Positions 1 through 60,837 of a stretch of DNA of 60,837 bases are shown here, in pieces. Position 1 is the first letter of the stretch. Each line of letters begins with the position of its first letter. The stretch lies in the NCBI GenBank assembly GCA_023258975.1, contig JAHFRD010000018.1, positions 1 through 60,837 of the forward strand, given 5' to 3'. The notes beneath the pieces are model-generated. The model searched no databases. It was not told the origin of the DNA and saw nothing but the letters and a program-made list of their open reading frames with translations. The stretch is from Hydrogenophilales bacterium (GTDB lineage: Bacteria > Pseudomonadota > Gammaproteobacteria > Burkholderiales > Thiobacillaceae). Both the position numbers and the translations under genes were made by a program.

Positions 1-47
1 GTCAGCGGCACGTCCAGAAGGTGCCGTGTTTGGATCTTGCGTACCAT
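1..47 (-). CDS. N-terminus of an unknown protein running off the left edge
   Basis: On the minus strand an ATG at 47 is preceded by a good ribosome binding site (AGGAG, about 6 nt upstream). It opens 15 codons reading MVRKIQTRHLLDVPL and then leaves the window. The reading frame and Shine-Dalgarno are all that can be seen. I do not recognise the family. It lies next to an IS relic, so it may be accessory. Confidence 0.35.
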   Translation of the reverse strand, partial: MVRKIQTRHLLDVPL

Positions 48-197
48 CTCTTGCTCCTCAGCCAAGTCACCTGGAGCGTCAAGCAATAAATGTTCCACTA
101 TTGTTAAGCGGCATTACTTAGCAGCACTGATTGGAGATATGACCCTATGTACAGTGACTACTCGGGAAACTTCTATCACACCACCGATTGATTGTAG

Positions 198-1601
<1,404 letters not shown>

Positions 1602-1618
1602 CTCTTTTATCCAATATC

Positions 1619-2188
1619 ATGAATAAAGGCGGGAAATTTGTTGTTCCCGTCTTGCCGCCTGAAGAGTGTGAACTGTTCCAGGCTGAACTGGACAATGTCG
1701 TACCGCTCACTCCACACGGTCGTATTCTCCCCTCCCCCATTCGACCTCCCCCCGTCCCGCTCAACTTGTTCCGTGATGAGCACGAGGTCATCCACGACTC
1801 TCTGCACGACCCGATACGCTGGGATGCGGAGACGGAAAGCGGGGAAGAAACATCCTATGTCCGCCCCGGCATCACGCGCCAAACCCTGCGTCGAATGCGG
1901 CGCGGCGAATGGGGTGCCCAGGCGGAACTTGATCTGCACGGCCTGACCCGCCCGGAAGCCAAGCGGGAACTCGCGGATTTTCTGTTTGAATGCAAACGCC
2001 GTGGTGCGCGCTGTGTACGCATCATTCACGGCAAGGGGCTGGGCTCGAAAAACCGCGAGCCGGTGCTGAAACTGCACGTGCGCCACTGGTTGATGTCGCG
2101 TGACGAGGTTCTGGCGTTCGTCCAGGCACGGCCGGCGGATGGCGGGAGCGGCGCGGTGATGGTGCTGCTGAAGTCTCCGAATGCTTAG
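1619..2188 (+). CDS. Smr-domain protein (SmrA-like)
   Basis: This 189-residue protein has a C-terminal Smr domain, a fold shared with MutS2 that cleaves or binds nucleic acid. The family motif LDLHGLT is at 104-110, RIIHGKG at 134-140 and the closing GGSGAVMVLLK near the end. The N-terminal 100 residues are charged and probably flexible, as in SmrA and SmrB. It starts 17 bp after trxB without a clear ribosome binding site, so it is probably cotranscribed with trxB. It overlaps cysM tail to tail by 4 bp. The substrate cannot be told from sequence; SmrB-type ribosome rescue is one possibility. Confidence 0.88.
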   Translation: MNKGGKFVVPVLPPEECELFQAELDNVVPLTPHGRILPSPIRPPPVPLNLFRDEHEVIHDSLHDPIRWDAETESGEETSYVRPGITRQTLRRMRRGEWGAQAELDLHGLTRPEAKRELADFLFECKRRGARCVRIIHGKGLGSKNREPVLKLHVRHWLMSRDEVLAFVQARPADGGSGAVMVLLKSPNA

Positions 2189-3072
2189 GCGGGAAACACC
2201 CCGGTCGACAGATAGCGATCCCCCCGGTCGCAGACGATGGAAACGATGACCGCGTTTTCCACTTCCCTGGACAATTGCAGGGCGGCATACAACGCGCCGC
2301 CGGAGGAGATGCCGGCGAAGATGCCCTCCTCGCTGGCCAGGCGGCGAGTCGTGTCCTCCGCCGCCTCCTGCCCGACATACATCATGCGATCCACCCGCGA
2401 GTAATCGCAGATGGACGGCACATATTCCTCCGGCCATTTGCGGATGCCGGGGATTTGGGCGCCCTCTTCCGGCTGCACGCCGACGATCTGGATGGCCGGG
2501 TTCTGCTCCTTGAGGTAGCGCGAGCAACCCATGATGGTGCCGGTGGTGCCCATGCTGGAAACGAAATGGGTGACGCGGCCTTCGGTGTCACGCCAGATTT
2601 CCGGGCCGGTGGACTCGTAATGGGCCGCCGGATTGTCCGGATTGGAGAACTGATCGAGGATCTTGCCCCGCCCTTCCCTTTGCATCTGCTCGGCGAGGTC
2701 GCGCGCGCCCTCCATGCCGGCCGTCTTGCTCACCAGAAGAAGTTCGGCGCCATAGGCGCGCATGCTCTGGCGGCGTTCGATGGAAAGGTGCTCGGGCATG
2801 ATCAGCACCATGCGATAACCCTTGATGGCGGCGGCCATCGCCAGAGCGATGCCGGTGTTGCCGCTGGTGGCTTCGATCAGGGTATCGCCGGGCCTGATCT
2901 CGCCGCGCAACTCGGCGCGGTTGATCATCGACAGCGCCGGGCGATCCTTCACGGAACCGGCCGGGTTGTTGCCTTCCAGTTTGACCAGCACGACATTGGT
3001 GGTTTCCCCGGGCAGTTTTTTCAGGCGAACCAGGGGAGTATTGCCGACGAAATCCTCAATGGTCTTGAACAT
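2185..3072 (-). CDS. cysM: Cysteine synthase B (O-acetylserine sulfhydrylase)
   Basis: CysM makes cysteine from O-acetylserine and sulfide or thiosulfate, using pyridoxal phosphate. The Schiff-base lysine is K42 in NNPAGSVKDRPA. The substrate loop SGNTG is at 70-74, and the phosphate-binding GTTGT and the C-terminal SSGG are present. The 295-residue length and the RRQSMRAYGAEL segment fit CysM better than CysK. It starts 5 bp after ugd, so it is the last gene of the minus-strand block that includes lapA, lapB, pyrF and ugd. Confidence 0.95.
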   Translation of the reverse strand: MFKTIEDFVGNTPLVRLKKLPGETTNVVLVKLEGNNPAGSVKDRPALSMINRAELRGEIRPGDTLIEATSGNTGIALAMAAAIKGYRMVLIMPEHLSIERRQSMRAYGAELLLVSKTAGMEGARDLAEQMQREGRGKILDQFSNPDNPAAHYESTGPEIWRDTEGRVTHFVSSMGTTGTIMGCSRYLKEQNPAIQIVGVQPEEGAQIPGIRKWPEEYVPSICDYSRVDRMMYVGQEAAEDTTRRLASEEGIFAGISSGGALYAALQLSREVENAVIVSIVCDRGDRYLSTGVFPA

Positions 3073-3077
3073 GGTCG

Positions 3078-4244
3078 TCAGTCCTTGCCGAACAGATCCC
3101 GGCTATAGACTTTGTCGGCCACGTCGCGCAGGTCGTCGGTCATGCGGTTGGCGACGATGACATCGGACTGCCGCTTGAATTCCGCCAGATCGTTGACCAC
3201 CCGTGAGCGGAAGAACTCCGGTTCCGTCAATACCGGTTCGTAGACGATGACCTCGATGCCCTTGGCCTTGATGCGCTTCATGATTCCCTGGATGCTGGAG
3301 GCGCGGAAGTTGTCCGAACCGCTCTTCATGATCAGGCGGTGGACGCCGACGATCCTGGGCTTGCGCTTGAGGATACTGTCGGCGACGAAGTCCTTGCGCG
3401 TGGTGTTGGAGTCGACGATGGCGCGCATCAGGTTCTGGGGGACATCCTGGTAGTTGGCGAGGAGTTGCTTGGTGTCCTTGGGCAGGCAGTAGCCGCCATA
3501 GCCGAACGAGGGGTTGTTGTAATGCTCGCCGATGCGCGGGTCGAGACAGACGCCCTGGATGATGTGTTTGGTATCCAGCCCGTGGGTGGCGGCGTAGGTG
3601 TCGAGTTCGTTGAAGTAGGCCACCCGCATGGCGAGGTAGGTATTGGAGAAGAGCTTGACCGCTTCGGCTTCGGTGGAGTCGGTGTACAGCACCGGGATGT
3701 CCCGCTTGATGGCGCCTTGCCTGAGCAGGTTGGCGAATGCCTCGGCGCGCTCGGAACGCTCGCCGAGGATGATGCGCGAGGGGTGCAGGTTGTCGTAGAG
3801 CGCTTTGCCTTCACGCAGGAATTCGGGGGAGAAAATCAGGTTTTCGCAGTGGAGCTGTGCTTTCAACTTCGCGGTGTAGCCGACCGGGACGGTGGATTTG
3901 AGGATCATCACCGCTTTCGGGTTGATCGCCTTGACGTCCTGGATCACCGCTTCCACCGTGCGGGTGTTGAAGTAATTGGTTTCTGGATCGTAATCGGTGG
4001 GGGTGGCGATGATGACGAATGCCGCCCCCTCATAGGCCTCCCGCTTGTCCAGCGTGGCGCGAAAGTTGAGCGGCTTGTGGCTCAGATAGTCCTCGATCTC
4101 GGTGTCGACGATGGGGGAAACCTTGCGGTTGAGCATCTCGATCTTCTCGGGAACGATGTCGAGCGCGACCACTTCGTTGTGCTGGGCGAGCAGGATGGCA
4201 TTGGAGAGTCCGACGTAGCCGGTGCCGGCGATGGCGATTTTCAT
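3078..4244 (-). CDS. ugd: UDP-glucose 6-dehydrogenase
   Basis: Ugd oxidises UDP-glucose twice with NAD to UDP-glucuronate, a precursor for exopolysaccharide or modified lipid A. The N-terminal Rossmann motif GTGYVGL is at residues 7-13. The catalytic cysteine is C253 in [11 protein letters not shown]. The 388-residue length matches the short E. coli-type enzyme. Its start codon overlaps the pyrF stop (ATGA), so the two are translationally coupled, and cysM follows after 5 bp. No other sugar-nucleotide genes lie nearby. Confidence 0.95.
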
Positions 4245-4957
4245 GGATGGGCTTCCTGGCTTGAATGCGCGATTTCCCGCGCGATGGAATCCAGCGCGGC
4301 CAAGGGATCGGCGGCCTGGGTGATGGGGCGGCCGATAACGAGGTAATCGGAACCGGCCCGCATGGCCTGGGCGGGGGTGAGGATGCGGCTCTGGTCACCC
4401 GCGTCACTGCCTGCGGGGCGGATGCCTGGTGTCACCAGAAGAAAATCGCCATTCAGGCTGGAACGCAGCAGCGGGGCTTCCTGGGCGGAACAGACCACAC
4501 CGTCCAAGCCGCTGTCATGCGCCAGCGAGGCCAGCAACATCACCTGCTGGCGGGTAGAGGTCTCGACTCCGATCGCGCGCAGTTCTTCCTCACCCATGCT
4601 GGTCAGCACCGTCACCGCGATCAATCTTGGCCGCTCGGTCAAACCTTCCAGCGCTTCGCGCGCGGCGTGCATCATGCGCGGCCCACCACTAGCGTGCACA
4701 TTCATCATCCATACCCCCAAGCGGGCGGCCGCCTTGCAGGCCTGCGCCACTGTGTTGGGAATGTCGTGAAATTTCAGGTCGAGAAAAACCGCGAAGCCGC
4801 GTGATGCCAGTTCTTCGATAAAAGCGGGGCCGGCCGCCACGAACAGCTCCTTGCCGACCTTGAGGCGGCACAAATCGGGCCGCACCTGGTCGACAAAGGC
4901 GCGCGCCTGATCGGCCCGCGGGTAGTCCAGCGCGACAATGACCTTGGGATCACTCAT
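4241..4957 (-). CDS. pyrF: Orotidine 5'-phosphate decarboxylase
   Basis: PyrF makes UMP in the last step of pyrimidine synthesis. The catalytic charged network DxKxxD is visible as D60, K62 and D65 in [13 protein letters not shown]. The phosphate-binding VTPGIRP and the C-terminal VIGRPIT are also present. The 238-residue length is normal. The gene overlaps lapB at its start by 8 bp and ugd at its end by 4 bp, which places it inside a tightly packed operon, as in other proteobacteria where lapB precedes pyrF. Confidence 0.97.
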
Positions 4958-6119
4958 GTTCCAACCTTTCCGGAGAAATACTTTCCCAGCGCGCGCAGGC
5001 CGGGCACTGCCAGAAGAACTGACGCGCCTTGAAGCCGCAATCTCCGCACTGGTAGTAGGCCACCTGGCTTACCTGGCGATGCACCAGATCCTGGGCCAGA
5101 CGGCTTTCCACCCGCCCATCCGAGGTCTCCGGCAGCAAGGCGTTGCTGGCTTGCAGGTAATCGTCAAGCGCGCGCAGGCTGGGATGTCGTTTCAGTTCGT
5201 CGGCCGCCAGTTCGCGCGCGGCCTCCCAGCTCTGGCGCGCGGCCACGGTCTGAAACAGGAGGTGCAGCAGATCCGGGCTGGGGCGCTGCTCCAGATTGCC
5301 CCGCAACATGCGGATGGCCTGCTCATGCCGGCCGAGGCGGCCATGTGCCTGAACCAGGCGCTCGGCGACGATGGGCAGAAAAGCCGGGTTGATTTCCTCG
5401 ATGCGGCGCCAGGCGGCGATGGCGGCCTCGTCCTGGCCGGACTGGGCTTCGAGATCGCCCAGCAGCAGGATGGCGCGCGCGGAGCGGCGGTTCTTGCGCA
5501 GCGCCTGTTCCAGATGGCCGCGCGCCACATCACCCTCTCCGCGCAACATGGCGGCGGCGGCCAGTTCGCAATGGTAGTGCGCGGTATTGGCGTTCTGTGA
5601 GAGACAGCCGAGTTTTTCCAGCCTCTGCGCGGTGGTGACGGCCTGCTGCCAATCCTTGGTGAGCACCTGGATTTGCAACAGGTTGCGCAGTGCCTCCAGG
5701 GCGTGCGCGCCGGTTTCCAGGCGCCGGAACACTTCCTCCGCGCGATCCAGCAGTCCGGCCTTGAGAAAATCCTCACCCAGTTCATAGAGCGCCTTCATGC
5801 GCTGATCCTGTGCGAGATCGGCTCGATCCACCAGGCTCTGGTGAATGCGGATGGCGCGATCCAACTCACCACGACGGCGGAACAGGGCGCCCAGCGCGAA
5901 ATGCAATTCCAGGGTATCGGGATCGAGGCGGGCCACTTCCAGGAAAGCCTCGATGGCCTGATCCGGCTGCTCATTCAGCAGGTAATTGAGGCCCTTGAAA
6001 TAGGAACGCGGCACCGCGCGCGATTCCTGCATGACATGGCGAATATCCACGCGCGCGGCCAGCCAGCCGAGGGCAAAGAACAGGGGGATGACCAGGAGGT
6101 GCCAGGCTTCGAGTTCCAA
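4950..6119 (-). CDS. lapB: Lipopolysaccharide assembly protein B (TPR, rubredoxin-like)
   Basis: LapB is an inner-membrane anchored cytoplasmic TPR protein. In enterobacteria it works with FtsH to control LpxC and so the amount of lipopolysaccharide. I chose the TTG at 6119: it follows the lapA stop, has GGAG upstream, and gives 389 residues, the same length as E. coli LapB. An N-terminal membrane segment (residues about 5-20) is followed by TPR repeats. The C-terminal metal-binding motif is CGDCGFKA followed by CPAC, two CxxC knuckles. The gene continues from lapA and overlaps pyrF. Confidence 0.92.
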
Positions 6120-6123
6120 CGGC

Positions 6124-6381
6124 TTACTCCGGCTTGGAATGGTCGGAAACCAGGCGGCGCAACTGGCGCAATTCACGATGGTTGCGCAACAGACGCCAGG
6201 AACAGGCCAGCAAACCCACCAGCAGGCCTAAGGCGAAGGACACCAGAATGACCAGCGCCAGCGGAGATTGCCATTCGTAGCCGAAGAAATAGTGCAGCAC
6301 GACGACTTCACTGTTTTTGACCGCGAAGCCAAGCAGCAGCACGAACAGGACAATCTTGAGAAACAGTGCCAGGTAGCGCAT
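6124..6381 (-). CDS. lapA: Lipopolysaccharide assembly protein A
   Basis: This small inner-membrane protein of 85 residues has two transmembrane helices (about 1-20 and 40-62) followed by a basic coiled tail. This is the LapA/YciS (DUF1049) layout. The start at 6381 has GAGG just upstream and begins MRYLALFLKIVLF. The partner lapB follows 4 bp downstream. A strong terminator lies 60 bp upstream, after ihfB, so lapA probably needs its own promoter in 6382-6443 or readthrough. Confidence 0.9.
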   Translation of the reverse strand: MRYLALFLKIVLFVLLLGFAVKNSEVVVLHYFFGYEWQSPLALVILVSFALGLLVGLLACSWRLLRNHRELRQLRRLVSDHSKPE

Positions 6382-6443
6382 GGCCTCTGCGGGGTGCGGG
6401 AAAGACCGCGATTGTAGCGGCAGGCTCCGGGAGCCGGAACCAT

Positions 6444-6473
6444 AAAAAAGGCGCCGCATGAAGCGGCGCCTTT
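6444..6473 (-). terminator. Rho-independent terminator after ihfB
   Basis: A perfect 8-bp GC stem (GGCGCCGC with GCGGCGCC, loop of 5) is flanked by A-runs on the plus strand. On the minus strand it is therefore followed by a run of six T. It lies directly after the ihfB stop. Confidence 0.85.
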
Positions 6474-6490
6474 ATCAGGAATGGTCGAGC

Positions 6491-6775
6491 TTATTCCTTG
6501 AAGTCCACACGGTCGCGCAATTCCTTGCCCGCCTTGAAGTGCGGCACATACTTGCCCGCCACCTGGACCTTGTCACCGGTCTTGGGGTTGCGCCCCAATC
6601 GGGGCGGACGGAAATTGAGGCTGAAACTGCCAAAACCCCGGATTTCGATCCGTTCACCTTCCACCAGGCTGTTCACCATGGCGTCGATGATGGTTTTGAC
6701 GGCAAGCTCGGCATCCGCCGCTACCAGATGGGGATGGCGCTCCGCCAGCCGGGCGATCAGCTCCGACTTGGTCAT
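6491..6775 (-). CDS. ihfB: Integration host factor subunit beta
   Basis: IHF-beta pairs with IHF-alpha to bend DNA at specific sites in recombination, replication and sigma-54 transcription. The 94-residue protein has the full family signature, including [11 protein letters not shown] and [10 protein letters not shown] with the DNA-intercalating proline, then [16 protein letters not shown] start at the ATG at 6775 (MTKSEL), which equals the E. coli N-terminus. An upstream ATG at 6793 overlapping the rpsA stop would add six residues. It follows rpsA, the usual order, and ends at a terminator. Confidence 0.96.
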
Positions 6776-6789
6776 TGCGCCAATTTCTA

Positions 6790-8505
6790 TCATTCGCCGA
6801 CCTTGTTATCGAGCTTGGCTTTCAGCAGCGCACCCAGGTTGGTGGTGCCGCTGGAATGCTCGGAAGCCAGCTTGCGCAGCGCTTCGGATTGTTCGGCGGC
6901 GTCACGGGCCTTGATCGACAGGTTGATCTGGCGGTTCTTGCGATCAATGTTGATGATCACGGTTTCCACCGTCTCGTCGTCCTTGAGATGGGTGCGGATG
7001 TCCTCGACGCGGTCGCGGGAGACTTCGGAAGCGCGCAGATAACCCTCCACTTCGCCATCCAGCAGGATCACGGCGCCCTTGGCGTCCATGCTCTTCACCG
7101 TGCCGGTGACGATGCTGCCCTTGTCGTGGGTGGCCACGTAGGCGTTGAAAGGATCGTTCTCCATCTGCTTGATGCCCAGGGAGATGCGTTCCTTCTCGAC
7201 GTCGATGGCCAGCACGGAGGCTTCCACTTCCTCACCCTTACGGTAGTTGCGCAGGGCTTCTTCGCCGGCCAGGTTCCAGGACAGGTCGGACAGATGCACC
7301 AGACCGTCGATACCGCCGGGCAAGCCGATGAAGATGCCGAAGTCGGTGATGGACTTGATCTGGCCACTGACCTTGTCGCCCTTCTTGAAGGTGGCGGCGA
7401 AATCATCCCAGGGGTTGGCCTTGCACTGCTTCATGCCCAGGGAGATGCGGCGGCGATCCTCGTCGATCTCCAGAACCATGACTTCCACTTCGTCACCCAG
7501 GGCAACGACCTTGGAGGGGTTGACGTTCTTGTTGGTCCAGTCCATTTCGGAGACGTGCACCAGGCCTTCGATACCCGGCTCGATTTCCACGAAACAGCCG
7601 TAGTCGGTGAGGTTGGCCACCTTGCCGAACATGCGGGTGCCGGTGGGGTAACGGCGGGAGAGGCCGACCCACGGGTCTTCACCAAGCTGCTTCAAGCCCA
7701 GGGAGACGCGGTTCTTGTCCTGATCGAACTTGAGCACCATCGCGCTGACTTCGTCACCGACATTGACCACTTCGGAGGGATGCTTGACCCGGCGCCAGGC
7801 CAGATCGGTGATGTGCAGCAGGCCGTCGATGCCGCCGAGGTCGACGAAGGCGCCGTATTCGGTGATGTTCTTGACGATACCCTTGACCGTGGCGCCTTCC
7901 TTCAGGTTGGCCAGCAGGTTTTCACGCTCGGCGCCCATGCTCTGTTCCAGCACGGCCTTGCGCGATACCACGACGTTGTTGCGCTTGCGATCCAGTTTGA
8001 TGACCTTGAACTCGGATTCCTTGTTCTCGTAGGGGGTGGTGTCCTTGATCGGGCGCACATCCACCAGGGAACCGGGCAGGAAGGCGCGGATGCCGTTACA
8101 CATGACAGTGAGGCCACCCTTGACCTTGCCGTTGACCAGGCCCTTGACGATGCGGCCTTCTTCCATCGCCGCTTCCAGATCCAGCCAGGCGGCGAGGCGG
8201 CGGGCGCGATCACGCGACAGCTTGGTGGAACCGAAGCCGTCTTCGATGGATTCGATGGCGACCTGCACGAAATCGCCCACTACAACTTCCAGACCGCCCC
8301 GGTCATTCTTGAACTCTTCGACGGGAATCAGACTTTCGGACTTGAGGCCGGCGTTGACGGTGACAAAGTTGTCGTCGATGCCGACGACCTCGGCGGTGAT
8401 GATCTCGCCGTGGCGCATCTCCTGTTTGGAGATGCTTTCCTCGAACATGGCGGCAAACGATTCCATGGAATCCATGGCGGGTTGGGTGGAAGCAGCAGTG
8501 GACAT
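6790..8505 (-). CDS. rpsA: 30S ribosomal protein S1
   Basis: S1 binds mRNA on the small ribosomal subunit and helps start translation of structured messages. The 571-residue protein shows six S1 repeats, each with the GxVxxxxxxGxFV-type core (for example [15 protein letters not shown] and [15 protein letters not shown]). The first two are diverged, as is normal. The start at 8505 (MSTAAS) has AGG upstream; the frame is open 10 codons further. A terminator-like hairpin separates it from cmk, so it likely has its own promoter or is controlled by attenuation. Confidence 0.96.
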
Positions 8506-8549
8506 TGAGAAACCTGAAGAAAACCGTGTCGCCACGGTGGGGGTAAATG

Positions 8550-8577
8550 AAAAACCGAAAGGACTCAGCCTTTCGGG
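8550..8577 (-). terminator. Terminator-like hairpin between cmk and rpsA
   Basis: On the minus strand an 8-bp perfect stem (CCGAAAGG with CCTTTCGG, loop of 6) is followed by a T-run (GGTTTTTC). It lies just downstream of the cmk stop and upstream of the rpsA start. It could end cmk transcripts or act as a partial attenuator before rpsA. Confidence 0.7.
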
Positions 8578-8581
8578 GGAG

Positions 8582-9265
8582 TTACAACGTGGCCGTCGTT
8601 TCCCGGTACCACCGGAGCACCTGCGCCACCGCCTGTTGGATGGTCAGATTCGTGGTATCGAGCAACGCGGCATCCGCCGTCTGTCGCAGAGGGGCTGCGG
8701 AGCGGGCGGCATCACGCGCGTCCCGTTCCCTCAGATCCTGCAACAGGGCGGCGAGACTAGCATCGAAACCTTTTTCAATCAACTGCTTATAGCGTCTTTG
8801 CGCGCGTTCCTCGGCCGTCGCGGTGAGGAAGATTTTCAGCGTCGCATCGGGAAAAACCACCGATCCCATGTCGCGCCCGTCGGTCACCAATCCGGGGGGC
8901 TGACGGAGAGCGCGCTGGCGTTCCAGAAGCGCCGCGCGCAAGGCGGGCAATGCGGCGATGCGGGAAGCCGCGCGCCCCGCCTCTTCGGTGCGAACCACAT
9001 CGCCCACGGCGGCGCCATCCAGATAGATCTCGACACCATCGAAACGCGGTTCGATCCGATGCGCCAACCGCGCCAGCTCCGGTTCGTCGTCCAGGGCGAC
9101 GCCCGCCTGTTGCGCGGCATGGGCGGTGACGCGATAGATCGCGCCGCTGTCGAGATAATGAAAACCCAGCTCGCGGGCCACCAGGGCCGCCACCGTACCC
9201 TTGCCGGATGCGGAGGGACCGTCGATGGCGATGACGGGAGGAAGAGGCGTTGCGTTCGAGTTCAT
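8582..9265 (-). CDS. cmk: Cytidylate kinase
   Basis: Cmk phosphorylates CMP and dCMP to the diphosphates. The P-loop GPSASGKGT is at residues 16-24. The CMP-binding YLDSGAIYR and the TDGRDMG motif are present. The start at 9265 gives 228 residues, the normal size; the longer open frame to 9355 would run into the end of purL. The gene lies directly upstream of rpsA, a classic pairing. It sits 47 bp after purL on the same strand. Confidence 0.95.
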
Positions 9266-9312
9266 GGTGTCCGTGGATGTCGTGGGTCGTATTTTGTGGG
9301 TGCGTATTTCGT

Positions 9313-12300
9313 TCACCCCACCCACTTGCGCGCATTCCTGAACAGCCGCAGCCACGGGCCGTCTTCCCGCCAGTCGTCCGGGTGCCAGGAATGTTGCACG
9401 GCGCGGAACACGCGTTCCGGGTGCGGCATCATGATGGTGAAGCGGCCATCCGGAGTGGTCAGGCCGGTGATGCCCTTGGGCGAGCCGTTGGGGTTGAGCG
9501 GGTAGGCCTCGGTCTTGCGTCCGCGGTTGTCCACATAGCGCAGACAGACCTCGGCATCCTTGCGTTGCGCCTTGCTGTCGAACACCGCCCTGCCCTCGCC
9601 GTGGGCGACGACGATGGGCATGCGACTGCCCGCCATGCCGTCGAACAGGATCGAGGGAGTTTCCGGAATTTCCACCATGACGAAACGGGCTTCGAACTGT
9701 TCCGAGAGATTGCGTTCAAAGCGCGGCCAGTGTTCGGCGCCGGGGATGATGTCTTTCATGCGGCTCATCATCTGACAGCCGTTGCACACTCCCAGGGCGA
9801 AGCTGTCGCCACGCTCGAAGAAAGCCTGGAATTCGTCTCGGGCGCGGGCATTGTGCAGGATGCTGGATGCCCAGCCGCCGCCGGCGCCGAGCACGTCACC
9901 GTAGGAAAACCCACCACAGGCGGCGAGCCCCTTGAAGTTTTTGAGTTTGACGCGGCCGGCGAGGATGTCGCTCATGTGCACATCCACCGGAGTGAAGCCG
10001 GCGCGGGCAAAGGCCGCCGCCATTTCCACCTCGCCGTTGACGCCCTGCTCGCGCAGGATGGCGATCCTGGGCTGGGCGCGTTTCGTCTTTACGTGGGGCG
10101 CGGCCACATCCTCGTTCAGGTCGAAGCTCAACGCCACGTGCAATCCGGGGTTCTTCTTCGCCAGCCCCGCGAATTCCTGTTTCGCGCAATCCGGGTTGTC
10201 GCGCAGGGCCTGCATGCGGGTGCTGGTTTCCGCCCAGGCGTCGAGCAGATCGGTGCGAGCTTCATCGAACACAGGCACGCCTTCGCGCAGGACGCGGATG
10301 CGGTCTTTCCGGTTGATGCCGCCGAGGATGTAGAACTCGTCGCGGATGCCGGCTTGGAAACAGGCATCCAGAACCGCCTTGGTGTCGGAACGGCGTACCT
10401 GGATCACGGCGCCCAGTTCCTCGTTGAACAGAATGCCGAATAGGCGGCTGGTGTAAGGCTCGTGCGGATCGGGCGCGTCGACCACATCCTCCATGATGTC
10501 GTCGTGGAGGCGATGGTAGCGAAGTTCATCCACATCGAGATCGACACCGCAGCGGCCGGCGAAGGCCATTTCACACAGGGTGGCAAACAGGCCGCCATCG
10601 CCACGGTCGTGATAGGCGAGCAGCTTGCCCTCACTGTTGAGTTGCTGGATCAGGGTGAAGAAGCTCTTGAGGCGCGCCGGTTCGTCGAGGTTCGGGCAGG
10701 TATCGCCGAGTTCGCCATAGACCTGGCCGAGGATGGAACCGCCCAGTCGGTTCTGGCCGCGCCCGAGGTCGATCAGGATCAGATCCGTTTCGCCCTGATC
10801 GGTTCTCAGTTGTGGCGTCAGGACGCGGCGCGCGTCGGGGCTGGGGGCGAAGGCGGTGATGATGAGGGAGAGCGGCGATACCACGGCGCAGGCTTGCTCA
10901 CCGTCTTGCCAGCGCGACGCCATCGACATCGAGTCCTTGCCCACCGGGATGCTGATGCCCAGCTCCGGACACAGTTCCTTGCCCACGGCGCGCACCGTGT
11001 CGAACAGGGCGGCATCCTCGCCGGGAGCGCCCGCGGCGGCCATCCAGTTGGCGGACAGGCGGATGTCGCCGATGTCGCCCACGGCGGCGGCGGCCAGGTT
11101 GGTGATGGCTTCGCCCACCGCCATGCGGCCGGAGGCGGCGGGGTCGATCAGGGCGATGGGGCTGCGTTCACCCATCGCCATCGCCTCGCCCAGATAACCT
11201 TCGTAGCCCATCGTCGTCACCGCCACGTCCGCCACCGGCATCTGCCAGGGGCCGACGAACTGGTCGCGCGCGGTGTAGCCGCCCACGGTGCGGTCGCCGA
11301 TGGTGATGAGAAAGGATTTGCTGGCCACGGTCGGGTGGCACAGCACGCGGTAGGCCGCTTCCTTCAAATCCAGTCCGCCGGCGGTGAACGGCCTGAGCAT
11401 GGGTGTTTCATGCTTCACGTCGCGGGTCATGCGCGGTGGCTTGCCGAGCAGGACATCCATTTCCATCTCGACGGCGTTGTTGCCGAAATGACGATCCGTG
11501 ACGGTCAACAAGCCGTCATCGGTGGCCGTTCCCACCACGGAGAAGGGGCAACGCTCTCGCTCGCACAGCTTCTTGAACAGCGCCAGGCTGTCCGGGGCGA
11601 TGGCCAGAACATAGCGTTCCTGTGCCTCGTTGCACCAGATTTCACGCGGGCTCATGCCCGGTTCCAGGCTGGGCACGTCGCGCAGTTCGAATTTCGCGCC
11701 CAGCCCCGCGCCATGCGCCAGTTCCGGCATGGCATTGGAGATGCCGCCGGCGCCCACGTCATGCACGGAAAGGATCGGGTTGGCCTCGCCCATCTGCCAG
11801 CAGCGGTCGATGACTTCCTGCGCGCGCCGCTGGATTTCCGGGTTGCCGCGCTGCACGGAATCGAAGTCCAGGGCTTCGGCGTTGGAACCGGCGCCCATGC
11901 TCGACGCCGCGCCGCCGCCCAGGCCGATCAGCAGACCCGGCCCACCCAACTGGATCAGCAGGGTACCGGCGGCGAATCGCCGTTTGTGGATGTGGCGTTC
12001 CTGGATGTTGCCGAGGCCGCCGGCCAGCATGATCGGCTTGTGGTAACCCCGCACGCGGCCGTCCGGCGTTTTCATCTCGAACGTGCGGAAGTAGCCGGTG
12101 AGATTGGGACGGCCGAATTCGTTGTTGAAGGCGGCGGCGCCGAGGGGGCCGTCGATCATGATCTGGAGCGGCGAGACGATGCGCCCCGGGCGGCCGATGG
12201 GCTTGCCATATTCGTGTTCCCAGGGCTGCTCGAAGCCGGGAATGGCCAGGTTGGAGACGGTGAAGCCGCACAGACCCGCCTTCGGCTTGGAACCCTGGCC

Positions 12301-13260
12301 TACCGCGCCCTCGTCGCGAATCTCGCCGCCGGAACCGGTGGCGGCGCCCGCGAACGGGGCGATGGCGGTGGGGTGGTTGTGGGTCTCCACCTTCATCAGG
12401 ATGTGAGTGGGCTCGGTGTGAAAACGGTAGACATGCTTCGCATCCGGGTAGAAACGGCCGATGGTGGCGCCCTCGATCACCGAAGCGTTGTCGCCGTAGG
12501 CGGACAGGGTGCCCTCGGGGCGCGCGGCATGGGTGTGGCGGATCATGCCGAACAGGGATTCCGTCTGTTTTTCGCCGTCGATCACCCACTCGGCGTTGAA
12601 AATCTTGTGCCGGCAGTGCTCGGAGTTGGCCTGCGCGAACATCATCAATTCCACGTCGGTAGGATTGCGCTGCACCCGCTTGAAATTCTTTACCAGGTAG
12701 TCGATCTCGTCCGGTGACAGCGCCAACCCCATCTCGGCGTTGGCCCGCTCCAGGGCCTTTTTCCCGCCTTTGCGGATGTCCACGGTGGCCAGCGGCTGTG
12801 GCGCGACATGGTGGAACAGCTTTTCCGCGTCGCGTTCGTCGAACAGCACGCTCTCGGTCATGCGGTCATGCAGGTACGGCAGCGCGGCCTGGATCGCCTC
12901 GGGCTTGGCCGGTTTGCCCTTCTTGTTCAGCAGGTGCCAGACAATGCCATGTTCGATCCGGACCACGGCGGCCAACCCGCAATTGACGGCAATATCTGTG
13001 GCCTTGGACGACCAGGGCGATACCGTGCCCAGACGCGGGGTGACCAGAATACATTCGCCCTCGGCCTGGAGTGGGTCGGCATGCAGCAACTCGCCCAGAA
13101 AGTCGAGGTCATCGGGGTTCAATTCATCATTGAGTTCGACGAAATAGCGCCGCTCCGCGAGCACCTCGGCAACGCCCAGAGGGCCGATGGACTCAAGCAG
13201 TTTGTTGATACGGAACTCGGAAAGGGCGGAACCGCCCTTGAGGAACAGGACGCGGGACAT
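9313..13260 (-). CDS. purL: Phosphoribosylformylglycinamidine synthase, large fused form
   Basis: PurL converts formylglycinamide ribotide to the amidine with ATP and glutamine, the fourth step of purine synthesis. This is the 1315-residue single-chain proteobacterial form. It has a PurS-like N-terminus, tandem synthetase halves (for example [19 protein letters not shown] and the [10 protein letters not shown] loop) and a C-terminal glutamine amidotransferase. The nucleophile is C1159 in GVCNGC, and a late HPER carries the catalytic histidine. It stands alone, with cmk downstream. The 156 bp upstream should hold its promoter, but I see no clear PurR box. Confidence 0.97.
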
Positions 13261-13416
13261 GGGGCCGGGCTCTGATACGGGAAAACGCGGATTTTAGCGT
13301 GAAACAACCTGGCGGCACTTGCGGCGCGACCTCCCGAGGCAAGCGAAGCGCCGAATCCACCTGAACCATGCGCCCCATCTTTGCGCCCGCGTGGGCATCG
13401 CGCCGTCAGTGGCGCG

Positions 13417-13815
13417 TCAAGAAAAGAGGGCGTCTTCCGGTGGATTGAGCGCGGCCTTCAGGGCGTCGGCGACGCGGCCGGCGTTGAAGGGCTTGATGAT
13501 GTAGCCCACCGCGCCGAAGCTCACCGCCTCACGCACCGTGGCCATGCTGGCATCGCCGGTAATCATCACCACACGGATCGCGGGGAATTTCTCGCGCAGG
13601 ATTTTCAGGGTATCCAGGCCGGAGATGCCGGGCATGTTCACGTCCAGGCATACCGCGTCCGGGAGCAGGCGCTCCACTTGGGCGAGGCCCGCCTGGCCAT
13701 CCTTGGCCTCGCCCGCCACGGTAAAACCCTCGCTGCGCAGGATCGCCTTGAGCACTTCACGCATGAGGGTGTCGTCATCCACCACCAGCACGCGCTGTTT
13801 GATTTTTTCGTCCAT
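13417..13815 (-). CDS. Single-domain response regulator (CheY-like)
   Basis: This 132-residue receiver domain has no output domain. The acidic pocket DDD is at 13-15, the phosphorylated aspartate is D58 in CLDVNMPG, and the switch Thr (MITGD) and Lys (IIKPF) are present. I chose the start at 13815 (MDEKIKQ). The upstream in-frame codons overlap a terminator hairpin and are unlikely to be translated. No kinase or chemotaxis gene is adjacent, so the partner is unknown; the hybrid kinases at 17701-24346 are candidates only by proximity. Confidence 0.9.
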   Translation of the reverse strand: MDEKIKQRVLVVDDDTLMREVLKAILRSEGFTVAGEAKDGQAGLAQVERLLPDAVCLDVNMPGISGLDTLKILREKFPAIRVVMITGDASMATVREAVSFGAVGYIIKPFNAGRVADALKAALNPPEDALFS

Positions 13816-13830
13816 TGATTCCACCCAAAA

Positions 13831-13856
13831 AACATGCCGGCATCCGCCGGCATGTT
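13831..13856 (-). terminator. Rho-independent terminator after the small Cys-containing gene
   Basis: A perfect 10-bp inverted repeat (ACATGCCGGC with GCCGGCATGT, loop of 4) is followed on the minus strand by six T. It sits between the stop of the small gene at 13880 and the start of the response regulator. Confidence 0.8.
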
Positions 13857-13879
13857 CATCGACCGGAGATGGGCAAACT

Positions 13880-14083
13880 TTAACCGCCATCCTCCTTGTT
13901 GCCTGCCGGTCGTTGCAAATAATTCGTGCCGCAATAGTGCGTCAGGAACTTCTCGCCATCCGGAGTGGACAGCAGGGCATCGGCATAATCTTCCATGACG
14001 GCATCGCAATCCAGGGTGGAACAGGCATCATCCATGTCGCATGGCAGCAACTTGCCGCCGGCAGTGGTGTTGGGCGCTTCCAT
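13880..14083 (-). CDS. Small acidic Cys-containing protein, unknown function
   Basis: This 67-residue ORF starts at an ATG with a strong Shine-Dalgarno (AAGGAG, 6 nt upstream) and ends before a good terminator, so it is very probably a real monocistronic gene. The protein is acidic and has four cysteines (PCDMDDAC, LDCD, HYCG). There is no signal peptide or membrane segment. The spacing suggests metal binding or a disulfide, but I do not recognise the family. It is divergent from nnrD. A longer frame upstream to 14209 overlaps nnrD and is not preferred. Confidence 0.7.
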   Translation of the reverse strand: MEAPNTTAGGKLLPCDMDDACSTLDCDAVMEDYADALLSTPDGEKFLTHYCGTNYLQRPAGNKEDGG

Positions 14084-14144
14084 GACAGTCTCCTTTATAG
14101 GGGTTGTAATGTTTCTTATAGCCCCGTGACGGGAAAACAAAACC

Positions 14145-14993
14145 ATGCGTGACATAAGGTTGGCGACGCTCCCCGCGCGGTTATCGCGGCGCCCGGATGA
14201 TTGCAACAAAGGGGATTTCGGTTCGGTGGCAATCCTTGGTGGTGCCCCGGGAATGGCCGGCGCGCCGTTGCTGGCGGCGCGCGCGGCCTTGATGTGCGGC
14301 GCGGGGCGCGTCTATGTGGGGATGCTCGACGAGCGCGTCGGCCTGGATCCGAACACACCGGAACTGATGGTTACCCACCCGGCCGCCCTCTCCTCCTTGC
14401 CTCGTCCGGCGTGCATGGTGGCGGGGCCGGGCCTGGGGTCATCCGCCGCCGCGCGCGCGGCTTTGCTGGCCATCCTGAACATGGAACATCCGCTCTTGCT
14501 GGATGCCGACGCGCTCAATCTGCTCGCCGCCGATCCGGCCATGCGGGAACAGGTGCGCGCGCGAACCGCCCCCACCGTGCTGACGCCGCATCCCGGCGAG
14601 GCCGGGCGTTTGCTGGGCATGAGCGGCGCGGAAATCCAGCGCGACCGCCTGGGCGGCGTACTGCGCCTGTGCGAAGACTTTCATGCCGTGGCCGTCCTGA
14701 AGGGTGCCGGCACGCTGGTCAAGGCGCCCGGCACCGACGTCTGGCGCAACGGCAGCGGCAACCCCGGGATGGCCGCCCCGGGCATGGGAGATGTACTGAC
14801 CGGCATCATCGCCGCCCTCATCGCCCAGGGCATGACAACGGCAGACGCCGCAGTCGTCGGAGTCTGGCTGCATGGCGCGGCCGCCGATCTGGCCGTGGAC
14901 GAGGGGCTGGGGCCGTGTGGGCTGACCGCATCGGAATTGTCGCCGCGCGCGCGCGGGCTGCTCAATACACAATTGATCGGAACGGATTCGTGA
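14145..14993 (+). CDS. nnrD: ADP-dependent NAD(P)H-hydrate dehydratase
   Basis: NnrD repairs NAD(P)H damaged by hydration, using ADP. The 282-residue protein has the ribokinase-like fold. It shows the N-terminal KGDFGSVAILGGAPGM, the LTPHPGEAGRLL segment at about 147-158 and the catalytic GMGDVLTG at 213-220. The epimerase (NnrE) domain that is often fused in front is absent, and no separate epimerase is seen here. It is divergent from the small Cys-containing gene, with 61 bp between starts. An amidase gene follows 122 bp downstream. Confidence 0.93.
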   Translation: MRDIRLATLPARLSRRPDDCNKGDFGSVAILGGAPGMAGAPLLAARAALMCGAGRVYVGMLDERVGLDPNTPELMVTHPAALSSLPRPACMVAGPGLGSSAAARAALLAILNMEHPLLLDADALNLLAADPAMREQVRARTAPTVLTPHPGEAGRLLGMSGAEIQRDRLGGVLRLCEDFHAVAVLKGAGTLVKAPGTDVWRNGSGNPGMAAPGMGDVLTGIIAALIAQGMTTADAAVVGVWLHGAAADLAVDEGLGPCGLTASELSPRARGLLNTQLIGTDS

Positions 14994-15115
14994 TTCGCGT
15001 GGCTTGGTTGTCGTTGCAATAACTGGCACTATCCGGATGGGATATATCATTTATATCAATGTGTTTAAGGTCGTCCGCGCTGGACGACTTTTTCCAACCG
15101 ATAAAGAAAATACCA

Positions 15116-15949
15116 GTGAAGGTCATCAATCACCGCCTGATCCAGGACGACGGCGCGCCGGTGCCGTTCAAGGCCAGCCCCAACACGGGTGGCGTCCTGC
15201 ATGCGCGTTGGCTGGTCATGCATTACACCGGCGGACGCAGCGCCGAAAGCAGTGTCGCGTGGCTGCTCAATCCCCAGTCCAGGGCGTCCGCGCATGTGCT
15301 CATCGGCCGTTACGGCGGCATCATCCAGATGGTTCCGTTCAATATCGTCGCCTGGCATGCCGGCATGTCGACCTGGCAGAACGTGAACAGCCTCAATCAG
15401 CATTCCATCGGCATCGAACTCGACAACGCCGGGCGGCTCGACAAGATCGCGGGCAAATGGGTATCGCCGCTCAAGATCATGATGCCGGACGACCAGGTGC
15501 GCGTCGGCAACCACAAGCATGATCTATTGGGCACCCAACCCACCGGCTGGCAGACCTACACTCCGCAGCAGATCGAATCCGCGTTCGCGGTCGCCCAGGC
15601 GCTGGTTGCCCAGTACGACCTGGAAGACGTTCTCGGCCATGACGACATCGCTCCCGGCCGCTGCCTGGACCCCGGCCCGGATTTTCCCTTGGAGCACCTG
15701 CGCACCACCCTGTTCGGACACCAGAACGATTCGCCCCCGATATTCCTCGCCCGCGCCATGCTCACCGTGCGCAGCGGCCCGGGCACCGAGTTCCCCTCCC
15801 TGCCCGGCAGCCCGATCCGGGCCGGCACCCGAGTCCAGGCACTGGAACAGCAGGGCCTGTGGTGGAAAGTGGATGTCCTCGACGAAGCCAATGGTGTGGT
15901 GGATCTGGTCGGCTGGTGCCACGGTCGCCACCTCATGGCGGAAGCCTGA
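15116..15949 (+). CDS. N-acetylmuramoyl-L-alanine amidase with C-terminal SH3-like domain
   Basis: The N-terminal amidase_2 (AmpD/PGRP) domain should cut the bond between muramic acid and the peptide. Zinc ligands are visible as His in VMHYTGG, H175 in LGHDDIAPG and D185. The residue that is lysine in AmpD-type GRKTDPG motifs is cysteine here (C183, GRCLDPG). An SH3-like domain (about 205-277, MLTVRSGPG) follows and may bind peptidoglycan. I prefer the GTG at 15116 because family members begin with a close match to VKVINHRL; an ATG at 15059 would add 19 residues. No signal peptide is seen. Confidence 0.85.
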   Translation: MKVINHRLIQDDGAPVPFKASPNTGGVLHARWLVMHYTGGRSAESSVAWLLNPQSRASAHVLIGRYGGIIQMVPFNIVAWHAGMSTWQNVNSLNQHSIGIELDNAGRLDKIAGKWVSPLKIMMPDDQVRVGNHKHDLLGTQPTGWQTYTPQQIESAFAVAQALVAQYDLEDVLGHDDIAPGRCLDPGPDFPLEHLRTTLFGHQNDSPPIFLARAMLTVRSGPGTEFPSLPGSPIRAGTRVQALEQQGLWWKVDVLDEANGVVDLVGWCHGRHLMAEA

Positions 15950-15965
15950 ACACGGCGCCGTCGCG

Positions 15966-17528
15966 TCACGAACTGCACGAAAGCATCGAGCATCCCGGCT
16001 GGTTGCGTGCCCAATCCGGGCGTTTCGCGGCGTAGCGCGCGTATTCGGGTTGCTCTTCATAAGGCCCGCGCATCACCCGCAGCAACTCATGCACGCGGGA
16101 AAGATCGCCTTGTTCGGCCAGGTTGATGGCCTCCTGGGCCAGATAATTACGCAACACATAGCGTGGGTTGGCCGTGTTCATGCGGCTTTGCCGGGCTTCG
16201 CTCGGCTCCGCGTCCGCCCGCGCGCGCGCGGCGTAGCGCGCCAACCAGGACTGAAAGGCGGCTTCGTGCCGGCGCATCGGGTCTTCGCGATAAAACGCCT
16301 CGCGCAGGGGTTCCAGCGTCGGCGCGGCCAGATCGAGCCGGGCCAGGGCGCGGAAGAACAGGGTCATGTCCACCTCGGCCTGTCGCAGCAGATCGAACGC
16401 CTCGGCGATCAACTCGCCATCGTCGTTTCGCGGTGCGGCAAAGCCGAATTTCGCGGCCATCATGCGGCGGTATTCCTCGCCGTAAACCCGGATGAAGGTT
16501 TCCAGCCCGGCCCGCAAAGGCTCCTCGGAAGGGAACAGTGGGGCCAGCGGCTCGGCCAGGCGGGACAAGTTCCAGTGGCAGATCCGCGCCTGCTGGCCGA
16601 AACGGTAGCGGCGATGTTCCTCGTCGGTGGTGTTGGGGGTCCAGTCCGGGTCGTAGTTGTCGATCCAGCCGTAGGGGCCGTAGTCGATGGTCAGACCGAG
16701 AATGGACATGTTGTCGGTATTCATCACGCCATGCACGAAACCCACCCGCGTCCAGTGCGCGACCATGCGCGCGGTGCGCGCGCACACGGAGGCGAACCAG
16801 CGGCCGCGTTTCTCGTCAACATCGTCGCCGGCGATCTCCGGAAAATCGCGGCGAATCGTGAAATCCACCAGGCGCGCGAGCAGATCATGGTCACCGCGCG
16901 AGGAAGCGATCTCGAAATTGCCGAAGCGGATGAACGAAGGCGCCACCCGGCACACCACGGCGCCCGGCTCGTGGCGCGGGTTGCCGTCGTACATCATGTC
17001 GCGCGGCACCGTCTCGCCGGTGGCCGCCAGACTCAGGGCGCGGGTGGTGGGCACGCCGAGATGGTGCATGGCCTCGCTACAGAGAAATTCACGGATCGAG
17101 GAGCGCAGCACCGCGCGGCCATCGGCGTGGCGCGCATAGGGTGTCGGCCCCGCGCCCTTGAGTTGCAAATCCCAGCGCTGCCCGGCGCGATTGATGACTT
17201 CCCCCAGATTGATCGCGCGGCCATCGCCCAACTGCCCGGCCCAGTTGCCGAACTGGTGGCCGCCATAACAGGCGGCGTAGGGTCGCATGCCCGGCACCTG
17301 GCGGTTGCCGGTGAATACCTCGGCGAACTCGGCGCTGGCCACCGCCTCGGGTGGCAGATCGAGCAGGGCCGCGACTTCCGGCGACCAGGCCAGCAGGCGC
17401 GGCGCCGTCACCGGCGTCGGCAAGACCCGCGACCAGCACGCGCCATGCACCTGGCGCCGCCGCCCGCCCTCCTCGGGATCACCCGGCAGTTCGGTGACGA
17501 AGCGGTTGTCGAAAGCGAAAGAAAGCAT
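15966..17528 (-). CDS. selO: Protein adenylyltransferase SelO (YdiU family)
   Basis: SelO is a pseudokinase-fold enzyme that transfers AMP to Ser, Thr or Tyr of proteins and is linked to redox stress. The 520-residue protein shows [18 protein letters not shown], the [11 protein letters not shown] segment and the catalytic loop [13 protein letters not shown], followed by the metal-binding [13 protein letters not shown]. The C-terminus ends CSMLSCSS, a pair of cysteines where eukaryotic homologues have selenocysteine. The ATG at 17528 is the family start; the open frame beyond it is spurious. Confidence 0.95.
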
Positions 17529-17700
17529 GGTGTCGATCCATGAGCACGGAAGCACGAGTCGAACCCAGGATAAAGATAGCCGACTAGAATAGTCAACAAT
17601 GCAATTCATGTGGAATTTCCGCGCGGCACCCCGACTCAAGCGGAAAGGCGCGAATGAGCCGGGAGATGCCGGCGCCTTTTCACCGCGACGCGTTGAACCG

Positions 17701-20460
17701 CTACCCGCGCCGCGCGTGGCGCAGGATGAGTTCGACCAGAGCGTCCGGGTCGAGCGGTTTGGCGATATGGGCAACCATGCCGGCGGCCATGCACGCGGCT
17801 TTTTCTTCCGCGAAGGCATGCGCGGTCTGGCCGATGATGGGCAGATCGGGAGCCAGTTCGAGAATGCGGCGGGTGGCCTCGTGGCCGCCCATTTCCGGCA
17901 TCTGGATATCCATGAGAACGGCGTCGAACGAGCCGCCACCCTGACTGAGCACGAGCTCCACGGCCTCACGGCCATTTCCGGCAAGGGTGACGCGGGCGCC
18001 GTCGCCACTCAGCAGTTCGCGGATCACCTCCTGGTTCACCTCGTTATCCTCGGCGACCAGGATATTGAGGCCGGCCAGCGGCAGGGTCGGGTTACGCGCT
18101 TCCTCGACGGTGTGACGCACCGGCATCAGGCAGGCTTCGACGCAGGGCAGGCGCACCTCGAAGCGGCTGCCCTCGCCAATTTGGCTATCCACACGAATTT
18201 CCCCATCCATGAGTTGCAGCAGGCGATGCGTGATGGCCAATCCCAGACCGGTGCCGCCGAAGCGGCGGGTGGTGGAGCCATCGGCCTGTTCAAACGGTCG
18301 GAACAGGCGTGCCATCTGTTTCGCGGTCATGCCGATGCCGGTATCCGTGACCGTGAATACCAACTGCCCGCCCTCGCGCGCGATGCCGAGGGTGACACTG
18401 CCGGCTTCGGTGAACTTGACGGCATTGGCGAGCAGGTTGATGAGGATCTGGCCCAGGCGTACCGGATCGCTGTTGCAAACGGCGGGCAGGTCTGGGGCCT
18501 TCCGGATCTTGAACACAAGCCCTTTGGCCTGGGCGCGCTCATTCATGAGATTGGTCACTTCGCGCAGTACGGCGAGCAGTTCGACCGGCACCGACTCGAC
18601 CCGCAGCTTGCCGGCCTCGATTTTCGAAAAATCGAGGATGTCGTTGATGATGCCCAGAAGTAGCTGGCCGGACTGGAGAATCTTGGCGAAGGTTTCGCTC
18701 GCCCGGTCGCGCCCGGCGCTGTCGCGGTAGCCGATCTGGGCGAAGCCAAGCACGCCGTTCAGCGGCGTGCGGATTTCATGGCTCATGTTGGCGAGGAATT
18801 CGCTCTTCACCCGCGCCAGGCGCTCCGCCTCGTGCAGCGCCTGGTCGCGCGCGGCGTCCAGCGCCTTGCGCTGGCTGATGTCGTTGAAGCTGACCACGGC
18901 GCCGACCACCCTCCCCGCTTGCCGCATGGGCTGGACGGCGGTGGCCACCGGCAGCGGCGTGCCGTCGGCGCGCCAGAACAGATCATCGTCATTGCGCGCC
19001 GATTCCCCATTCCGCAGCGCCAGCAGCATCGGGCAGGCCGTGGTGGGAAAGGGGGAACCGTCGACATGGGTGTGGTGCAGGGTGGCATGGACCGGGCGAC
19101 CGATCAGATCGTCCGCCGTGTAGCCGAGCATGCGGCTGCCGGCCGGGTTGATGAAGATGAGGTTGCCGGCGTTATCCATGCCATAGAGCCCGTCCGCGCT
19201 GGCTTCCAGGATCAGGCGGCTTTTTTGTTCGGCCTCCTGGAGCTGGATGGTGCGTTGCGCCACCAGGACTTCCAGATGGTTCCGATGCTGGTTCAGCTCG
19301 TTCTCGATCCGCAGCCGCTCGGAGGTGTCGTGGAACACCAATACCGCGCCGATGATCTCGTCCCGTTCACGAATCTGCGCGGTGCGGTATTCGACCGGAA
19401 AATGGCTGCCGTCCTTGCGCCAGAAGTGGTCGTTCTTCACATGGCGGGTCTGGCCGTCGAACAGGGTCTGATAGGTCGGGCAGGCGTCCTTGGAATAGGG
19501 GCCGCCGTCCGGATAGCTATGGTGCATGAGCGCATGAATGGGGGCGCCGATCACTTCCTCGGTCGCATAGCCCAGCATGGCCAGCGCCGCCGGATTGATG
19601 AAGGTTGCGCGGCCCTGGCGGTCGATGCCGAAGATGCCTTCCGCCACCGATTCCAGCAGCAGGCGATTGTGCCGCCCCAGGCGACCGGCCTGCTCCAGGG
19701 CGGCCTCGGCGCGGTCGAGCGCCTGGCGCAGGCGTTGGCCGCGTTCGAGATGGAAGATACGCAGGACGTAAGCCACGGAAAACGCCACCGCGACCGCGCA
19801 GGCGGCGCGGAACAATTGCACCGGAATGCCACTGGTTTCCTGGAAATTCTCCTGATTGAGCCAGACGGCGGGCGCCCAGCCGGCGCGCGGCACCACCAGC
19901 CCGCCAAACACGCCGTAGGCGATGAAGGCGATGCCGGCCAGCACGCAGGCGCGCCAAACCGGACGAAACTCGTCATTTTCCAGAGTGGGCTGAATGCGGT
20001 TGCGGCAATACAGCAGGAACCCGACCCCGGCGAGCAGGGAGGCGGGAAAACCGTAGAGATACCTCGACCAGATGGTGATATCCCGCTGGAAAGCATCGCC
20101 CCACAGGCTTCCCGCCAGCACGCCGCCCAGCAACACGATATGGGCGCGGCCGGAGAGCGGGACGCGCGTGAAGCCTGGCTGGACCAGCAGAGAGGCGATG
20201 ACCAGACGGCGGCCGAATTCATACAACAGCAGGAAGGAAGCGAGCAGCACGAATGGCCGCATGGCGGCCAAGATCGCCGTATCTCCCCGCACCACGCGCC
20301 ACAGATCAGTCCACTCCAACGCGCCATGCACGAAGGCGAATGCCGCAAGCCAACGGCTCAGGGCGGCCAGATCGAAACGGCTGTCGTGCTTGGGCCAGAT
20401 GACCAGCACCACGCCAAGCGCCAGAAAGGCCAGTCCGTAGATGAGGAAGACGATGTCCAT
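17701..20460 (-). CDS. Membrane hybrid histidine kinase with two PAS domains
   Basis: This 919-residue sensor has about seven transmembrane helices in residues 1-240, then two PAS domains (about 265-390 and 405-530). The HisKA domain has phospho-acceptor H561 in NMSHEIRTP. An ATPase domain ([18 protein letters not shown]) and a C-terminal receiver with D851 ([11 protein letters not shown]) follow. There is no Hpt domain, so the phosphate must pass to a separate Hpt, possibly that of the kinase encoded at 20750-24346. The ligand is unknown. A repeat cluster separates it from that gene. Confidence 0.92.
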
Positions 20461-20468
20461 GTCAGTTA

Positions 20469-20546
20469 CGCACGGCCGTTCCGAAGGAACTGACCTCCCC
20501 CTCGGGGGGAAACGAGCGTAGCGAGTAAGGGGGCTGTTTCATCCTA
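20469..20546. repeat. Copy of the 82-bp interspersed palindromic repeat (type A)
   Basis: This stretch contains TGACCTCCCCCTCGGGGGG and, further on, AGTAAGGGGGCTGTTTCATCC. Nearly the same unit occurs twice in tandem at 38237-38400. It lies just upstream of the hybrid kinase start. The inner CCCCC/GGGGG palindrome can form a hairpin. Confidence 0.85.
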
Positions 20547-20624
20547 GTGTCGAGGAGTGTCCGCGCCCGACTCGGAGGGAGTACGGCCCTGTGTGGGAGC
20601 GCCGCCACCTCCCTGGCAAGGGCT

Positions 20625-20692
20625 GTAGCGCCGGTGTCTCGCCGGCCAGTTCTTCCAATCAGGCGAACGAGCCGGCGAGACGCCGGCGATAC
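20625..20692. repeat. Inverted pair of REP-like repeats (type C)
   Basis: Two facing copies of GTAGCGCCGGyGTCTCGCC lie at 20625-20646 and 20671-20692, separated by 24 bp. Other copies are at 51162-51231, 51791-51813, 53124-53220 and 57461-57519. The pair has the BIME layout expected of RAYT-mobilised REP sequences. The rest of 20547-20749 shows no gene. Confidence 0.85.
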
Positions 20693-20749
20693 AAGGTCGT
20701 GCGTCCGGCTTCGCCTCTAATGAAGCATTCGGGATGAAAGCGGCAACGA

Positions 20750-23700
20750 TCACGACACCGCTCCATTCCGGGAAGGGGGGGCATCGGGCACTTGTTCGCG
20801 CAGGCCGCGCAGCGTGTCCAGGGCCGTTTCGAAATCGAAGATTTCGATCTGGCGCGGCAACAGGCCCACCCCGTCCCCCAGCGCGGCACGCAATTCCGGC
20901 GCGGTTTCTCGCATCAGGGTGATGGCGCGGGCATCGCCCTCGCCCAGCAAGGCGGCAAGCTGATCCAGGCGAGCGCGCACGCTGGCCCAGTCGACCGGCG
21001 CGCCGCTCGCGGCGGCCGCGCTCACGGGCACGGCGGCGCGCACGGCGGCGGTAAAGGTCTGTTGCGCCTGGAAGAAGGCTTCGATGCGCGCCGTGATTTC
21101 CCGTTCCGGGCGGCCTTGCGTGAAGGCCGCGTCGAGTTCCGCCGCCAGCCCGGCCAGGGCCGTCGCGCCGATACTTCCCGCCGCGCCCTTGAGGCTATGC
21201 GCCAAGCGCCGGGCCTGTTCCTGATCGCCGGCGGCCAGGCAGTCGCGCAGTCGTGCCACGTCGCTTTCATGGTGCTCGATGAACAGGTGTAACAGGGCCG
21301 CGTATTTCTCCGGATTGCCGCGCGTCATGCGCAAACCGGCGTTCGCGTCCAGCCCCCCGATGGTCGCGAACGCGGCGGCAAGACTCGTGGTGAAATCGTT
21401 GCCCGCGTCGGCGGTGGACAAGCCTCGGGAGGCGATGACACGCGGCCGCCGCGGCTGCTGTGGCAACCATTTCGCCAGCGCGACGCGCAGCGCGTCCGGA
21501 TCCACCGGCTTGGCGATATGGTCGTTCATGCCGGCCTCCAGACAACGTCTGCGGTCTTCGCTGAAGGCGTTGGCGGTCATCGCCAGGATCGGCACAAACT
21601 CATGTCCGGGCAGGGCGCGAATCGCGCGCGTGGCTTCCAGCCCATCCATCACCGGCATCTGCATGTCCATGAGGATGAGGTCATACGGGGCCCGCGCCTG
21701 TCTCGCCTTTTCCAGCGCCAGCAAGCCGTTTTCCGCCAGATCGGCTTCGAGTCCGACCTCGCGCAGCAATTCCAGGGCGACTTCCTGGTTGATCGGGTTG
21801 TCCTCGCACAGCAGCAGGCGCGCGCCGCCGAAATCGGCATCCGCGAGGAGGTCGCTTCGCGTTTCGCTCGCGCCGGCGGTGCCGGCGGCGGCATCGAACA
21901 GCGGCATCAGGTTGTCATGGAGTGTCGAGGGCGTGACCGGCTTGATCAGCACCGCCTGGAAACCGGCCGCGCGCGCGGTCTCGCGCAGTTCCGGCTCGTC
22001 GTAGGCGGTGACCAGCAAGCGCTCCGGAATATGCGACAGCGGCATGGCCTGGAGCCTGCGCGCGGTTTCCATGCCGTCCAGGCCGGGCATGCGCCAATCC
22101 AGCACCACCAGGTCGTAAGGTTCGCCCGCCTGGTCGGCCGCCGCGATGCGTTCCAGCGCGGCCTCGCCGGATTCGACGACATCCACGCGCGGGCCCAACG
22201 CGCGCAGCATTTCGCTCAACACCTCGCGCGCCTCCGCCACATCGTCCGCCAGCAAGACCCGGCGTCCTTCCAGGCGCGGCGGCGGCGCGCGATCCACCGC
22301 CCGCTCGGGGCGTTCCAGGCGCGCGCTGAACCAGAACACGCTGCCTTGCCCCGGCCGGCTTTCCACGCCGGCCTCGCCCCCCATCATGCGCGCCAGGCGC
22401 CGGGTAATGGCCAGACCCAGGCCGGTGCCGCCATAGCGGCGGGTGGTGGAGCCGTCCAGTTGCTCAAAGGCCTGGAACAGACGCGGCAGAGCCTCCGCCG
22501 GGATGCCGATGCCGCTATCGCGCACTTCGAAGCGCAACAGGAAATCGCGGTCACCCTCTTCAAGTAGGCGCGCGTGGATGACGATGCTGCCGGCCTCCGT
22601 GAACTTGATCGCGTTGCCGGCGTAGTTGAGCAGGGCCTGGGTCAGCCGGGTGGCATCGCCGCGCAGCCAGCGCGGCAGGTCGGGAGCGATGTCCACGACC
22701 AGTTCCAGCCCCTTGTCGCGCGCCTTGTCCAGTACCAGATTGGCGACGCCGCCCAGCAGGCGGTCGAGGTCGAAATCGCCAGGTTCCAGGCTGAACTTGC
22801 CGGCCTCGATCTTGGAAAGGTCGAGCACGTCGTTGATGACGGAAAGCAGATGGCGCGCCGAATCGGCGATCTTGCCCAGCTTGTCGCGCTGTTCCGCCGA
22901 GTGGCTGCCGACCTGAAGCAGATGGGTGAGGCCGACGATGGCGTTCATCGGTGTGCGGATTTCATGGCTCATGTTCGCCAGGAAGGCGCTCTTGGCGTGA
23001 TTGGCCGCCTCGGCGACCGCGCGCGCGCGCGCCAGTTCGGAGGTGCGCTCGTTCACGCGCTGCTCCAGTCGCACATTGAGTTGCTGGATGGCCGCTTCCG
23101 CGCGCTTGCGCTCGCCGATGTCCAGGAGCGAGGCAATGACGAATTTCACGCGGCCATTTTCCCGGAAGCAGGAAACGGTGAGATGCGCGTAAACGATCTC
23201 GCCGGCCTTGGAAAAAAAACGTTTATCCAGCTCGTAGGCATCTATTTCACCGGCCAGCAGGCGCTCAAACTGGGTCTCATCGGCGGCCAGGTCGTCCGGA
23301 TAGGTCATCTCGGCCCAGCTCATGTCCCGCAACTCGGCCTCGCTATAGCCCAGAAGATCGCACAGGTAAGGGTTGACGCGCAGCCAGCCCTTCTCCGGAG
23401 AGGTGATGGCGATACCGAAGTTGCCACGGTCGAACTGCGAGCGGAACAGGAACTCGTTTTCACGCAAGGCGGCTTCGGAAGCCAGCAGCGCGGATTCCGA
23501 AGCCTTCCGCTGTTCCAGCATGTCCAGCAGCGCCTGGCGGGCATCGTCGGCTTGCGCCAGCAACCCGGCCAGCTCCACCTGAGCGGCGCGGGCCTGCATT
23601 TCCGCCGCTTCGCGCTCTGTCTCGTTTTTCTCCAGGGCCGCCAGCATGCGGTTGAAATCGTCGCCCAGCCGGCCGATTTCATCCTTGCGCCGGAAGTTGA

Positions 23701-24346
23701 GCTGGAAACCGCGCTCGCCATTGGCCACACGCCCGACGCCGCCCATCAGCCGACGCAGGTTGCGGGTCAGTCCATGTGCGATCGCGAAGGCGAGCAGGGT
23801 TCCCAGGGCGATGCCCGTCAGGATGAACAACATGCCGTCGCGACGGGTGCGCGACAGATCGGCGGCGACTTCTTCGCGGCCCAGGCCGACGCGCGCCCAA
23901 CCAAGCAGGCGCCCCCCTTCCAGAACCGGAGCCGCCAGGTCGATCACTTGCTCGTCACTGGCCAGAACCGTGGATTTCGCCGGTGCGCCGATGAGAAGAC
24001 GGCTGCGCGCATCCGTCTGATACTGACCGACCCGGTTCGGATCGCTGTGCGCCAGTACTCGGCCGTCCGGGCCAAGCAACATGGCGTAACGCACGTTCGC
24101 CTCGCGATCCATCGACATGACCACTTCCCGAAGGCCCGCCATGTCGTTGGCCAGTACACGGAGGGTGCTGCTCACCGCCAGGGTGGACACCAGCCCGTGC
24201 GCCTGTTGGCGGAAATTTCGGTCCAGGAATTCGCCACGCTGATCGACCAGATGAATCACCATCAAGCCCATCAGCGCGGCCTGCAACAAGACGATGCCGA
24301 TGACCAGTTGCCAGCGGATGGAAAGGTTGCGCAGGCGATTCAGCAT
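20750..24346 (-). CDS. BarA-like hybrid histidine kinase (HAMP, PAS, HisKA, two REC, Hpt)
   Basis: This 1198-residue sensor has an N-terminal membrane helix (about 13-31), a periplasmic sensor region and a second helix (about 170-190). A HAMP linker, a coiled coil and a PAS domain (about 300-415) follow. The kinase core has H461 (NMSHEIRTP). It is followed by an ATPase domain, two receivers (D750 and D894) and a C-terminal Hpt with H1050 ([10 protein letters not shown]). It is a complete phosphorelay in one chain. An HD-GYP gene starts upstream on the same strand 9 bp away, so the two are probably cotranscribed. The ligand is unknown. Confidence 0.93.
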
Positions 24347-24355
24347 GGCCGGCGA

Positions 24356-25483
24356 TCAAGCGCTGGCGGCATCGCGATAGCGCTCGGCAATGGCCACGAA
24401 TTCTCCGAATACACCGAGAAAGGCATCGACCACGTCAGGATCGAAGTGGCGCCCGCGATCGCCGACGATGATCTCGCGCGCCTGCTCATAGGGCATCGGC
24501 GGCTTGTAGACGCGGCGCGAGATGAGCGCGTCGAAGACGTCGGCCAGGGCCATCAGCCGCGCCGGAATCGGGATGGCGTCACCGGCCAGGGCGTCCGGAT
24601 AGCCGCTGCCGTCCCATTTCTCGTGGTGCCAATGCGCGATCTGTTTGGCGATGGCGAGAAACGCCACCGGCTTGACTGCGTCGCGCTCCGCCTGTTCGAT
24701 CGCGTCGGATCCCAGGCGCGCGTGGGTTTTCATGATTTCCCACTCGGTGGGCGTGAGCTTGCCCGGTTTCAGCAGAATCTGGTCGGGAATGCCGACCTTG
24801 CCGATGTCATGCAGCGGCGCGGATTTGGCCAACTGGTCGATGTAGTCGGCGCGGAGCAGATCGGAAAACCCCGGATGCGTCCGCAGTCGAGTGGCCAACG
24901 TCCGCACGTAGGATTGGGTGCGGCGAATGTGGTTGCCGGTTTCCGGGTCGCGCGTCTCGGCCAGACGCGCCAGGGCATGAATGCTGACGTCCTGGATCAG
25001 CAGGATTTCGGCCAGACGCGCCTCCACTTCGGCTTCCAGCACCTCGTTTTTGTTCTTCAGCCAGTCGCGCGCCTCTTTTAATTCCAGTTGCGCCTTCACT
25101 CGCGCCAGCACGATGGGCGGCCGAATCGGCTTGGTGATGTAGTCGACGGCGCCCAGATCGAAACCGCGCTGTTCCTCTTCCACGGCGGTCATCGCGGTGA
25201 CGAAAATCACCGGTACATGAGCGGTGGCCGGGTTTTCCTTGAGTTTGGCGAGAACACCATAGCCATCCATGCCCGGCATCATGACATCGAGCAGAATCAT
25301 GTCCACGTTCGGCTCCGACAACACCAGATGTAGCGCGCGCGGCCCGGAATTGGCCACCAGCACCCGATACGAAGGCGCCAGGAGTTCGGCCAGAACGGTC
25401 AGGTTCTCCGGGGTATCGTCCACCAACAGCAGCGTGGCGATCCGGGGGGCGCTGGCTTGGGGCGTGACCAACGTGGCTGTCAT
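24356..25483 (-). CDS. Response regulator with HD-GYP phosphodiesterase domain
   Basis: A 375-residue two-domain regulator. The receiver has D66 (LLDVMMPGMDG) and K118 in the ITKP motif. The HD-GYP domain has HD at 225-226 (HDIGKVGIPD), HHE at 286-288 and GYP at 294-296, all intact. This predicts active hydrolysis of cyclic di-GMP. Its stop lies 9 bp before the hybrid kinase start, so the pair should form one operon in which the kinase controls the phosphodiesterase. The 194 bp between this gene and the next contain no clear feature. Confidence 0.93.
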   Translation of the reverse strand: MTATLVTPQASAPRIATLLLVDDTPENLTVLAELLAPSYRVLVANSGPRALHLVLSEPNVDMILLDVMMPGMDGYGVLAKLKENPATAHVPVIFVTAMTAVEEEQRGFDLGAVDYITKPIRPPIVLARVKAQLELKEARDWLKNKNEVLEAEVEARLAEILLIQDVSIHALARLAETRDPETGNHIRRTQSYVRTLATRLRTHPGFSDLLRADYIDQLAKSAPLHDIGKVGIPDQILLKPGKLTPTEWEIMKTHARLGSDAIEQAERDAVKPVAFLAIAKQIAHWHHEKWDGSGYPDALAGDAIPIPARLMALADVFDALISRRVYKPPMPYEQAREIIVGDRGRHFDPDVVDAFLGVFGEFVAIAERYRDAASA

Positions 25484-25677
25484 GACGAGGCGAGAGGTTC
25501 GAATAGCCTCAATATCGGCGGGGTCGGCGCTTTATTGAGCTTTTGTTGAGTCGGAAATATTCCGATAACCGATTCAGCCGCCAAGGGTGGAGGGCCGCTC
25601 GCGGCCCGATGTGCCAATAGGCGCAAAGAAGGAACGTCCGCCAAAGCCACGGCTCGCCTTCGCGGGCCGCAATCCTC

Positions 25678-26967
25678 CTACGCCAGCTTGCGGTACAGCG
25701 TGCGCTCGCTGATGCCGAGGCGGCGGGCGAGTTCCTTGCGGTCACCATCGAGTTGCGCCAGGGCCTGGCGCACATACCGGCGTTCCTCCTCTTCGAGAGG
25801 AAGGATGGCCCCCCGCATCGGCGGCTCCGCCGCGCGCGCGAATTCCTGATCTCCGGCAAGACTGAGCACGTCGCCGTCGGCCATCAGCATGGCGCGTTCC
25901 AGCAGATTCCTCAGTTCCCGGATATTGCCGGGAAAGTCGTACTCCAGAAGCCGATCGCGCGATTCCGCGTCCAGGCGCAACGGCCGCCCTGGTGCCAGTC
26001 GCGCGAGCAGGTGTTCGACCAGCAAAGGCAGGTCTTCGCGCCGTTCGCGCAGGGCGGGCAGATGAATGGGGAAGGTGGACAGCCGGTAATACAGGTCGCG
26101 GCGGAATTTTCCGCTCTCCACCATCTCCGCCAGGTCGCGATGGGTGGCGCAAACCAGACGAAAATCGGCGCGCAGGATTTCAATCCCGCCGACACGGCGG
26201 TAGGCGCCGGTCTCCAGCAGACGCAGCAATTTCACCTGCAAATGCAGCGGAATATCACCCAGTTCGTCAAGGAACAGGGTGCCGCCGACGGCCGCCTCGA
26301 CCAGACCGGTTTTCCTGCGGCCGGCGCCGGTGAACGCGCCCTTTTCGTAGCCGAACAGTTCCGACTCGAACAGGCTTTCGGTCATGCCCGAGCAATCCAC
26401 CGGCACGAAAGGCTGTTCACGCCGCGCGCTGTGGGCGTGCACGGCCTGGGCGGCGAGTTCCTTGCCGACGCCGGATTCGCCCAGCAACAGCACCGGGGTC
26501 ATGGCCGGCGCGACGCGGTTGATGAGGTCGAGCATGCGGGTGAAGGCGGGGGAACGGCCAACCATGCCCAATGCGCCGGGTTGGCGGCTGGCCTCGCGCA
26601 GGTTGCGCATGGTTTCCACGAAATAGACGATGTTGCCGTCCGCGTCATGGATCGGAACCAGTTCAACATCGACGTATTCCTGGCCGCGCGGAGTGTGGTG
26701 CAGGTGCATGACGCGGCTGGCACGCCGCGTCTTCATCGCGGTCTGACGCGGACAGGATTCGCCGCAGCGATCACACGGCTGGTCGTAGTGGTGCGAGATT
26801 TCGTAGCAGGTGCGGCCGATGATGTCGCCGCCGAAGGTATGACGGTAGGCCGCATTGGCCGAGAGAATGCGGTAATCCGGGTTCACCAGAATGCGCGGTT
26901 CCGGCAGCGATTCGAGCAGGGCGAGAAGTTCGCTGGGTGGAGCGGAAGCGGTATCCGGCGTATCCAT
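25678..26967 (-). CDS. Sigma-54-dependent transcriptional activator with N-terminal PAS domain
   Basis: An enhancer-binding protein of 429 residues. A PAS domain (about 10-125) carries a cysteine cluster (PCDRCGESC) that could bind haem, iron-sulfur or sense redox. The AAA+ domain has Walker A GESGVGKE, the sigma-54 contact loop GAFTGAG and a normal arginine-finger region. A Fis-type helix-turn-helix ends the protein ([17 protein letters not shown]). I use the ATG at 26967; a longer frame to 27003 would cover a likely operator. The gene is divergent from a NifX-like gene with a sigma-54 promoter, its probable target. Confidence 0.92.
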
Positions 26968-26994
26968 GTCATTACTGTCCAGCGCAACTGTCAA

Positions 26995-27010
26995 TGTTGG
27001 CAAACTAACA
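26995..27010. promoter_or_regulatory. Possible enhancer (upstream activator) site
   Basis: TGTTGGCAAACTAACA has matching ends (TGTT and AACA) and lies about 90-105 bp upstream of the sigma-54 promoter at 27099. This is the usual distance for an activator site. The assignment is by position and partial symmetry only. Confidence 0.35.
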
Positions 27011-27098
27011 CGGATTGGCCGGTCGGGTAGCCCTCATCGCCATAAACAATTCCAATTGAATCAGTCTGATAGGGATTTCACGCTGGAGAAAATATGGC

Positions 27099-27114
27099 TG
27101 GCGCGTGAATTGCT
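27099..27114 (+). promoter_or_regulatory. Sigma-54 (-24/-12) promoter of the NifX-like gene
   Basis: TGGCGCG, four bases, then TTGCT matches the -24/-12 consensus (TGGCRYG N4 TTGCW), with the exact 10-bp spacing between GG and GC. Transcription would start near 27125, about 45 bp before the ATG at 27171. A sigma-54 activator gene is divergently adjacent. Confidence 0.85.
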
Positions 27115-27170
27115 TGAATCCACCCCAAGCAACCCCGCGCTGTCGGGGGCCATTATCGAGAGATACCACC

Positions 27171-27530
27171 ATGAAAATCGCCGTCACCAGCCAGAACCGC
27201 AAAACCGTCACCGATCATGCCGGCCAATGCCGCAAGTTCTGGATTTTTGAAACAGAATTCGCCGATGTAGTGGAAAAGCATCTGGTCGAACTGCCTCTCC
27301 AGCTACGTATCCGGGATACCCAGCCCAACCCGCTGGATGGCGTCAATGTCCTGATCACCGGCGGCATGGCGAGCGGCTTGCGCTACCACTTGAAGCAGCG
27401 CGGCATCCAGGCCGTCTCCACCCTGGAAAGCGACCCCGAACGCGCGGTGGCCGCATGGCTCAACGGCACCCTGGACGAAACGCCGCCACTCATCCGCATT
27501 GCCGGGATGTTGCATAAATCATCTGCGTAG
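27171..27530 (+). CDS. NifX/NifB-type metal-cluster binding protein
   Basis: This 119-residue protein belongs to the dinitrogenase iron-molybdenum cofactor domain family (NifX, NafY, NifB C-terminus, and many small proteins of non-fixers). It starts MKIAVTSQNRKTVTDHAGQC and contains the family core NVLITGGMASGLRYHL. C-terminal His and Lys could bind metal. It has its own sigma-54 promoter and a terminator, so it is monocistronic. No nif genes are in the window, so its role in nitrogen fixation is not supported; handling of a molybdenum-iron or iron-sulfur cluster is an inference from the family. Confidence 0.82.
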   Translation: MKIAVTSQNRKTVTDHAGQCRKFWIFETEFADVVEKHLVELPLQLRIRDTQPNPLDGVNVLITGGMASGLRYHLKQRGIQAVSTLESDPERAVAAWLNGTLDETPPLIRIAGMLHKSSA

Positions 27531-27542
27531 TCCCCCCTGGTG

Positions 27543-27560
27543 CCAGCGAGCTGGTTTTTT
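27543..27560 (+). terminator. Rho-independent terminator after the NifX-like gene
   Basis: A short stem (CCAG with CTGG, loop of 4) is followed by six T, a G and six more T, just after the stop at 27530. The stem is short but the T-tract is strong. Confidence 0.5.
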
Positions 27561-27624
27561 GTTTTTTCGGCGACACCTCCCCTCCCCCGCACACGGGAGA
27601 AGCGAGAAGCGGTTGTCGGCAGGG

Positions 27625-27865
27625 GTGGGGGGCACCGAGTTCGTGCACTGGTACAACACCGAGCACCGGCACAGCGGGATTCGCCACGTCGCGCCAGTTC
27701 AACACCATCAAGGCGAGGACCACGCGATCCTGGCTACCCACCATGCGCCCTAACAGGCAGTTCGCGAGGCAAACCCCGCGCGCAGGCGTGGGCAGACCCG
27801 GAACTGGTCTCCCGTTGGTACGGTAACGCCCAATCCTGATCCGACGAAACCTCTCCCCCTGCGAA
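27625..27865 (+). mobile_element. C-terminal remnant of an IS3-family transposase (OrfB)
   Basis: Translation gives TEFVHWYNTEHRHSGIRHV and then GEDHAILATHHA, the C-terminal end of IS3-family OrfB integrases. After a frameshift the family's tail continues as QTRNWSPVGTVTPNP. The rest of the element is missing and there is no usable start, so it is a relic. Together with the terminator it accounts for most of the 517-bp gap 27531-28047. I see no other gene in that gap. Confidence 0.7.
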
Positions 27866-28047
27866 ATCAGCGCGAACCATGAAGCCCGCAGCAGGCGGAA
27901 ACCAGAGTTGCTCCAGGGTAAAATCAGCAGCAGGGCGAGTACCTGGAGGCATTAATTACGAATTGATTTCTGGATAACTCCAGTTATATCGAATGCTTAC
28001 AACGTATCTCGCCCTCTTTGCGCAACATCCAGGCTAGGTAACCCCTG

Positions 28048-29316
28048 ATGTATCTCGGTATCGACTTCGGCACTTCCGGCGCGCGCGCCTGCGTCATGGC
28101 TCCCGGTGGGCAGATCGAGGACATGGCGCGCCTGGAATTCGGCAACCTCACCCGCGACGAAGCCGCCGCCACCTGGAGCGAGGTGTTGTTCAACCTGATC
28201 GCGCAAATCCCGATCAGTCTGCGTCGGCGGCTCCTGGCGCTGGCCGTGGACGGCACTTCCGCCACCGTGCTGGCCTGCGACGAAGCCCTCAATACCACCT
28301 ATCCACCCCTGCTCTACAACGACACCCGCGCCGTGGCCGAAGCCGAAGCCATCCGCCGCGCGGCCGGCCCCGAACACCCGGCCGCAGCGGCCAGTTCCGG
28401 CCTGGCCAAGGTGCTCTGGCTGAAAAAACGCCTGGGCGCCGAACGTGCCCGCCTCTACCTGAATCAGGCCGACTGGCTCTCCGCGCTGCTTTCTGGCCGC
28501 CCGGTGAGCGACTACCACAACGCCCTGAAAATGGGAGTCGATCTGGAAACCGGGCAATGGCCGGAATGGGTGGCGTATCTGGTCGATCCCGACTATCTGC
28601 CGATTGCCGTCAAACCAGGCACGGCGCTGGCCCTGGTTGAACGCCCGCGCGCCAACTCACTCGGCATCAACCCCGACTGCCTGGTGCGTGCCGGCACCAC
28701 CGACAGCATCGCCGCGTTCCTTGCCGCGAGGGCCAGCCAACCCGGCGAAGCGGTCACTTCGCTGGGCACCACCCTGGTGCTCAAACTGCTCTCGGAAACC
28801 CGCGTCGATGCCGGCGAATACGGCATCTACTCGCATTGGTTCGGCCGTTACTGGCTGGCTGGTGGCGCTTCCAACGCCGGCGGCGGCGTGCTCAGGCAGC
28901 ATTTCAGCGACGATGAAATCTTCAGCCTGTCCGCGCGTATCGAACCGGAACGCGCCACCGGCCTGGATTACTACCCGCTGCCGGGCAAGGGCGAACGCTT
29001 TCCGGTCAACGACCCCGAGTTGCCCCCCCGCATGGAACCCCGTCCACCCACCCGCATCGAATTCCTGCAAGGACTGCTGGAAGGGCTGGCGAACATCGAG
29101 GCGAGCGGCTATCGCAAACTCGCCGAATTGGGCGCCACGCCCTTGCGCTCGGTCGCCAGCGCCGGCGGCGGCGCCTGCAACGACGCCTTTACGCGCATCC
29201 GCGCCCGGCGGCTCCATGTTCCGGTCAGCCGCGCCGCCGAACAGGAAGCCTGCTACGGCAGCGCGCGGCTGGCCTGTTTCGGAAACGATCTTTTCCCCGG
29301 AGGTGGTGATGACTGA
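28048..29316 (+). CDS. FGGY-family carbohydrate kinase (D-ribulokinase-like)
   Basis: This 422-residue sugar kinase has the N-terminal phosphate motif GIDFGTSGARA, the LAVDGTSATVL segment and the C-terminal ATP-binding SAGGGACNDAFTRIRA. It is shorter than xylulokinases. It resembles the small FGGY kinases shown in cyanobacteria and plants to phosphorylate D-ribulose; that substrate is inferred. The next gene overlaps its stop by 8 bp, and a DUF58-transglutaminase pair follows, so the four may form an operon. Confidence 0.8.
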   Translation: MYLGIDFGTSGARACVMAPGGQIEDMARLEFGNLTRDEAAATWSEVLFNLIAQIPISLRRRLLALAVDGTSATVLACDEALNTTYPPLLYNDTRAVAEAEAIRRAAGPEHPAAAASSGLAKVLWLKKRLGAERARLYLNQADWLSALLSGRPVSDYHNALKMGVDLETGQWPEWVAYLVDPDYLPIAVKPGTALALVERPRANSLGINPDCLVRAGTTDSIAAFLAARASQPGEAVTSLGTTLVLKLLSETRVDAGEYGIYSHWFGRYWLAGGASNAGGGVLRQHFSDDEIFSLSARIEPERATGLDYYPLPGKGERFPVNDPELPPRMEPRPPTRIEFLQGLLEGLANIEASGYRKLAELGATPLRSVASAGGGACNDAFTRIRARRLHVPVSRAAEQEACYGSARLACFGNDLFPGGGDD

Positions 29317-29818
29317 GGGTCTTGCCTGCACCTGCTCCATGCCTCTGGCCTGGCACCCCGCCAGCCTGGACGAGAACGCGCGCCTCGGCATGATGCGCGA
29401 GGCGGCACTCTTGCTCAACGCGCTCAACCAGATGGAAGGCTCGCACGAACTGGAGAGCAGCGGACCGGACACGCGCAGGTTCGAGCGTCTCGAAGCCAAG
29501 CTGGATCTCGCCCTGCACCTGCTCGCCCGCGTCCTGGATCCCGGCATCCCCCCCCCCTTCCGCGATGTGACCCTGTCGCCCCTGGGCGTGGAATGGAATG
29601 ACGAACAGATGCCGCTCGCCGGCGCCAGCCTCATTCTGGAACTGCGACCCTCGGAACATCTGCCGCTCACTCTGCGTCTGCCGGCGCGGGCGGGGGAAGC
29701 TTTGCCCGGCGTGGCGCGCGCGCATCTGGTCAACCCGCCGGAAGCGTTGGAGGAAGCCCTGCATCAGTTCGTGTTTCGCCGCCACCGCCAGGCGATCCGC
29801 GCGCGCGCGGGCGGCTGA
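29309..29818 (+). CDS. PilZ-like protein with N-terminal coiled coil
   Basis: A 169-residue protein that starts at an ATG inside the end of the kinase gene, with GGAGG upstream. The N-terminal half is helical with heptad-like spacing (FERLEAKLDLALHLLARVL). The second half resembles an atypical PilZ beta-barrel (FRDVTLSPLGVEW, LPARAGE). The arginine and D/NxSxxG motifs that bind cyclic di-GMP are not clear, as in the tetrameric type. It may act as a scaffold rather than a c-di-GMP receptor. The assignment is by pattern. Confidence 0.6.
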   Translation: MTEGLACTCSMPLAWHPASLDENARLGMMREAALLLNALNQMEGSHELESSGPDTRRFERLEAKLDLALHLLARVLDPGIPPPFRDVTLSPLGVEWNDEQMPLAGASLILELRPSEHLPLTLRLPARAGEALPGVARAHLVNPPEALEEALHQFVFRRHRQAIRARAGG

Positions 29819-29835
29819 GTCCCGCGCGGCACCCC

Positions 29836-30789
29836 ATGCCGACCGCCGCCCTGCCCTATCTGCCCTGGCGCAAACCCGCCGTGGAAAGCGGGCCGCTGCG
29901 TCTCACCTCACGCCGGCTCTACATCCTGCCTACCCGTTCCGGCCTGGTCTTCGCCCTGCTCCTGTTCGGGCTGCTGCTGGGCGCCATCAACTACGGCGTC
30001 AGCCTGGTCTACCTGTTCACCTTCTGGTTCATCGGCCTCGCCGTGGTGGGCATGCTGCATACCCATCGCAACCTCTCCGGCCTGGTGCTGCGCGCGTCCG
30101 CCACCGCGCCGGTGTTCGCGGGGGAAACCGCCGGTTTCAAACTGCGCGTGGAGAATCCCAGCCGCCTGCGGCGGCAACGCATCGGCCTGCGCCATGCCCT
30201 CGCCTGGGGAGCGCCCGGCGACCTCGCCGCCAGCGGCGAGACGGTGCTCGAACTGCCGCTGCCGCAAGCGGAACGGGGCTGGAAAACCCCCGGACGGTTC
30301 GCCATCCACAGCGCATTTCCGCTTGGCCTGTTCCGTTGCTGGAGCGTGCTGGAGCTGGACTGGGGCGTTCTGGTCTACCCGCGTCCGGCGGCGGAATCCC
30401 TGCCTCTGCCCGCCCCCGAAGCGGACGACGATACCGGGCACACCCCCCCCACGCGCGGCGAGGGACAGGAATTCATCGGCTTGCGCGGCTACCAGCCCGG
30501 CGATGCGACGCGACGCATCGCCTGGAAGGCATCGGCGCGCGGTAGCGGCAAGCTGCTCACCAAGCAATTCGCCGGCGGCGCCACGCAGCACCTTTGGCTG
30601 AGTTGGTGGCAAACCCCGGAACGCGACGTCGAAGGCCGCCTCTCGCGCCTCACCCGCTGGGTGCTCGACGCCCACGCCGCCGGCCTCGCCTATGGCCTGA
30701 AACTCCCCGGCCGCGCCGTGTCGCCGCAAACCGGCGAAATTCACCTGCGGCAATGCCTGGAAGCCTTGGCCAGACATGGGCAAACGTAG
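29836..30789 (+). CDS. DUF58-family membrane protein
   Basis: A 317-residue protein with two N-terminal transmembrane helices (about 35-75) and a C-terminal DUF58 domain. The signature RGYQPGDATRRIAWKASAR is at about 216-234. DUF58 proteins are usually encoded between a MoxR ATPase and a transglutaminase; here the transglutaminase follows at 30814 but no MoxR gene precedes. The function is probably in assembly of an envelope complex, by analogy with those operons. Confidence 0.85.
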   Translation: MPTAALPYLPWRKPAVESGPLRLTSRRLYILPTRSGLVFALLLFGLLLGAINYGVSLVYLFTFWFIGLAVVGMLHTHRNLSGLVLRASATAPVFAGETAGFKLRVENPSRLRRQRIGLRHALAWGAPGDLAASGETVLELPLPQAERGWKTPGRFAIHSAFPLGLFRCWSVLELDWGVLVYPRPAAESLPLPAPEADDDTGHTPPTRGEGQEFIGLRGYQPGDATRRIAWKASARGSGKLLTKQFAGGATQHLWLSWWQTPERDVEGRLSRLTRWVLDAHAAGLAYGLKLPGRAVSPQTGEIHLRQCLEALARHGQT

Positions 30790-30813
30790 GTAGGCAACGA
30801 GATTTGTAGCGCC

Positions 30814-32862
30814 ATGTCTCTTCCGCGTCCCAACCTTCCTCCCGCCCTCGCCGCCCTCCTCTGGCTGCTCATGCCCCTGGCCCTGGTGCTGGCGCCACAC
30901 GCCTTGCACCAGCCACTATGGATCAGCCTGTCCTGGCTGGCTTTTGCGCTGTTGCGCGTCCACACCGCGCGAACCGGGCGGCAGCCGGTAAGGCGCGCGC
31001 TCAAGATGCTGCTGGCCCTGGCCGGGGTGGCGGGAGTGCTGCTGCAATATGGCACGGTGATCGGCCCGGCCGGCGGCGTGGCGCTGCTGACCTACCTCTC
31101 CGGCGCCAAGCTGCTGGAAACGCATACCGCGCGCGACCGCCTCGGGCTCCTGTTCGTCGGCTGTTTTCTCCTGGTGGCGCATTTTCTCGATGGGCAAAGC
31201 ATGATGACCGCCGGCTACATGGGGGTTGCCGCAATCGCGCTGGTGGCCGGCATGATCGCCACGCAAAGCCCCACCGGCACGTTATCCGCCTGGCGCCCCA
31301 CCCTGGCCCTCGCCACCCGCCTCATGGCGCAGGCCCTGCCCCTGGCGTTGCTCATCTTTCTGCTGTTCCCGCGCTTGCAAGGCCCGCTCTGGGGGTTGCC
31401 GCAACAGGTCGCCGCTCATGCCGGGCTGTCCGGCCAGATGAGTCCGGGCGACATCAGCCGGCTCATTCTTTCCGATGAACTCGCCTTTCGCGCCGAATTC
31501 GCCGGCCCCCAGCCCACGCCGCGACAACTCTACTGGCGCGGGCCGGTGCTCTGGGATTTCGATGGCCGCGCCTGGCACACGACGCCGCCACCGCGCGCCG
31601 CCATGCCGGAAGCGACGGGCCTCGGTGCCCCGGTGCGCTACAGCCTCACCCTGGAGCCGCACCAGCAACGCTGGCTACCCCTGCTCGGCCTGCCCGTCGG
31701 CCTGCCGGAACTGCCCGGCAACCCCAGCCGCCTGGGCATCGACCTGCAATGGCAAGGCAGGGATGCCATCACCCAGCGCCTGCGCTATGAAATCGAGGCC
31801 TATCCGGATTACCAACTGGAGAACGGCATTCGCGCGATGGACGGGGCGCCGACGCCGGCCCTGCGCGCGCGGGCGCTGGCCCTGCCCGCCGCCGGCAACC
31901 CGAGAGCGCGGGAACTGGCGCGCGGCTGGCTGGAACACGCGGCCAACGAGGAGGCGATCGTCGATCAGGCGCTCGCGCTGTTCCGCTCGCAGCCCTTTTT
32001 TTACACCCTCAACCCACCGCTCCTGGGCGAGTCCGCCGTGGATGATTTTCTGTTCCGTACCCGGCGCGGTTTCTGCGAACACTACGCCAGCGCCTTCGTC
32101 TTCCTGATGCGCGCGGCCGGTCTGCCGGCGCGAGTGGTTACCGGCTACCAGGGCGGCGAGCGCAACCCGCTCGGCGACTACCTCATCGTGCGCGGCCGCG
32201 ACGCCCATGCCTGGGCCGAGGTCTGGCTGGCCGGGCGCGGCTGGGTGCGGGTAGACCCGACCGCCGCCGTCGCCCCCTCGCGGGTCGAGCGCGGCATCGC
32301 CGCCGCCCTCCCCGCCGGCGAGCGGCCCGGTGGCCTCGTCACCCTGGAAGGCGCCTGGCTGCGCCCGCTCCAGCTCGGTTGGGATCTGCTCAACAACCAA
32401 TGGAATCAATGGGTGATCGGCTACAACCAGGAGCGCCAGCGCCAGTTCCTCGCCAGCATCAACCCGCTTCTGGCGCACTGGCAGAGCATGGTCTGGGCGC
32501 TGGGCATGGGGGGGCTGCTCATCGTCCTCGGCATCTCCGCCGCCCTCTGGCCGCGCCTGGCCAGCGTCTGCCGCGACCCCGCCAGCCGAGAATACCTGCG
32601 TTTCTGCCGCGCCCTGGCCCGTTGCGGCCTGCCGCGCGGCGCGGCGGAAGCCCCGGAAGACTACGCCCGCCGCGTCCTGAGCCGGCGCCCCGACCTGGGC
32701 AACGAGATCAAGCGCGTCACCCGCCTCTATCTCGCCGCCCGCTACGGGCCCGGTGACGACGCCACGCAACGCGAGCTGCGCGCCGCTGTGGCGTCCGCCG
32801 TGGCCTCAACTCGCCCCGGCCACCGCCCGCCCGCTAAACTCGACGCATCGCCGCCAACCTGA
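30814..32862 (+). CDS. Membrane transglutaminase-like protein (TgpA family)
   Basis: A 682-residue inner-membrane protein with about six N-terminal helices (residues 8-190) and a periplasmic transglutaminase-like domain. A further helix near 555-575 and a cytoplasmic DUF4129-like tail follow. The Cys-His-Asp triad is C421 (RRGFCEHYA), H465 (RDAHAWAEV) and D481 (VDPT), all intact. TgpA is essential in Pseudomonas aeruginosa; its substrate is not known. The gene follows DUF58 by 24 bp and precedes nikR by 8 bp. Confidence 0.9.
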   Translation: MSLPRPNLPPALAALLWLLMPLALVLAPHALHQPLWISLSWLAFALLRVHTARTGRQPVRRALKMLLALAGVAGVLLQYGTVIGPAGGVALLTYLSGAKLLETHTARDRLGLLFVGCFLLVAHFLDGQSMMTAGYMGVAAIALVAGMIATQSPTGTLSAWRPTLALATRLMAQALPLALLIFLLFPRLQGPLWGLPQQVAAHAGLSGQMSPGDISRLILSDELAFRAEFAGPQPTPRQLYWRGPVLWDFDGRAWHTTPPPRAAMPEATGLGAPVRYSLTLEPHQQRWLPLLGLPVGLPELPGNPSRLGIDLQWQGRDAITQRLRYEIEAYPDYQLENGIRAMDGAPTPALRARALALPAAGNPRARELARGWLEHAANEEAIVDQALALFRSQPFFYTLNPPLLGESAVDDFLFRTRRGFCEHYASAFVFLMRAAGLPARVVTGYQGGERNPLGDYLIVRGRDAHAWAEVWLAGRGWVRVDPTAAVAPSRVERGIAAALPAGERPGGLVTLEGAWLRPLQLGWDLLNNQWNQWVIGYNQERQRQFLASINPLLAHWQSMVWALGMGGLLIVLGISAALWPRLASVCRDPASREYLRFCRALARCGLPRGAAEAPEDYARRVLSRRPDLGNEIKRVTRLYLAARYGPGDDATQRELRAAVASAVASTRPGHRPPAKLDASPPT

Positions 32863-32870
32863 GCGCAGAC

Positions 32871-33314
32871 ATGGAACGCTTCACCATCTCCCTCGATGAA
32901 ACGCTGGCCCGGTCCTTCGACAGCCTGATCCGCGAGCGCGGCTACGCCAACCGCTCCGAAGCCGTGCGCGACTTGATCCGGCGCGAACTGGAGGCCCGGC
33001 GCATCGAAAGGGAAGAAGCTCCCCACTGTGTCGCCAGCCTCTCCTACGTCTACAACCACCACGAGCGCCGTCTCGCCGAACGCCTCACCGACCTGCAACA
33101 TCACGCGCATGACGTCGTCGTCTCTTCCATGCACGTCCACCTGGATCACGACAACTGCCTGGAAACCCTGTTCCTGCGCGGCCACACCGAAGAAGTCCGC
33201 GCCTTCGCGGAAAAACTCTCCGCCGAACGCGGCGTCCGCCACGGCACCCTCAACCTGATCCCTGTGGAAAGCGAAGGCCCCCATCACCATGTACACAGCC
33301 GGCCGAAAACCTGA
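32871..33314 (+). CDS. nikR: Nickel-responsive regulator NikR
   Basis: NikR is a ribbon-helix-helix repressor that binds Ni and shuts off nickel uptake genes. The 147-residue protein has the N-terminal DNA-binding domain (FTISLDETLARSFDSLI, GYANRSEAVRDLIR). Its metal domain has the high-affinity ligands in MHVHLDHDNCLE (H88, H90, C96) and a histidine from the QHHAH segment. No nickel transporter is in the window, so the target is elsewhere. The tail is His-rich. It starts 8 bp after the transglutaminase gene. Confidence 0.94.
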   Translation: MERFTISLDETLARSFDSLIRERGYANRSEAVRDLIRRELEARRIEREEAPHCVASLSYVYNHHERRLAERLTDLQHHAHDVVVSSMHVHLDHDNCLETLFLRGHTEEVRAFAEKLSAERGVRHGTLNLIPVESEGPHHHVHSRPKT

Positions 33315-33344
33315 GCGGCGGGATTGCAGGGAAAAGCGCGCGAG

Positions 33345-33380
33345 CCGCCCCCCGAGGGGGCCAAGTCGTTCTTGGGGCGG
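33345..33380. repeat. GC-rich palindromic repeat between nikR and the antiporter gene
   Basis: CCGCCCCCCGAGGGGG and a closing GGGGCGG can fold into a nested hairpin between the two convergent genes. The CCCCC/GGGGG core recalls the type A repeats and the acnA insert. It could also serve as a terminator, although no T-tract follows. Confidence 0.55.
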
Positions 33381-33431
33381 CCCGGCAAACGACTTGAGAG
33401 AGCGAAGTTGCGCAAGGGAAATGCTTCGACT

Positions 33432-35252
33432 TCACTGCGCCACCTGAGCGCCGGCCGCGTTTTTCTCCGGTTCGGGCAGGGGTTTGGTCAGGCTGATTAG
33501 GGTCTGGCCCGGGCCGGGTTTCATGCCGCCGCCGGCCGCGAGCACCTGGAGCCGCCCGCCCTCGCCGATCAGAAACATCGGCACAACCTGATTCTGGTAA
33601 CGGGCCAGATAGGCTTCGTAGTCGAAACTCTCGGTCACCCGGGTCTTTTTGAATGTCCAGCCGGCGTAAAACCGCCGGCTCAGTTCCGAGTGGGTGAGGC
33701 CTTCGCCGAACAGGGAGCGGCCGCGCAGATGGCTGGAGACGCTACCGCCGAGTTTCGCTTCCTCGGGGGCGAGCTGATAGATCTGGTTGCGCCCGAAGAG
33801 GGGGGTGAAGTGGAGCGCCACCAGGGAGTTGACCTCGTCGTTGCCGGTCATCGCGAGCAGCCGGCCGATGCCACCCAGTTCCACCCGTTCCAGCACCGTG
33901 TCGGAATAAACGTTGGAATAAAAGGCGGGAACACCCTGCATGCGCGCCTGGCGCACGTTGTACCAGTTGTTGTCCACCAGCATCACCGGCACCTGTTCGT
34001 CACGCAGCGCCTTGGCGATGCCGCGCACCCAGGCATGGCCACCGAGCACCAATACCCCTTCCGCGCCCGTCCTGGTCAGGCCCAGGCGCCGGGCCAGGGG
34101 GGCGGCGGTCAGGCCGTAGACCACCACCGTGCCGATGATGACGAAGAAGGTAAGGGCCACCAGGCGGTCGGCGCCCGGATAACCCAGTTCACCCAGGCGC
34201 AGGGCGAATACCGAGGCCACCGCCGCCGCGACGATGCCGCGCGGCGCCATCCAGGACAGGAACAGCTTTTCCCGATGTTCCAGCCGGGTGCCCAGGGTGG
34301 AGATGAACACCGCCGCCGGCCGCACCAGGAACAGCAGGACGGCAAGGAAGGCCAGGCTACCGAACCCCAGGGAGAGCAGATCGGCGGCTTTGAGGTTGGC
34401 GGCCAGGAGGATGAAGATGCTGCCGATGAGCATCATGCGCAGGTTCTCCTTGAACTCCACGATGTGCTGCACCGAGACGTATTTCTGGTTGGCCACGGCG
34501 AAGCCCATCACCGTCACCGCCAGCAGGCCCGATTCGGATTGCAGGTGATCGGAGGCGGTGAACACCACCACGACCAGGGACACCATCATCGGCACATGCA
34601 GGGCATCCGGCAGCCAGTCCCGCTTGATCGAGAGCACCATGCCCGCCGCGCCGGCCAGGCCGAGCAGGGCGCCGGTGGCTGCGGTCATGCCCAGGTTGAT
34701 GGCGATCTCCGCTCCACTGGTCTGCCCCGCCACCAGAGTCTCGAATACCAGCACCGCCAGTACCGCGCCGACCGGGTCGATGACGATGCCCTCCCACTTG
34801 AGCGCGGGCCCGCTGACGCCGGTGGGGCGGATATGGTGCAGCATGGGCACCACGACGGTGGGGCCGGACACCACCAGCACCGCGCCCAGCAATATCGACA
34901 TGGGCCAGTCCAGGCCCAGCAACCAGCGCGCCGCCAGCAGGGTCAGGCCCCAGGTGACCAGCATCCCCAGCGTCACCAGGCGGGCGACGATGCCGCCCAC
35001 CGCGCGGAATTCCTTCACCGACAGGCTCAAGCCCCCCTCGAACAGAATCAGGGCCACCGCCAGGGAAACCAATGGGTAGAGCAGGTTTCCCAGCATTTCC
35101 GCCGGCTGCGCCAGGCCGCTCACCGGCCCCGCCAGAATGCCGAACAGCAACAGCAGCAGAATGGAGGGGAAGCCCAGGCGCCAGCCCAGCCACTGTGCGA
35201 ACGTCCCCAGCGCGATCACGGCGGACAGGCTGACCAGCAGGTGTTCGATCAT
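33432..35252 (-). CDS. Na+/H+ antiporter of the CPA1 family with C-terminal TrkA-N domain
   Basis: A 606-residue inner-membrane transporter with 12-13 predicted helices in residues 1-400. Helix motifs include LILFEGGLSL and the ion-binding WEGIVIDPVGAVLAVL. A TrkA-N type Rossmann domain follows at about 405-530 (GVLVLGGHAWVRGIAKAL), then a TrkA-C like tail. The second domain suggests control by NAD(H) or a nucleotide. Na/H exchange is the family function; K/H exchange is also possible. It lies 125 bp downstream of sucA on the same strand. Confidence 0.88.
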   Translation of the reverse strand: MIEHLLVSLSAVIALGTFAQWLGWRLGFPSILLLLLFGILAGPVSGLAQPAEMLGNLLYPLVSLAVALILFEGGLSLSVKEFRAVGGIVARLVTLGMLVTWGLTLLAARWLLGLDWPMSILLGAVLVVSGPTVVVPMLHHIRPTGVSGPALKWEGIVIDPVGAVLAVLVFETLVAGQTSGAEIAINLGMTAATGALLGLAGAAGMVLSIKRDWLPDALHVPMMVSLVVVVFTASDHLQSESGLLAVTVMGFAVANQKYVSVQHIVEFKENLRMMLIGSIFILLAANLKAADLLSLGFGSLAFLAVLLFLVRPAAVFISTLGTRLEHREKLFLSWMAPRGIVAAAVASVFALRLGELGYPGADRLVALTFFVIIGTVVVYGLTAAPLARRLGLTRTGAEGVLVLGGHAWVRGIAKALRDEQVPVMLVDNNWYNVRQARMQGVPAFYSNVYSDTVLERVELGGIGRLLAMTGNDEVNSLVALHFTPLFGRNQIYQLAPEEAKLGGSVSSHLRGRSLFGEGLTHSELSRRFYAGWTFKKTRVTESFDYEAYLARYQNQVVPMFLIGEGGRLQVLAAGGGMKPGPGQTLISLTKPLPEPEKNAAGAQVAQ

Positions 35253-35377
35253 GTTTCGGTTCCGGAATTGGGGTGGCGAGAGCGGGAAGGTTCAGGCGGG
35301 TTGATGCGCATGGAGTTCCATTCCGTGGTGTTCAAATTCATCGGTGTGGCCACAGGCGCAGCGACCCGACGCTATCG

Positions 35378-38119
35378 CTATGCCGCCGGCCCCAGCGCCG
35401 TGCTCAGTATTTCCTCCAGTTGCAGCTTGTGCAGGCTGGCGTAGCCGGTGGCGGGCGAGGAGGACTCGGGGCGGCCGGCGTAGCGCAGGGTGATGCCGGT
35501 GGCCAGGCGGATGGGGTAGGCGGCATAGCGCCAGGCGCCCTGGTTGAGCGGTTCGTCCTGCGCCCAGACGATGTCGTTCACGCTCGGATAGCGCGCCAGC
35601 AATTCGGCCATTTCCAGGTCTGGCCAGGGGTAGAGCTGTTCGATCCGGATGATGGCGATGTCCTGGCTTTCCCGTGCTCGGCGTGTGCGCAGCAGGTCGT
35701 AGTACAGGCGGCCGGAGCAGAACACCAGGCGGGTGACTTGTGCGGGGTCGAGAGCGTCGACTTCGTCGAGCAGCGGCTGGAAGGCCCCCCGCGCCAGTTC
35801 ATCCAGGCTGGAAACGGCGTCCGGATGGCGCAGCAGGCTCTTGGGCGTGAACACGATCAAGGGCTTGCGGTAGGGGCGCACCACCTGGCGGCGCAGCAGA
35901 TGGAACATCTGCGCCGGGGTGGTGGGCTGCACGATCTGGAAGTTGTCATGCGCGGCCAGTTGCAGGAAGCGTTCGATGCGGCCCGAGGAGTGCTCCGGCC
36001 CCTGGCCCTCATAGCCATGCGGCAGGAACAGGGTGATACCGGAGAGCAGCCCCCATTTGCTTTCTGCGGCGGCGATGAACTGGTCCACCACCACCTGGGC
36101 GCCGTTGACGAAGTCGCCGAACTGCGCCTCCCAGATCACCAGTTGATCCGGCGCGGCGCTGGCGTAGCCATATTCGAAGCCGAGCACGGCTTCTTCCGAG
36201 AGCACGGAATCCACCACCAGGAAATTGGCCTGGCCGGGCACCAGGTTTTGCAGCGGAATGTGGACGCCGTCATCCCAGTGCTCGCGCTCCTGGTTGTGCA
36301 GCACCGCATGGCGGTGAAAGAAGGTGCCGCGGCCGGAATCCTGTCCGGTCAGGCGCACCGGCGTGCCATCCGACAACAAGCTGGCATAGGCCAGGCTTTC
36401 CGCCATGCCCCAGTCCAGCGGCAGCGCGCCCTCCCCCATCAGGCGGCGGTCGTCGATGATCTTCTCCACGCGGGGATTGAGGGCGAATCCGTCCGGCACG
36501 GCGGTGAGCCGCCGCGCGAGTGCTTGCAGGCGCGGCACGGGAATGCTCGTGGCCGCGGCATCGCGCCAGTGCGTTCCCTTGTAGGGACTCCAATCCGCCG
36601 CATAAGGGCTTTTCACGCCGGCCTGGTGGCCGACCCTGGCGTCCAGGCCGGCGCGGAATGCCTGCGTCATGGCTTCCGCCTCGGCGGCATCCACCACGCC
36701 CTGTTCGGCGAGCCGTTGCGCGTACAGCGCGCGCGTGCCGGGCAGCGCCTGGATGCAGCGGTACATGAGCGGTTGCGTGGCCATCGGCTCGTCTTGCTCG
36801 TTGTGGCCGAGGCGGCGATAGCAGATCAGGTCGATGGCGATGTCGCGCATGAAGGTCATGCGGTAATCCAGGGCGATGCGCACCGCGCGCAGCACCGCTT
36901 CCGGATCGTCGCCGTTCACATGCAGCACCGGCGCTTCCACGATCTTCATCACGTCGGTGCAATACAGGCTGGAGCGGGAGTCGCGCGGGTCGGAGGTGGT
37001 GAAGCCGATCTGGTTGTTGATGACGATATGCAGCGTGCCGCCAGTCCGAAAACCGCGCGTGGCCGCCATGTTCAGGGTTTCCATCACCACACCCTGGCCG
37101 GCCATCGCCGCGTCGCCGTGGATCAGCACCGGCATCACCAGGCTGCCGTCCATGTCGCCCCGGCGTTGCTGCTGCGCGCGAACCCAGCCCTCCACCACCG
37201 GATTGACGATTTCCAGGTGCGAAGGGTTGAACGACAGCACCGCGCGGATCGGCCCCCCCGCCGTTTCCAGGTTGGCGGCGAAACCCTGGTGGTATTTCAC
37301 GTCGCCGGTCCGTTGCGCGTTGCCGACCGCGTGATGGGCATGCTCGAACAACTCGATCACCGAGCGATGCATCACGTTGTGCAACACATTGAGGCGGCCG
37401 CGATGCGCCATGCCCAGGCCGATTTCCCGCACCCCGGCGCGAGCGGCCAGTTCCAGCAGGTAATTGAGCAGGGGAATCAACGACTCGCCGCCTTCCAGCG
37501 AAAAACGCTTCTGGCCGACGAAGCGGGTATGCAGGGTTTTTTCCAGGGTTTCGGCGGCAGTGAGTTGCGTCAGCAACCAGCGTTGCAGTTCTTCGGTGGC
37601 AACCTCGGTGGCACCCTCGGTGGCACCCTCGCCGCCTTCGATGCGCTGCTGCAACCAGCGTTTCTGTGTGGTGCTGGTGAGGTGCATGTATTCCGGCGCC
37701 AGGGTGCCGCAATAGGCGCGCCGCACTCGCGCCAGAATGTTGCGCAGCGTGTCGCGCGCCGGCCCGACCAGTGAGCCGGTATCGAACTCCTCGTCCAGTT
37801 CGGCGCTGGTCAGGCCGTGATTGGCCGGGTCGAGCTCCGGAATATGGGGCTGCGGCAGGTGCTTGAGCGGATCCAGATCGGCGTTGCGAAAGCCGCGAAA
37901 ACGGTAGGCGTTGATGAGCTGCAACACCCCGACCTGGCTCGCCTCGCATTTCAGCAACGGCAGATCGGATACCTCCAGGGCTTCCTTCTTCGGGAAGCGC
38001 GGAGCGGCCGAGGCCGGCGGCGGAGGCGGGAGCATATCCGGCCGTTCGGATTCAAGCGCCGCCAGGTAATCCGCGCTACCGGAAAACAAGGCGGTAACGG
38101 GAAGGGAATCGCGCTTCAT
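35378..38119 (-). CDS. sucA: 2-oxoglutarate dehydrogenase E1 component
   Basis: This thiamine-diphosphate enzyme decarboxylates 2-oxoglutarate in the TCA cycle. The 913-residue protein has the family landmarks GMAHRGRLNVL, SFNPSHLEIVNPVVEG, the ThDP/Mg segment HGDAAMAGQGVV with INNQIGFTTS, and the C-terminal HGYEGQGPEHSS. I choose the ATG at 38119; in-frame ATGs at 38131 and 38182 exist and no start has a clear ribosome binding site. sucB and lpd are not adjacent, unusual for this family. A 12-bp tandem repeat inside the gene encodes EGATEGATEVAT. Confidence 0.93.
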   Translation of the reverse strand: MKRDSLPVTALFSGSADYLAALESERPDMLPPPPPASAAPRFPKKEALEVSDLPLLKCEASQVGVLQLINAYRFRGFRNADLDPLKHLPQPHIPELDPANHGLTSAELDEEFDTGSLVGPARDTLRNILARVRRAYCGTLAPEYMHLTSTTQKRWLQQRIEGGEGATEGATEVATEELQRWLLTQLTAAETLEKTLHTRFVGQKRFSLEGGESLIPLLNYLLELAARAGVREIGLGMAHRGRLNVLHNVMHRSVIELFEHAHHAVGNAQRTGDVKYHQGFAANLETAGGPIRAVLSFNPSHLEIVNPVVEGWVRAQQQRRGDMDGSLVMPVLIHGDAAMAGQGVVMETLNMAATRGFRTGGTLHIVINNQIGFTTSDPRDSRSSLYCTDVMKIVEAPVLHVNGDDPEAVLRAVRIALDYRMTFMRDIAIDLICYRRLGHNEQDEPMATQPLMYRCIQALPGTRALYAQRLAEQGVVDAAEAEAMTQAFRAGLDARVGHQAGVKSPYAADWSPYKGTHWRDAAATSIPVPRLQALARRLTAVPDGFALNPRVEKIIDDRRLMGEGALPLDWGMAESLAYASLLSDGTPVRLTGQDSGRGTFFHRHAVLHNQEREHWDDGVHIPLQNLVPGQANFLVVDSVLSEEAVLGFEYGYASAAPDQLVIWEAQFGDFVNGAQVVVDQFIAAAESKWGLLSGITLFLPHGYEGQGPEHSSGRIERFLQLAAHDNFQIVQPTTPAQMFHLLRRQVVRPYRKPLIVFTPKSLLRHPDAVSSLDELARGAFQPLLDEVDALDPAQVTRLVFCSGRLYYDLLRTRRARESQDIAIIRIEQLYPWPDLEMAELLARYPSVNDIVWAQDEPLNQGAWRYAAYPIRLATGITLRYAGRPESSSPATGYASLHKLQLEEILSTALGPAA
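37594..37629. repeat. Three tandem 12-bp units inside sucA
   Basis: CGGTGGCAmCCT occurs three times in a row and encodes the tetrapeptides EGAT, EGAT, EVAT in a surface linker near residues 164-175. Slippage here keeps the frame because the unit is four codons. Confidence 0.85.
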
Positions 38120-38236
38120 GCCTGTATTCATCTGGAAGTTGACACCGGCTCGCACGCTAACGGCTGCCGTGTTGCAGTGCAAGATGATTTTGGCATGGGG
38201 TCGACAGCCGGTTCAGTATTTGGCAACGCCTATGCC

Positions 38237-38400
38237 AGTTCCGCACGGCCGTTCCGAAGGAACTGACCTCCCCCCCGGGGGGAAACGAGCATGGCGAGTA
38301 AGGGGGCTGTTTCATCCCAGTTCCGCACGGCCGTTCCAAAGGAACTGACCTCCCCCTCGGGGGGAAACGAGCGTAGCGAGTAAGGGGGCTGTTTCATCCC
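38237..38400. repeat. Two tandem copies of the 82-bp type A repeat
   Basis: Two nearly identical units (38237-38318 and 38319-38400) each run from AGTTCCGCACGGCC to GTTTCATCCC. A third copy is at 20469-20546. The right-hand end of the second copy lies over the end of the TVP38 gene and supplies its stop codon. The copies separate sucA from the TVP38 gene. Confidence 0.92.
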
Positions 38401-38954
38401 AGGTGGAGAGCCTTCGCCAGAGTGTCGAAGAACAGGCAATACAACGCGATGGGCAAGGGCAGGCCGAGCAAAGTACCGAACAGGTAGGCGCGGAACCTGA
38501 CGCCTGACATCGCAAGAGCGAAATTGAGAGCCGGCAGGGTCTGAAACAGCACTCGCGCCAACAAAATGCTCTCGATCGGGTGGCTGTCCAGCCGCGCGAG
38601 AACTCGCGCGGCCACTCGGTTATCCAGTTGCCTTAGCGCATCGCCGCCGACGAACCGGATGGCCAGGAAACTGATCGCACAAGAAATGCTCGCGGCGACA
38701 TAGACAGCCAGGCCGCCGCCGGTTCGACCCAGCGCCAGCACGGCGGCGGCCAGGAACAGCCAGCCCGGAATCTGAATCAGATTACCCAGCGCGAACGCCA
38801 GTGTAAAAATGAGAAGCCCGCCGACCGGGTGGCTCTGAATGGCTTCCCGCAGGGTTTCCAGGCTGAAACGATCGCGCAGGCCGGTCAACTCGAAAACCGC
38901 CAGCAACCCGCCGAGAAACAGGGCAACCGCGAGCAGCCGCCGGTACTTTGCCAT
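38394..38954 (-). CDS. TVP38/TMEM64 (SNARE-associated, DedA-like) membrane protein
   Basis: A 186-residue membrane protein with five or six helices. It has the family core around FALGNLIQIPGWLFLAAAVLALGRTGG and the later LLARVLFQTLPALNFALAMSGVRF. DedA-type proteins move lipids across the membrane, but the activity of this group is unknown. Its start overlaps the end of the DoxX gene (GTG at 38957 or ATG at 38954), so it is the last gene of the copper-peptide operon. Its final codons and stop lie in the type A repeat. Confidence 0.85.
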   Translation of the reverse strand: MAKYRRLLAVALFLGGLLAVFELTGLRDRFSLETLREAIQSHPVGGLLIFTLAFALGNLIQIPGWLFLAAAVLALGRTGGGLAVYVAASISCAISFLAIRFVGGDALRQLDNRVAARVLARLDSHPIESILLARVLFQTLPALNFALAMSGVRFRAYLFGTLLGLPLPIALYCLFFDTLAKALHLG

Positions 38955-39451
38955 CACGCCGGCGCCTGTATGGTCGTGCCGTTACGGGCCAGACGCCGGG
39001 CAATCAGGTGATCCAGACTCAGCTTGCCCGGGCCGCCGAACAGCAGGGGGAGGAACATAATCAGATAGATCAGCGGCAGCTTCCAGCCGTTGTCGGCGAC
39101 GTTGTAGCCATTGCCCGCATGCACGCTGGCCCAGGCGACGATCGTGAGGATGATCAGCGAGATGCTGGCGAAACGGGTGCCCAGGCCCAACACCAGCGCG
39201 ACGGGGCCGATGAGCTCGGTCCAGGTGGAAATCCGCCAACTGATGTCGACAGGCACCAGATCGAAGGGAAACGGGAACCGATCCTGGATGTCGGCGAACC
39301 AGTTTTCTCCGTGCCATTTTTCCAGGCCGGATTCCCAGAACTCGTAGGCGAGCAATAAGCGCAGGCCGAGTTGAGGGAGAAATTCGCCGAAGCGATTCAG
39401 CAGGCCGAACACATCGCGGGCCAGGCAGGACAAGCGGGTATGGATGTTCAT
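38954..39451 (-). CDS. DoxX-family membrane protein of the Hvf/bufferin operon
   Basis: A 165-residue four-helix membrane protein of the DoxX family (ELIGPVALVLGLGTRFAS). It starts with AAGGAG upstream, and its ATG overlaps the HvfC stop. In Haemophilus-type copper-peptide operons a DoxX protein (HvfX) is encoded with HvfA, HvfB and HvfC. I infer the same role here, perhaps in peptide export or redox, which is not proven. TVP38 is translationally coupled downstream. Confidence 0.88.
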   Translation of the reverse strand: MNIHTRLSCLARDVFGLLNRFGEFLPQLGLRLLLAYEFWESGLEKWHGENWFADIQDRFPFPFDLVPVDISWRISTWTELIGPVALVLGLGTRFASISLIILTIVAWASVHAGNGYNVADNGWKLPLIYLIMFLPLLFGGPGKLSLDHLIARRLARNGTTIQAPA

Positions 39452-40242
39452 GGTGCTCTCCTTGTGCCGAGAAGCGCGCCCTGTTCGCGCAAGCCGCGCA
39501 GCAGGCCGCCGCCCAGCTGGACGAAGCGCTCGGATTGGTCGGGGTCGGTTTGGGTGGCGCTTTGAGTGAACAAATGGGCCAGGGCCTCGCGCCCGCCCGG
39601 CTGGTGATCGCGAATCATGGCCAGCAGCCGGGCGGACAGGGGATTCAACAGGATGAAGCGCACATCGTCCCGCGATTCTTCCTCCGCATCCCGGAACAGC
39701 AGATAGCAATAGGCTTCCGCGTTGGCTGCGGCGGGCCTGAAGCGCGGACCGATGCGATGCACTGGATAGCGATAGCAAGCCAGGCGCGCGCTCGGGTTGA
39801 GCACGGGGCGGCCCGCCAGCAGATCGCCGTTGGGATCGATGCCGGCGGGATCGGGTGCGTCGGGCGCGATGGAGACGGCCAGTTCCAGCCATTCGTAGTG
39901 CATGAACTCCGCCAGGTAGGGCCGCGTCGGGAATTCACCCTTGCCCGCTTCCACCACCCAGTCGAGAAAGTCCTTGGGAATATCCCGGAACAGGGCCGAA
40001 TGGCAGCGGTGTTCCTGGAAAAACCGGCGTAGCGACCGCTTCCAGGCGCGCGCGCCCAGAATTCTGCGGGTCACCGGATAGCAGGCGAGCAGGAAGCCTT
40101 CCAGGTTGTTGAACAGCAATTCCTCATATACCTTCATGCGCCGCGCCGGGGCGCCGGGCGGGCGGGGCGCCCCGCGCGGATCGCGAATGCGGGCGGCGAA
40201 GGCGGCCTGGTATTCGGAAAAATGCAACGCTTCAGGCGGCAT
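39448..40242 (-). CDS. hvfC: HvfC-like partner protein (DUF2063)
   Basis: A 264-residue protein with the N-terminal DUF2063 domain (RMKVYEELLFNNLEGFLLACYPVTRRIL). This family partners with DUF692/MNIO enzymes and is thought to bind the leader of the substrate peptide. The RPYLAEFMHYEWLE motif and the C-terminal helical part are typical. Its start overlaps the end of HvfB by 11 bp and its stop overlaps the DoxX start, so production is coupled. Confidence 0.9.
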   Translation of the reverse strand: MPPEALHFSEYQAAFAARIRDPRGAPRPPGAPARRMKVYEELLFNNLEGFLLACYPVTRRILGARAWKRSLRRFFQEHRCHSALFRDIPKDFLDWVVEAGKGEFPTRPYLAEFMHYEWLELAVSIAPDAPDPAGIDPNGDLLAGRPVLNPSARLACYRYPVHRIGPRFRPAAANAEAYCYLLFRDAEEESRDDVRFILLNPLSARLLAMIRDHQPGGREALAHLFTQSATQTDPDQSERFVQLGGGLLRGLREQGALLGTRRAP

Positions 40243-41074
40243 GGCGCGACTCCGAATGCGCGGCCTGCAAATGCCGGATCCATCTCACTTCCGGCAACAG
40301 GTCGGCCAGCGGCGGAATGTTGAAATCGCGTTCCAGCAGGGTGGGCGGCGTGCCGATGCGGGCGTAGATGTGCTCCAGCAGGTTCCAGACCGGGTCGATC
40401 ACCGCCGCGCCGTGCGTGTCGATGATGAGGTCGTCGGCCTCGCGGTAATGCCCGGCCATGTGCAGATAGACGATGCGCGCGGCCGGCATGGCGTCGAGAA
40501 AGGCGCACGGGTCGAAGCCGAAGTTGACGCTGTTCACGTAAACATTGTTCACGTCCAGGTGCAGATCGCAATCCGCTTCCTCCAGCACGGCGTGGATGAA
40601 CTCGATCTCGCTCATCTCGGCGATACCCGGCGCGACATAGTAGGAGGCGTTTTCGATGGCGATGCGTCGCTCCAGGATGTCCTGTGTACGCCGGATACGG
40701 CTGGCCACATGGCGCACGGCGTCCCCGGTAAAGGGAATCGGCAGCAGGTCGTAGAGGTGGCCGTCGTCCGCGCACCAGGACAGGTGCTCGGTAAACAGGC
40801 CGATGCCATATTCATCGAGGAATCGTTTCACGCGCTGAAGGTACGCCTCGTCCAGTGGCCACGGGCCGCCCAGGTTGAGGGACAGGCCGTGGCCGACGAT
40901 GGGACGCCGTTCGGCGATCAGGCGCAGATCGCGGCGGCGCGAACCGCCCATCTCCAGCCAGTTTTCCGGGGCGAGTTCGAAGAAGTCGATGGCGTCCGGG
41001 AGATGGGCCCTGAGGTCGGGGAGATGCTCCCGCCTCAGGCCCAGGCCCGCGCCATGCGGTGAGGTGTCACGCAT
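40232..41074 (-). CDS. hvfB: HvfB-like multinuclear iron oxidase (DUF692/MNIO)
   Basis: A 280-residue TIM-barrel enzyme of the MbnB/DUF692 family, which uses two or three irons and oxygen to modify cysteines. Conserved metal-site segments are GHGLSLNLGGP, FTEHLSWC, IENASYY, LHLDVNNVYVNS and YLHMAGH, then DTHGAAV. It lies 18 bp after the precursor gene hvfA. By analogy with the characterised HvfB and bufferin systems, it should convert EGKCG cysteines into oxazolone-thioamide copper ligands. Confidence 0.92.
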   Translation of the reverse strand: MRDTSPHGAGLGLRREHLPDLRAHLPDAIDFFELAPENWLEMGGSRRRDLRLIAERRPIVGHGLSLNLGGPWPLDEAYLQRVKRFLDEYGIGLFTEHLSWCADDGHLYDLLPIPFTGDAVRHVASRIRRTQDILERRIAIENASYYVAPGIAEMSEIEFIHAVLEEADCDLHLDVNNVYVNSVNFGFDPCAFLDAMPAARIVYLHMAGHYREADDLIIDTHGAAVIDPVWNLLEHIYARIGTPPTLLERDFNIPPLADLLPEVRWIRHLQAAHSESRHAA

Positions 41075-41092
41075 GGTCGCTGCTCCGGCCGC

Positions 41093-41452
41093 TTATTTTT
41101 TGTCAGCGCCGCACTTGCCTTCCGTGGCTTTCGCCTTGTCAGCACCACACTTGCCTTCCATCGCCTTGGCCTTGGCCTTGGCTTTGGCCTTGTTGGCGCC
41201 GCACTTGCCCTCGCCGCATTTGCCATCCTTGGCCTTGCTTGCCTTGGCCTTGTCGCCGCCGCACTTGCCTTCCATCGCCTTGGCCTTGTCGCCGCCGCAC
41301 TTGCCTTCCATCGCCTTGTCGTCGGCGGCGGCCACCAGGTAGCCGCCGCGCAGGCTCTGCATGGCAAAGGGATTGCCCGCCGCGTGGGCGATTCCGGCGG
41401 CGCCGATGGCGGCGGTCAGGGCGAGGGTCAGCGTGGTTTTAGTCGCGTTCAT
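41093..41452 (-). CDS. hvfA: HvfA/bufferin-like precursor peptide with EGKCG repeats
   Basis: A 119-residue secreted precursor. A signal peptide (MNATKTTLTLALTAA, cut after AHA) precedes a Lys-Ala-Gly rich repeat region. It has six cysteines in KCG motifs: five EGKCG and one DGKCG. The ATG at 41452 has GGAG upstream. In related systems the DUF692 enzyme and HvfC modify these cysteines so the peptide chelates copper in the periplasm. It is followed by hvfB, hvfC and doxX and preceded by an ECF sigma and a zinc-finger gene. Confidence 0.93.
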   Translation of the reverse strand: MNATKTTLTLALTAAIGAAGIAHAAGNPFAMQSLRGGYLVAAADDKAMEGKCGGDKAKAMEGKCGGDKAKASKAKDGKCGEGKCGANKAKAKAKAKAMEGKCGADKAKATEGKCGADKK

Positions 41453-41528
41453 GTTGATTCTCCAAAGCAAGTCATGTCGTGTGCCCAAAATGGGCGGGGA
41501 ATGACGATGGTCTCGGAGAACCGGGCGG

Positions 41529-41795
41529 TTACTCGTGTCCGCGCCGCTCGGCCAAGGCCTTGCGGATGCGTTCACGCGCTTCGGGGGTGAGATCGGCGCC
41601 TTGCGCCTCAGCCTCGGCGCGCCGGCCCAACTCGCTCAGGGCCTTTCGCATCAAGGCCAGCTGCCGCTCGAATCGCCGGCAGTTGGCGCAGATCCACAGA
41701 TGCATCCGCAGTCCCCAGCGCTCCCGGAAACCCAGAGGGCGTTCCTGGCGCTCTGAAATCAAGTGGCTCGCATCCTTGCAGGTCAGCATCTTCAT
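41529..41795 (-). CDS. Zinc-finger protein, probable anti-sigma factor
   Basis: An 88-residue cytoplasmic protein with a C-terminal charged helix and a likely zinc site (C6, then H32 and the CANC pair at 36-39: MHLWICANCRRF). This is the short zf-HC2 type often paired with ECF sigma factors. It starts directly after the sigma gene stop, so the two are cotranscribed. There is no membrane segment, so it may sense the signal in the cytoplasm. The 76 bp to hvfA contain a GCCCA/TGGGC palindrome but no clear promoter. Confidence 0.82.
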   Translation of the reverse strand: MKMLTCKDASHLISERQERPLGFRERWGLRMHLWICANCRRFERQLALMRKALSELGRRAEAEAQGADLTPEARERIRKALAERRGHE

Positions 41796-42404
41796 TCACC
41801 CACGGGCGACGGCTTGCACGTTCTGGCCGACCCAGTTCCTGTCGAGACACTGCCGGAGACCTAATCGGCCCCGATGCAGCATCGTCCACAGGTTGGTCGG
41901 CGTGATCGCCAATTCCTTACAAATATATTCGGTGTCTTCCTCCATCACCTCGCGCAGCCAGAAAAGACGCCCCAGCCGGGGCGGCAGCGCATCCAGGCAA
42001 CGCTGCAGGATGGCCAGGAACTGGGAGTTCTCCAACGCGCGCACCGGATCGCCCCAGTCCGCCAGGCGCATGCTCCAGTGCCCGTCCGGCGCGAAGTCAT
42101 CATCCTGGCCGGCGTCATCCTCGACTGCGTCCGGTTCCTCCAGGGCGACCTCGCGCGCGTCATGGCGAAACGCGTCGATGATCTTGTGCTTGAGGATGCC
42201 CACCAGCCAGGTGCGTACCGAAGCGCCTCCGGAAAACCGCTCGCGCGCCTGCAATGCGGCCAGCAGCGTGTCCTGTACCGCCTCCTCCGCCTTGTGTTCG
42301 TCGCGCAGATGGGTGAGGGCGTAGCGGTAGAGGGCGGCCCCATGCTCTTCCAGCCAGTGTTCCGGCGAGTGCTGTACAGACGTATCGGCGCGACGGTCGC
42401 TCAA
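41796..42404 (-). CDS. ECF-type RNA polymerase sigma factor
   Basis: A 202-residue sigma-70 family protein with region 2 (AEEAVQDTLLAALQARERF, then SVRTWLVGILKHKIIDAFR) and region 4 (LPPRLGRLFWLREVMEEDTEYICKEL). The start is TTG at 42404 with GGGGA upstream; no ATG lies nearby. It heads the copper-peptide operon and is probably the regulator of hvfA, as in Caulobacter where an ECF factor drives bufferin genes. A good sigma-70 promoter lies just upstream. Confidence 0.9.
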   Translation of the reverse strand: MSDRRADTSVQHSPEHWLEEHGAALYRYALTHLRDEHKAEEAVQDTLLAALQARERFSGGASVRTWLVGILKHKIIDAFRHDAREVALEEPDAVEDDAGQDDDFAPDGHWSMRLADWGDPVRALENSQFLAILQRCLDALPPRLGRLFWLREVMEEDTEYICKELAITPTNLWTMLHRGRLGLRQCLDRNWVGQNVQAVARG

Positions 42405-42433
42405 GGACGATCCCCTTCCAGAATTTCGCCGCG

Positions 42434-42462
42434 ATTATCCACAGCGATAAACGCCTTGTCAG
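42434..42462 (-). promoter_or_regulatory. Predicted sigma-70 promoter of the ECF sigma operon
   Basis: On the minus strand CTGACA and GATAAT are separated by exactly 17 bp. Transcription would start near 42427, about 20 bp before the TTG start of the sigma gene. One mismatch to consensus in each hexamer. Confidence 0.6.
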
Positions 42463-42609
42463 AAAAGTGTCCGTGGCGCGGCCATGCCACGGCGGAGAAG
42501 GAGGAAAACCATGTCCTGGGTTGGTGCGCCCGATCCCGTAAACGCGGCAATGCCTTGTTTACCTTATCCATCCGCTTCGCTACCCTGACAGGACAGCCCG
42601 CCAGACAGC

Positions 42610-43374
42610 ATGCCCCCCTCCATGCAGCACGATCTGCTCACCGCCTTCAATGAATACTTCGAGCTGGTTCACGCCGACACGGATGAATTGCGGGCGCGGG
42701 TGTATCAACTGCGCCATCAGGTCTATGTGCTGGAAACCGGCTTCGAGAGCGAGGCGGACTGCCACGGCGGCGTCGATGAACAAGGCCGGCGCATTCTCCT
42801 GGAAGAAGACGAGTTCGACCCCCGTTCCGACCACTACCTGCTGCGCCACCGCCGCACCGGGATCCATGCCGCCACCACGCGCCTGATCCTGCCGATGCTC
42901 GACGCGCCTTACCCCATCGAAGTCCACTGCGCCCTGGACGCCCCCGTGAAGGAAGCGTCGATGCGCGCGCATCTGGGGGAAATCTCGCGCTTCGCCGTCT
43001 CCAAAGCCTTCAAGCGGCGCCTTGGCGAAGCCGGCAGCATCGCCGGCGTGGCCTCGGATATCGAGGTGTATTTCGGGGAACACGAACGCCGTGTGTTGCC
43101 GCATATTTCTCTGGGCCTGTTCGCCGCCGTGATGCGCATGGCGCATGAGCATCGCATCGCTTATTGCTACGCGGTCATGGAACCGGCGCTGGTTCGCCTG
43201 CTTGGACGCTTCGGCGTGGTTTTCCAGCGCATCGGGCCGGATACCGAATATCACGGCGTGCGCGTGCCCTGCTTCACCAGCGCGAACGATGTCCTGCCCA
43301 ACATCAGGCAAGTCGCGCCCCAGGTCTGGGATCTCATTACCAATCGCGGCGAGTTGTTCATCGACGTCACCTGA
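42610..43374 (+). CDS. PEP-CTERM/exosortase system-associated acyltransferase
   Basis: A 254-residue GNAT-like acyltransferase of the group found next to PEP-CTERM/exosortase loci. Typical are RARVYQLRHQVYVLETGFE near the N-terminus, the GEISRFAVSKAFKRR motif and the C-terminal MEPALVRLLGRFGV. It resembles acyl-homoserine-lactone synthases in fold. Start choice is open: ATG 42610 or 42622 (MQHDLL); the second fits homologues better. No exosortase lies in the window. It is divergent from the ECF sigma operon. Confidence 0.85.
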   Translation: MPPSMQHDLLTAFNEYFELVHADTDELRARVYQLRHQVYVLETGFESEADCHGGVDEQGRRILLEEDEFDPRSDHYLLRHRRTGIHAATTRLILPMLDAPYPIEVHCALDAPVKEASMRAHLGEISRFAVSKAFKRRLGEAGSIAGVASDIEVYFGEHERRVLPHISLGLFAAVMRMAHEHRIAYCYAVMEPALVRLLGRFGVVFQRIGPDTEYHGVRVPCFTSANDVLPNIRQVAPQVWDLITNRGELFIDVT

Positions 43375-43431
43375 CCCATCCTCCCTTCCCGCTCGCGGCT
43401 CACTCTTTCAACAACTCACCAGCAAATCATC

Positions 43432-45471
43432 ATGACCACACCCCAAGACATCCGCACCCTGGCCCTGGTCGGCCACGGCGGCGCCGGCAAGACCAGCCTG
43501 ATCGAAGCCCTGCTCGCGGCGGCCGGCGCCATCCCCGCCGCCGGATCGGTGGAGCGCGGCAACACCGTTTGCGATTACGACGCGCTGGAAAAAACCCATC
43601 AGCATTCGATCAAGGTCGCCGTCGCGCATCTCGACCATCAAGACACCCGCGTCAACCTGCTCGACACGCCCGGCTATCCCGATTTCATGGGCCAGGCCAT
43701 GTGCGCGCTGGACGCCATCGAAACCGCCGTGGTGGTGATCGACCCGAAGAAGGGCCTGGAACTCACCGCCCACCGCATGATGCACTGGGCGCAGACGCGC
43801 AAGCTGTGCCGCATGATCGTGGTCAACAAGATCGACACGGATGAACTCGACCTGCCCGCGTTACTGGCGGAAATCCAGACCGCGTTCGGCCGCGAGTGCC
43901 TGCCCATCAACCTGCCGGCCGGCGGCGGCACGAAAGTCACCGATTGTTTCTTCAATCCCGGCGGCGAATCCGATTTTTCTTCGGTGGCGGACGCCCACCA
44001 GGCATTGGTCGATCAGGTCGTGGAAGTCGACGAGGACCTGATGAACCTCTACCTGGAACAAGGCGAGGTGGCGCCGGAGCAACTGCACGCCCCGTTCGAG
44101 AAAGCCCTGCGCGAAAACCATCTGGTGCCGGTGTGCTTCGTTTCCGCCAGCACGGGCGCCGGCATTCCCGAATTGCTCGATGTGATCGCCAGGTTGTTGC
44201 CCAACCCCGCCGAGGGCAACCCGCCCCTGTTCGCGCAAGGCGAGGGAGAAACGGCGCAGCCCCTGCGCGCGGAGCCGGATCCGGACAAACATGTCCTGGC
44301 CCACGTATTCAAGGTGGAAATCGACCCCTATGTCGGCAAGACCGCCATGTTCCGCGTGTATCAGGGCACGGTCACTGCGGATTCGCAGCTCTACATCGGG
44401 GAATCGCGCAAGCCGTTCAAGGTCAACCACCTGTACCGCCTCCAGGGCAAACAGATGGAGGAAGTCAAAACCTGCATCCCCGGTGACCTCTGCGCCGTGG
44501 CCAAGATCGACGACCTCGGCTTCGACGCCGTGCTGCACGACGCCCCGGAAGACGACCACATCCACATGCGGCCGCTCGACTTCCCGCACGCCGTCTACGG
44601 CCTGGCGGTGAAGCCGAAGAAGCAGAACGAAGTCGACAAGCTTTCCGACATCCTGCACCGCCTGCGCGCGGAAGACCCCGGCCTGCACATCGAGCACGAC
44701 CCCACCACGCATGAAGCCGTGATTCGCGGCCAGGGCGAAAACCACCTGAAATTCGTCCTGGAAAAAATGCGCGAGCAGTTCCGCCTGGAAGTGGACACCC
44801 ACCCGCCCACCATCCCCTACCGCGAGACCATCACCAAGCCGGCCGAGGGCCACTACCGGCACAAGAAGCAGACCGGCGGCGCCGGCCAGTTTGGCGAGGT
44901 CTATCTGCGTATCGAGCCCCTGCCGCGCGGCGCCGGCTTTGAATTCGTCGATGCCGTGAAAGGCGGCGTCATCCCCGGCCCCTTCATCACCGCCGTGGAA
45001 AAAGGCGTGCGCCAGGCGATGGAACAGGGCGCGGTCGCCGGTTTCCCCATGCAGGACGTGCGCACCACCGTCTACGACGGCAAGAGCCACGCCGTGGACG
45101 GCAAGGAAATCGCCTTCGTCACCGCCGGCAAGAAAGCCTTCCAGGAAGCCGCCGCGCAGGCACGCCCGGTGGTGCTGGAACCCATCGTCAACGTTCAGCT
45201 GACCGCGCCCGAGGAAGCCATCGGCGATGTCAGCGGCGACTTCTCCGGACGCCGCGGCCAGATCACCGGCCATGAGAGTGGGCGCGGCGGCATGCTCATC
45301 GTCAGCGGCCAGGCGCCACTCGCCGAACTGGAAAACCTGCAATCGCGGCTCAAGGCGCTCACCGGCGGCCAGGGCTCCTACACCCTGGAATTCAGCCACC
45401 ATGAGCAAGTGCCGCCCAATGTGCAACAGCAACTGGCCGCCGCCTTCAAACCGGCGCGCGACGAGCAGTAA
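43432..45471 (+). CDS. Elongation factor G-like translational GTPase
   Basis: A 679-residue EF-G paralogue with all five EF-G domains. The G1 motif is GHGGAGKTS (residues 14-22) instead of the GHIDAGKT of canonical EF-G; DTPGYPDF and NKID are normal. This variant marks the EF-G-II/FusA2-like group, whose role (translocation, recycling or a stress function) varies. It is not beside rpsL-rpsG-tuf, so the main fusA is probably elsewhere. A GIY-YIG gene starts 4 bp after the stop. Confidence 0.88.
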   Translation: MTTPQDIRTLALVGHGGAGKTSLIEALLAAAGAIPAAGSVERGNTVCDYDALEKTHQHSIKVAVAHLDHQDTRVNLLDTPGYPDFMGQAMCALDAIETAVVVIDPKKGLELTAHRMMHWAQTRKLCRMIVVNKIDTDELDLPALLAEIQTAFGRECLPINLPAGGGTKVTDCFFNPGGESDFSSVADAHQALVDQVVEVDEDLMNLYLEQGEVAPEQLHAPFEKALRENHLVPVCFVSASTGAGIPELLDVIARLLPNPAEGNPPLFAQGEGETAQPLRAEPDPDKHVLAHVFKVEIDPYVGKTAMFRVYQGTVTADSQLYIGESRKPFKVNHLYRLQGKQMEEVKTCIPGDLCAVAKIDDLGFDAVLHDAPEDDHIHMRPLDFPHAVYGLAVKPKKQNEVDKLSDILHRLRAEDPGLHIEHDPTTHEAVIRGQGENHLKFVLEKMREQFRLEVDTHPPTIPYRETITKPAEGHYRHKKQTGGAGQFGEVYLRIEPLPRGAGFEFVDAVKGGVIPGPFITAVEKGVRQAMEQGAVAGFPMQDVRTTVYDGKSHAVDGKEIAFVTAGKKAFQEAAAQARPVVLEPIVNVQLTAPEEAIGDVSGDFSGRRGQITGHESGRGGMLIVSGQAPLAELENLQSRLKALTGGQGSYTLEFSHHEQVPPNVQQQLAAAFKPARDEQ

Positions 45472-45475
45472 GCAC

Positions 45476-46900
<1,425 letters not shown>

Positions 46901-47072
46901 TTGGAGTGGTGGGCCTGGTCCAAGCGCGCCACGCCGAGACCCGCAAAGCCTGGCCCGTGGTTGCAAGCCTTGCCCTGCGGGGAAGCAGTCTCAGACCGCG
47001 TGATGCGCCACACGCCGAAGCGCCCCGGCCAGCATTCCCGGTTAAAATTCACGCCCTTTTTGTCCCTCCTCG

Positions 47073-49841
<2,769 letters not shown>

Positions 49842-49856
49842 TCCAACCCACTCACA

Positions 49857-49885
49857 TAAAAAAGCCGGCTTGCGCCGGCTTTTTT
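49857..49885. terminator. Bidirectional terminator between acnA and lemA
   Basis: A GCCGGC/GCCGGC stem with a 4-base loop is flanked by six A before and six T after. It works on both strands and lies 16 bp after acnA and 12 bp after lemA. Confidence 0.9.
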
Positions 49886-49896
49886 CATGGAACCTT

Positions 49897-50502
49897 TCAC
49901 GGGGTTCGGCCGCCGCCGAAATCCACCGTGGGCGGTTTGGCCAACGCTTTCTCATTCTCCACGGTGAAATTCGGCTTGGTCTGATGGCCGAACAACCTCG
50001 CGGTGAGATTGCTGGGGAAGGTGCGCACGGTCACGTTGTATTCCTGCACGGTCTTGATGTAACGGTTGCGGGCGACGGTGATGCGGTTCTCGGTGCCCTC
50101 CAGTTGCGCCTGCAAATCGCGGAAGCCGGCATCGGCCTTGAGCTGGGGGTAGTTTTCCGAAACCACCAGCAGGCGCGAGAGCGCGCCGGAAAGTTCACCC
50201 TGGGCGGCCTGGAATTTCTCCAGAGCGGCGGGATCATTGAGCAATTCCGGCGTGGCGGCGATCTGGCCGACGCGGGCGCGCGCCGCCGTCACCTCGGTCA
50301 GCACCTTGGCCTCGTGTGCCGCATAACCCTTCACCGTGTTGACCAGATTGGGCACCAGGTCGGCGCGCCGCTGGTACTGGTTGAGCACTTCCGACCAACC
50401 CGCCTTGATGGCCTCGTCCTGAACCTGCAAGGTGTTGTAGCCGCAGCCGGAAAGGCTGGATAGTGTCAGAAACATTGCATATACAATCAATAGCTTGCGC
50501 AT
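49897..50502 (-). CDS. lemA: LemA-family lipoprotein
   Basis: A 201-residue LemA protein: a predicted lipobox (LSGC, about residues 17-20) after a short signal, then long helices (LNQYQRRADLVPNLVNTVKGYAAHE and the ARNRYIKTVQEYN motif). LemA genes are usually followed by TPM-domain (YgcG) genes; none is present here. The function is unknown, probably an envelope scaffold or tethering role. It is monocistronic: a terminator lies downstream, and the glycosylase gene ends 82 bp upstream. Confidence 0.9.
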   Translation of the reverse strand: MRKLLIVYAMFLTLSSLSGCGYNTLQVQDEAIKAGWSEVLNQYQRRADLVPNLVNTVKGYAAHEAKVLTEVTAARARVGQIAATPELLNDPAALEKFQAAQGELSGALSRLLVVSENYPQLKADAGFRDLQAQLEGTENRITVARNRYIKTVQEYNVTVRTFPSNLTARLFGHQTKPNFTVENEKALAKPPTVDFGGGRTP

Positions 50503-50583
50503 GGTTTCTCCTAATAAACATAAACATTTGCCTTGCCATGATACGTTGGGTAGGCCGCGTCCTGGCCAACCGCCCTGGCCAAC

Positions 50584-51912
50584 CTATGCCCGCAAATTTT
50601 TCATGGTGCCGGCGGCCAGCACCAGGTCTTCCCAGGCTTTGGCCTTGTCCGCCGGGCTGCGCAACAGATAGGCGGGATGATAGGTCACCACCAGGGGCAG
50701 GCCGCGATACTGGTGCACCCGCCCGCGCAACTTGCCGATGGGAGTATCGGTGCGCAGCAGGTTTTGCGCGGCGATGCGACCGACCGCGACGATGATTTTG
50801 GGTTGGATCAGATCGATTTGCCGTTCCAGATAGGGCAGACAGGCGGCGACTTCCTCCGGCCTCGGATCACGATTGCCGGGCGGGCGCGATTTCAGGACGT
50901 TGGCGATGTAGACGTTCTCGCCGCGCTTCAGCCGCAGGGCGCCGAGCATGGCGTCGAGCAACTTGCCGGCCTGGCCGACAAAGGGCTCGCCCTGGCGATC
51001 CTCGTCCGCCCCCGGTGCCTCGCCGATGAACAGCCAGTCGGCGTGGATGTCGCCCACGCCCGGAACGCCCTGGGTACGGGTCTTGTGCAGGTCGCAGAGG
51101 GTGCAGGATTTGATGGTGGCACGCAGGGTATCCCAATCCATAACGGAGACGTCGGCAACGGGCCGGCGAGACGCCGGCGCTACAGTGTCCGCGTCGTGAG
51201 GCGGAACCTGTAGCGCCGGCGTCTCGCCAGCGTCTTTCCAGCAACTTCCCCAACGAAAAGCGGTTTCCTCCGCGCACAGCCCCGCCTTGACCGGATTCCG
51301 CCGGACATAGGCGGCCAGTGCCTGCATTTCGTCATCGTCCCGCACCACCCGGTCGAAACTCTCGTGCTGCCACAGTGTCCCGGTTCGCCCCAACAAGTCA
51401 TTGATTTTGTGCGCGGCCCAGGATTTCACGCTGTGCAGGATCTCGCTCAACGCATGGTTGGCCAGCGGCGTCAGCAGCAGATGCACATGGTTGGGCATGA
51501 CCACGTATTCATGCAGGGTGTAGCGGCTGTCGGCATGGTTGGTCAGCGCCCGTTGCACGATCTCCGCCACCTCAGGCCGCGTGAGGAGACACTCTCCGGC
51601 ACCTTGATCGAGATAGCGTTCCGTATTCCGCGCCCGCTCGGTTTCCGGAGCCTCCGCCCAGGATTCCAGCACAGCCGCCGGCAGGCTATCGGCGAGGCGG
51701 AAGGTGACGAAGTAGGTCGCGCCTTCCGCCTTGGTGTGGGGGAGGTAACCCCGCGTATGGATGCCTTGACTCAGGTGCGCGCGTGAAGACGCCGGCGAGG
51801 GCGCCGGCGCTACATCCGTCTCACGCGCTGGCGAGGCGGGTGCGGCTCCCTTCAGCCGCCACACCGGAAGCAGCCCAAGTTCCCGGTGGCAATCTTCGCG
51901 CGAGAGCGTCAC
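50584..51912 (-). CDS. Family 4 uracil-DNA glycosylase with an in-frame RAYT transposase insertion
   Basis: This 442-codon ORF starts at a GTG overlapping the rimI stop. Residues 1-30 (MTLSREDCHRELGLLPVWRL) match the N-terminus of betaproteobacterial UDGs. Residues about 46-226 form a complete REP-associated tyrosine transposase (YVVMPNHVHLLL and the catalytic-Tyr segment AAYVRRNPVKAGL). Residues 257-442 are the glycosylase: GEAPGADEDRQGEP and the VTYHPAYLL motif. Type C repeats flank the RAYT and are translated (VAPAS, ETPAL). Fe-S ligands are C270, C273 and C358, but the third is Ser342 (VLKSRPPGNR) where family members usually have Cys. Whether the fusion is expressed or active is open. 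Confidence 0.88.
   Translation of the reverse strand: MTLSREDCHRELGLLPVWRLKGAAPASPARETDVAPAPSPASSRAHLSQGIHTRGYLPHTKAEGATYFVTFRLADSLPAAVLESWAEAPETERARNTERYLDQGAGECLLTRPEVAEIVQRALTNHADSRYTLHEYVVMPNHVHLLLTPLANHALSEILHSVKSWAAHKINDLLGRTGTLWQHESFDRVVRDDDEMQALAAYVRRNPVKAGLCAEETAFRWGSCWKDAGETPALQVPPHDADTVAPASRRPVADVSVMDWDTLRATIKSCTLCDLHKTRTQGVPGVGDIHADWLFIGEAPGADEDRQGEPFVGQAGKLLDAMLGALRLKRGENVYIANVLKSRPPGNRDPRPEEVAACLPYLERQIDLIQPKIIVAVGRIAAQNLLRTDTPIGKLRGRVHQYRGLPLVVTYHPAYLLRSPADKAKAWEDLVLAAGTMKNLRA
51162..51813 (-). mobile_element. RAYT (Y1 transposase) with flanking REP sequences inside the glycosylase gene
   Basis: The transposase body is at about 51235-51777 on the minus strand. It is bounded by type C repeats at 51791-51813, 51210-51231 and 51162-51183. 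The HxH metal site (PNHVHLLL) and the Tyr in AYVRRNP are intact. RAYTs are normally single-copy and move REP sequences. The whole segment keeps the host frame open. Confidence 0.85.
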
Positions 51913-52373
51913 AGGATCATCCGCATGACCAGCGCGTCTTCGCGTCCGTGGTCGGCCGGATAGTAGTCGCGGCGCAGGGCGATGCCGTCGAAGCCGATGC
52001 GTTCATACAGGTTCACGGCGCGGGTGTTGGAAGGGCGTACTTCCAGATAGAGCGCTTCGGTGGCGTGGTGGCGGGCGGTGTCGATGAGATGCTCGATCAG
52101 CGAGCGGCCGAATCCGCGCCCCTGCCAGGCCGGGGCGATGCAGCAGTTGAGGATGTGCCCCTCGCCCACCGCCATCATCATTACCCAGTAACCGGCCAAC
52201 GCGCCTTCCACTTCCCCCACCCAGGAGGAGTAGCCCGAATCCAGACAATCGCGGAAATTTCCCAGGGTCCAGGGATAGGGGTAGGACGCCCGTTCGATCT
52301 TGATTAGCGTCGCCAGGTCTTCCTCGCGCATCGGCCGGAAATCCATTTCCAGCGGTTTCAACAGCGCGTTCAT
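51909..52373 (-). CDS. rimI: Ribosomal protein S18-alanine N-acetyltransferase
   Basis: A 154-residue GNAT acetyltransferase. The family contains ERASYPYPWTLGNFRDCL near the N-terminus and the acetyl-CoA site CIAPAWQGRGFGRSLIEHLI. The C-terminal EVRPSNTRAVNLYERIGF motif is typical of RimI. It lies between tsaB and the glycosylase with ATGA-type overlaps on both sides, the usual tsaB-rimI order. RimI acetylates the N-terminal alanine of ribosomal protein S18. Confidence 0.93.
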   Translation of the reverse strand: MNALLKPLEMDFRPMREEDLATLIKIERASYPYPWTLGNFRDCLDSGYSSWVGEVEGALAGYWVMMMAVGEGHILNCCIAPAWQGRGFGRSLIEHLIDTARHHATEALYLEVRPSNTRAVNLYERIGFDGIALRRDYYPADHGREDALVMRMIL

Positions 52374-53107
52374 CGTTCACACACTTTGAGCGCGACCTTG
52401 TTGCGCACATACAGCGGTTCCGCCGTTTCCGGCGCGGCGAATTCTCCGGCGGCGTAACGCGGTGCGGCCAATCGGACGATGGCGCGGGCGTGTGGAATGG
52501 CGTCTGATACGGTGCATATAAGCCGTCCCTCCATGCGCTCGCGCAATGCCGGATAAGCGGCGAAACCGGGGCCGGCACCGATGCAGGCGGTACTTTCCGG
52601 GAACGGCGCGGCTTCTGGCGGGCAGACCACGGGGCCGGTGAGGGCACGCCAGCCTGGCCCTTCGCGCCGATACAACGCGGCGTAGACCTCGTTCATGCGC
52701 GCATCCAGGCAGGCCAGCACTTCGTGCACTCTCCCCGCGGGGGATCTCGACGCTCCCCTCTCCTGCGGGCGGGAGAGGGGCTGGGGGTGAGGGGAATTCC
52801 CCGCCTCCTCGGCCAGCGCCTCCAGGGTGGAAATGCCCAATACCGGCAGATCGGCGCCCAATGCCAGGCCCTGCGCCACGCCACAGGCGATGCGCAGGCC
52901 GGTGAAGGAGCCTGGCCCCATGCCATAGGCGAGACCATCGAGCTGGCGGTAACCGATACCGGCCTCGGCCAGCAGTTCGCCCAGCATGGGCGTGAGCAGT
53001 TCGGAATGTTTTTGCCCGGCATGCGCGGCGCGAAAGCGCACCTCGCCGTCGATGAACAACGCGGCGGAACACCATTCGCTGGCGGTATCGAAGGCGAGGA
53101 GCTTCAA
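52370..53107 (-). CDS. tsaB: tRNA threonylcarbamoyladenosine biosynthesis protein TsaB
   Basis: TsaB works with TsaD and TsaE to make t6A37 in tRNAs. The protein (245 residues from TTG 53107) has the ASKHA-type DTASEWCSAALF start and the YGMGPGSFTGLRIACGVAQGLAL core. The codon at 53107 is TTG; the frame upstream is repeat DNA. After ALAEEAG the protein reads NSPHPQPLSRPQERGASRSP, which is the translation of a type B palindromic repeat, before returning to HEVLACLDARMNEVY. The repeat keeps the frame, so the protein is probably longer than usual but intact. rimI overlaps its stop. Confidence 0.9.
   Translation of the reverse strand: MKLLAFDTASEWCSAALFIDGEVRFRAAHAGQKHSELLTPMLGELLAEAGIGYRQLDGLAYGMGPGSFTGLRIACGVAQGLALGADLPVLGISTLEALAEEAGNSPHPQPLSRPQERGASRSPAGRVHEVLACLDARMNEVYAALYRREGPGWRALTGPVVCPPEAAPFPESTACIGAGPGFAAYPALRERMEGRLICTVSDAIPHARAIVRLAAPRYAAGEFAAPETAEPLYVRNKVALKVCER
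52752..52793. repeat. Type B palindromic repeat inside tsaB
   Basis: CTCCCCTCTCCTGCGGGC and then GGGAGAGGGGCTGGGGGTGAGGG form a hairpin-prone unit. It matches 54607-54648 in inverted orientation and the pair at 45716-45872. It is in frame and translated. Confidence 0.88.
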
Positions 53108-53123
53108 ACGGCGCCCCCGAAAT

Positions 53124-53220
53124 GTAGCGCCGGCATCCCTGCCGGCTTTTCCAGGCATACAAAAGACGCCGGCAAGGCCCTGAAGGACACCGTCCCTGCG
53201 GGACATAATGCCGGCGCTAC
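53124..53220. repeat. Cluster of type C REP-like repeats upstream of tsaB
   Basis: GTAGCGCCGGCATCCCTGCC at 53124-53143 faces a copy ending ATGCCGGCGCTAC at 53208-53220, with a GACGCCGGCAAGG half-copy between. The cluster fills the 133-bp gap between DUF1015 and tsaB. Confidence 0.8.
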
Positions 53221-53240
53221 ACGGTGCTCGCGCGCGGATT

Positions 53241-54515
53241 TCACAGCAGATGTGAAGCCAGACCGTCTGCCAGCTTGGGCTCGAACCAGGTGGATTTCGG
53301 CGGCATGACTTCGTTGGCGTCGGCCACGGCCATCAGGTCTTCCATACTGGTGGCGTGCAGCGAGAGGGCCAGGGCCATTTCGCCGGAATCGACCCGTTTT
53401 TCCAGGCCGCCCAGGCCACGGATGCCGCCGACGAAGTCGATGCGCTTGTCGCGGCGCGGGTCGTCGATGCCCAGGATGGGCGCGATCAGGTTGTTCTGCA
53501 GCAGGCTGACATCGAGCCGCCCGACCGGGTCGGCGGGAATCAGGTCGGCGCGGATGGTGAGTTTCATCCAGCGGCCGTTGAGGTAGAGGCCGAACTCGCC
53601 GGGAGCGGCGGGCTTCACAGCCTCGTTCGCCATCTCGATCATGAAGTTTTCCGCGACTTTCTCCATGAAGGCCGGCTCGGACAGGCCGTTCAAGTCCTTG
53701 ATGACGCGGTTGTAATCGAAGATGCGCATCTGGTGATGCGGAAAGATCACCGAGAGGAAGGCGTTGTACGGCTCCGCGCCGGTATGGGCCGCGCCTTTTG
53801 CCAAACTCGCCGCCTTGCGCGTGGCGCAAATGCGGCTGGCGGAAGCGGAACGGTGATGGCCGTCGGCGATGTAGAGCGCCGGCATGGCGTCGAACAACTC
53901 GGTCAGGCGCGCGATGGCTGCGGCGTCGCGGATCACCCAAAGGGTGTGGCGCACGCCGCTGCCGGCCACGCCCTCGCCGATGCCGTCGGAATCCGGCGTG
54001 CCCTGGGTGGCGGCGGCGAGGATGGCGTCCACTTCCGGCGCGCTCGGGTAGGCCAGCAGCACCGGGCCGGTCTGGGCGTCGAGCGCCTCGATCTGGCGCA
54101 CGCGGTCGTCTTCCTTGTCGGGCCGGGTGAACTCGTGTTTGCGGATGCGGTTGGTGTCGTAGTCGGCGACGCTGGCGGCGGCCACCAGTCCCACCTGGAC
54201 ATGCTCGCCCATCACCAGGCGATAGGCGTAGTAGCAGGCCTGCTCGTCCTGTTTCAGCACCCCGGCGGCGATCATTTTTTGCAGGTTTTCCGCGCCCTTG
54301 GCGTACACCTCCGACGCGTAGGGATCGGTGCCGGAGGGCAGGTCGATCTCCGGCTTGGAGATGTGCAGGAAACTCCACGGCCGGCCTTCGGCGAGCACCC
54401 GCGCTTCCTCGGTATTGAGCACGTCATAAGGCGGCGCGATCACTTCCGGGGCGCGGCCGGGGGCGGGGCGCAGGGCGGCGAAGGGGGAAACGAGCGAGGG
54501 ACGAAACTGCGTCAT
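53241..54515 (-). CDS. DUF1015 family protein
   Basis: A 424-residue protein of the conserved DUF1015 family, found across bacteria and archaea, with unknown function. Family segments are RPAPGRAPEVIAPPYDVL at the start, YIADGHHRSASAS in the middle and NEVMPPKSTWFEPKL near the end. The start at 54515 has AGGA upstream. It often occurs near serine-biosynthesis genes, but none is here. The DGHHR motif may be an active or metal site; this is only a suggestion. Confidence 0.88.
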   Translation of the reverse strand: MTQFRPSLVSPFAALRPAPGRAPEVIAPPYDVLNTEEARVLAEGRPWSFLHISKPEIDLPSGTDPYASEVYAKGAENLQKMIAAGVLKQDEQACYYAYRLVMGEHVQVGLVAAASVADYDTNRIRKHEFTRPDKEDDRVRQIEALDAQTGPVLLAYPSAPEVDAILAAATQGTPDSDGIGEGVAGSGVRHTLWVIRDAAAIARLTELFDAMPALYIADGHHRSASASRICATRKAASLAKGAAHTGAEPYNAFLSVIFPHHQMRIFDYNRVIKDLNGLSEPAFMEKVAENFMIEMANEAVKPAAPGEFGLYLNGRWMKLTIRADLIPADPVGRLDVSLLQNNLIAPILGIDDPRRDKRIDFVGGIRGLGGLEKRVDSGEMALALSLHATSMEDLMAVADANEVMPPKSTWFEPKLADGLASHLL

Positions 54516-54606
54516 GGGGTTTTCCTGGCCAGAAAAATGGCGCATTTTAACGGACATGGCGGATGATGCCGCCACGGAAAATGAACGTCTTCCCGCCGTG
54601 TCCGTT

Positions 54607-54648
54607 CCCTCACCCCCAGCCCCTCTCCCGCTCGCGGGAGAGGGGAGC
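54607..54648. repeat. Type B palindromic repeat upstream of the YihY-cNMP gene
   Basis: CCCTCACCCCCAGCCCCTCT and, after CCCGCTCGCGGGAG, a closing AGGGGAGC form a hairpin unit. It lies 59 bp before the start of the next gene and after the divergent DUF1015 start. Confidence 0.88.
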
Positions 54649-54706
54649 TTCGAGCGTCGCTATCGCGACGTTCACGTTAACGGCCCCTCCCGGCTCCACA
54701 CCGCCC

Positions 54707-55984
54707 ATGCCAGTCATTCGCCTGCAAGAAACCCAAAAAAACAGCCTGGACTGGCTGTTGCAGACGGCTTACACCGCCTGGCGCCTGTTCGTGAAGAACG
54801 AACTGGTCAACCATGCCGCCGCCACCGCTTTCTACTTTCTGCTTTCCGCCGCCCCCTTGGTGCTGTTGCTCACTTATGGCGCGCAGTACCTGGCGCGGCT
54901 GGCGGAAACCTCGGCGTTGGCAAGCATGTTGCTGGCCGCGCTGTATGACCAATTCCAGTTGGGGCAACTCGCTTCCCTGGGTTTGATTCCGCAAAAGACC
55001 GCCATCGCCGCCGGCGGCGTCGGCCTGCTCACCCTGCTGCTGTCCTCGCGCGGCCTGGTCAACGCCCTGCAAAGCGCCTTTCGGGTGATTTTTCCGGATG
55101 ACGCCAAACGCAACTTCGTATTCAAGTGGGTGCTGCCGCTCATCATCATCCCCGTGGCCTTCGCGCTGGTCGGCTTGACCGTGGCCACTCAGGCGGTCAT
55201 CAATTTTCTGTCCAGCGTCGAACTTCTCGGCGCCGGACGCACTTATCTGTTCAAGGGACTCAACCTGCTCACGGGCATCGCCCTGGTGTGGGGATTGCTG
55301 TATGTGGTGCTGCACCGGATGCCGCTAAAGCGCCCTCCCAGGCTGCCTACCCTGGTCGTCAGCGGGCTGGCGACTCTCACCCTGGGCCTGCTGTACCTGG
55401 GCTTCGGGCATTTCTTCCATATCGAGAAATACCAGGCCGTCTACGGTGCCCTGGGCGGCGTGGTGTTCATCCTGATCGGCGCCTACCTCGCCTGCATGGC
55501 CTTCTACTTCTGGGCGCAGTTTCTCTACGCCCTGACCAAGGTGGACGTGGCCGCGCTGGAAAGGCTGTTTCTCGGGTCCGGCGAGGGGGCAGGCAAGCTG
55601 GACGGCATCGTGTTCGGGCGCGCCAACCGGTTGCTGGCCAAATACGGCCGGACTTTTTCCGACGGCGACACGCTGATCCGCGAAGGCGACAACTCGCAAG
55701 ACGCCTTCTTCCTGTATTCCGGCAAGGTCGGCCTGTTCAAGGACATCGGCGGGCGGGAAAAACACCTGGCCGCGCTGGGTGAAGGCGAATTGTTCGGGGA
55801 AATGGCCTATCTGCTGGGCGAGACGCGCACCGCCACGGTACGCGCGGAAGGCGAGGTCACCGCCCTGGTGCTGCCGCCGAAGATGCTGGAAGAACTGATG
55901 CGCTATTCCGCCCCGCTGGCCCGCCGCATCGTCGGCAGCCTGGCGGGTAGATTGATGCGCATGAATCAGGCGGCGAAGGGATGA
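54707..55984 (+). CDS. YihY/ribonuclease-BN-like membrane protein fused to a cyclic-nucleotide-binding domain
   Basis: A 425-residue protein. Residues 1-275 hold the six-helix YihY domain (NHAAATAFYFLLSAAPLVLLL is typical). Residues about 300-425 are a CNMP_binding/Crp-type beta-barrel with the phosphate-cassette-like GEGELFGEMAYLLGETRTATVRA. The label RNase BN for YihY is historical; the true function is unclear. The fusion suggests control by cAMP, cGMP or a cyclic dinucleotide. The start at 54707 has no good ribosome binding site. Its stop overlaps the next start (ATGA). Confidence 0.88.
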   Translation: MPVIRLQETQKNSLDWLLQTAYTAWRLFVKNELVNHAAATAFYFLLSAAPLVLLLTYGAQYLARLAETSALASMLLAALYDQFQLGQLASLGLIPQKTAIAAGGVGLLTLLLSSRGLVNALQSAFRVIFPDDAKRNFVFKWVLPLIIIPVAFALVGLTVATQAVINFLSSVELLGAGRTYLFKGLNLLTGIALVWGLLYVVLHRMPLKRPPRLPTLVVSGLATLTLGLLYLGFGHFFHIEKYQAVYGALGGVVFILIGAYLACMAFYFWAQFLYALTKVDVAALERLFLGSGEGAGKLDGIVFGRANRLLAKYGRTFSDGDTLIREGDNSQDAFFLYSGKVGLFKDIGGREKHLAALGEGELFGEMAYLLGETRTATVRAEGEVTALVLPPKMLEELMRYSAPLARRIVGSLAGRLMRMNQAAKG

Positions 55985-57387
55985 ACGCCGAAGGGACGCT
56001 CCCCACCCGACTCGTCTTCATCGACCTGGAAACCACCGGCGCCAATCCGCTCATCGACCGCATCACCGAGATCGGCCTGATCGAAGTGGTGGACGGGGAA
56101 ACCACGCGCTGGAGCACTCTGGTCAACCCGGAACGCGCCATACCCACGTTCATTCAACACCTGACGGGTATTCGCGACGACATGGTGGCCGACGCCCCCA
56201 CCTTCGATCAGGTCGCCGGGGAACTGCGCGCCCGCCTGCACGGCAAGCTGTTCATCGCCCACAACGCGCGTTTCGACTACGGCTTCGTCAAGAACGAATT
56301 CAAACGCCTGGGCCAGCGTTTCCAGGCCGATGTGCTGTGCACCGTGCGGCTGTCGCGCAAGTTGCATCCGGAGCACCACAAGCACAACCTGGACAGTCTG
56401 ATCGTCCGCCACAGCCTTGAAGCATCCGGTCGCCACCGCGCGTTGGCGGACGCGGAACTGATCTGGCAATTCTGGCAACAGGTTCGGGTGAACCACCCGG
56501 AGGAAGTGCTGCTGGCTGCCGTGCGCCACCAGCTCAAGCGCCCCGCCCTGCCCCCTCACCTCGACCCCGGCGTGCTCGACGACCTGCCGGAAGCCCCCGG
56601 CGTCTACCTGATCTACGGCGAAGGCGACCTCTGCCTCTATGCCGGCAAGAGCATCAACCTGCGCCAGCGCGTGTTCGCCCATTTCGCCGCCGATACTGGC
56701 AACGCCGGCCGGGAATACAAGGAAATGAGCCGCCTCGACTGGCACGAAACCGTCGGCGAGGTCGGCGCCCTGCTGCTGGAATCTCGCCTGGTGAAGCGGC
56801 TCAAGCCACTGCACAATCGCCGCCCGCGCGAACACCCGGAAATCTGCGCCTGGCGCCTGGAGGAAGCCGAACCGGGCGACTTCCGCCCGCGCCTGGTGTT
56901 CGCCGAAGACGTGGATCTGGGCAGCGCCCATGACCTCTACGGCCCCTTCAACTCCAAACGCGAAGCCCACAACACCCTGCGCAAGCTCGCCGAGGCTTAC
57001 AAACTCTGCCCCATGCTGCTCGGCCTGGAAAAACCCAACAAGACCCCGCGCCCCTGCTTCGCCCACCAGACCGGACTATGCAAGGGTGCCTGCATCGGCC
57101 GCGAACCGCGCGACCTGCACAGCGCCCGCCTGATGAGCGCCCTGACCAAGTTGAAGATCAAACCCTGGCCCTGGCCCGGCCCCGTCGGCCTGATCGAACG
57201 CGACGACTTCCGCGACGTGGAAGACGTGCATGTGCTTGCAGGTTGGCGCTATCTCGGCACCGCGCACAACGAGGCGGAAATCCACGAACTGCTGGAACAG
57301 GCGGGAAATATCGCCTTCGACATGGACACCTACAAACTACTGAAGACGCACCTGGGTAAGGGGAAATTGAAGGTGCGGGTGCTTTGA
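55981..57387 (+). CDS. DnaQ-type exonuclease fused to a GIY-YIG (UvrC/Cho-like) nuclease
   Basis: A 468-residue two-domain protein. The N-terminal DEDDh exonuclease has FIDLETTG, HNARFDYGFV and HRALADAELIW (all catalytic positions present). The GIY-YIG domain (GVYLIYGEGDLCLYAGKSINLRQRV) is followed by the Cys motif PCFAHQTGLCKGACIG, as in UvrC-related Cho. This is the bacterial fusion annotated as exonuclease/UvrC-like and likely acts in excision repair. It is coupled to the YihY fusion. A repeat cluster follows. Confidence 0.92.
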   Translation: MNAEGTLPTRLVFIDLETTGANPLIDRITEIGLIEVVDGETTRWSTLVNPERAIPTFIQHLTGIRDDMVADAPTFDQVAGELRARLHGKLFIAHNARFDYGFVKNEFKRLGQRFQADVLCTVRLSRKLHPEHHKHNLDSLIVRHSLEASGRHRALADAELIWQFWQQVRVNHPEEVLLAAVRHQLKRPALPPHLDPGVLDDLPEAPGVYLIYGEGDLCLYAGKSINLRQRVFAHFAADTGNAGREYKEMSRLDWHETVGEVGALLLESRLVKRLKPLHNRRPREHPEICAWRLEEAEPGDFRPRLVFAEDVDLGSAHDLYGPFNSKREAHNTLRKLAEAYKLCPMLLGLEKPNKTPRPCFAHQTGLCKGACIGREPRDLHSARLMSALTKLKIKPWPWPGPVGLIERDDFRDVEDVHVLAGWRYLGTAHNEAEIHELLEQAGNIAFDMDTYKLLKTHLGKGKLKVRVL

Positions 57388-57460
57388 GGCGGGGGTAACG
57401 CGGGGCATCCGCATGAACTGGCGCGAATGCTGTAGCGAGCACTTCCAGACAGGTGAACGA

Positions 57461-57519
57461 GCCGGCGAGTCGCCGGCGCTACAAGGGCACCCCTGTGTAG
57501 CGCCGGCGTCCCCGCCGGC
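57461..57519. repeat. Inverted pair of type C REP-like repeats
   Basis: GCCGGCGAGTCGCCGGCGCTAC-type copy at 57461-57482 faces a copy GTAGCGCCGGCGTCCCC at 57497-57519. It may end transcription of the exonuclease gene. 57388-57559 otherwise shows no gene. Confidence 0.85.
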
Positions 57520-57559
57520 GTCTTTTCAGTCCACCCTGCCCGACGACCAAGAAAACCCA

Positions 57560-57679
57560 ATGAGCCGCCTGTTCAATCCCCCACACCCCAGTGGAACCTT
57601 GCGCGCAGACATCCTCCCCGCGTTGCGCGTCTATTGTGGGCATCGATCCGGCATCACGAGCCAGAGCACTGAGTTCTAG
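57560..57679 (+). pseudogene. Relic of a HigA-family antitoxin gene
   Basis: The 39-codon ORF begins MSRLFNPPHPSGTLRADILP and continues ALRV. This resembles the N-terminus of HigA-type Xre antitoxins (NPPHPGE...LRE). It then breaks off before the helix-turn-helix and reads into YCGHRSGIT. I infer an internal deletion. It overlaps the end of the next minus-strand gene. No intact higB toxin is seen. Confidence 0.5.
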
Positions 57680-58437
57680 AGTTCGTAAACCTGAGCAATC
57701 CGGCCGGCGAGTTCAGCAACCGTTGCATTCCCCAGACGCAATGATTTCAGATCAACCGATGCTTCCGTTTTCAGCGCGCTCAAAAAGTGCGCCATATCCT
57801 CGGCGATCTTGGCTACGAGGGGTATGCGGGTCGCGGGGGCCAGGAGTTGAGAGAGCCGCAGCACATCCTTCAGGTGCTTGTGAATATCTCTTGAATCCAC
57901 CTGCTCGCCGGCCGCTTTTCGGGCGGTCAGGTCCAGCCAGGCTGCCGCCTTCAGCGGAATCAGCCGCTCCGCGCCAACCCAGGGCAAGCCATTCCGCTCG
58001 TGGCGTCCGGTCATGATGAAGTTGTAATAAACCTCATCCAGCAAGATGGCGGAAAGACTGGTTACGGCTTCATCCAGAGGGATGGGCGTCAGTCGGCAGC
58101 CCTCGCCCGGCTGGAATCCATCCGGCGCGCGCGAGAACAATTCGATCATGACTGGAAAATGGTCGTCGGCAGGTTTCTGGAAGCGATAGAACACCGGCCT
58201 GCCGGTACCGCTGGCTTGCCTGATTTCGTAGCCCCCCGCCTCGATGAACCGCCAGAAGACTCGCCCGAAATCCGGTGTCAGCGCCTCCACATGCAGGACG
58301 ATGTCCAGGTCCTTGGTGAGGCGAAAATCCAGCCCGGCCTCCGCCATGCTCAGGCCGGCCGCCGTGCCGCCGATGAGCACGTACTGGTCGGCGAAGTCCG
58401 CGAACCAGACGCGAAAAGTTTCAAGACCTTTCACCAC
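57676..58437 (-). CDS. Nucleotidyltransferase-like protein (AbiEii-like toxin)
   Basis: A 253-residue protein whose N-terminus has the nucleotidyltransferase pattern YVLIGGTAAGLSMAEAG then RLTKDLDIVL, typical of AbiEii/MNT-type toxins. These toxins act in type IV or abortive-infection modules by modifying tRNA or proteins. It overlaps the upstream gene by 7 bp, so the two are coupled. The family assignment is by motif; activity is unknown. Confidence 0.72.
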   Translation of the reverse strand: MVKGLETFRVWFADFADQYVLIGGTAAGLSMAEAGLDFRLTKDLDIVLHVEALTPDFGRVFWRFIEAGGYEIRQASGTGRPVFYRFQKPADDHFPVMIELFSRAPDGFQPGEGCRLTPIPLDEAVTSLSAILLDEVYYNFIMTGRHERNGLPWVGAERLIPLKAAAWLDLTARKAAGEQVDSRDIHKHLKDVLRLSQLLAPATRIPLVAKIAEDMAHFLSALKTEASVDLKSLRLGNATVAELAGRIAQVYEL

Positions 58438-59426
58438 GGCAAGAACTCGTTTAATTCGTCCAGCGCGAGCTGAACGCGCTCATCCGGGTCATCCCGCAAG
58501 CTGAGCGTCAGCGACAAGGCATCCACCGTGTCGCCCTCCGGCAGCAAGGCCGGACTGTAGCGCCACAACTGCCATTCCCAGGCGCCGGGCAACGGCTCCG
58601 GGAGCTCTTCCATGCCGGCGTCGATGGCTAATTTCCACTGATCCTGGCTCATGGCATGAACCGACCAGCGCGGTTCCGCCAACATGGAAAGCCGCGCCAG
58701 CGCGCTCAGACCCGCAAGCCGCCAAGGCTGCCCGTAGAGGGCCGGCGGTGGATACGCCCAGAAACCGCGTTTGACCGGCGAACGCAACAGGGGCGCGGCC
58801 AATTCCCAAACCGTTTGCGGCGAACGATCCATGCGCAACCAGCGCGAACGTCCAACCGAGTAGGGCTCGGCAAGACCCGCCGCCGTCAACTCCCTCACCG
58901 CGCGGGAAAGCGTCATGGCCGTATAACCCAAGGTCGCCCCCAACTCCGCAGCCTGCCACTCGGCCCGCCAAGGTTGGCGCAGCAGGGCGGCGAGCAACAA
59001 AGCCTGAGAAGACGGGCTCAACGCCGCCACCGTGGCCGCCGCCCGTTGACGGAAATACTCACGCAAGTCGATACCCAGATCAGGCAGGTAAAGCTGATTG
59101 CCAGGAACGATGAAGGGGACTTTCTGCTCGATCAGCCGCTTGCGCTCGTAAGAAGCCAAAGCCCCGGTGACATAAACCACCGGCTGCCCCGCCAGTGCCG
59201 CGACCTTCTCCAACTGGCCGCACAACGCCGCCAGACGCGGCACCTCGGACCGCTGCTCGATAGCCAGCAAGACAGGATGTCCAAGCAGTTCCAGCGCCTG
59301 AATGGCAAAGGCATCCCGGATGAAAAACGGCAGTTCCCCCTCGCGCGGCCAGGGACGAAGGGCGGGGACGTCAAGGCCAAGCACCTCGTGAAGGTAGGCC
59401 GGAAGGGTGGAAGCCAGGAATTGCAT
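58431..59426 (-). CDS. Winged-helix DNA-binding protein, probable regulator/antitoxin partner
   Basis: A 331-residue protein with a central winged-helix region (about 145-205, AAELGATLGYTAMTLSRAVRELTAAGLAEPY). The rest is not clear. It is the first gene of the pair with the AbiEii-like protein. A palindromic operator lies 30-55 bp upstream of its start, fitting autoregulation, as in AbiEi-type antitoxins. It is longer than most AbiEi proteins, so the antitoxin role is inferred from position. Confidence 0.65.
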   Translation of the reverse strand: MQFLASTLPAYLHEVLGLDVPALRPWPREGELPFFIRDAFAIQALELLGHPVLLAIEQRSEVPRLAALCGQLEKVAALAGQPVVYVTGALASYERKRLIEQKVPFIVPGNQLYLPDLGIDLREYFRQRAAATVAALSPSSQALLLAALLRQPWRAEWQAAELGATLGYTAMTLSRAVRELTAAGLAEPYSVGRSRWLRMDRSPQTVWELAAPLLRSPVKRGFWAYPPPALYGQPWRLAGLSALARLSMLAEPRWSVHAMSQDQWKLAIDAGMEELPEPLPGAWEWQLWRYSPALLPEGDTVDALSLTLSLRDDPDERVQLALDELNEFLPW

Positions 59427-59439
59427 GGTTAATCAATAA

Positions 59440-59480
59440 GATAACAATGATATGAACGATAACAGCGTGGTTGTTATCGT
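59440..59480. promoter_or_regulatory. Operator with three GATAACA half-sites
   Basis: GATAACA occurs at 59440-59446 and 59458-59464 (18 bp apart), and the inverted TGTTATC at 59472-59478. The last two form a perfect 9-bp inverted repeat (ACGATAACA, 7 bp, TGTTATCGT). It lies just upstream of the winged-helix gene. Confidence 0.7.
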
Positions 59481-59484
59481 GCAA

Positions 59485-59607
59485 CTAACATGTTCTCCGT
59501 GGCCGGAGTCTGGCAGGGTAGAACAAGCCCTCCCGGTTATCGAGGAAGTCCTCGTAGTCCTGGACTTCCCGGTCAGTATTCTCGCAAAACGCACTGATAA
59601 TTTTGGG
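59485..59607 (-). other. Possible gene fragment upstream of the AbiE-like pair
   Basis: The minus strand reads PKIISAFCENTD and then REVQDYEDFLDNREGLFYP, ending at a stop at 59485; a stop precedes it. It has protein-like composition but no start, and I do not recognise it. It may be the end of a deleted gene. The rest of 59427-59669 shows nothing else clear. Confidence 0.25.
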
Positions 59608-59669
59608 CTAGCGAGTAGTCAGTAGCGCGAACGGTGTCTGCCCCAATTTACCACTCTATTTACCCCCCT

Positions 59670-60137
59670 TTAATTGATAGTATTGGACAAGATCACAAAC
59701 GCGAGGATTGCGCCGAACAGCGCGATGACGCCGTAGAAGATAATGACCAAGAGATACATCCTCCGCTTTGGTACTACACCAGAGATTGCGCTAGTAAGAC
59801 GGTAGGTAGTAGTTTTCTCAAGTTCCAAAGATCGACCAACGGCGCCAAGCAGCAACGGAAGGAAGTACCCGAGATCTAGGAGAGCCAGCACAACCGTCAA
59901 CATAACGCCGGCAACAGCTATTAGTTGTGATGGGATCATGCTAATAGCCGCAATGAGTTCGCCCGAAGGACGACCCACGGCATAACTGTAAACCGCAACG
60001 ACAACCGACACCCCGAACGACCGAAACTTCATCAATATTTCATTGAAGTGCATCTGCGCTTTTACAGCAAGCTCGTACTCGTTACGATCAGACTCACTAC
60101 CCTCGATGCCTTTGGTATCGTAATTGTCGAGAGCCAT
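59670..60137 (-). CDS. Small membrane protein of unknown function
   Basis: A 155-residue protein with three or four predicted helices (about 40-55, 62-100 and 124-150) and a polar, acidic N-terminus (MALDNYDTKGIEGSESDRN). The start has AGGAG 8 nt upstream. I do not recognise the family. GC content is lower than in the housekeeping genes. It follows a broken HEPN-like gene on the same strand, so a defence role is possible but unproven. Confidence 0.7.
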   Translation of the reverse strand: MALDNYDTKGIEGSESDRNEYELAVKAQMHFNEILMKFRSFGVSVVVAVYSYAVGRPSGELIAAISMIPSQLIAVAGVMLTVVLALLDLGYFLPLLLGAVGRSLELEKTTTYRLTSAISGVVPKRRMYLLVIIFYGVIALFGAILAFVILSNTIN

Positions 60138-60149
60138 TTAGTTCTCCTA

Positions 60150-60222
60150 GCACCTGGCGTTGAATTAACCGGCGCTGTGCGGTTTTATGCGCAGCGCCGG
60201 TATGGAATGAAAAATTAGGACG
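60150..60222 (-). other. Integron attC-like hairpin (degenerate, uncertain)
   Basis: On the minus strand, a GTCCTAAT-like R'' box is followed by an imperfect stem (ACCGGCGCTG with CAGCGCCGGT) and TTAATTCAAC, then GCCAGGTGC, close to the R' box GTTAGGTGC. It sits between the HEPN-like stop and the membrane-protein start, where a cassette recombination site would be. R' and R'' both have mismatches, and no integrase is in the window. Confidence 0.25.
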
Positions 60223-60290
60223 ACAGAAAAAAACGAGGTCTGTCCAATTATTATTTCCGACACTCTAACTTGGCCCCAGGTAATGTCAAC

Positions 60291-60837
60291 TCAAACACGA
60301 CAGGGTAGGCTTTTAAGCCCTGAAATTGCGCTGGATAATGGAGTGGATGGTCTTGGTTTCTTTGGCTTTCGCCCCGTAATCTTGGCCAAATCAATCCCCT
60401 TTGAGCCGATGGGTAACCGCGGACTTAGCATATCAAGCTTGGCACAGATAGAGCCACCAACCATATCTGATAAAGCCATGTTTAATCTAATAATTAATTC
60501 TTGATCAACCGCAATCCCTGGAAGCAACCAGTTATCATCATACTTTCTAACTCCATGCGAAACATGATTTCTAATAATTTTAGAATAACCCAACCACAAA
60601 CTCCATAACTGCGGCAGCCCTGGCTCGCGCAAGATGATATCACTCCATGATGTATTTTTTGATTTGTATAACAGATCAAACAGGGCTGGATACCTTACTT
60701 TTTCAGGAGTGGCATCATTAAGTAATCACGCATAACGGATATGGAATTTATTGCCAAAGCCGGCCAGGAGGGAGCTAACCTCATCGACCAAGACGTCCTT
60801 GGACCAGGATTTGAAGGCACGCCAATGATATTTGGCG
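60291..60837 (-). pseudogene. HEPN-like ORF broken by an in-frame stop, running off the right edge
   Basis: One minus-strand frame runs from the right edge (AKYHWRAFKSWSKDVLVDE) to the stop at 60291. It is interrupted by a single TGA at 60726-60728 (after FHIRYA). Downstream of that stop it continues LLNDATPEKVRYPALFD and later IIRNHVSHGVRKYDD. The RNHVSH matches the Rx4-6H motif of HEPN ribonucleases found in toxin-antitoxin and abortive-infection systems. Because both halves look protein-like in the same frame, I read it as one gene with a nonsense mutation or an assembly error. A TTG restart at 60632 would give only the last 113 residues. The start is outside the window. Confidence 0.55.

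Follow-up and report, generated by a model that had tools for sequence, protein, structure and literature searches.

The window, i.e., the whole stretch of 60,837 nucleotides analyzed here, carries on its minus strand (51912 down to 50584) a single frame of 442 codons without internal stop, in which a REP-associated tyrosine transposase (RAYT) separates the N-terminal peptide of a uracil-DNA glycosylase (UDG) from its family-4 catalytic core. This layout had been proposed in an earlier note, together with a GTG start overlapping rimI, and both points were confirmed, the overlap being 4 bp long. The features of the locus are as follows:

50584..51912, minus strand: entire UDG-RAYT-UDG fusion gene, with a GTG start, 442 codons and a stop (from the open reading frame and Pfam/NCBIfam profiles)
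51835..51912, minus strand: UDG N-terminal peptide, aa 1-26, with the motif ELGLLPVW at aa 11-18
51769..51834, minus strand: linker 1, about aa 27-48, encoded in part by REP sequence and predicted to be disordered
51235..51768, minus strand: complete RAYT, about aa 49-226 (from profiles, the frames of standalone relatives, the structural model and the Foldseek match to 4er8)
51481..51492, minus strand: HUH motif NHVH, aa 141-144, shared by all 17 RAYTs aligned
51307..51309, minus strand: Tyr202, putative catalytic residue (Y---N with Asn206), unchanged in all 17 RAYTs, its role being read from the motif
51145..51234, minus strand: linker 2, about aa 227-256, mostly derived from an inverted REP pair
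51162..51231, no strand assigned: inverted REP pair, with arms at 51162-51195 and 51198-51231 (34 nt each, 88% complementary)
51800..51814, no strand assigned: REP core beyond the other side of the RAYT, one mismatch, also translated
50587..51144, minus strand: family-4 UDG catalytic core, aa 257-442, with GEAPGADED (297-305) and HPAYLLR (412-418)
51909..52373, minus strand: rimI, sharing 51909-51912 with the fusion gene

Domains and conserved residues of the fusion protein

Pfam, standalone relatives and structure prediction bear out the further claim that the UDG frame holds a complete RAYT. Pfam recognizes a UDG domain (aa 284-430, 3e-38) and a Y1_Tnp domain (aa 127-205, 1.4e-7) in the fusion protein, and the NCBIfam profile UDG_fam4 (TIGR00758) matches aa 270-431 with 217 bits against a cut-off of 125.3. 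The NCBIfam profile REP_Tyr_transpos (NF047646, cut-off 80 bits) reaches 78.9 bits over aa 110-221 of the window protein, 82.1-97.1 bits in five other UDG-fused proteins, and 46.4 bits in the L155 frame described below. The limits of the RAYT (about aa 49-226) were set from the frames of standalone relatives and from an AlphaFold model. Two other identities were considered and rejected: an IS200/IS605 insertion sequence (NF033573 scores 23.2 vs. 55 bits, and this subfamily has one copy in the genome), and an intein (UDG and Y1_Tnp are the only Pfam matches at E ≤ 0.001, with no Hint or splicing domain among them).

The AlphaFold model, built from 35 rows (mean pLDDT 80.6, pTM 0.52), has confident RAYT and UDG domains and a pLDDT below 50 at residues 27-60 and 224-250, i.e., two folded domains are predicted, joined by disordered, largely REP-encoded linkers. 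A Foldseek search with this model returned family-4 UDGs as best matches (5e-20) and the RAYT-REP complex 4er8 at rank 40 (1.7e-6). The RAYT alone had no relative among PDB sequences at E ≤ 0.01, and a RAYT model from one sequence scored poorly (pLDDT 54) and was discarded.

The RAYTs of 16 of the 17 UDG-fused loci (G457 was left out) were aligned with that of L155. The NHVH motif and the tyrosine are invariant across all 17 sequences, and the asparagine four residues further on is nearly so. In the E. coli TnpA-REP, the GTAG sequence is read by W94, Q95, E100 (or D), H101 (or R) and R104 (PMC6006769), for which the window protein has W181, Q182, D187, R188 and R191 at the same spacing, and the W, Q, D and last R of this set are likewise invariant (17 of 17). 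With GTAG-type residues, HUH motif and tyrosine all kept, the RAYT looks competent.

On the UDG side, G-E-x-P-G-x-x-E-D and HPAYLLR are invariant in 35 of 35 rows. Family-4 UDGs carry four Fe-S cysteines, the Cys of the KCRPP motif being one of these ligands. The window UDG has three of the four, with KSRPP (aa 341-345, 50878-50892) in place of KCRPP. This serine is found in 20 of 21 genus UDGs, fused or not, as well as in 12 of the remaining unfused rows, and the cysteine is present in the other seven fused rows; a loss caused by the fusion was rejected since unfused relatives have the same serine. The window genome also encodes a second UDG-superfamily gene. More broadly, UDG-superfamily matches number two in seven of the nine genomes of the fused main clade (four in G005, one in G009) and four in the fused G012; among the 13 unfused genus genomes there are three in 10, two in G014 and G019, and none in G013.

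Occurrence, reading frame and translated REPs

The fusion was found at the rimI-UDG locus of 17 genomes, i.e., in 10 of the 23 species of the genus, in six of the 10 genomes of a second family (f50), and at L039, from a further betaproteobacterium added from the best 80 of 511 contig matches. A whole-protein search of 41 genomes matched some part of the protein in 40. Within the genus, the whole fusion is present in the window's own genome (G000) and in G005, G008, G011, G012, G017, G018 and G020; its halves lie on two contigs in G006, and the first half only is seen, up to the contig end, in G009. Searching 117 family genomes with the RAYT alone recovered the same ten genus genomes plus G079, and at E ≤ 1e-20 there was one match in each fused genus genome (n = 10) and none in the other 13, of which G013 (58% complete, no UDG match) is classed as unfused from the RAYT search only. 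A sample drawn from the order (399 genomes) contained 10 with a match at E ≤ 1e-25, namely four of the genus and the six of f50, and all six f50 matches sit inside the UDG gene (G346 is without the gene start, and G457 ends at a contig end within the RAYT, its UDG core being unseen). The remaining f50 genomes have a UDG without RAYT (G285, G165 and G209) or no match (G375, 70% complete). Among the best 80 of the 511 contig matches, the other RAYT-covering ones trace back to genomes listed above, as shown by their contig range or by an identical sequence.

Directly upstream lies rimI, both in those fused loci with an assembled upstream side and in many unfused relatives, which identifies the site as the native UDG locus. 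UDG homologues with and without the insert, which the earlier note had thought worth searching for, both exist (e.g., 10 of 23 fused in the genus), and the idea it had also raised, that the RAYT region might be ancestral in UDG, is at odds with 13 of the 23 genus genomes, and with the other UDG loci read outside the fused groups, where the gene contains no RAYT. The window genome has three other, distant Y1 transposase genes, which might act on REPs as well, though distant RAYTs also occur in unfused genus genomes.

Repeats can misjoin or break assemblies, and the fused loci of G006, G009 and G457 do reach contig ends. An artefact of assembly, or one recent insertion confined to a single strain, is nevertheless extremely improbable against 17 loci from separate assemblies, at the same locus and with diverged sequences. 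An artefact was rejected on the same architecture and locus in the relatives' assemblies, a recurrence that also exceeds chance, and a single local insertion on the recurrence in other genomes and lineages.

Across the 17 fused loci, the junction from the N-terminus to the RAYT is open in all 16 assessable cases, and that from the RAYT to the UDG in 13 of 14, the exception being G403, where a frame break puts the RAYT and the UDG core in different frames. A stop or frameshift at the junctions, which the earlier note had named as counter-evidence, is absent from the window's fusion frame, as that note had it, and among the assessable junctions a frame break occurs in G403 only. Linker lengths vary almost exclusively by whole codons, and the 12 loci scored show 10 distinct lengths of the second linker, which consists largely of translated REPs (the pattern scan skipped this linker in G018, whose frame is nonetheless open). 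At the sequence level, the arrangement is conserved and, with 17 loci, not a one-off.

One gene could still give two products, through cleavage in the disordered linkers or re-initiation at the UDG core, with RAYT and UDG then working separately. The low pLDDT (< 50) of linker residues 27-60 and 224-250 would accommodate cleavage, and in G403, with its UDG core out of the RAYT frame, only separate synthesis is possible; the 13 of 14 open frames maintained despite many linker lengths favor read-through, and we consider two products unlikely.

The flanking REPs are themselves translated, in three copies as had been claimed: the cores at 51170-51184 and 51209-51223 are exact and sit within the 34-nt inverted pair behind the RAYT, and that at 51800-51814 has one mismatch. 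The 15-base REP core is stop-free in five of its six reading frames, so that REPs are easily read through. The same UDG linker is also variable among plain UDG orthologues. Among near relatives of L039, the UDG of L071 has a plain linker, those of L085 and L084 have translated REPs in it without a RAYT, and L039 itself has REPs and a RAYT adjoining one, a series that would fit either REPs arriving first and the RAYT later, or a RAYT lost and its REPs left behind. Separately, the linker of a RAYT-free f50 UDG (L168, from G285) apparently holds an in-frame palindrome, as judged by eye.

The RAYT of G079 (L155:1348-1902) lies in another host gene, continuous with the reading frame of a type I restriction R subunit (L155:1-2685), between the helicase and EcoEI_R_C regions. 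It is 45% identical over query aa 41-163, and its edges appear by eye to be REP-like translated peptides. The UDG gene is thus a favored home of such RAYTs, judging from the matches recovered, and not its sole one. Another kind of repeat is read in frame in the same operon as the fusion: tsaB (window 52370-53206) has, at about 52740-52795, a repeat-like segment, SPHPQPLSRPQERGAS, which is in G017 and absent from G020.

Selection, apparent exchange and linked REP populations

Evolutionarily, the dN/dS ratio of the RAYT (NG86) is 0.06-0.27 in 36 pairs of the genus and 0.06-0.19 in 10 pairs of f50, near the values of rimI and UDG, several of the dS values being above 1 and near saturation. By this measure, purifying selection acts on the RAYT, although such selection cannot tell host benefit from selfish maintenance.

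In a tree built from 110 UDG rows by a quick method (SH-aLRT), the main clade of the genus forms one group (98), f50 lies far off, and L039 nests (98) with the unfused L085, L071 and L084. As placed by this tree, at least three separate UDG lineages carry the fusion, so that the two enzymes seem to have been retained as a single protein and not brought together by one accident. A RAYT tree, for which 12 of 29 foreign loci were used (L173-L184, of which L173-L176 are standalone members of the subfamily from the class), did not reject a single clade of all fused RAYTs (AU p-value 0.37), and weakly rejected the genus main clade and G012 as one clade (p-value 0.025). The rows of G403 (L166 in the UDG tree, L171 in the RAYT tree) were not counted with the fused group, and the change counts are inflated accordingly. 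These tests fit one or several insertions.

Inside the genus, the RAYT and its flanks support conflicting groupings. The pair formed by G006 and G020, which rimI and UDG unite (74/86), is rejected by the RAYT DNA (p-value 5.6e-5), and rimI and UDG reject the G000-G005-G006 group (p-value 0.010), which the RAYT unites (75/86); three further groupings tested were not rejected (p-values 0.159 to 0.197). From this conflict, the RAYT segment appears to have been exchanged separately from its flanks, via recombination or transposition.

The window genome holds 393 sites of the REP core, vs. 29 for a reversed control pattern. The first REP pattern was derived from the window's own REP. Across the genus, TGTAGCGCCGGCGTC (up to 2 mismatches) has 66-697 sites in all 10 fused genomes (reversed-pattern controls 14-39; the weakest case is G008, with 66 vs. 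35), and 4-32 sites in all 13 unfused ones (controls 17-32). The REP variant changes with the RAYT lineage. In f50, GTAGCGCCGGCATC (up to 1 mismatch) has 13-97 sites in the six fused genomes (controls 1-12; G317 has 23 vs. 10) and 0-8 in the three unfused ones (controls 1-6), and G375, which has no fusion match, has 77 sites vs. 1. In the L039 group, GTAGCGCAGGCGCC has 67 sites in the fused G869 (control 5), and also 85 in G872 (control 14) and 41 in G870 (control 20), two genomes in which the RAYT search gave distant RAYTs only (25-30% identity); it lies under the control in G871 (13 vs. 23) and G873 (10 vs. 22). The fusion and its REPs are strongly linked in two families and imperfectly in the third (L039) group, and the link amounts to few independent contrasts because the fused genomes cluster on the tree. 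In G872, G870 and G375, either the REPs are currently independent of the fusion or the assemblies are incomplete.

A probable two-enzyme protein and comparison with known systems

Taken together, we favor, with a probability of about 0.68 and on comparative sequence evidence, the reading that this conserved two-enzyme protein serves these cells as their working GTAG-type RAYT. One protein would hold two intact enzymes, the family-4 UDG housing a GTAG-type RAYT in its flexible linker. The fused RAYT would propagate or process matching REPs, the UDG part would still remove uracil, and the arrangement would persist as a REP-flanked linker insert that can be read without damage to an expressed repair gene. 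The earlier note had offered two options, a RAYT landing in a linker that tolerates it, or a stable chimera under selection. Tolerance does hold, with REPs lacking a RAYT in L085 and L084, and a stable, long-kept chimera is favored by the 17 loci in at least three UDG lineages, the purifying selection on the RAYT and 13 of 14 open junctions.

The RAYT might also be a selfish passenger, useless to its host, whose frame-breaking copies harm UDG and vanish; selection would then act on UDG function alone, with the RAYT maintaining itself via exchange, so that this differs from the two-enzyme reading solely on host benefit. A linker that is variable and tolerates REPs without RAYT (L085, L084), a RAYT segment that moves separately from its flanks, and a related RAYT in frame in a type I restriction R subunit (L155) all agree with such a passenger. 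However, low dN/dS across divergent species and the occupation of the same gene in separate lineages exceed the needs of passive survival, and one paper regards RAYTs as vertically inherited, domesticated transposases (PMC8049555). We give the passenger slightly less than an even chance.

The two-enzyme protein may also be connected to replication through its N-terminal peptide. An N-terminal peptide weakly resembling that of DNA polymerase III psi (HolD) is common to rimI-adjacent UDGs (e.g., L109:2935-3012 and window:51835-51912). One motif search of the N-terminus gave 7 of 110 UDG loci, and another motif, also strict and written with HolD in view, is N-terminal in 60 of 110. A profile of 20 rows from these 60, searched against all PDB sequences, had six matches at E ≤ 10: the clamp-loader entry 3gli ranks first through its psi peptide (0.066) and full-length psi ranks fourth (0.24), the N-termini being matched to each other in both cases, with two xylanase sequences in between (0.089) and two unrelated proteins after (0.81 and 1.6), and the psi E-values are flattering because the 20 rows were chosen by the HolD-guided motif. 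In E. coli, holD overlaps rimI, and on 12 contigs rimI follows UDG as it follows holD there. Weak singly, these lines combined suggest that the UDG N-terminal peptide is a clamp-loader peptide. The available part of a paper on P. aeruginosa HolD (PMC8879598) mentions neither uracil nor rimI. For the superfamily to which this transposase belongs, targeting to the replication fork has been discussed elsewhere (PMC6006769). More weakly, we infer that the peptide could dock on the clamp loader like psi and bring the RAYT to single-stranded DNA at the fork. It is tempting to go further and speculate that an intragenic RAYT subfamily enters host genes between translated REPs and settled, in separate lineages, between the psi-like peptide and the UDG core, the host peptide carrying the RAYT to the fork, at which REP hairpins would be single-stranded, so that uracil repair and REP editing would form one replisome-borne machine with a swappable RAYT cassette; we regard this full scenario as rather unlikely.

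The function that maintains RAYTs in bacterial genomes is unknown (PMC8049555), and a RAYT joined to a repair enzyme whose substrate is known, and perhaps to a peptide that docks on the replisome, is a clue to their role. It also offers a one-gene test system in which REP handling and repair are separable by point mutations. Among the titles and abstract openings listed from an open-access library, none describes a UDG-RAYT fusion. A 2018 classification of TnpA-Y1 proteins ascribed a few unexpectedly long proteins per subclass to fusions or annotation errors and discarded them (PMC6006769), and the word "glycosylase" is absent from its main text. These proteins parallel the present fusion in being over-long, and surveys that discard over-long transposases would miss such fusions.

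Several known systems come close to the fusion. With RAYT/TnpA-REP proteins of the GTAG-REP type it shares the HUH motif, the Y---N motif, the GTAG-reading residues, flanking inverted REPs, a single copy of the subfamily per fused genome, genome-wide REPs and the fold of 4er8, but here the RAYT lacks its own start and stop, forms an internal domain of a host repair enzyme, and has flanking REPs that serve as translated linkers. With family-4 UDGs it shares the catalytic core, its motifs and a rimI-linked locus as in unfused relatives, and differs by a transposase of about 180 residues in the linker and by the Cys to Ser change in KCRPP, the latter also seen in unfused relatives. Rickettsia palindromic elements are likewise palindromic mobile repeats in frame inside host genes (PMC10969869); these are about 150 bp long, whereas here the transposase itself lies within the host protein, its flanking repeats acting as protein linkers, which extends the in-frame palindrome to a whole enzyme.
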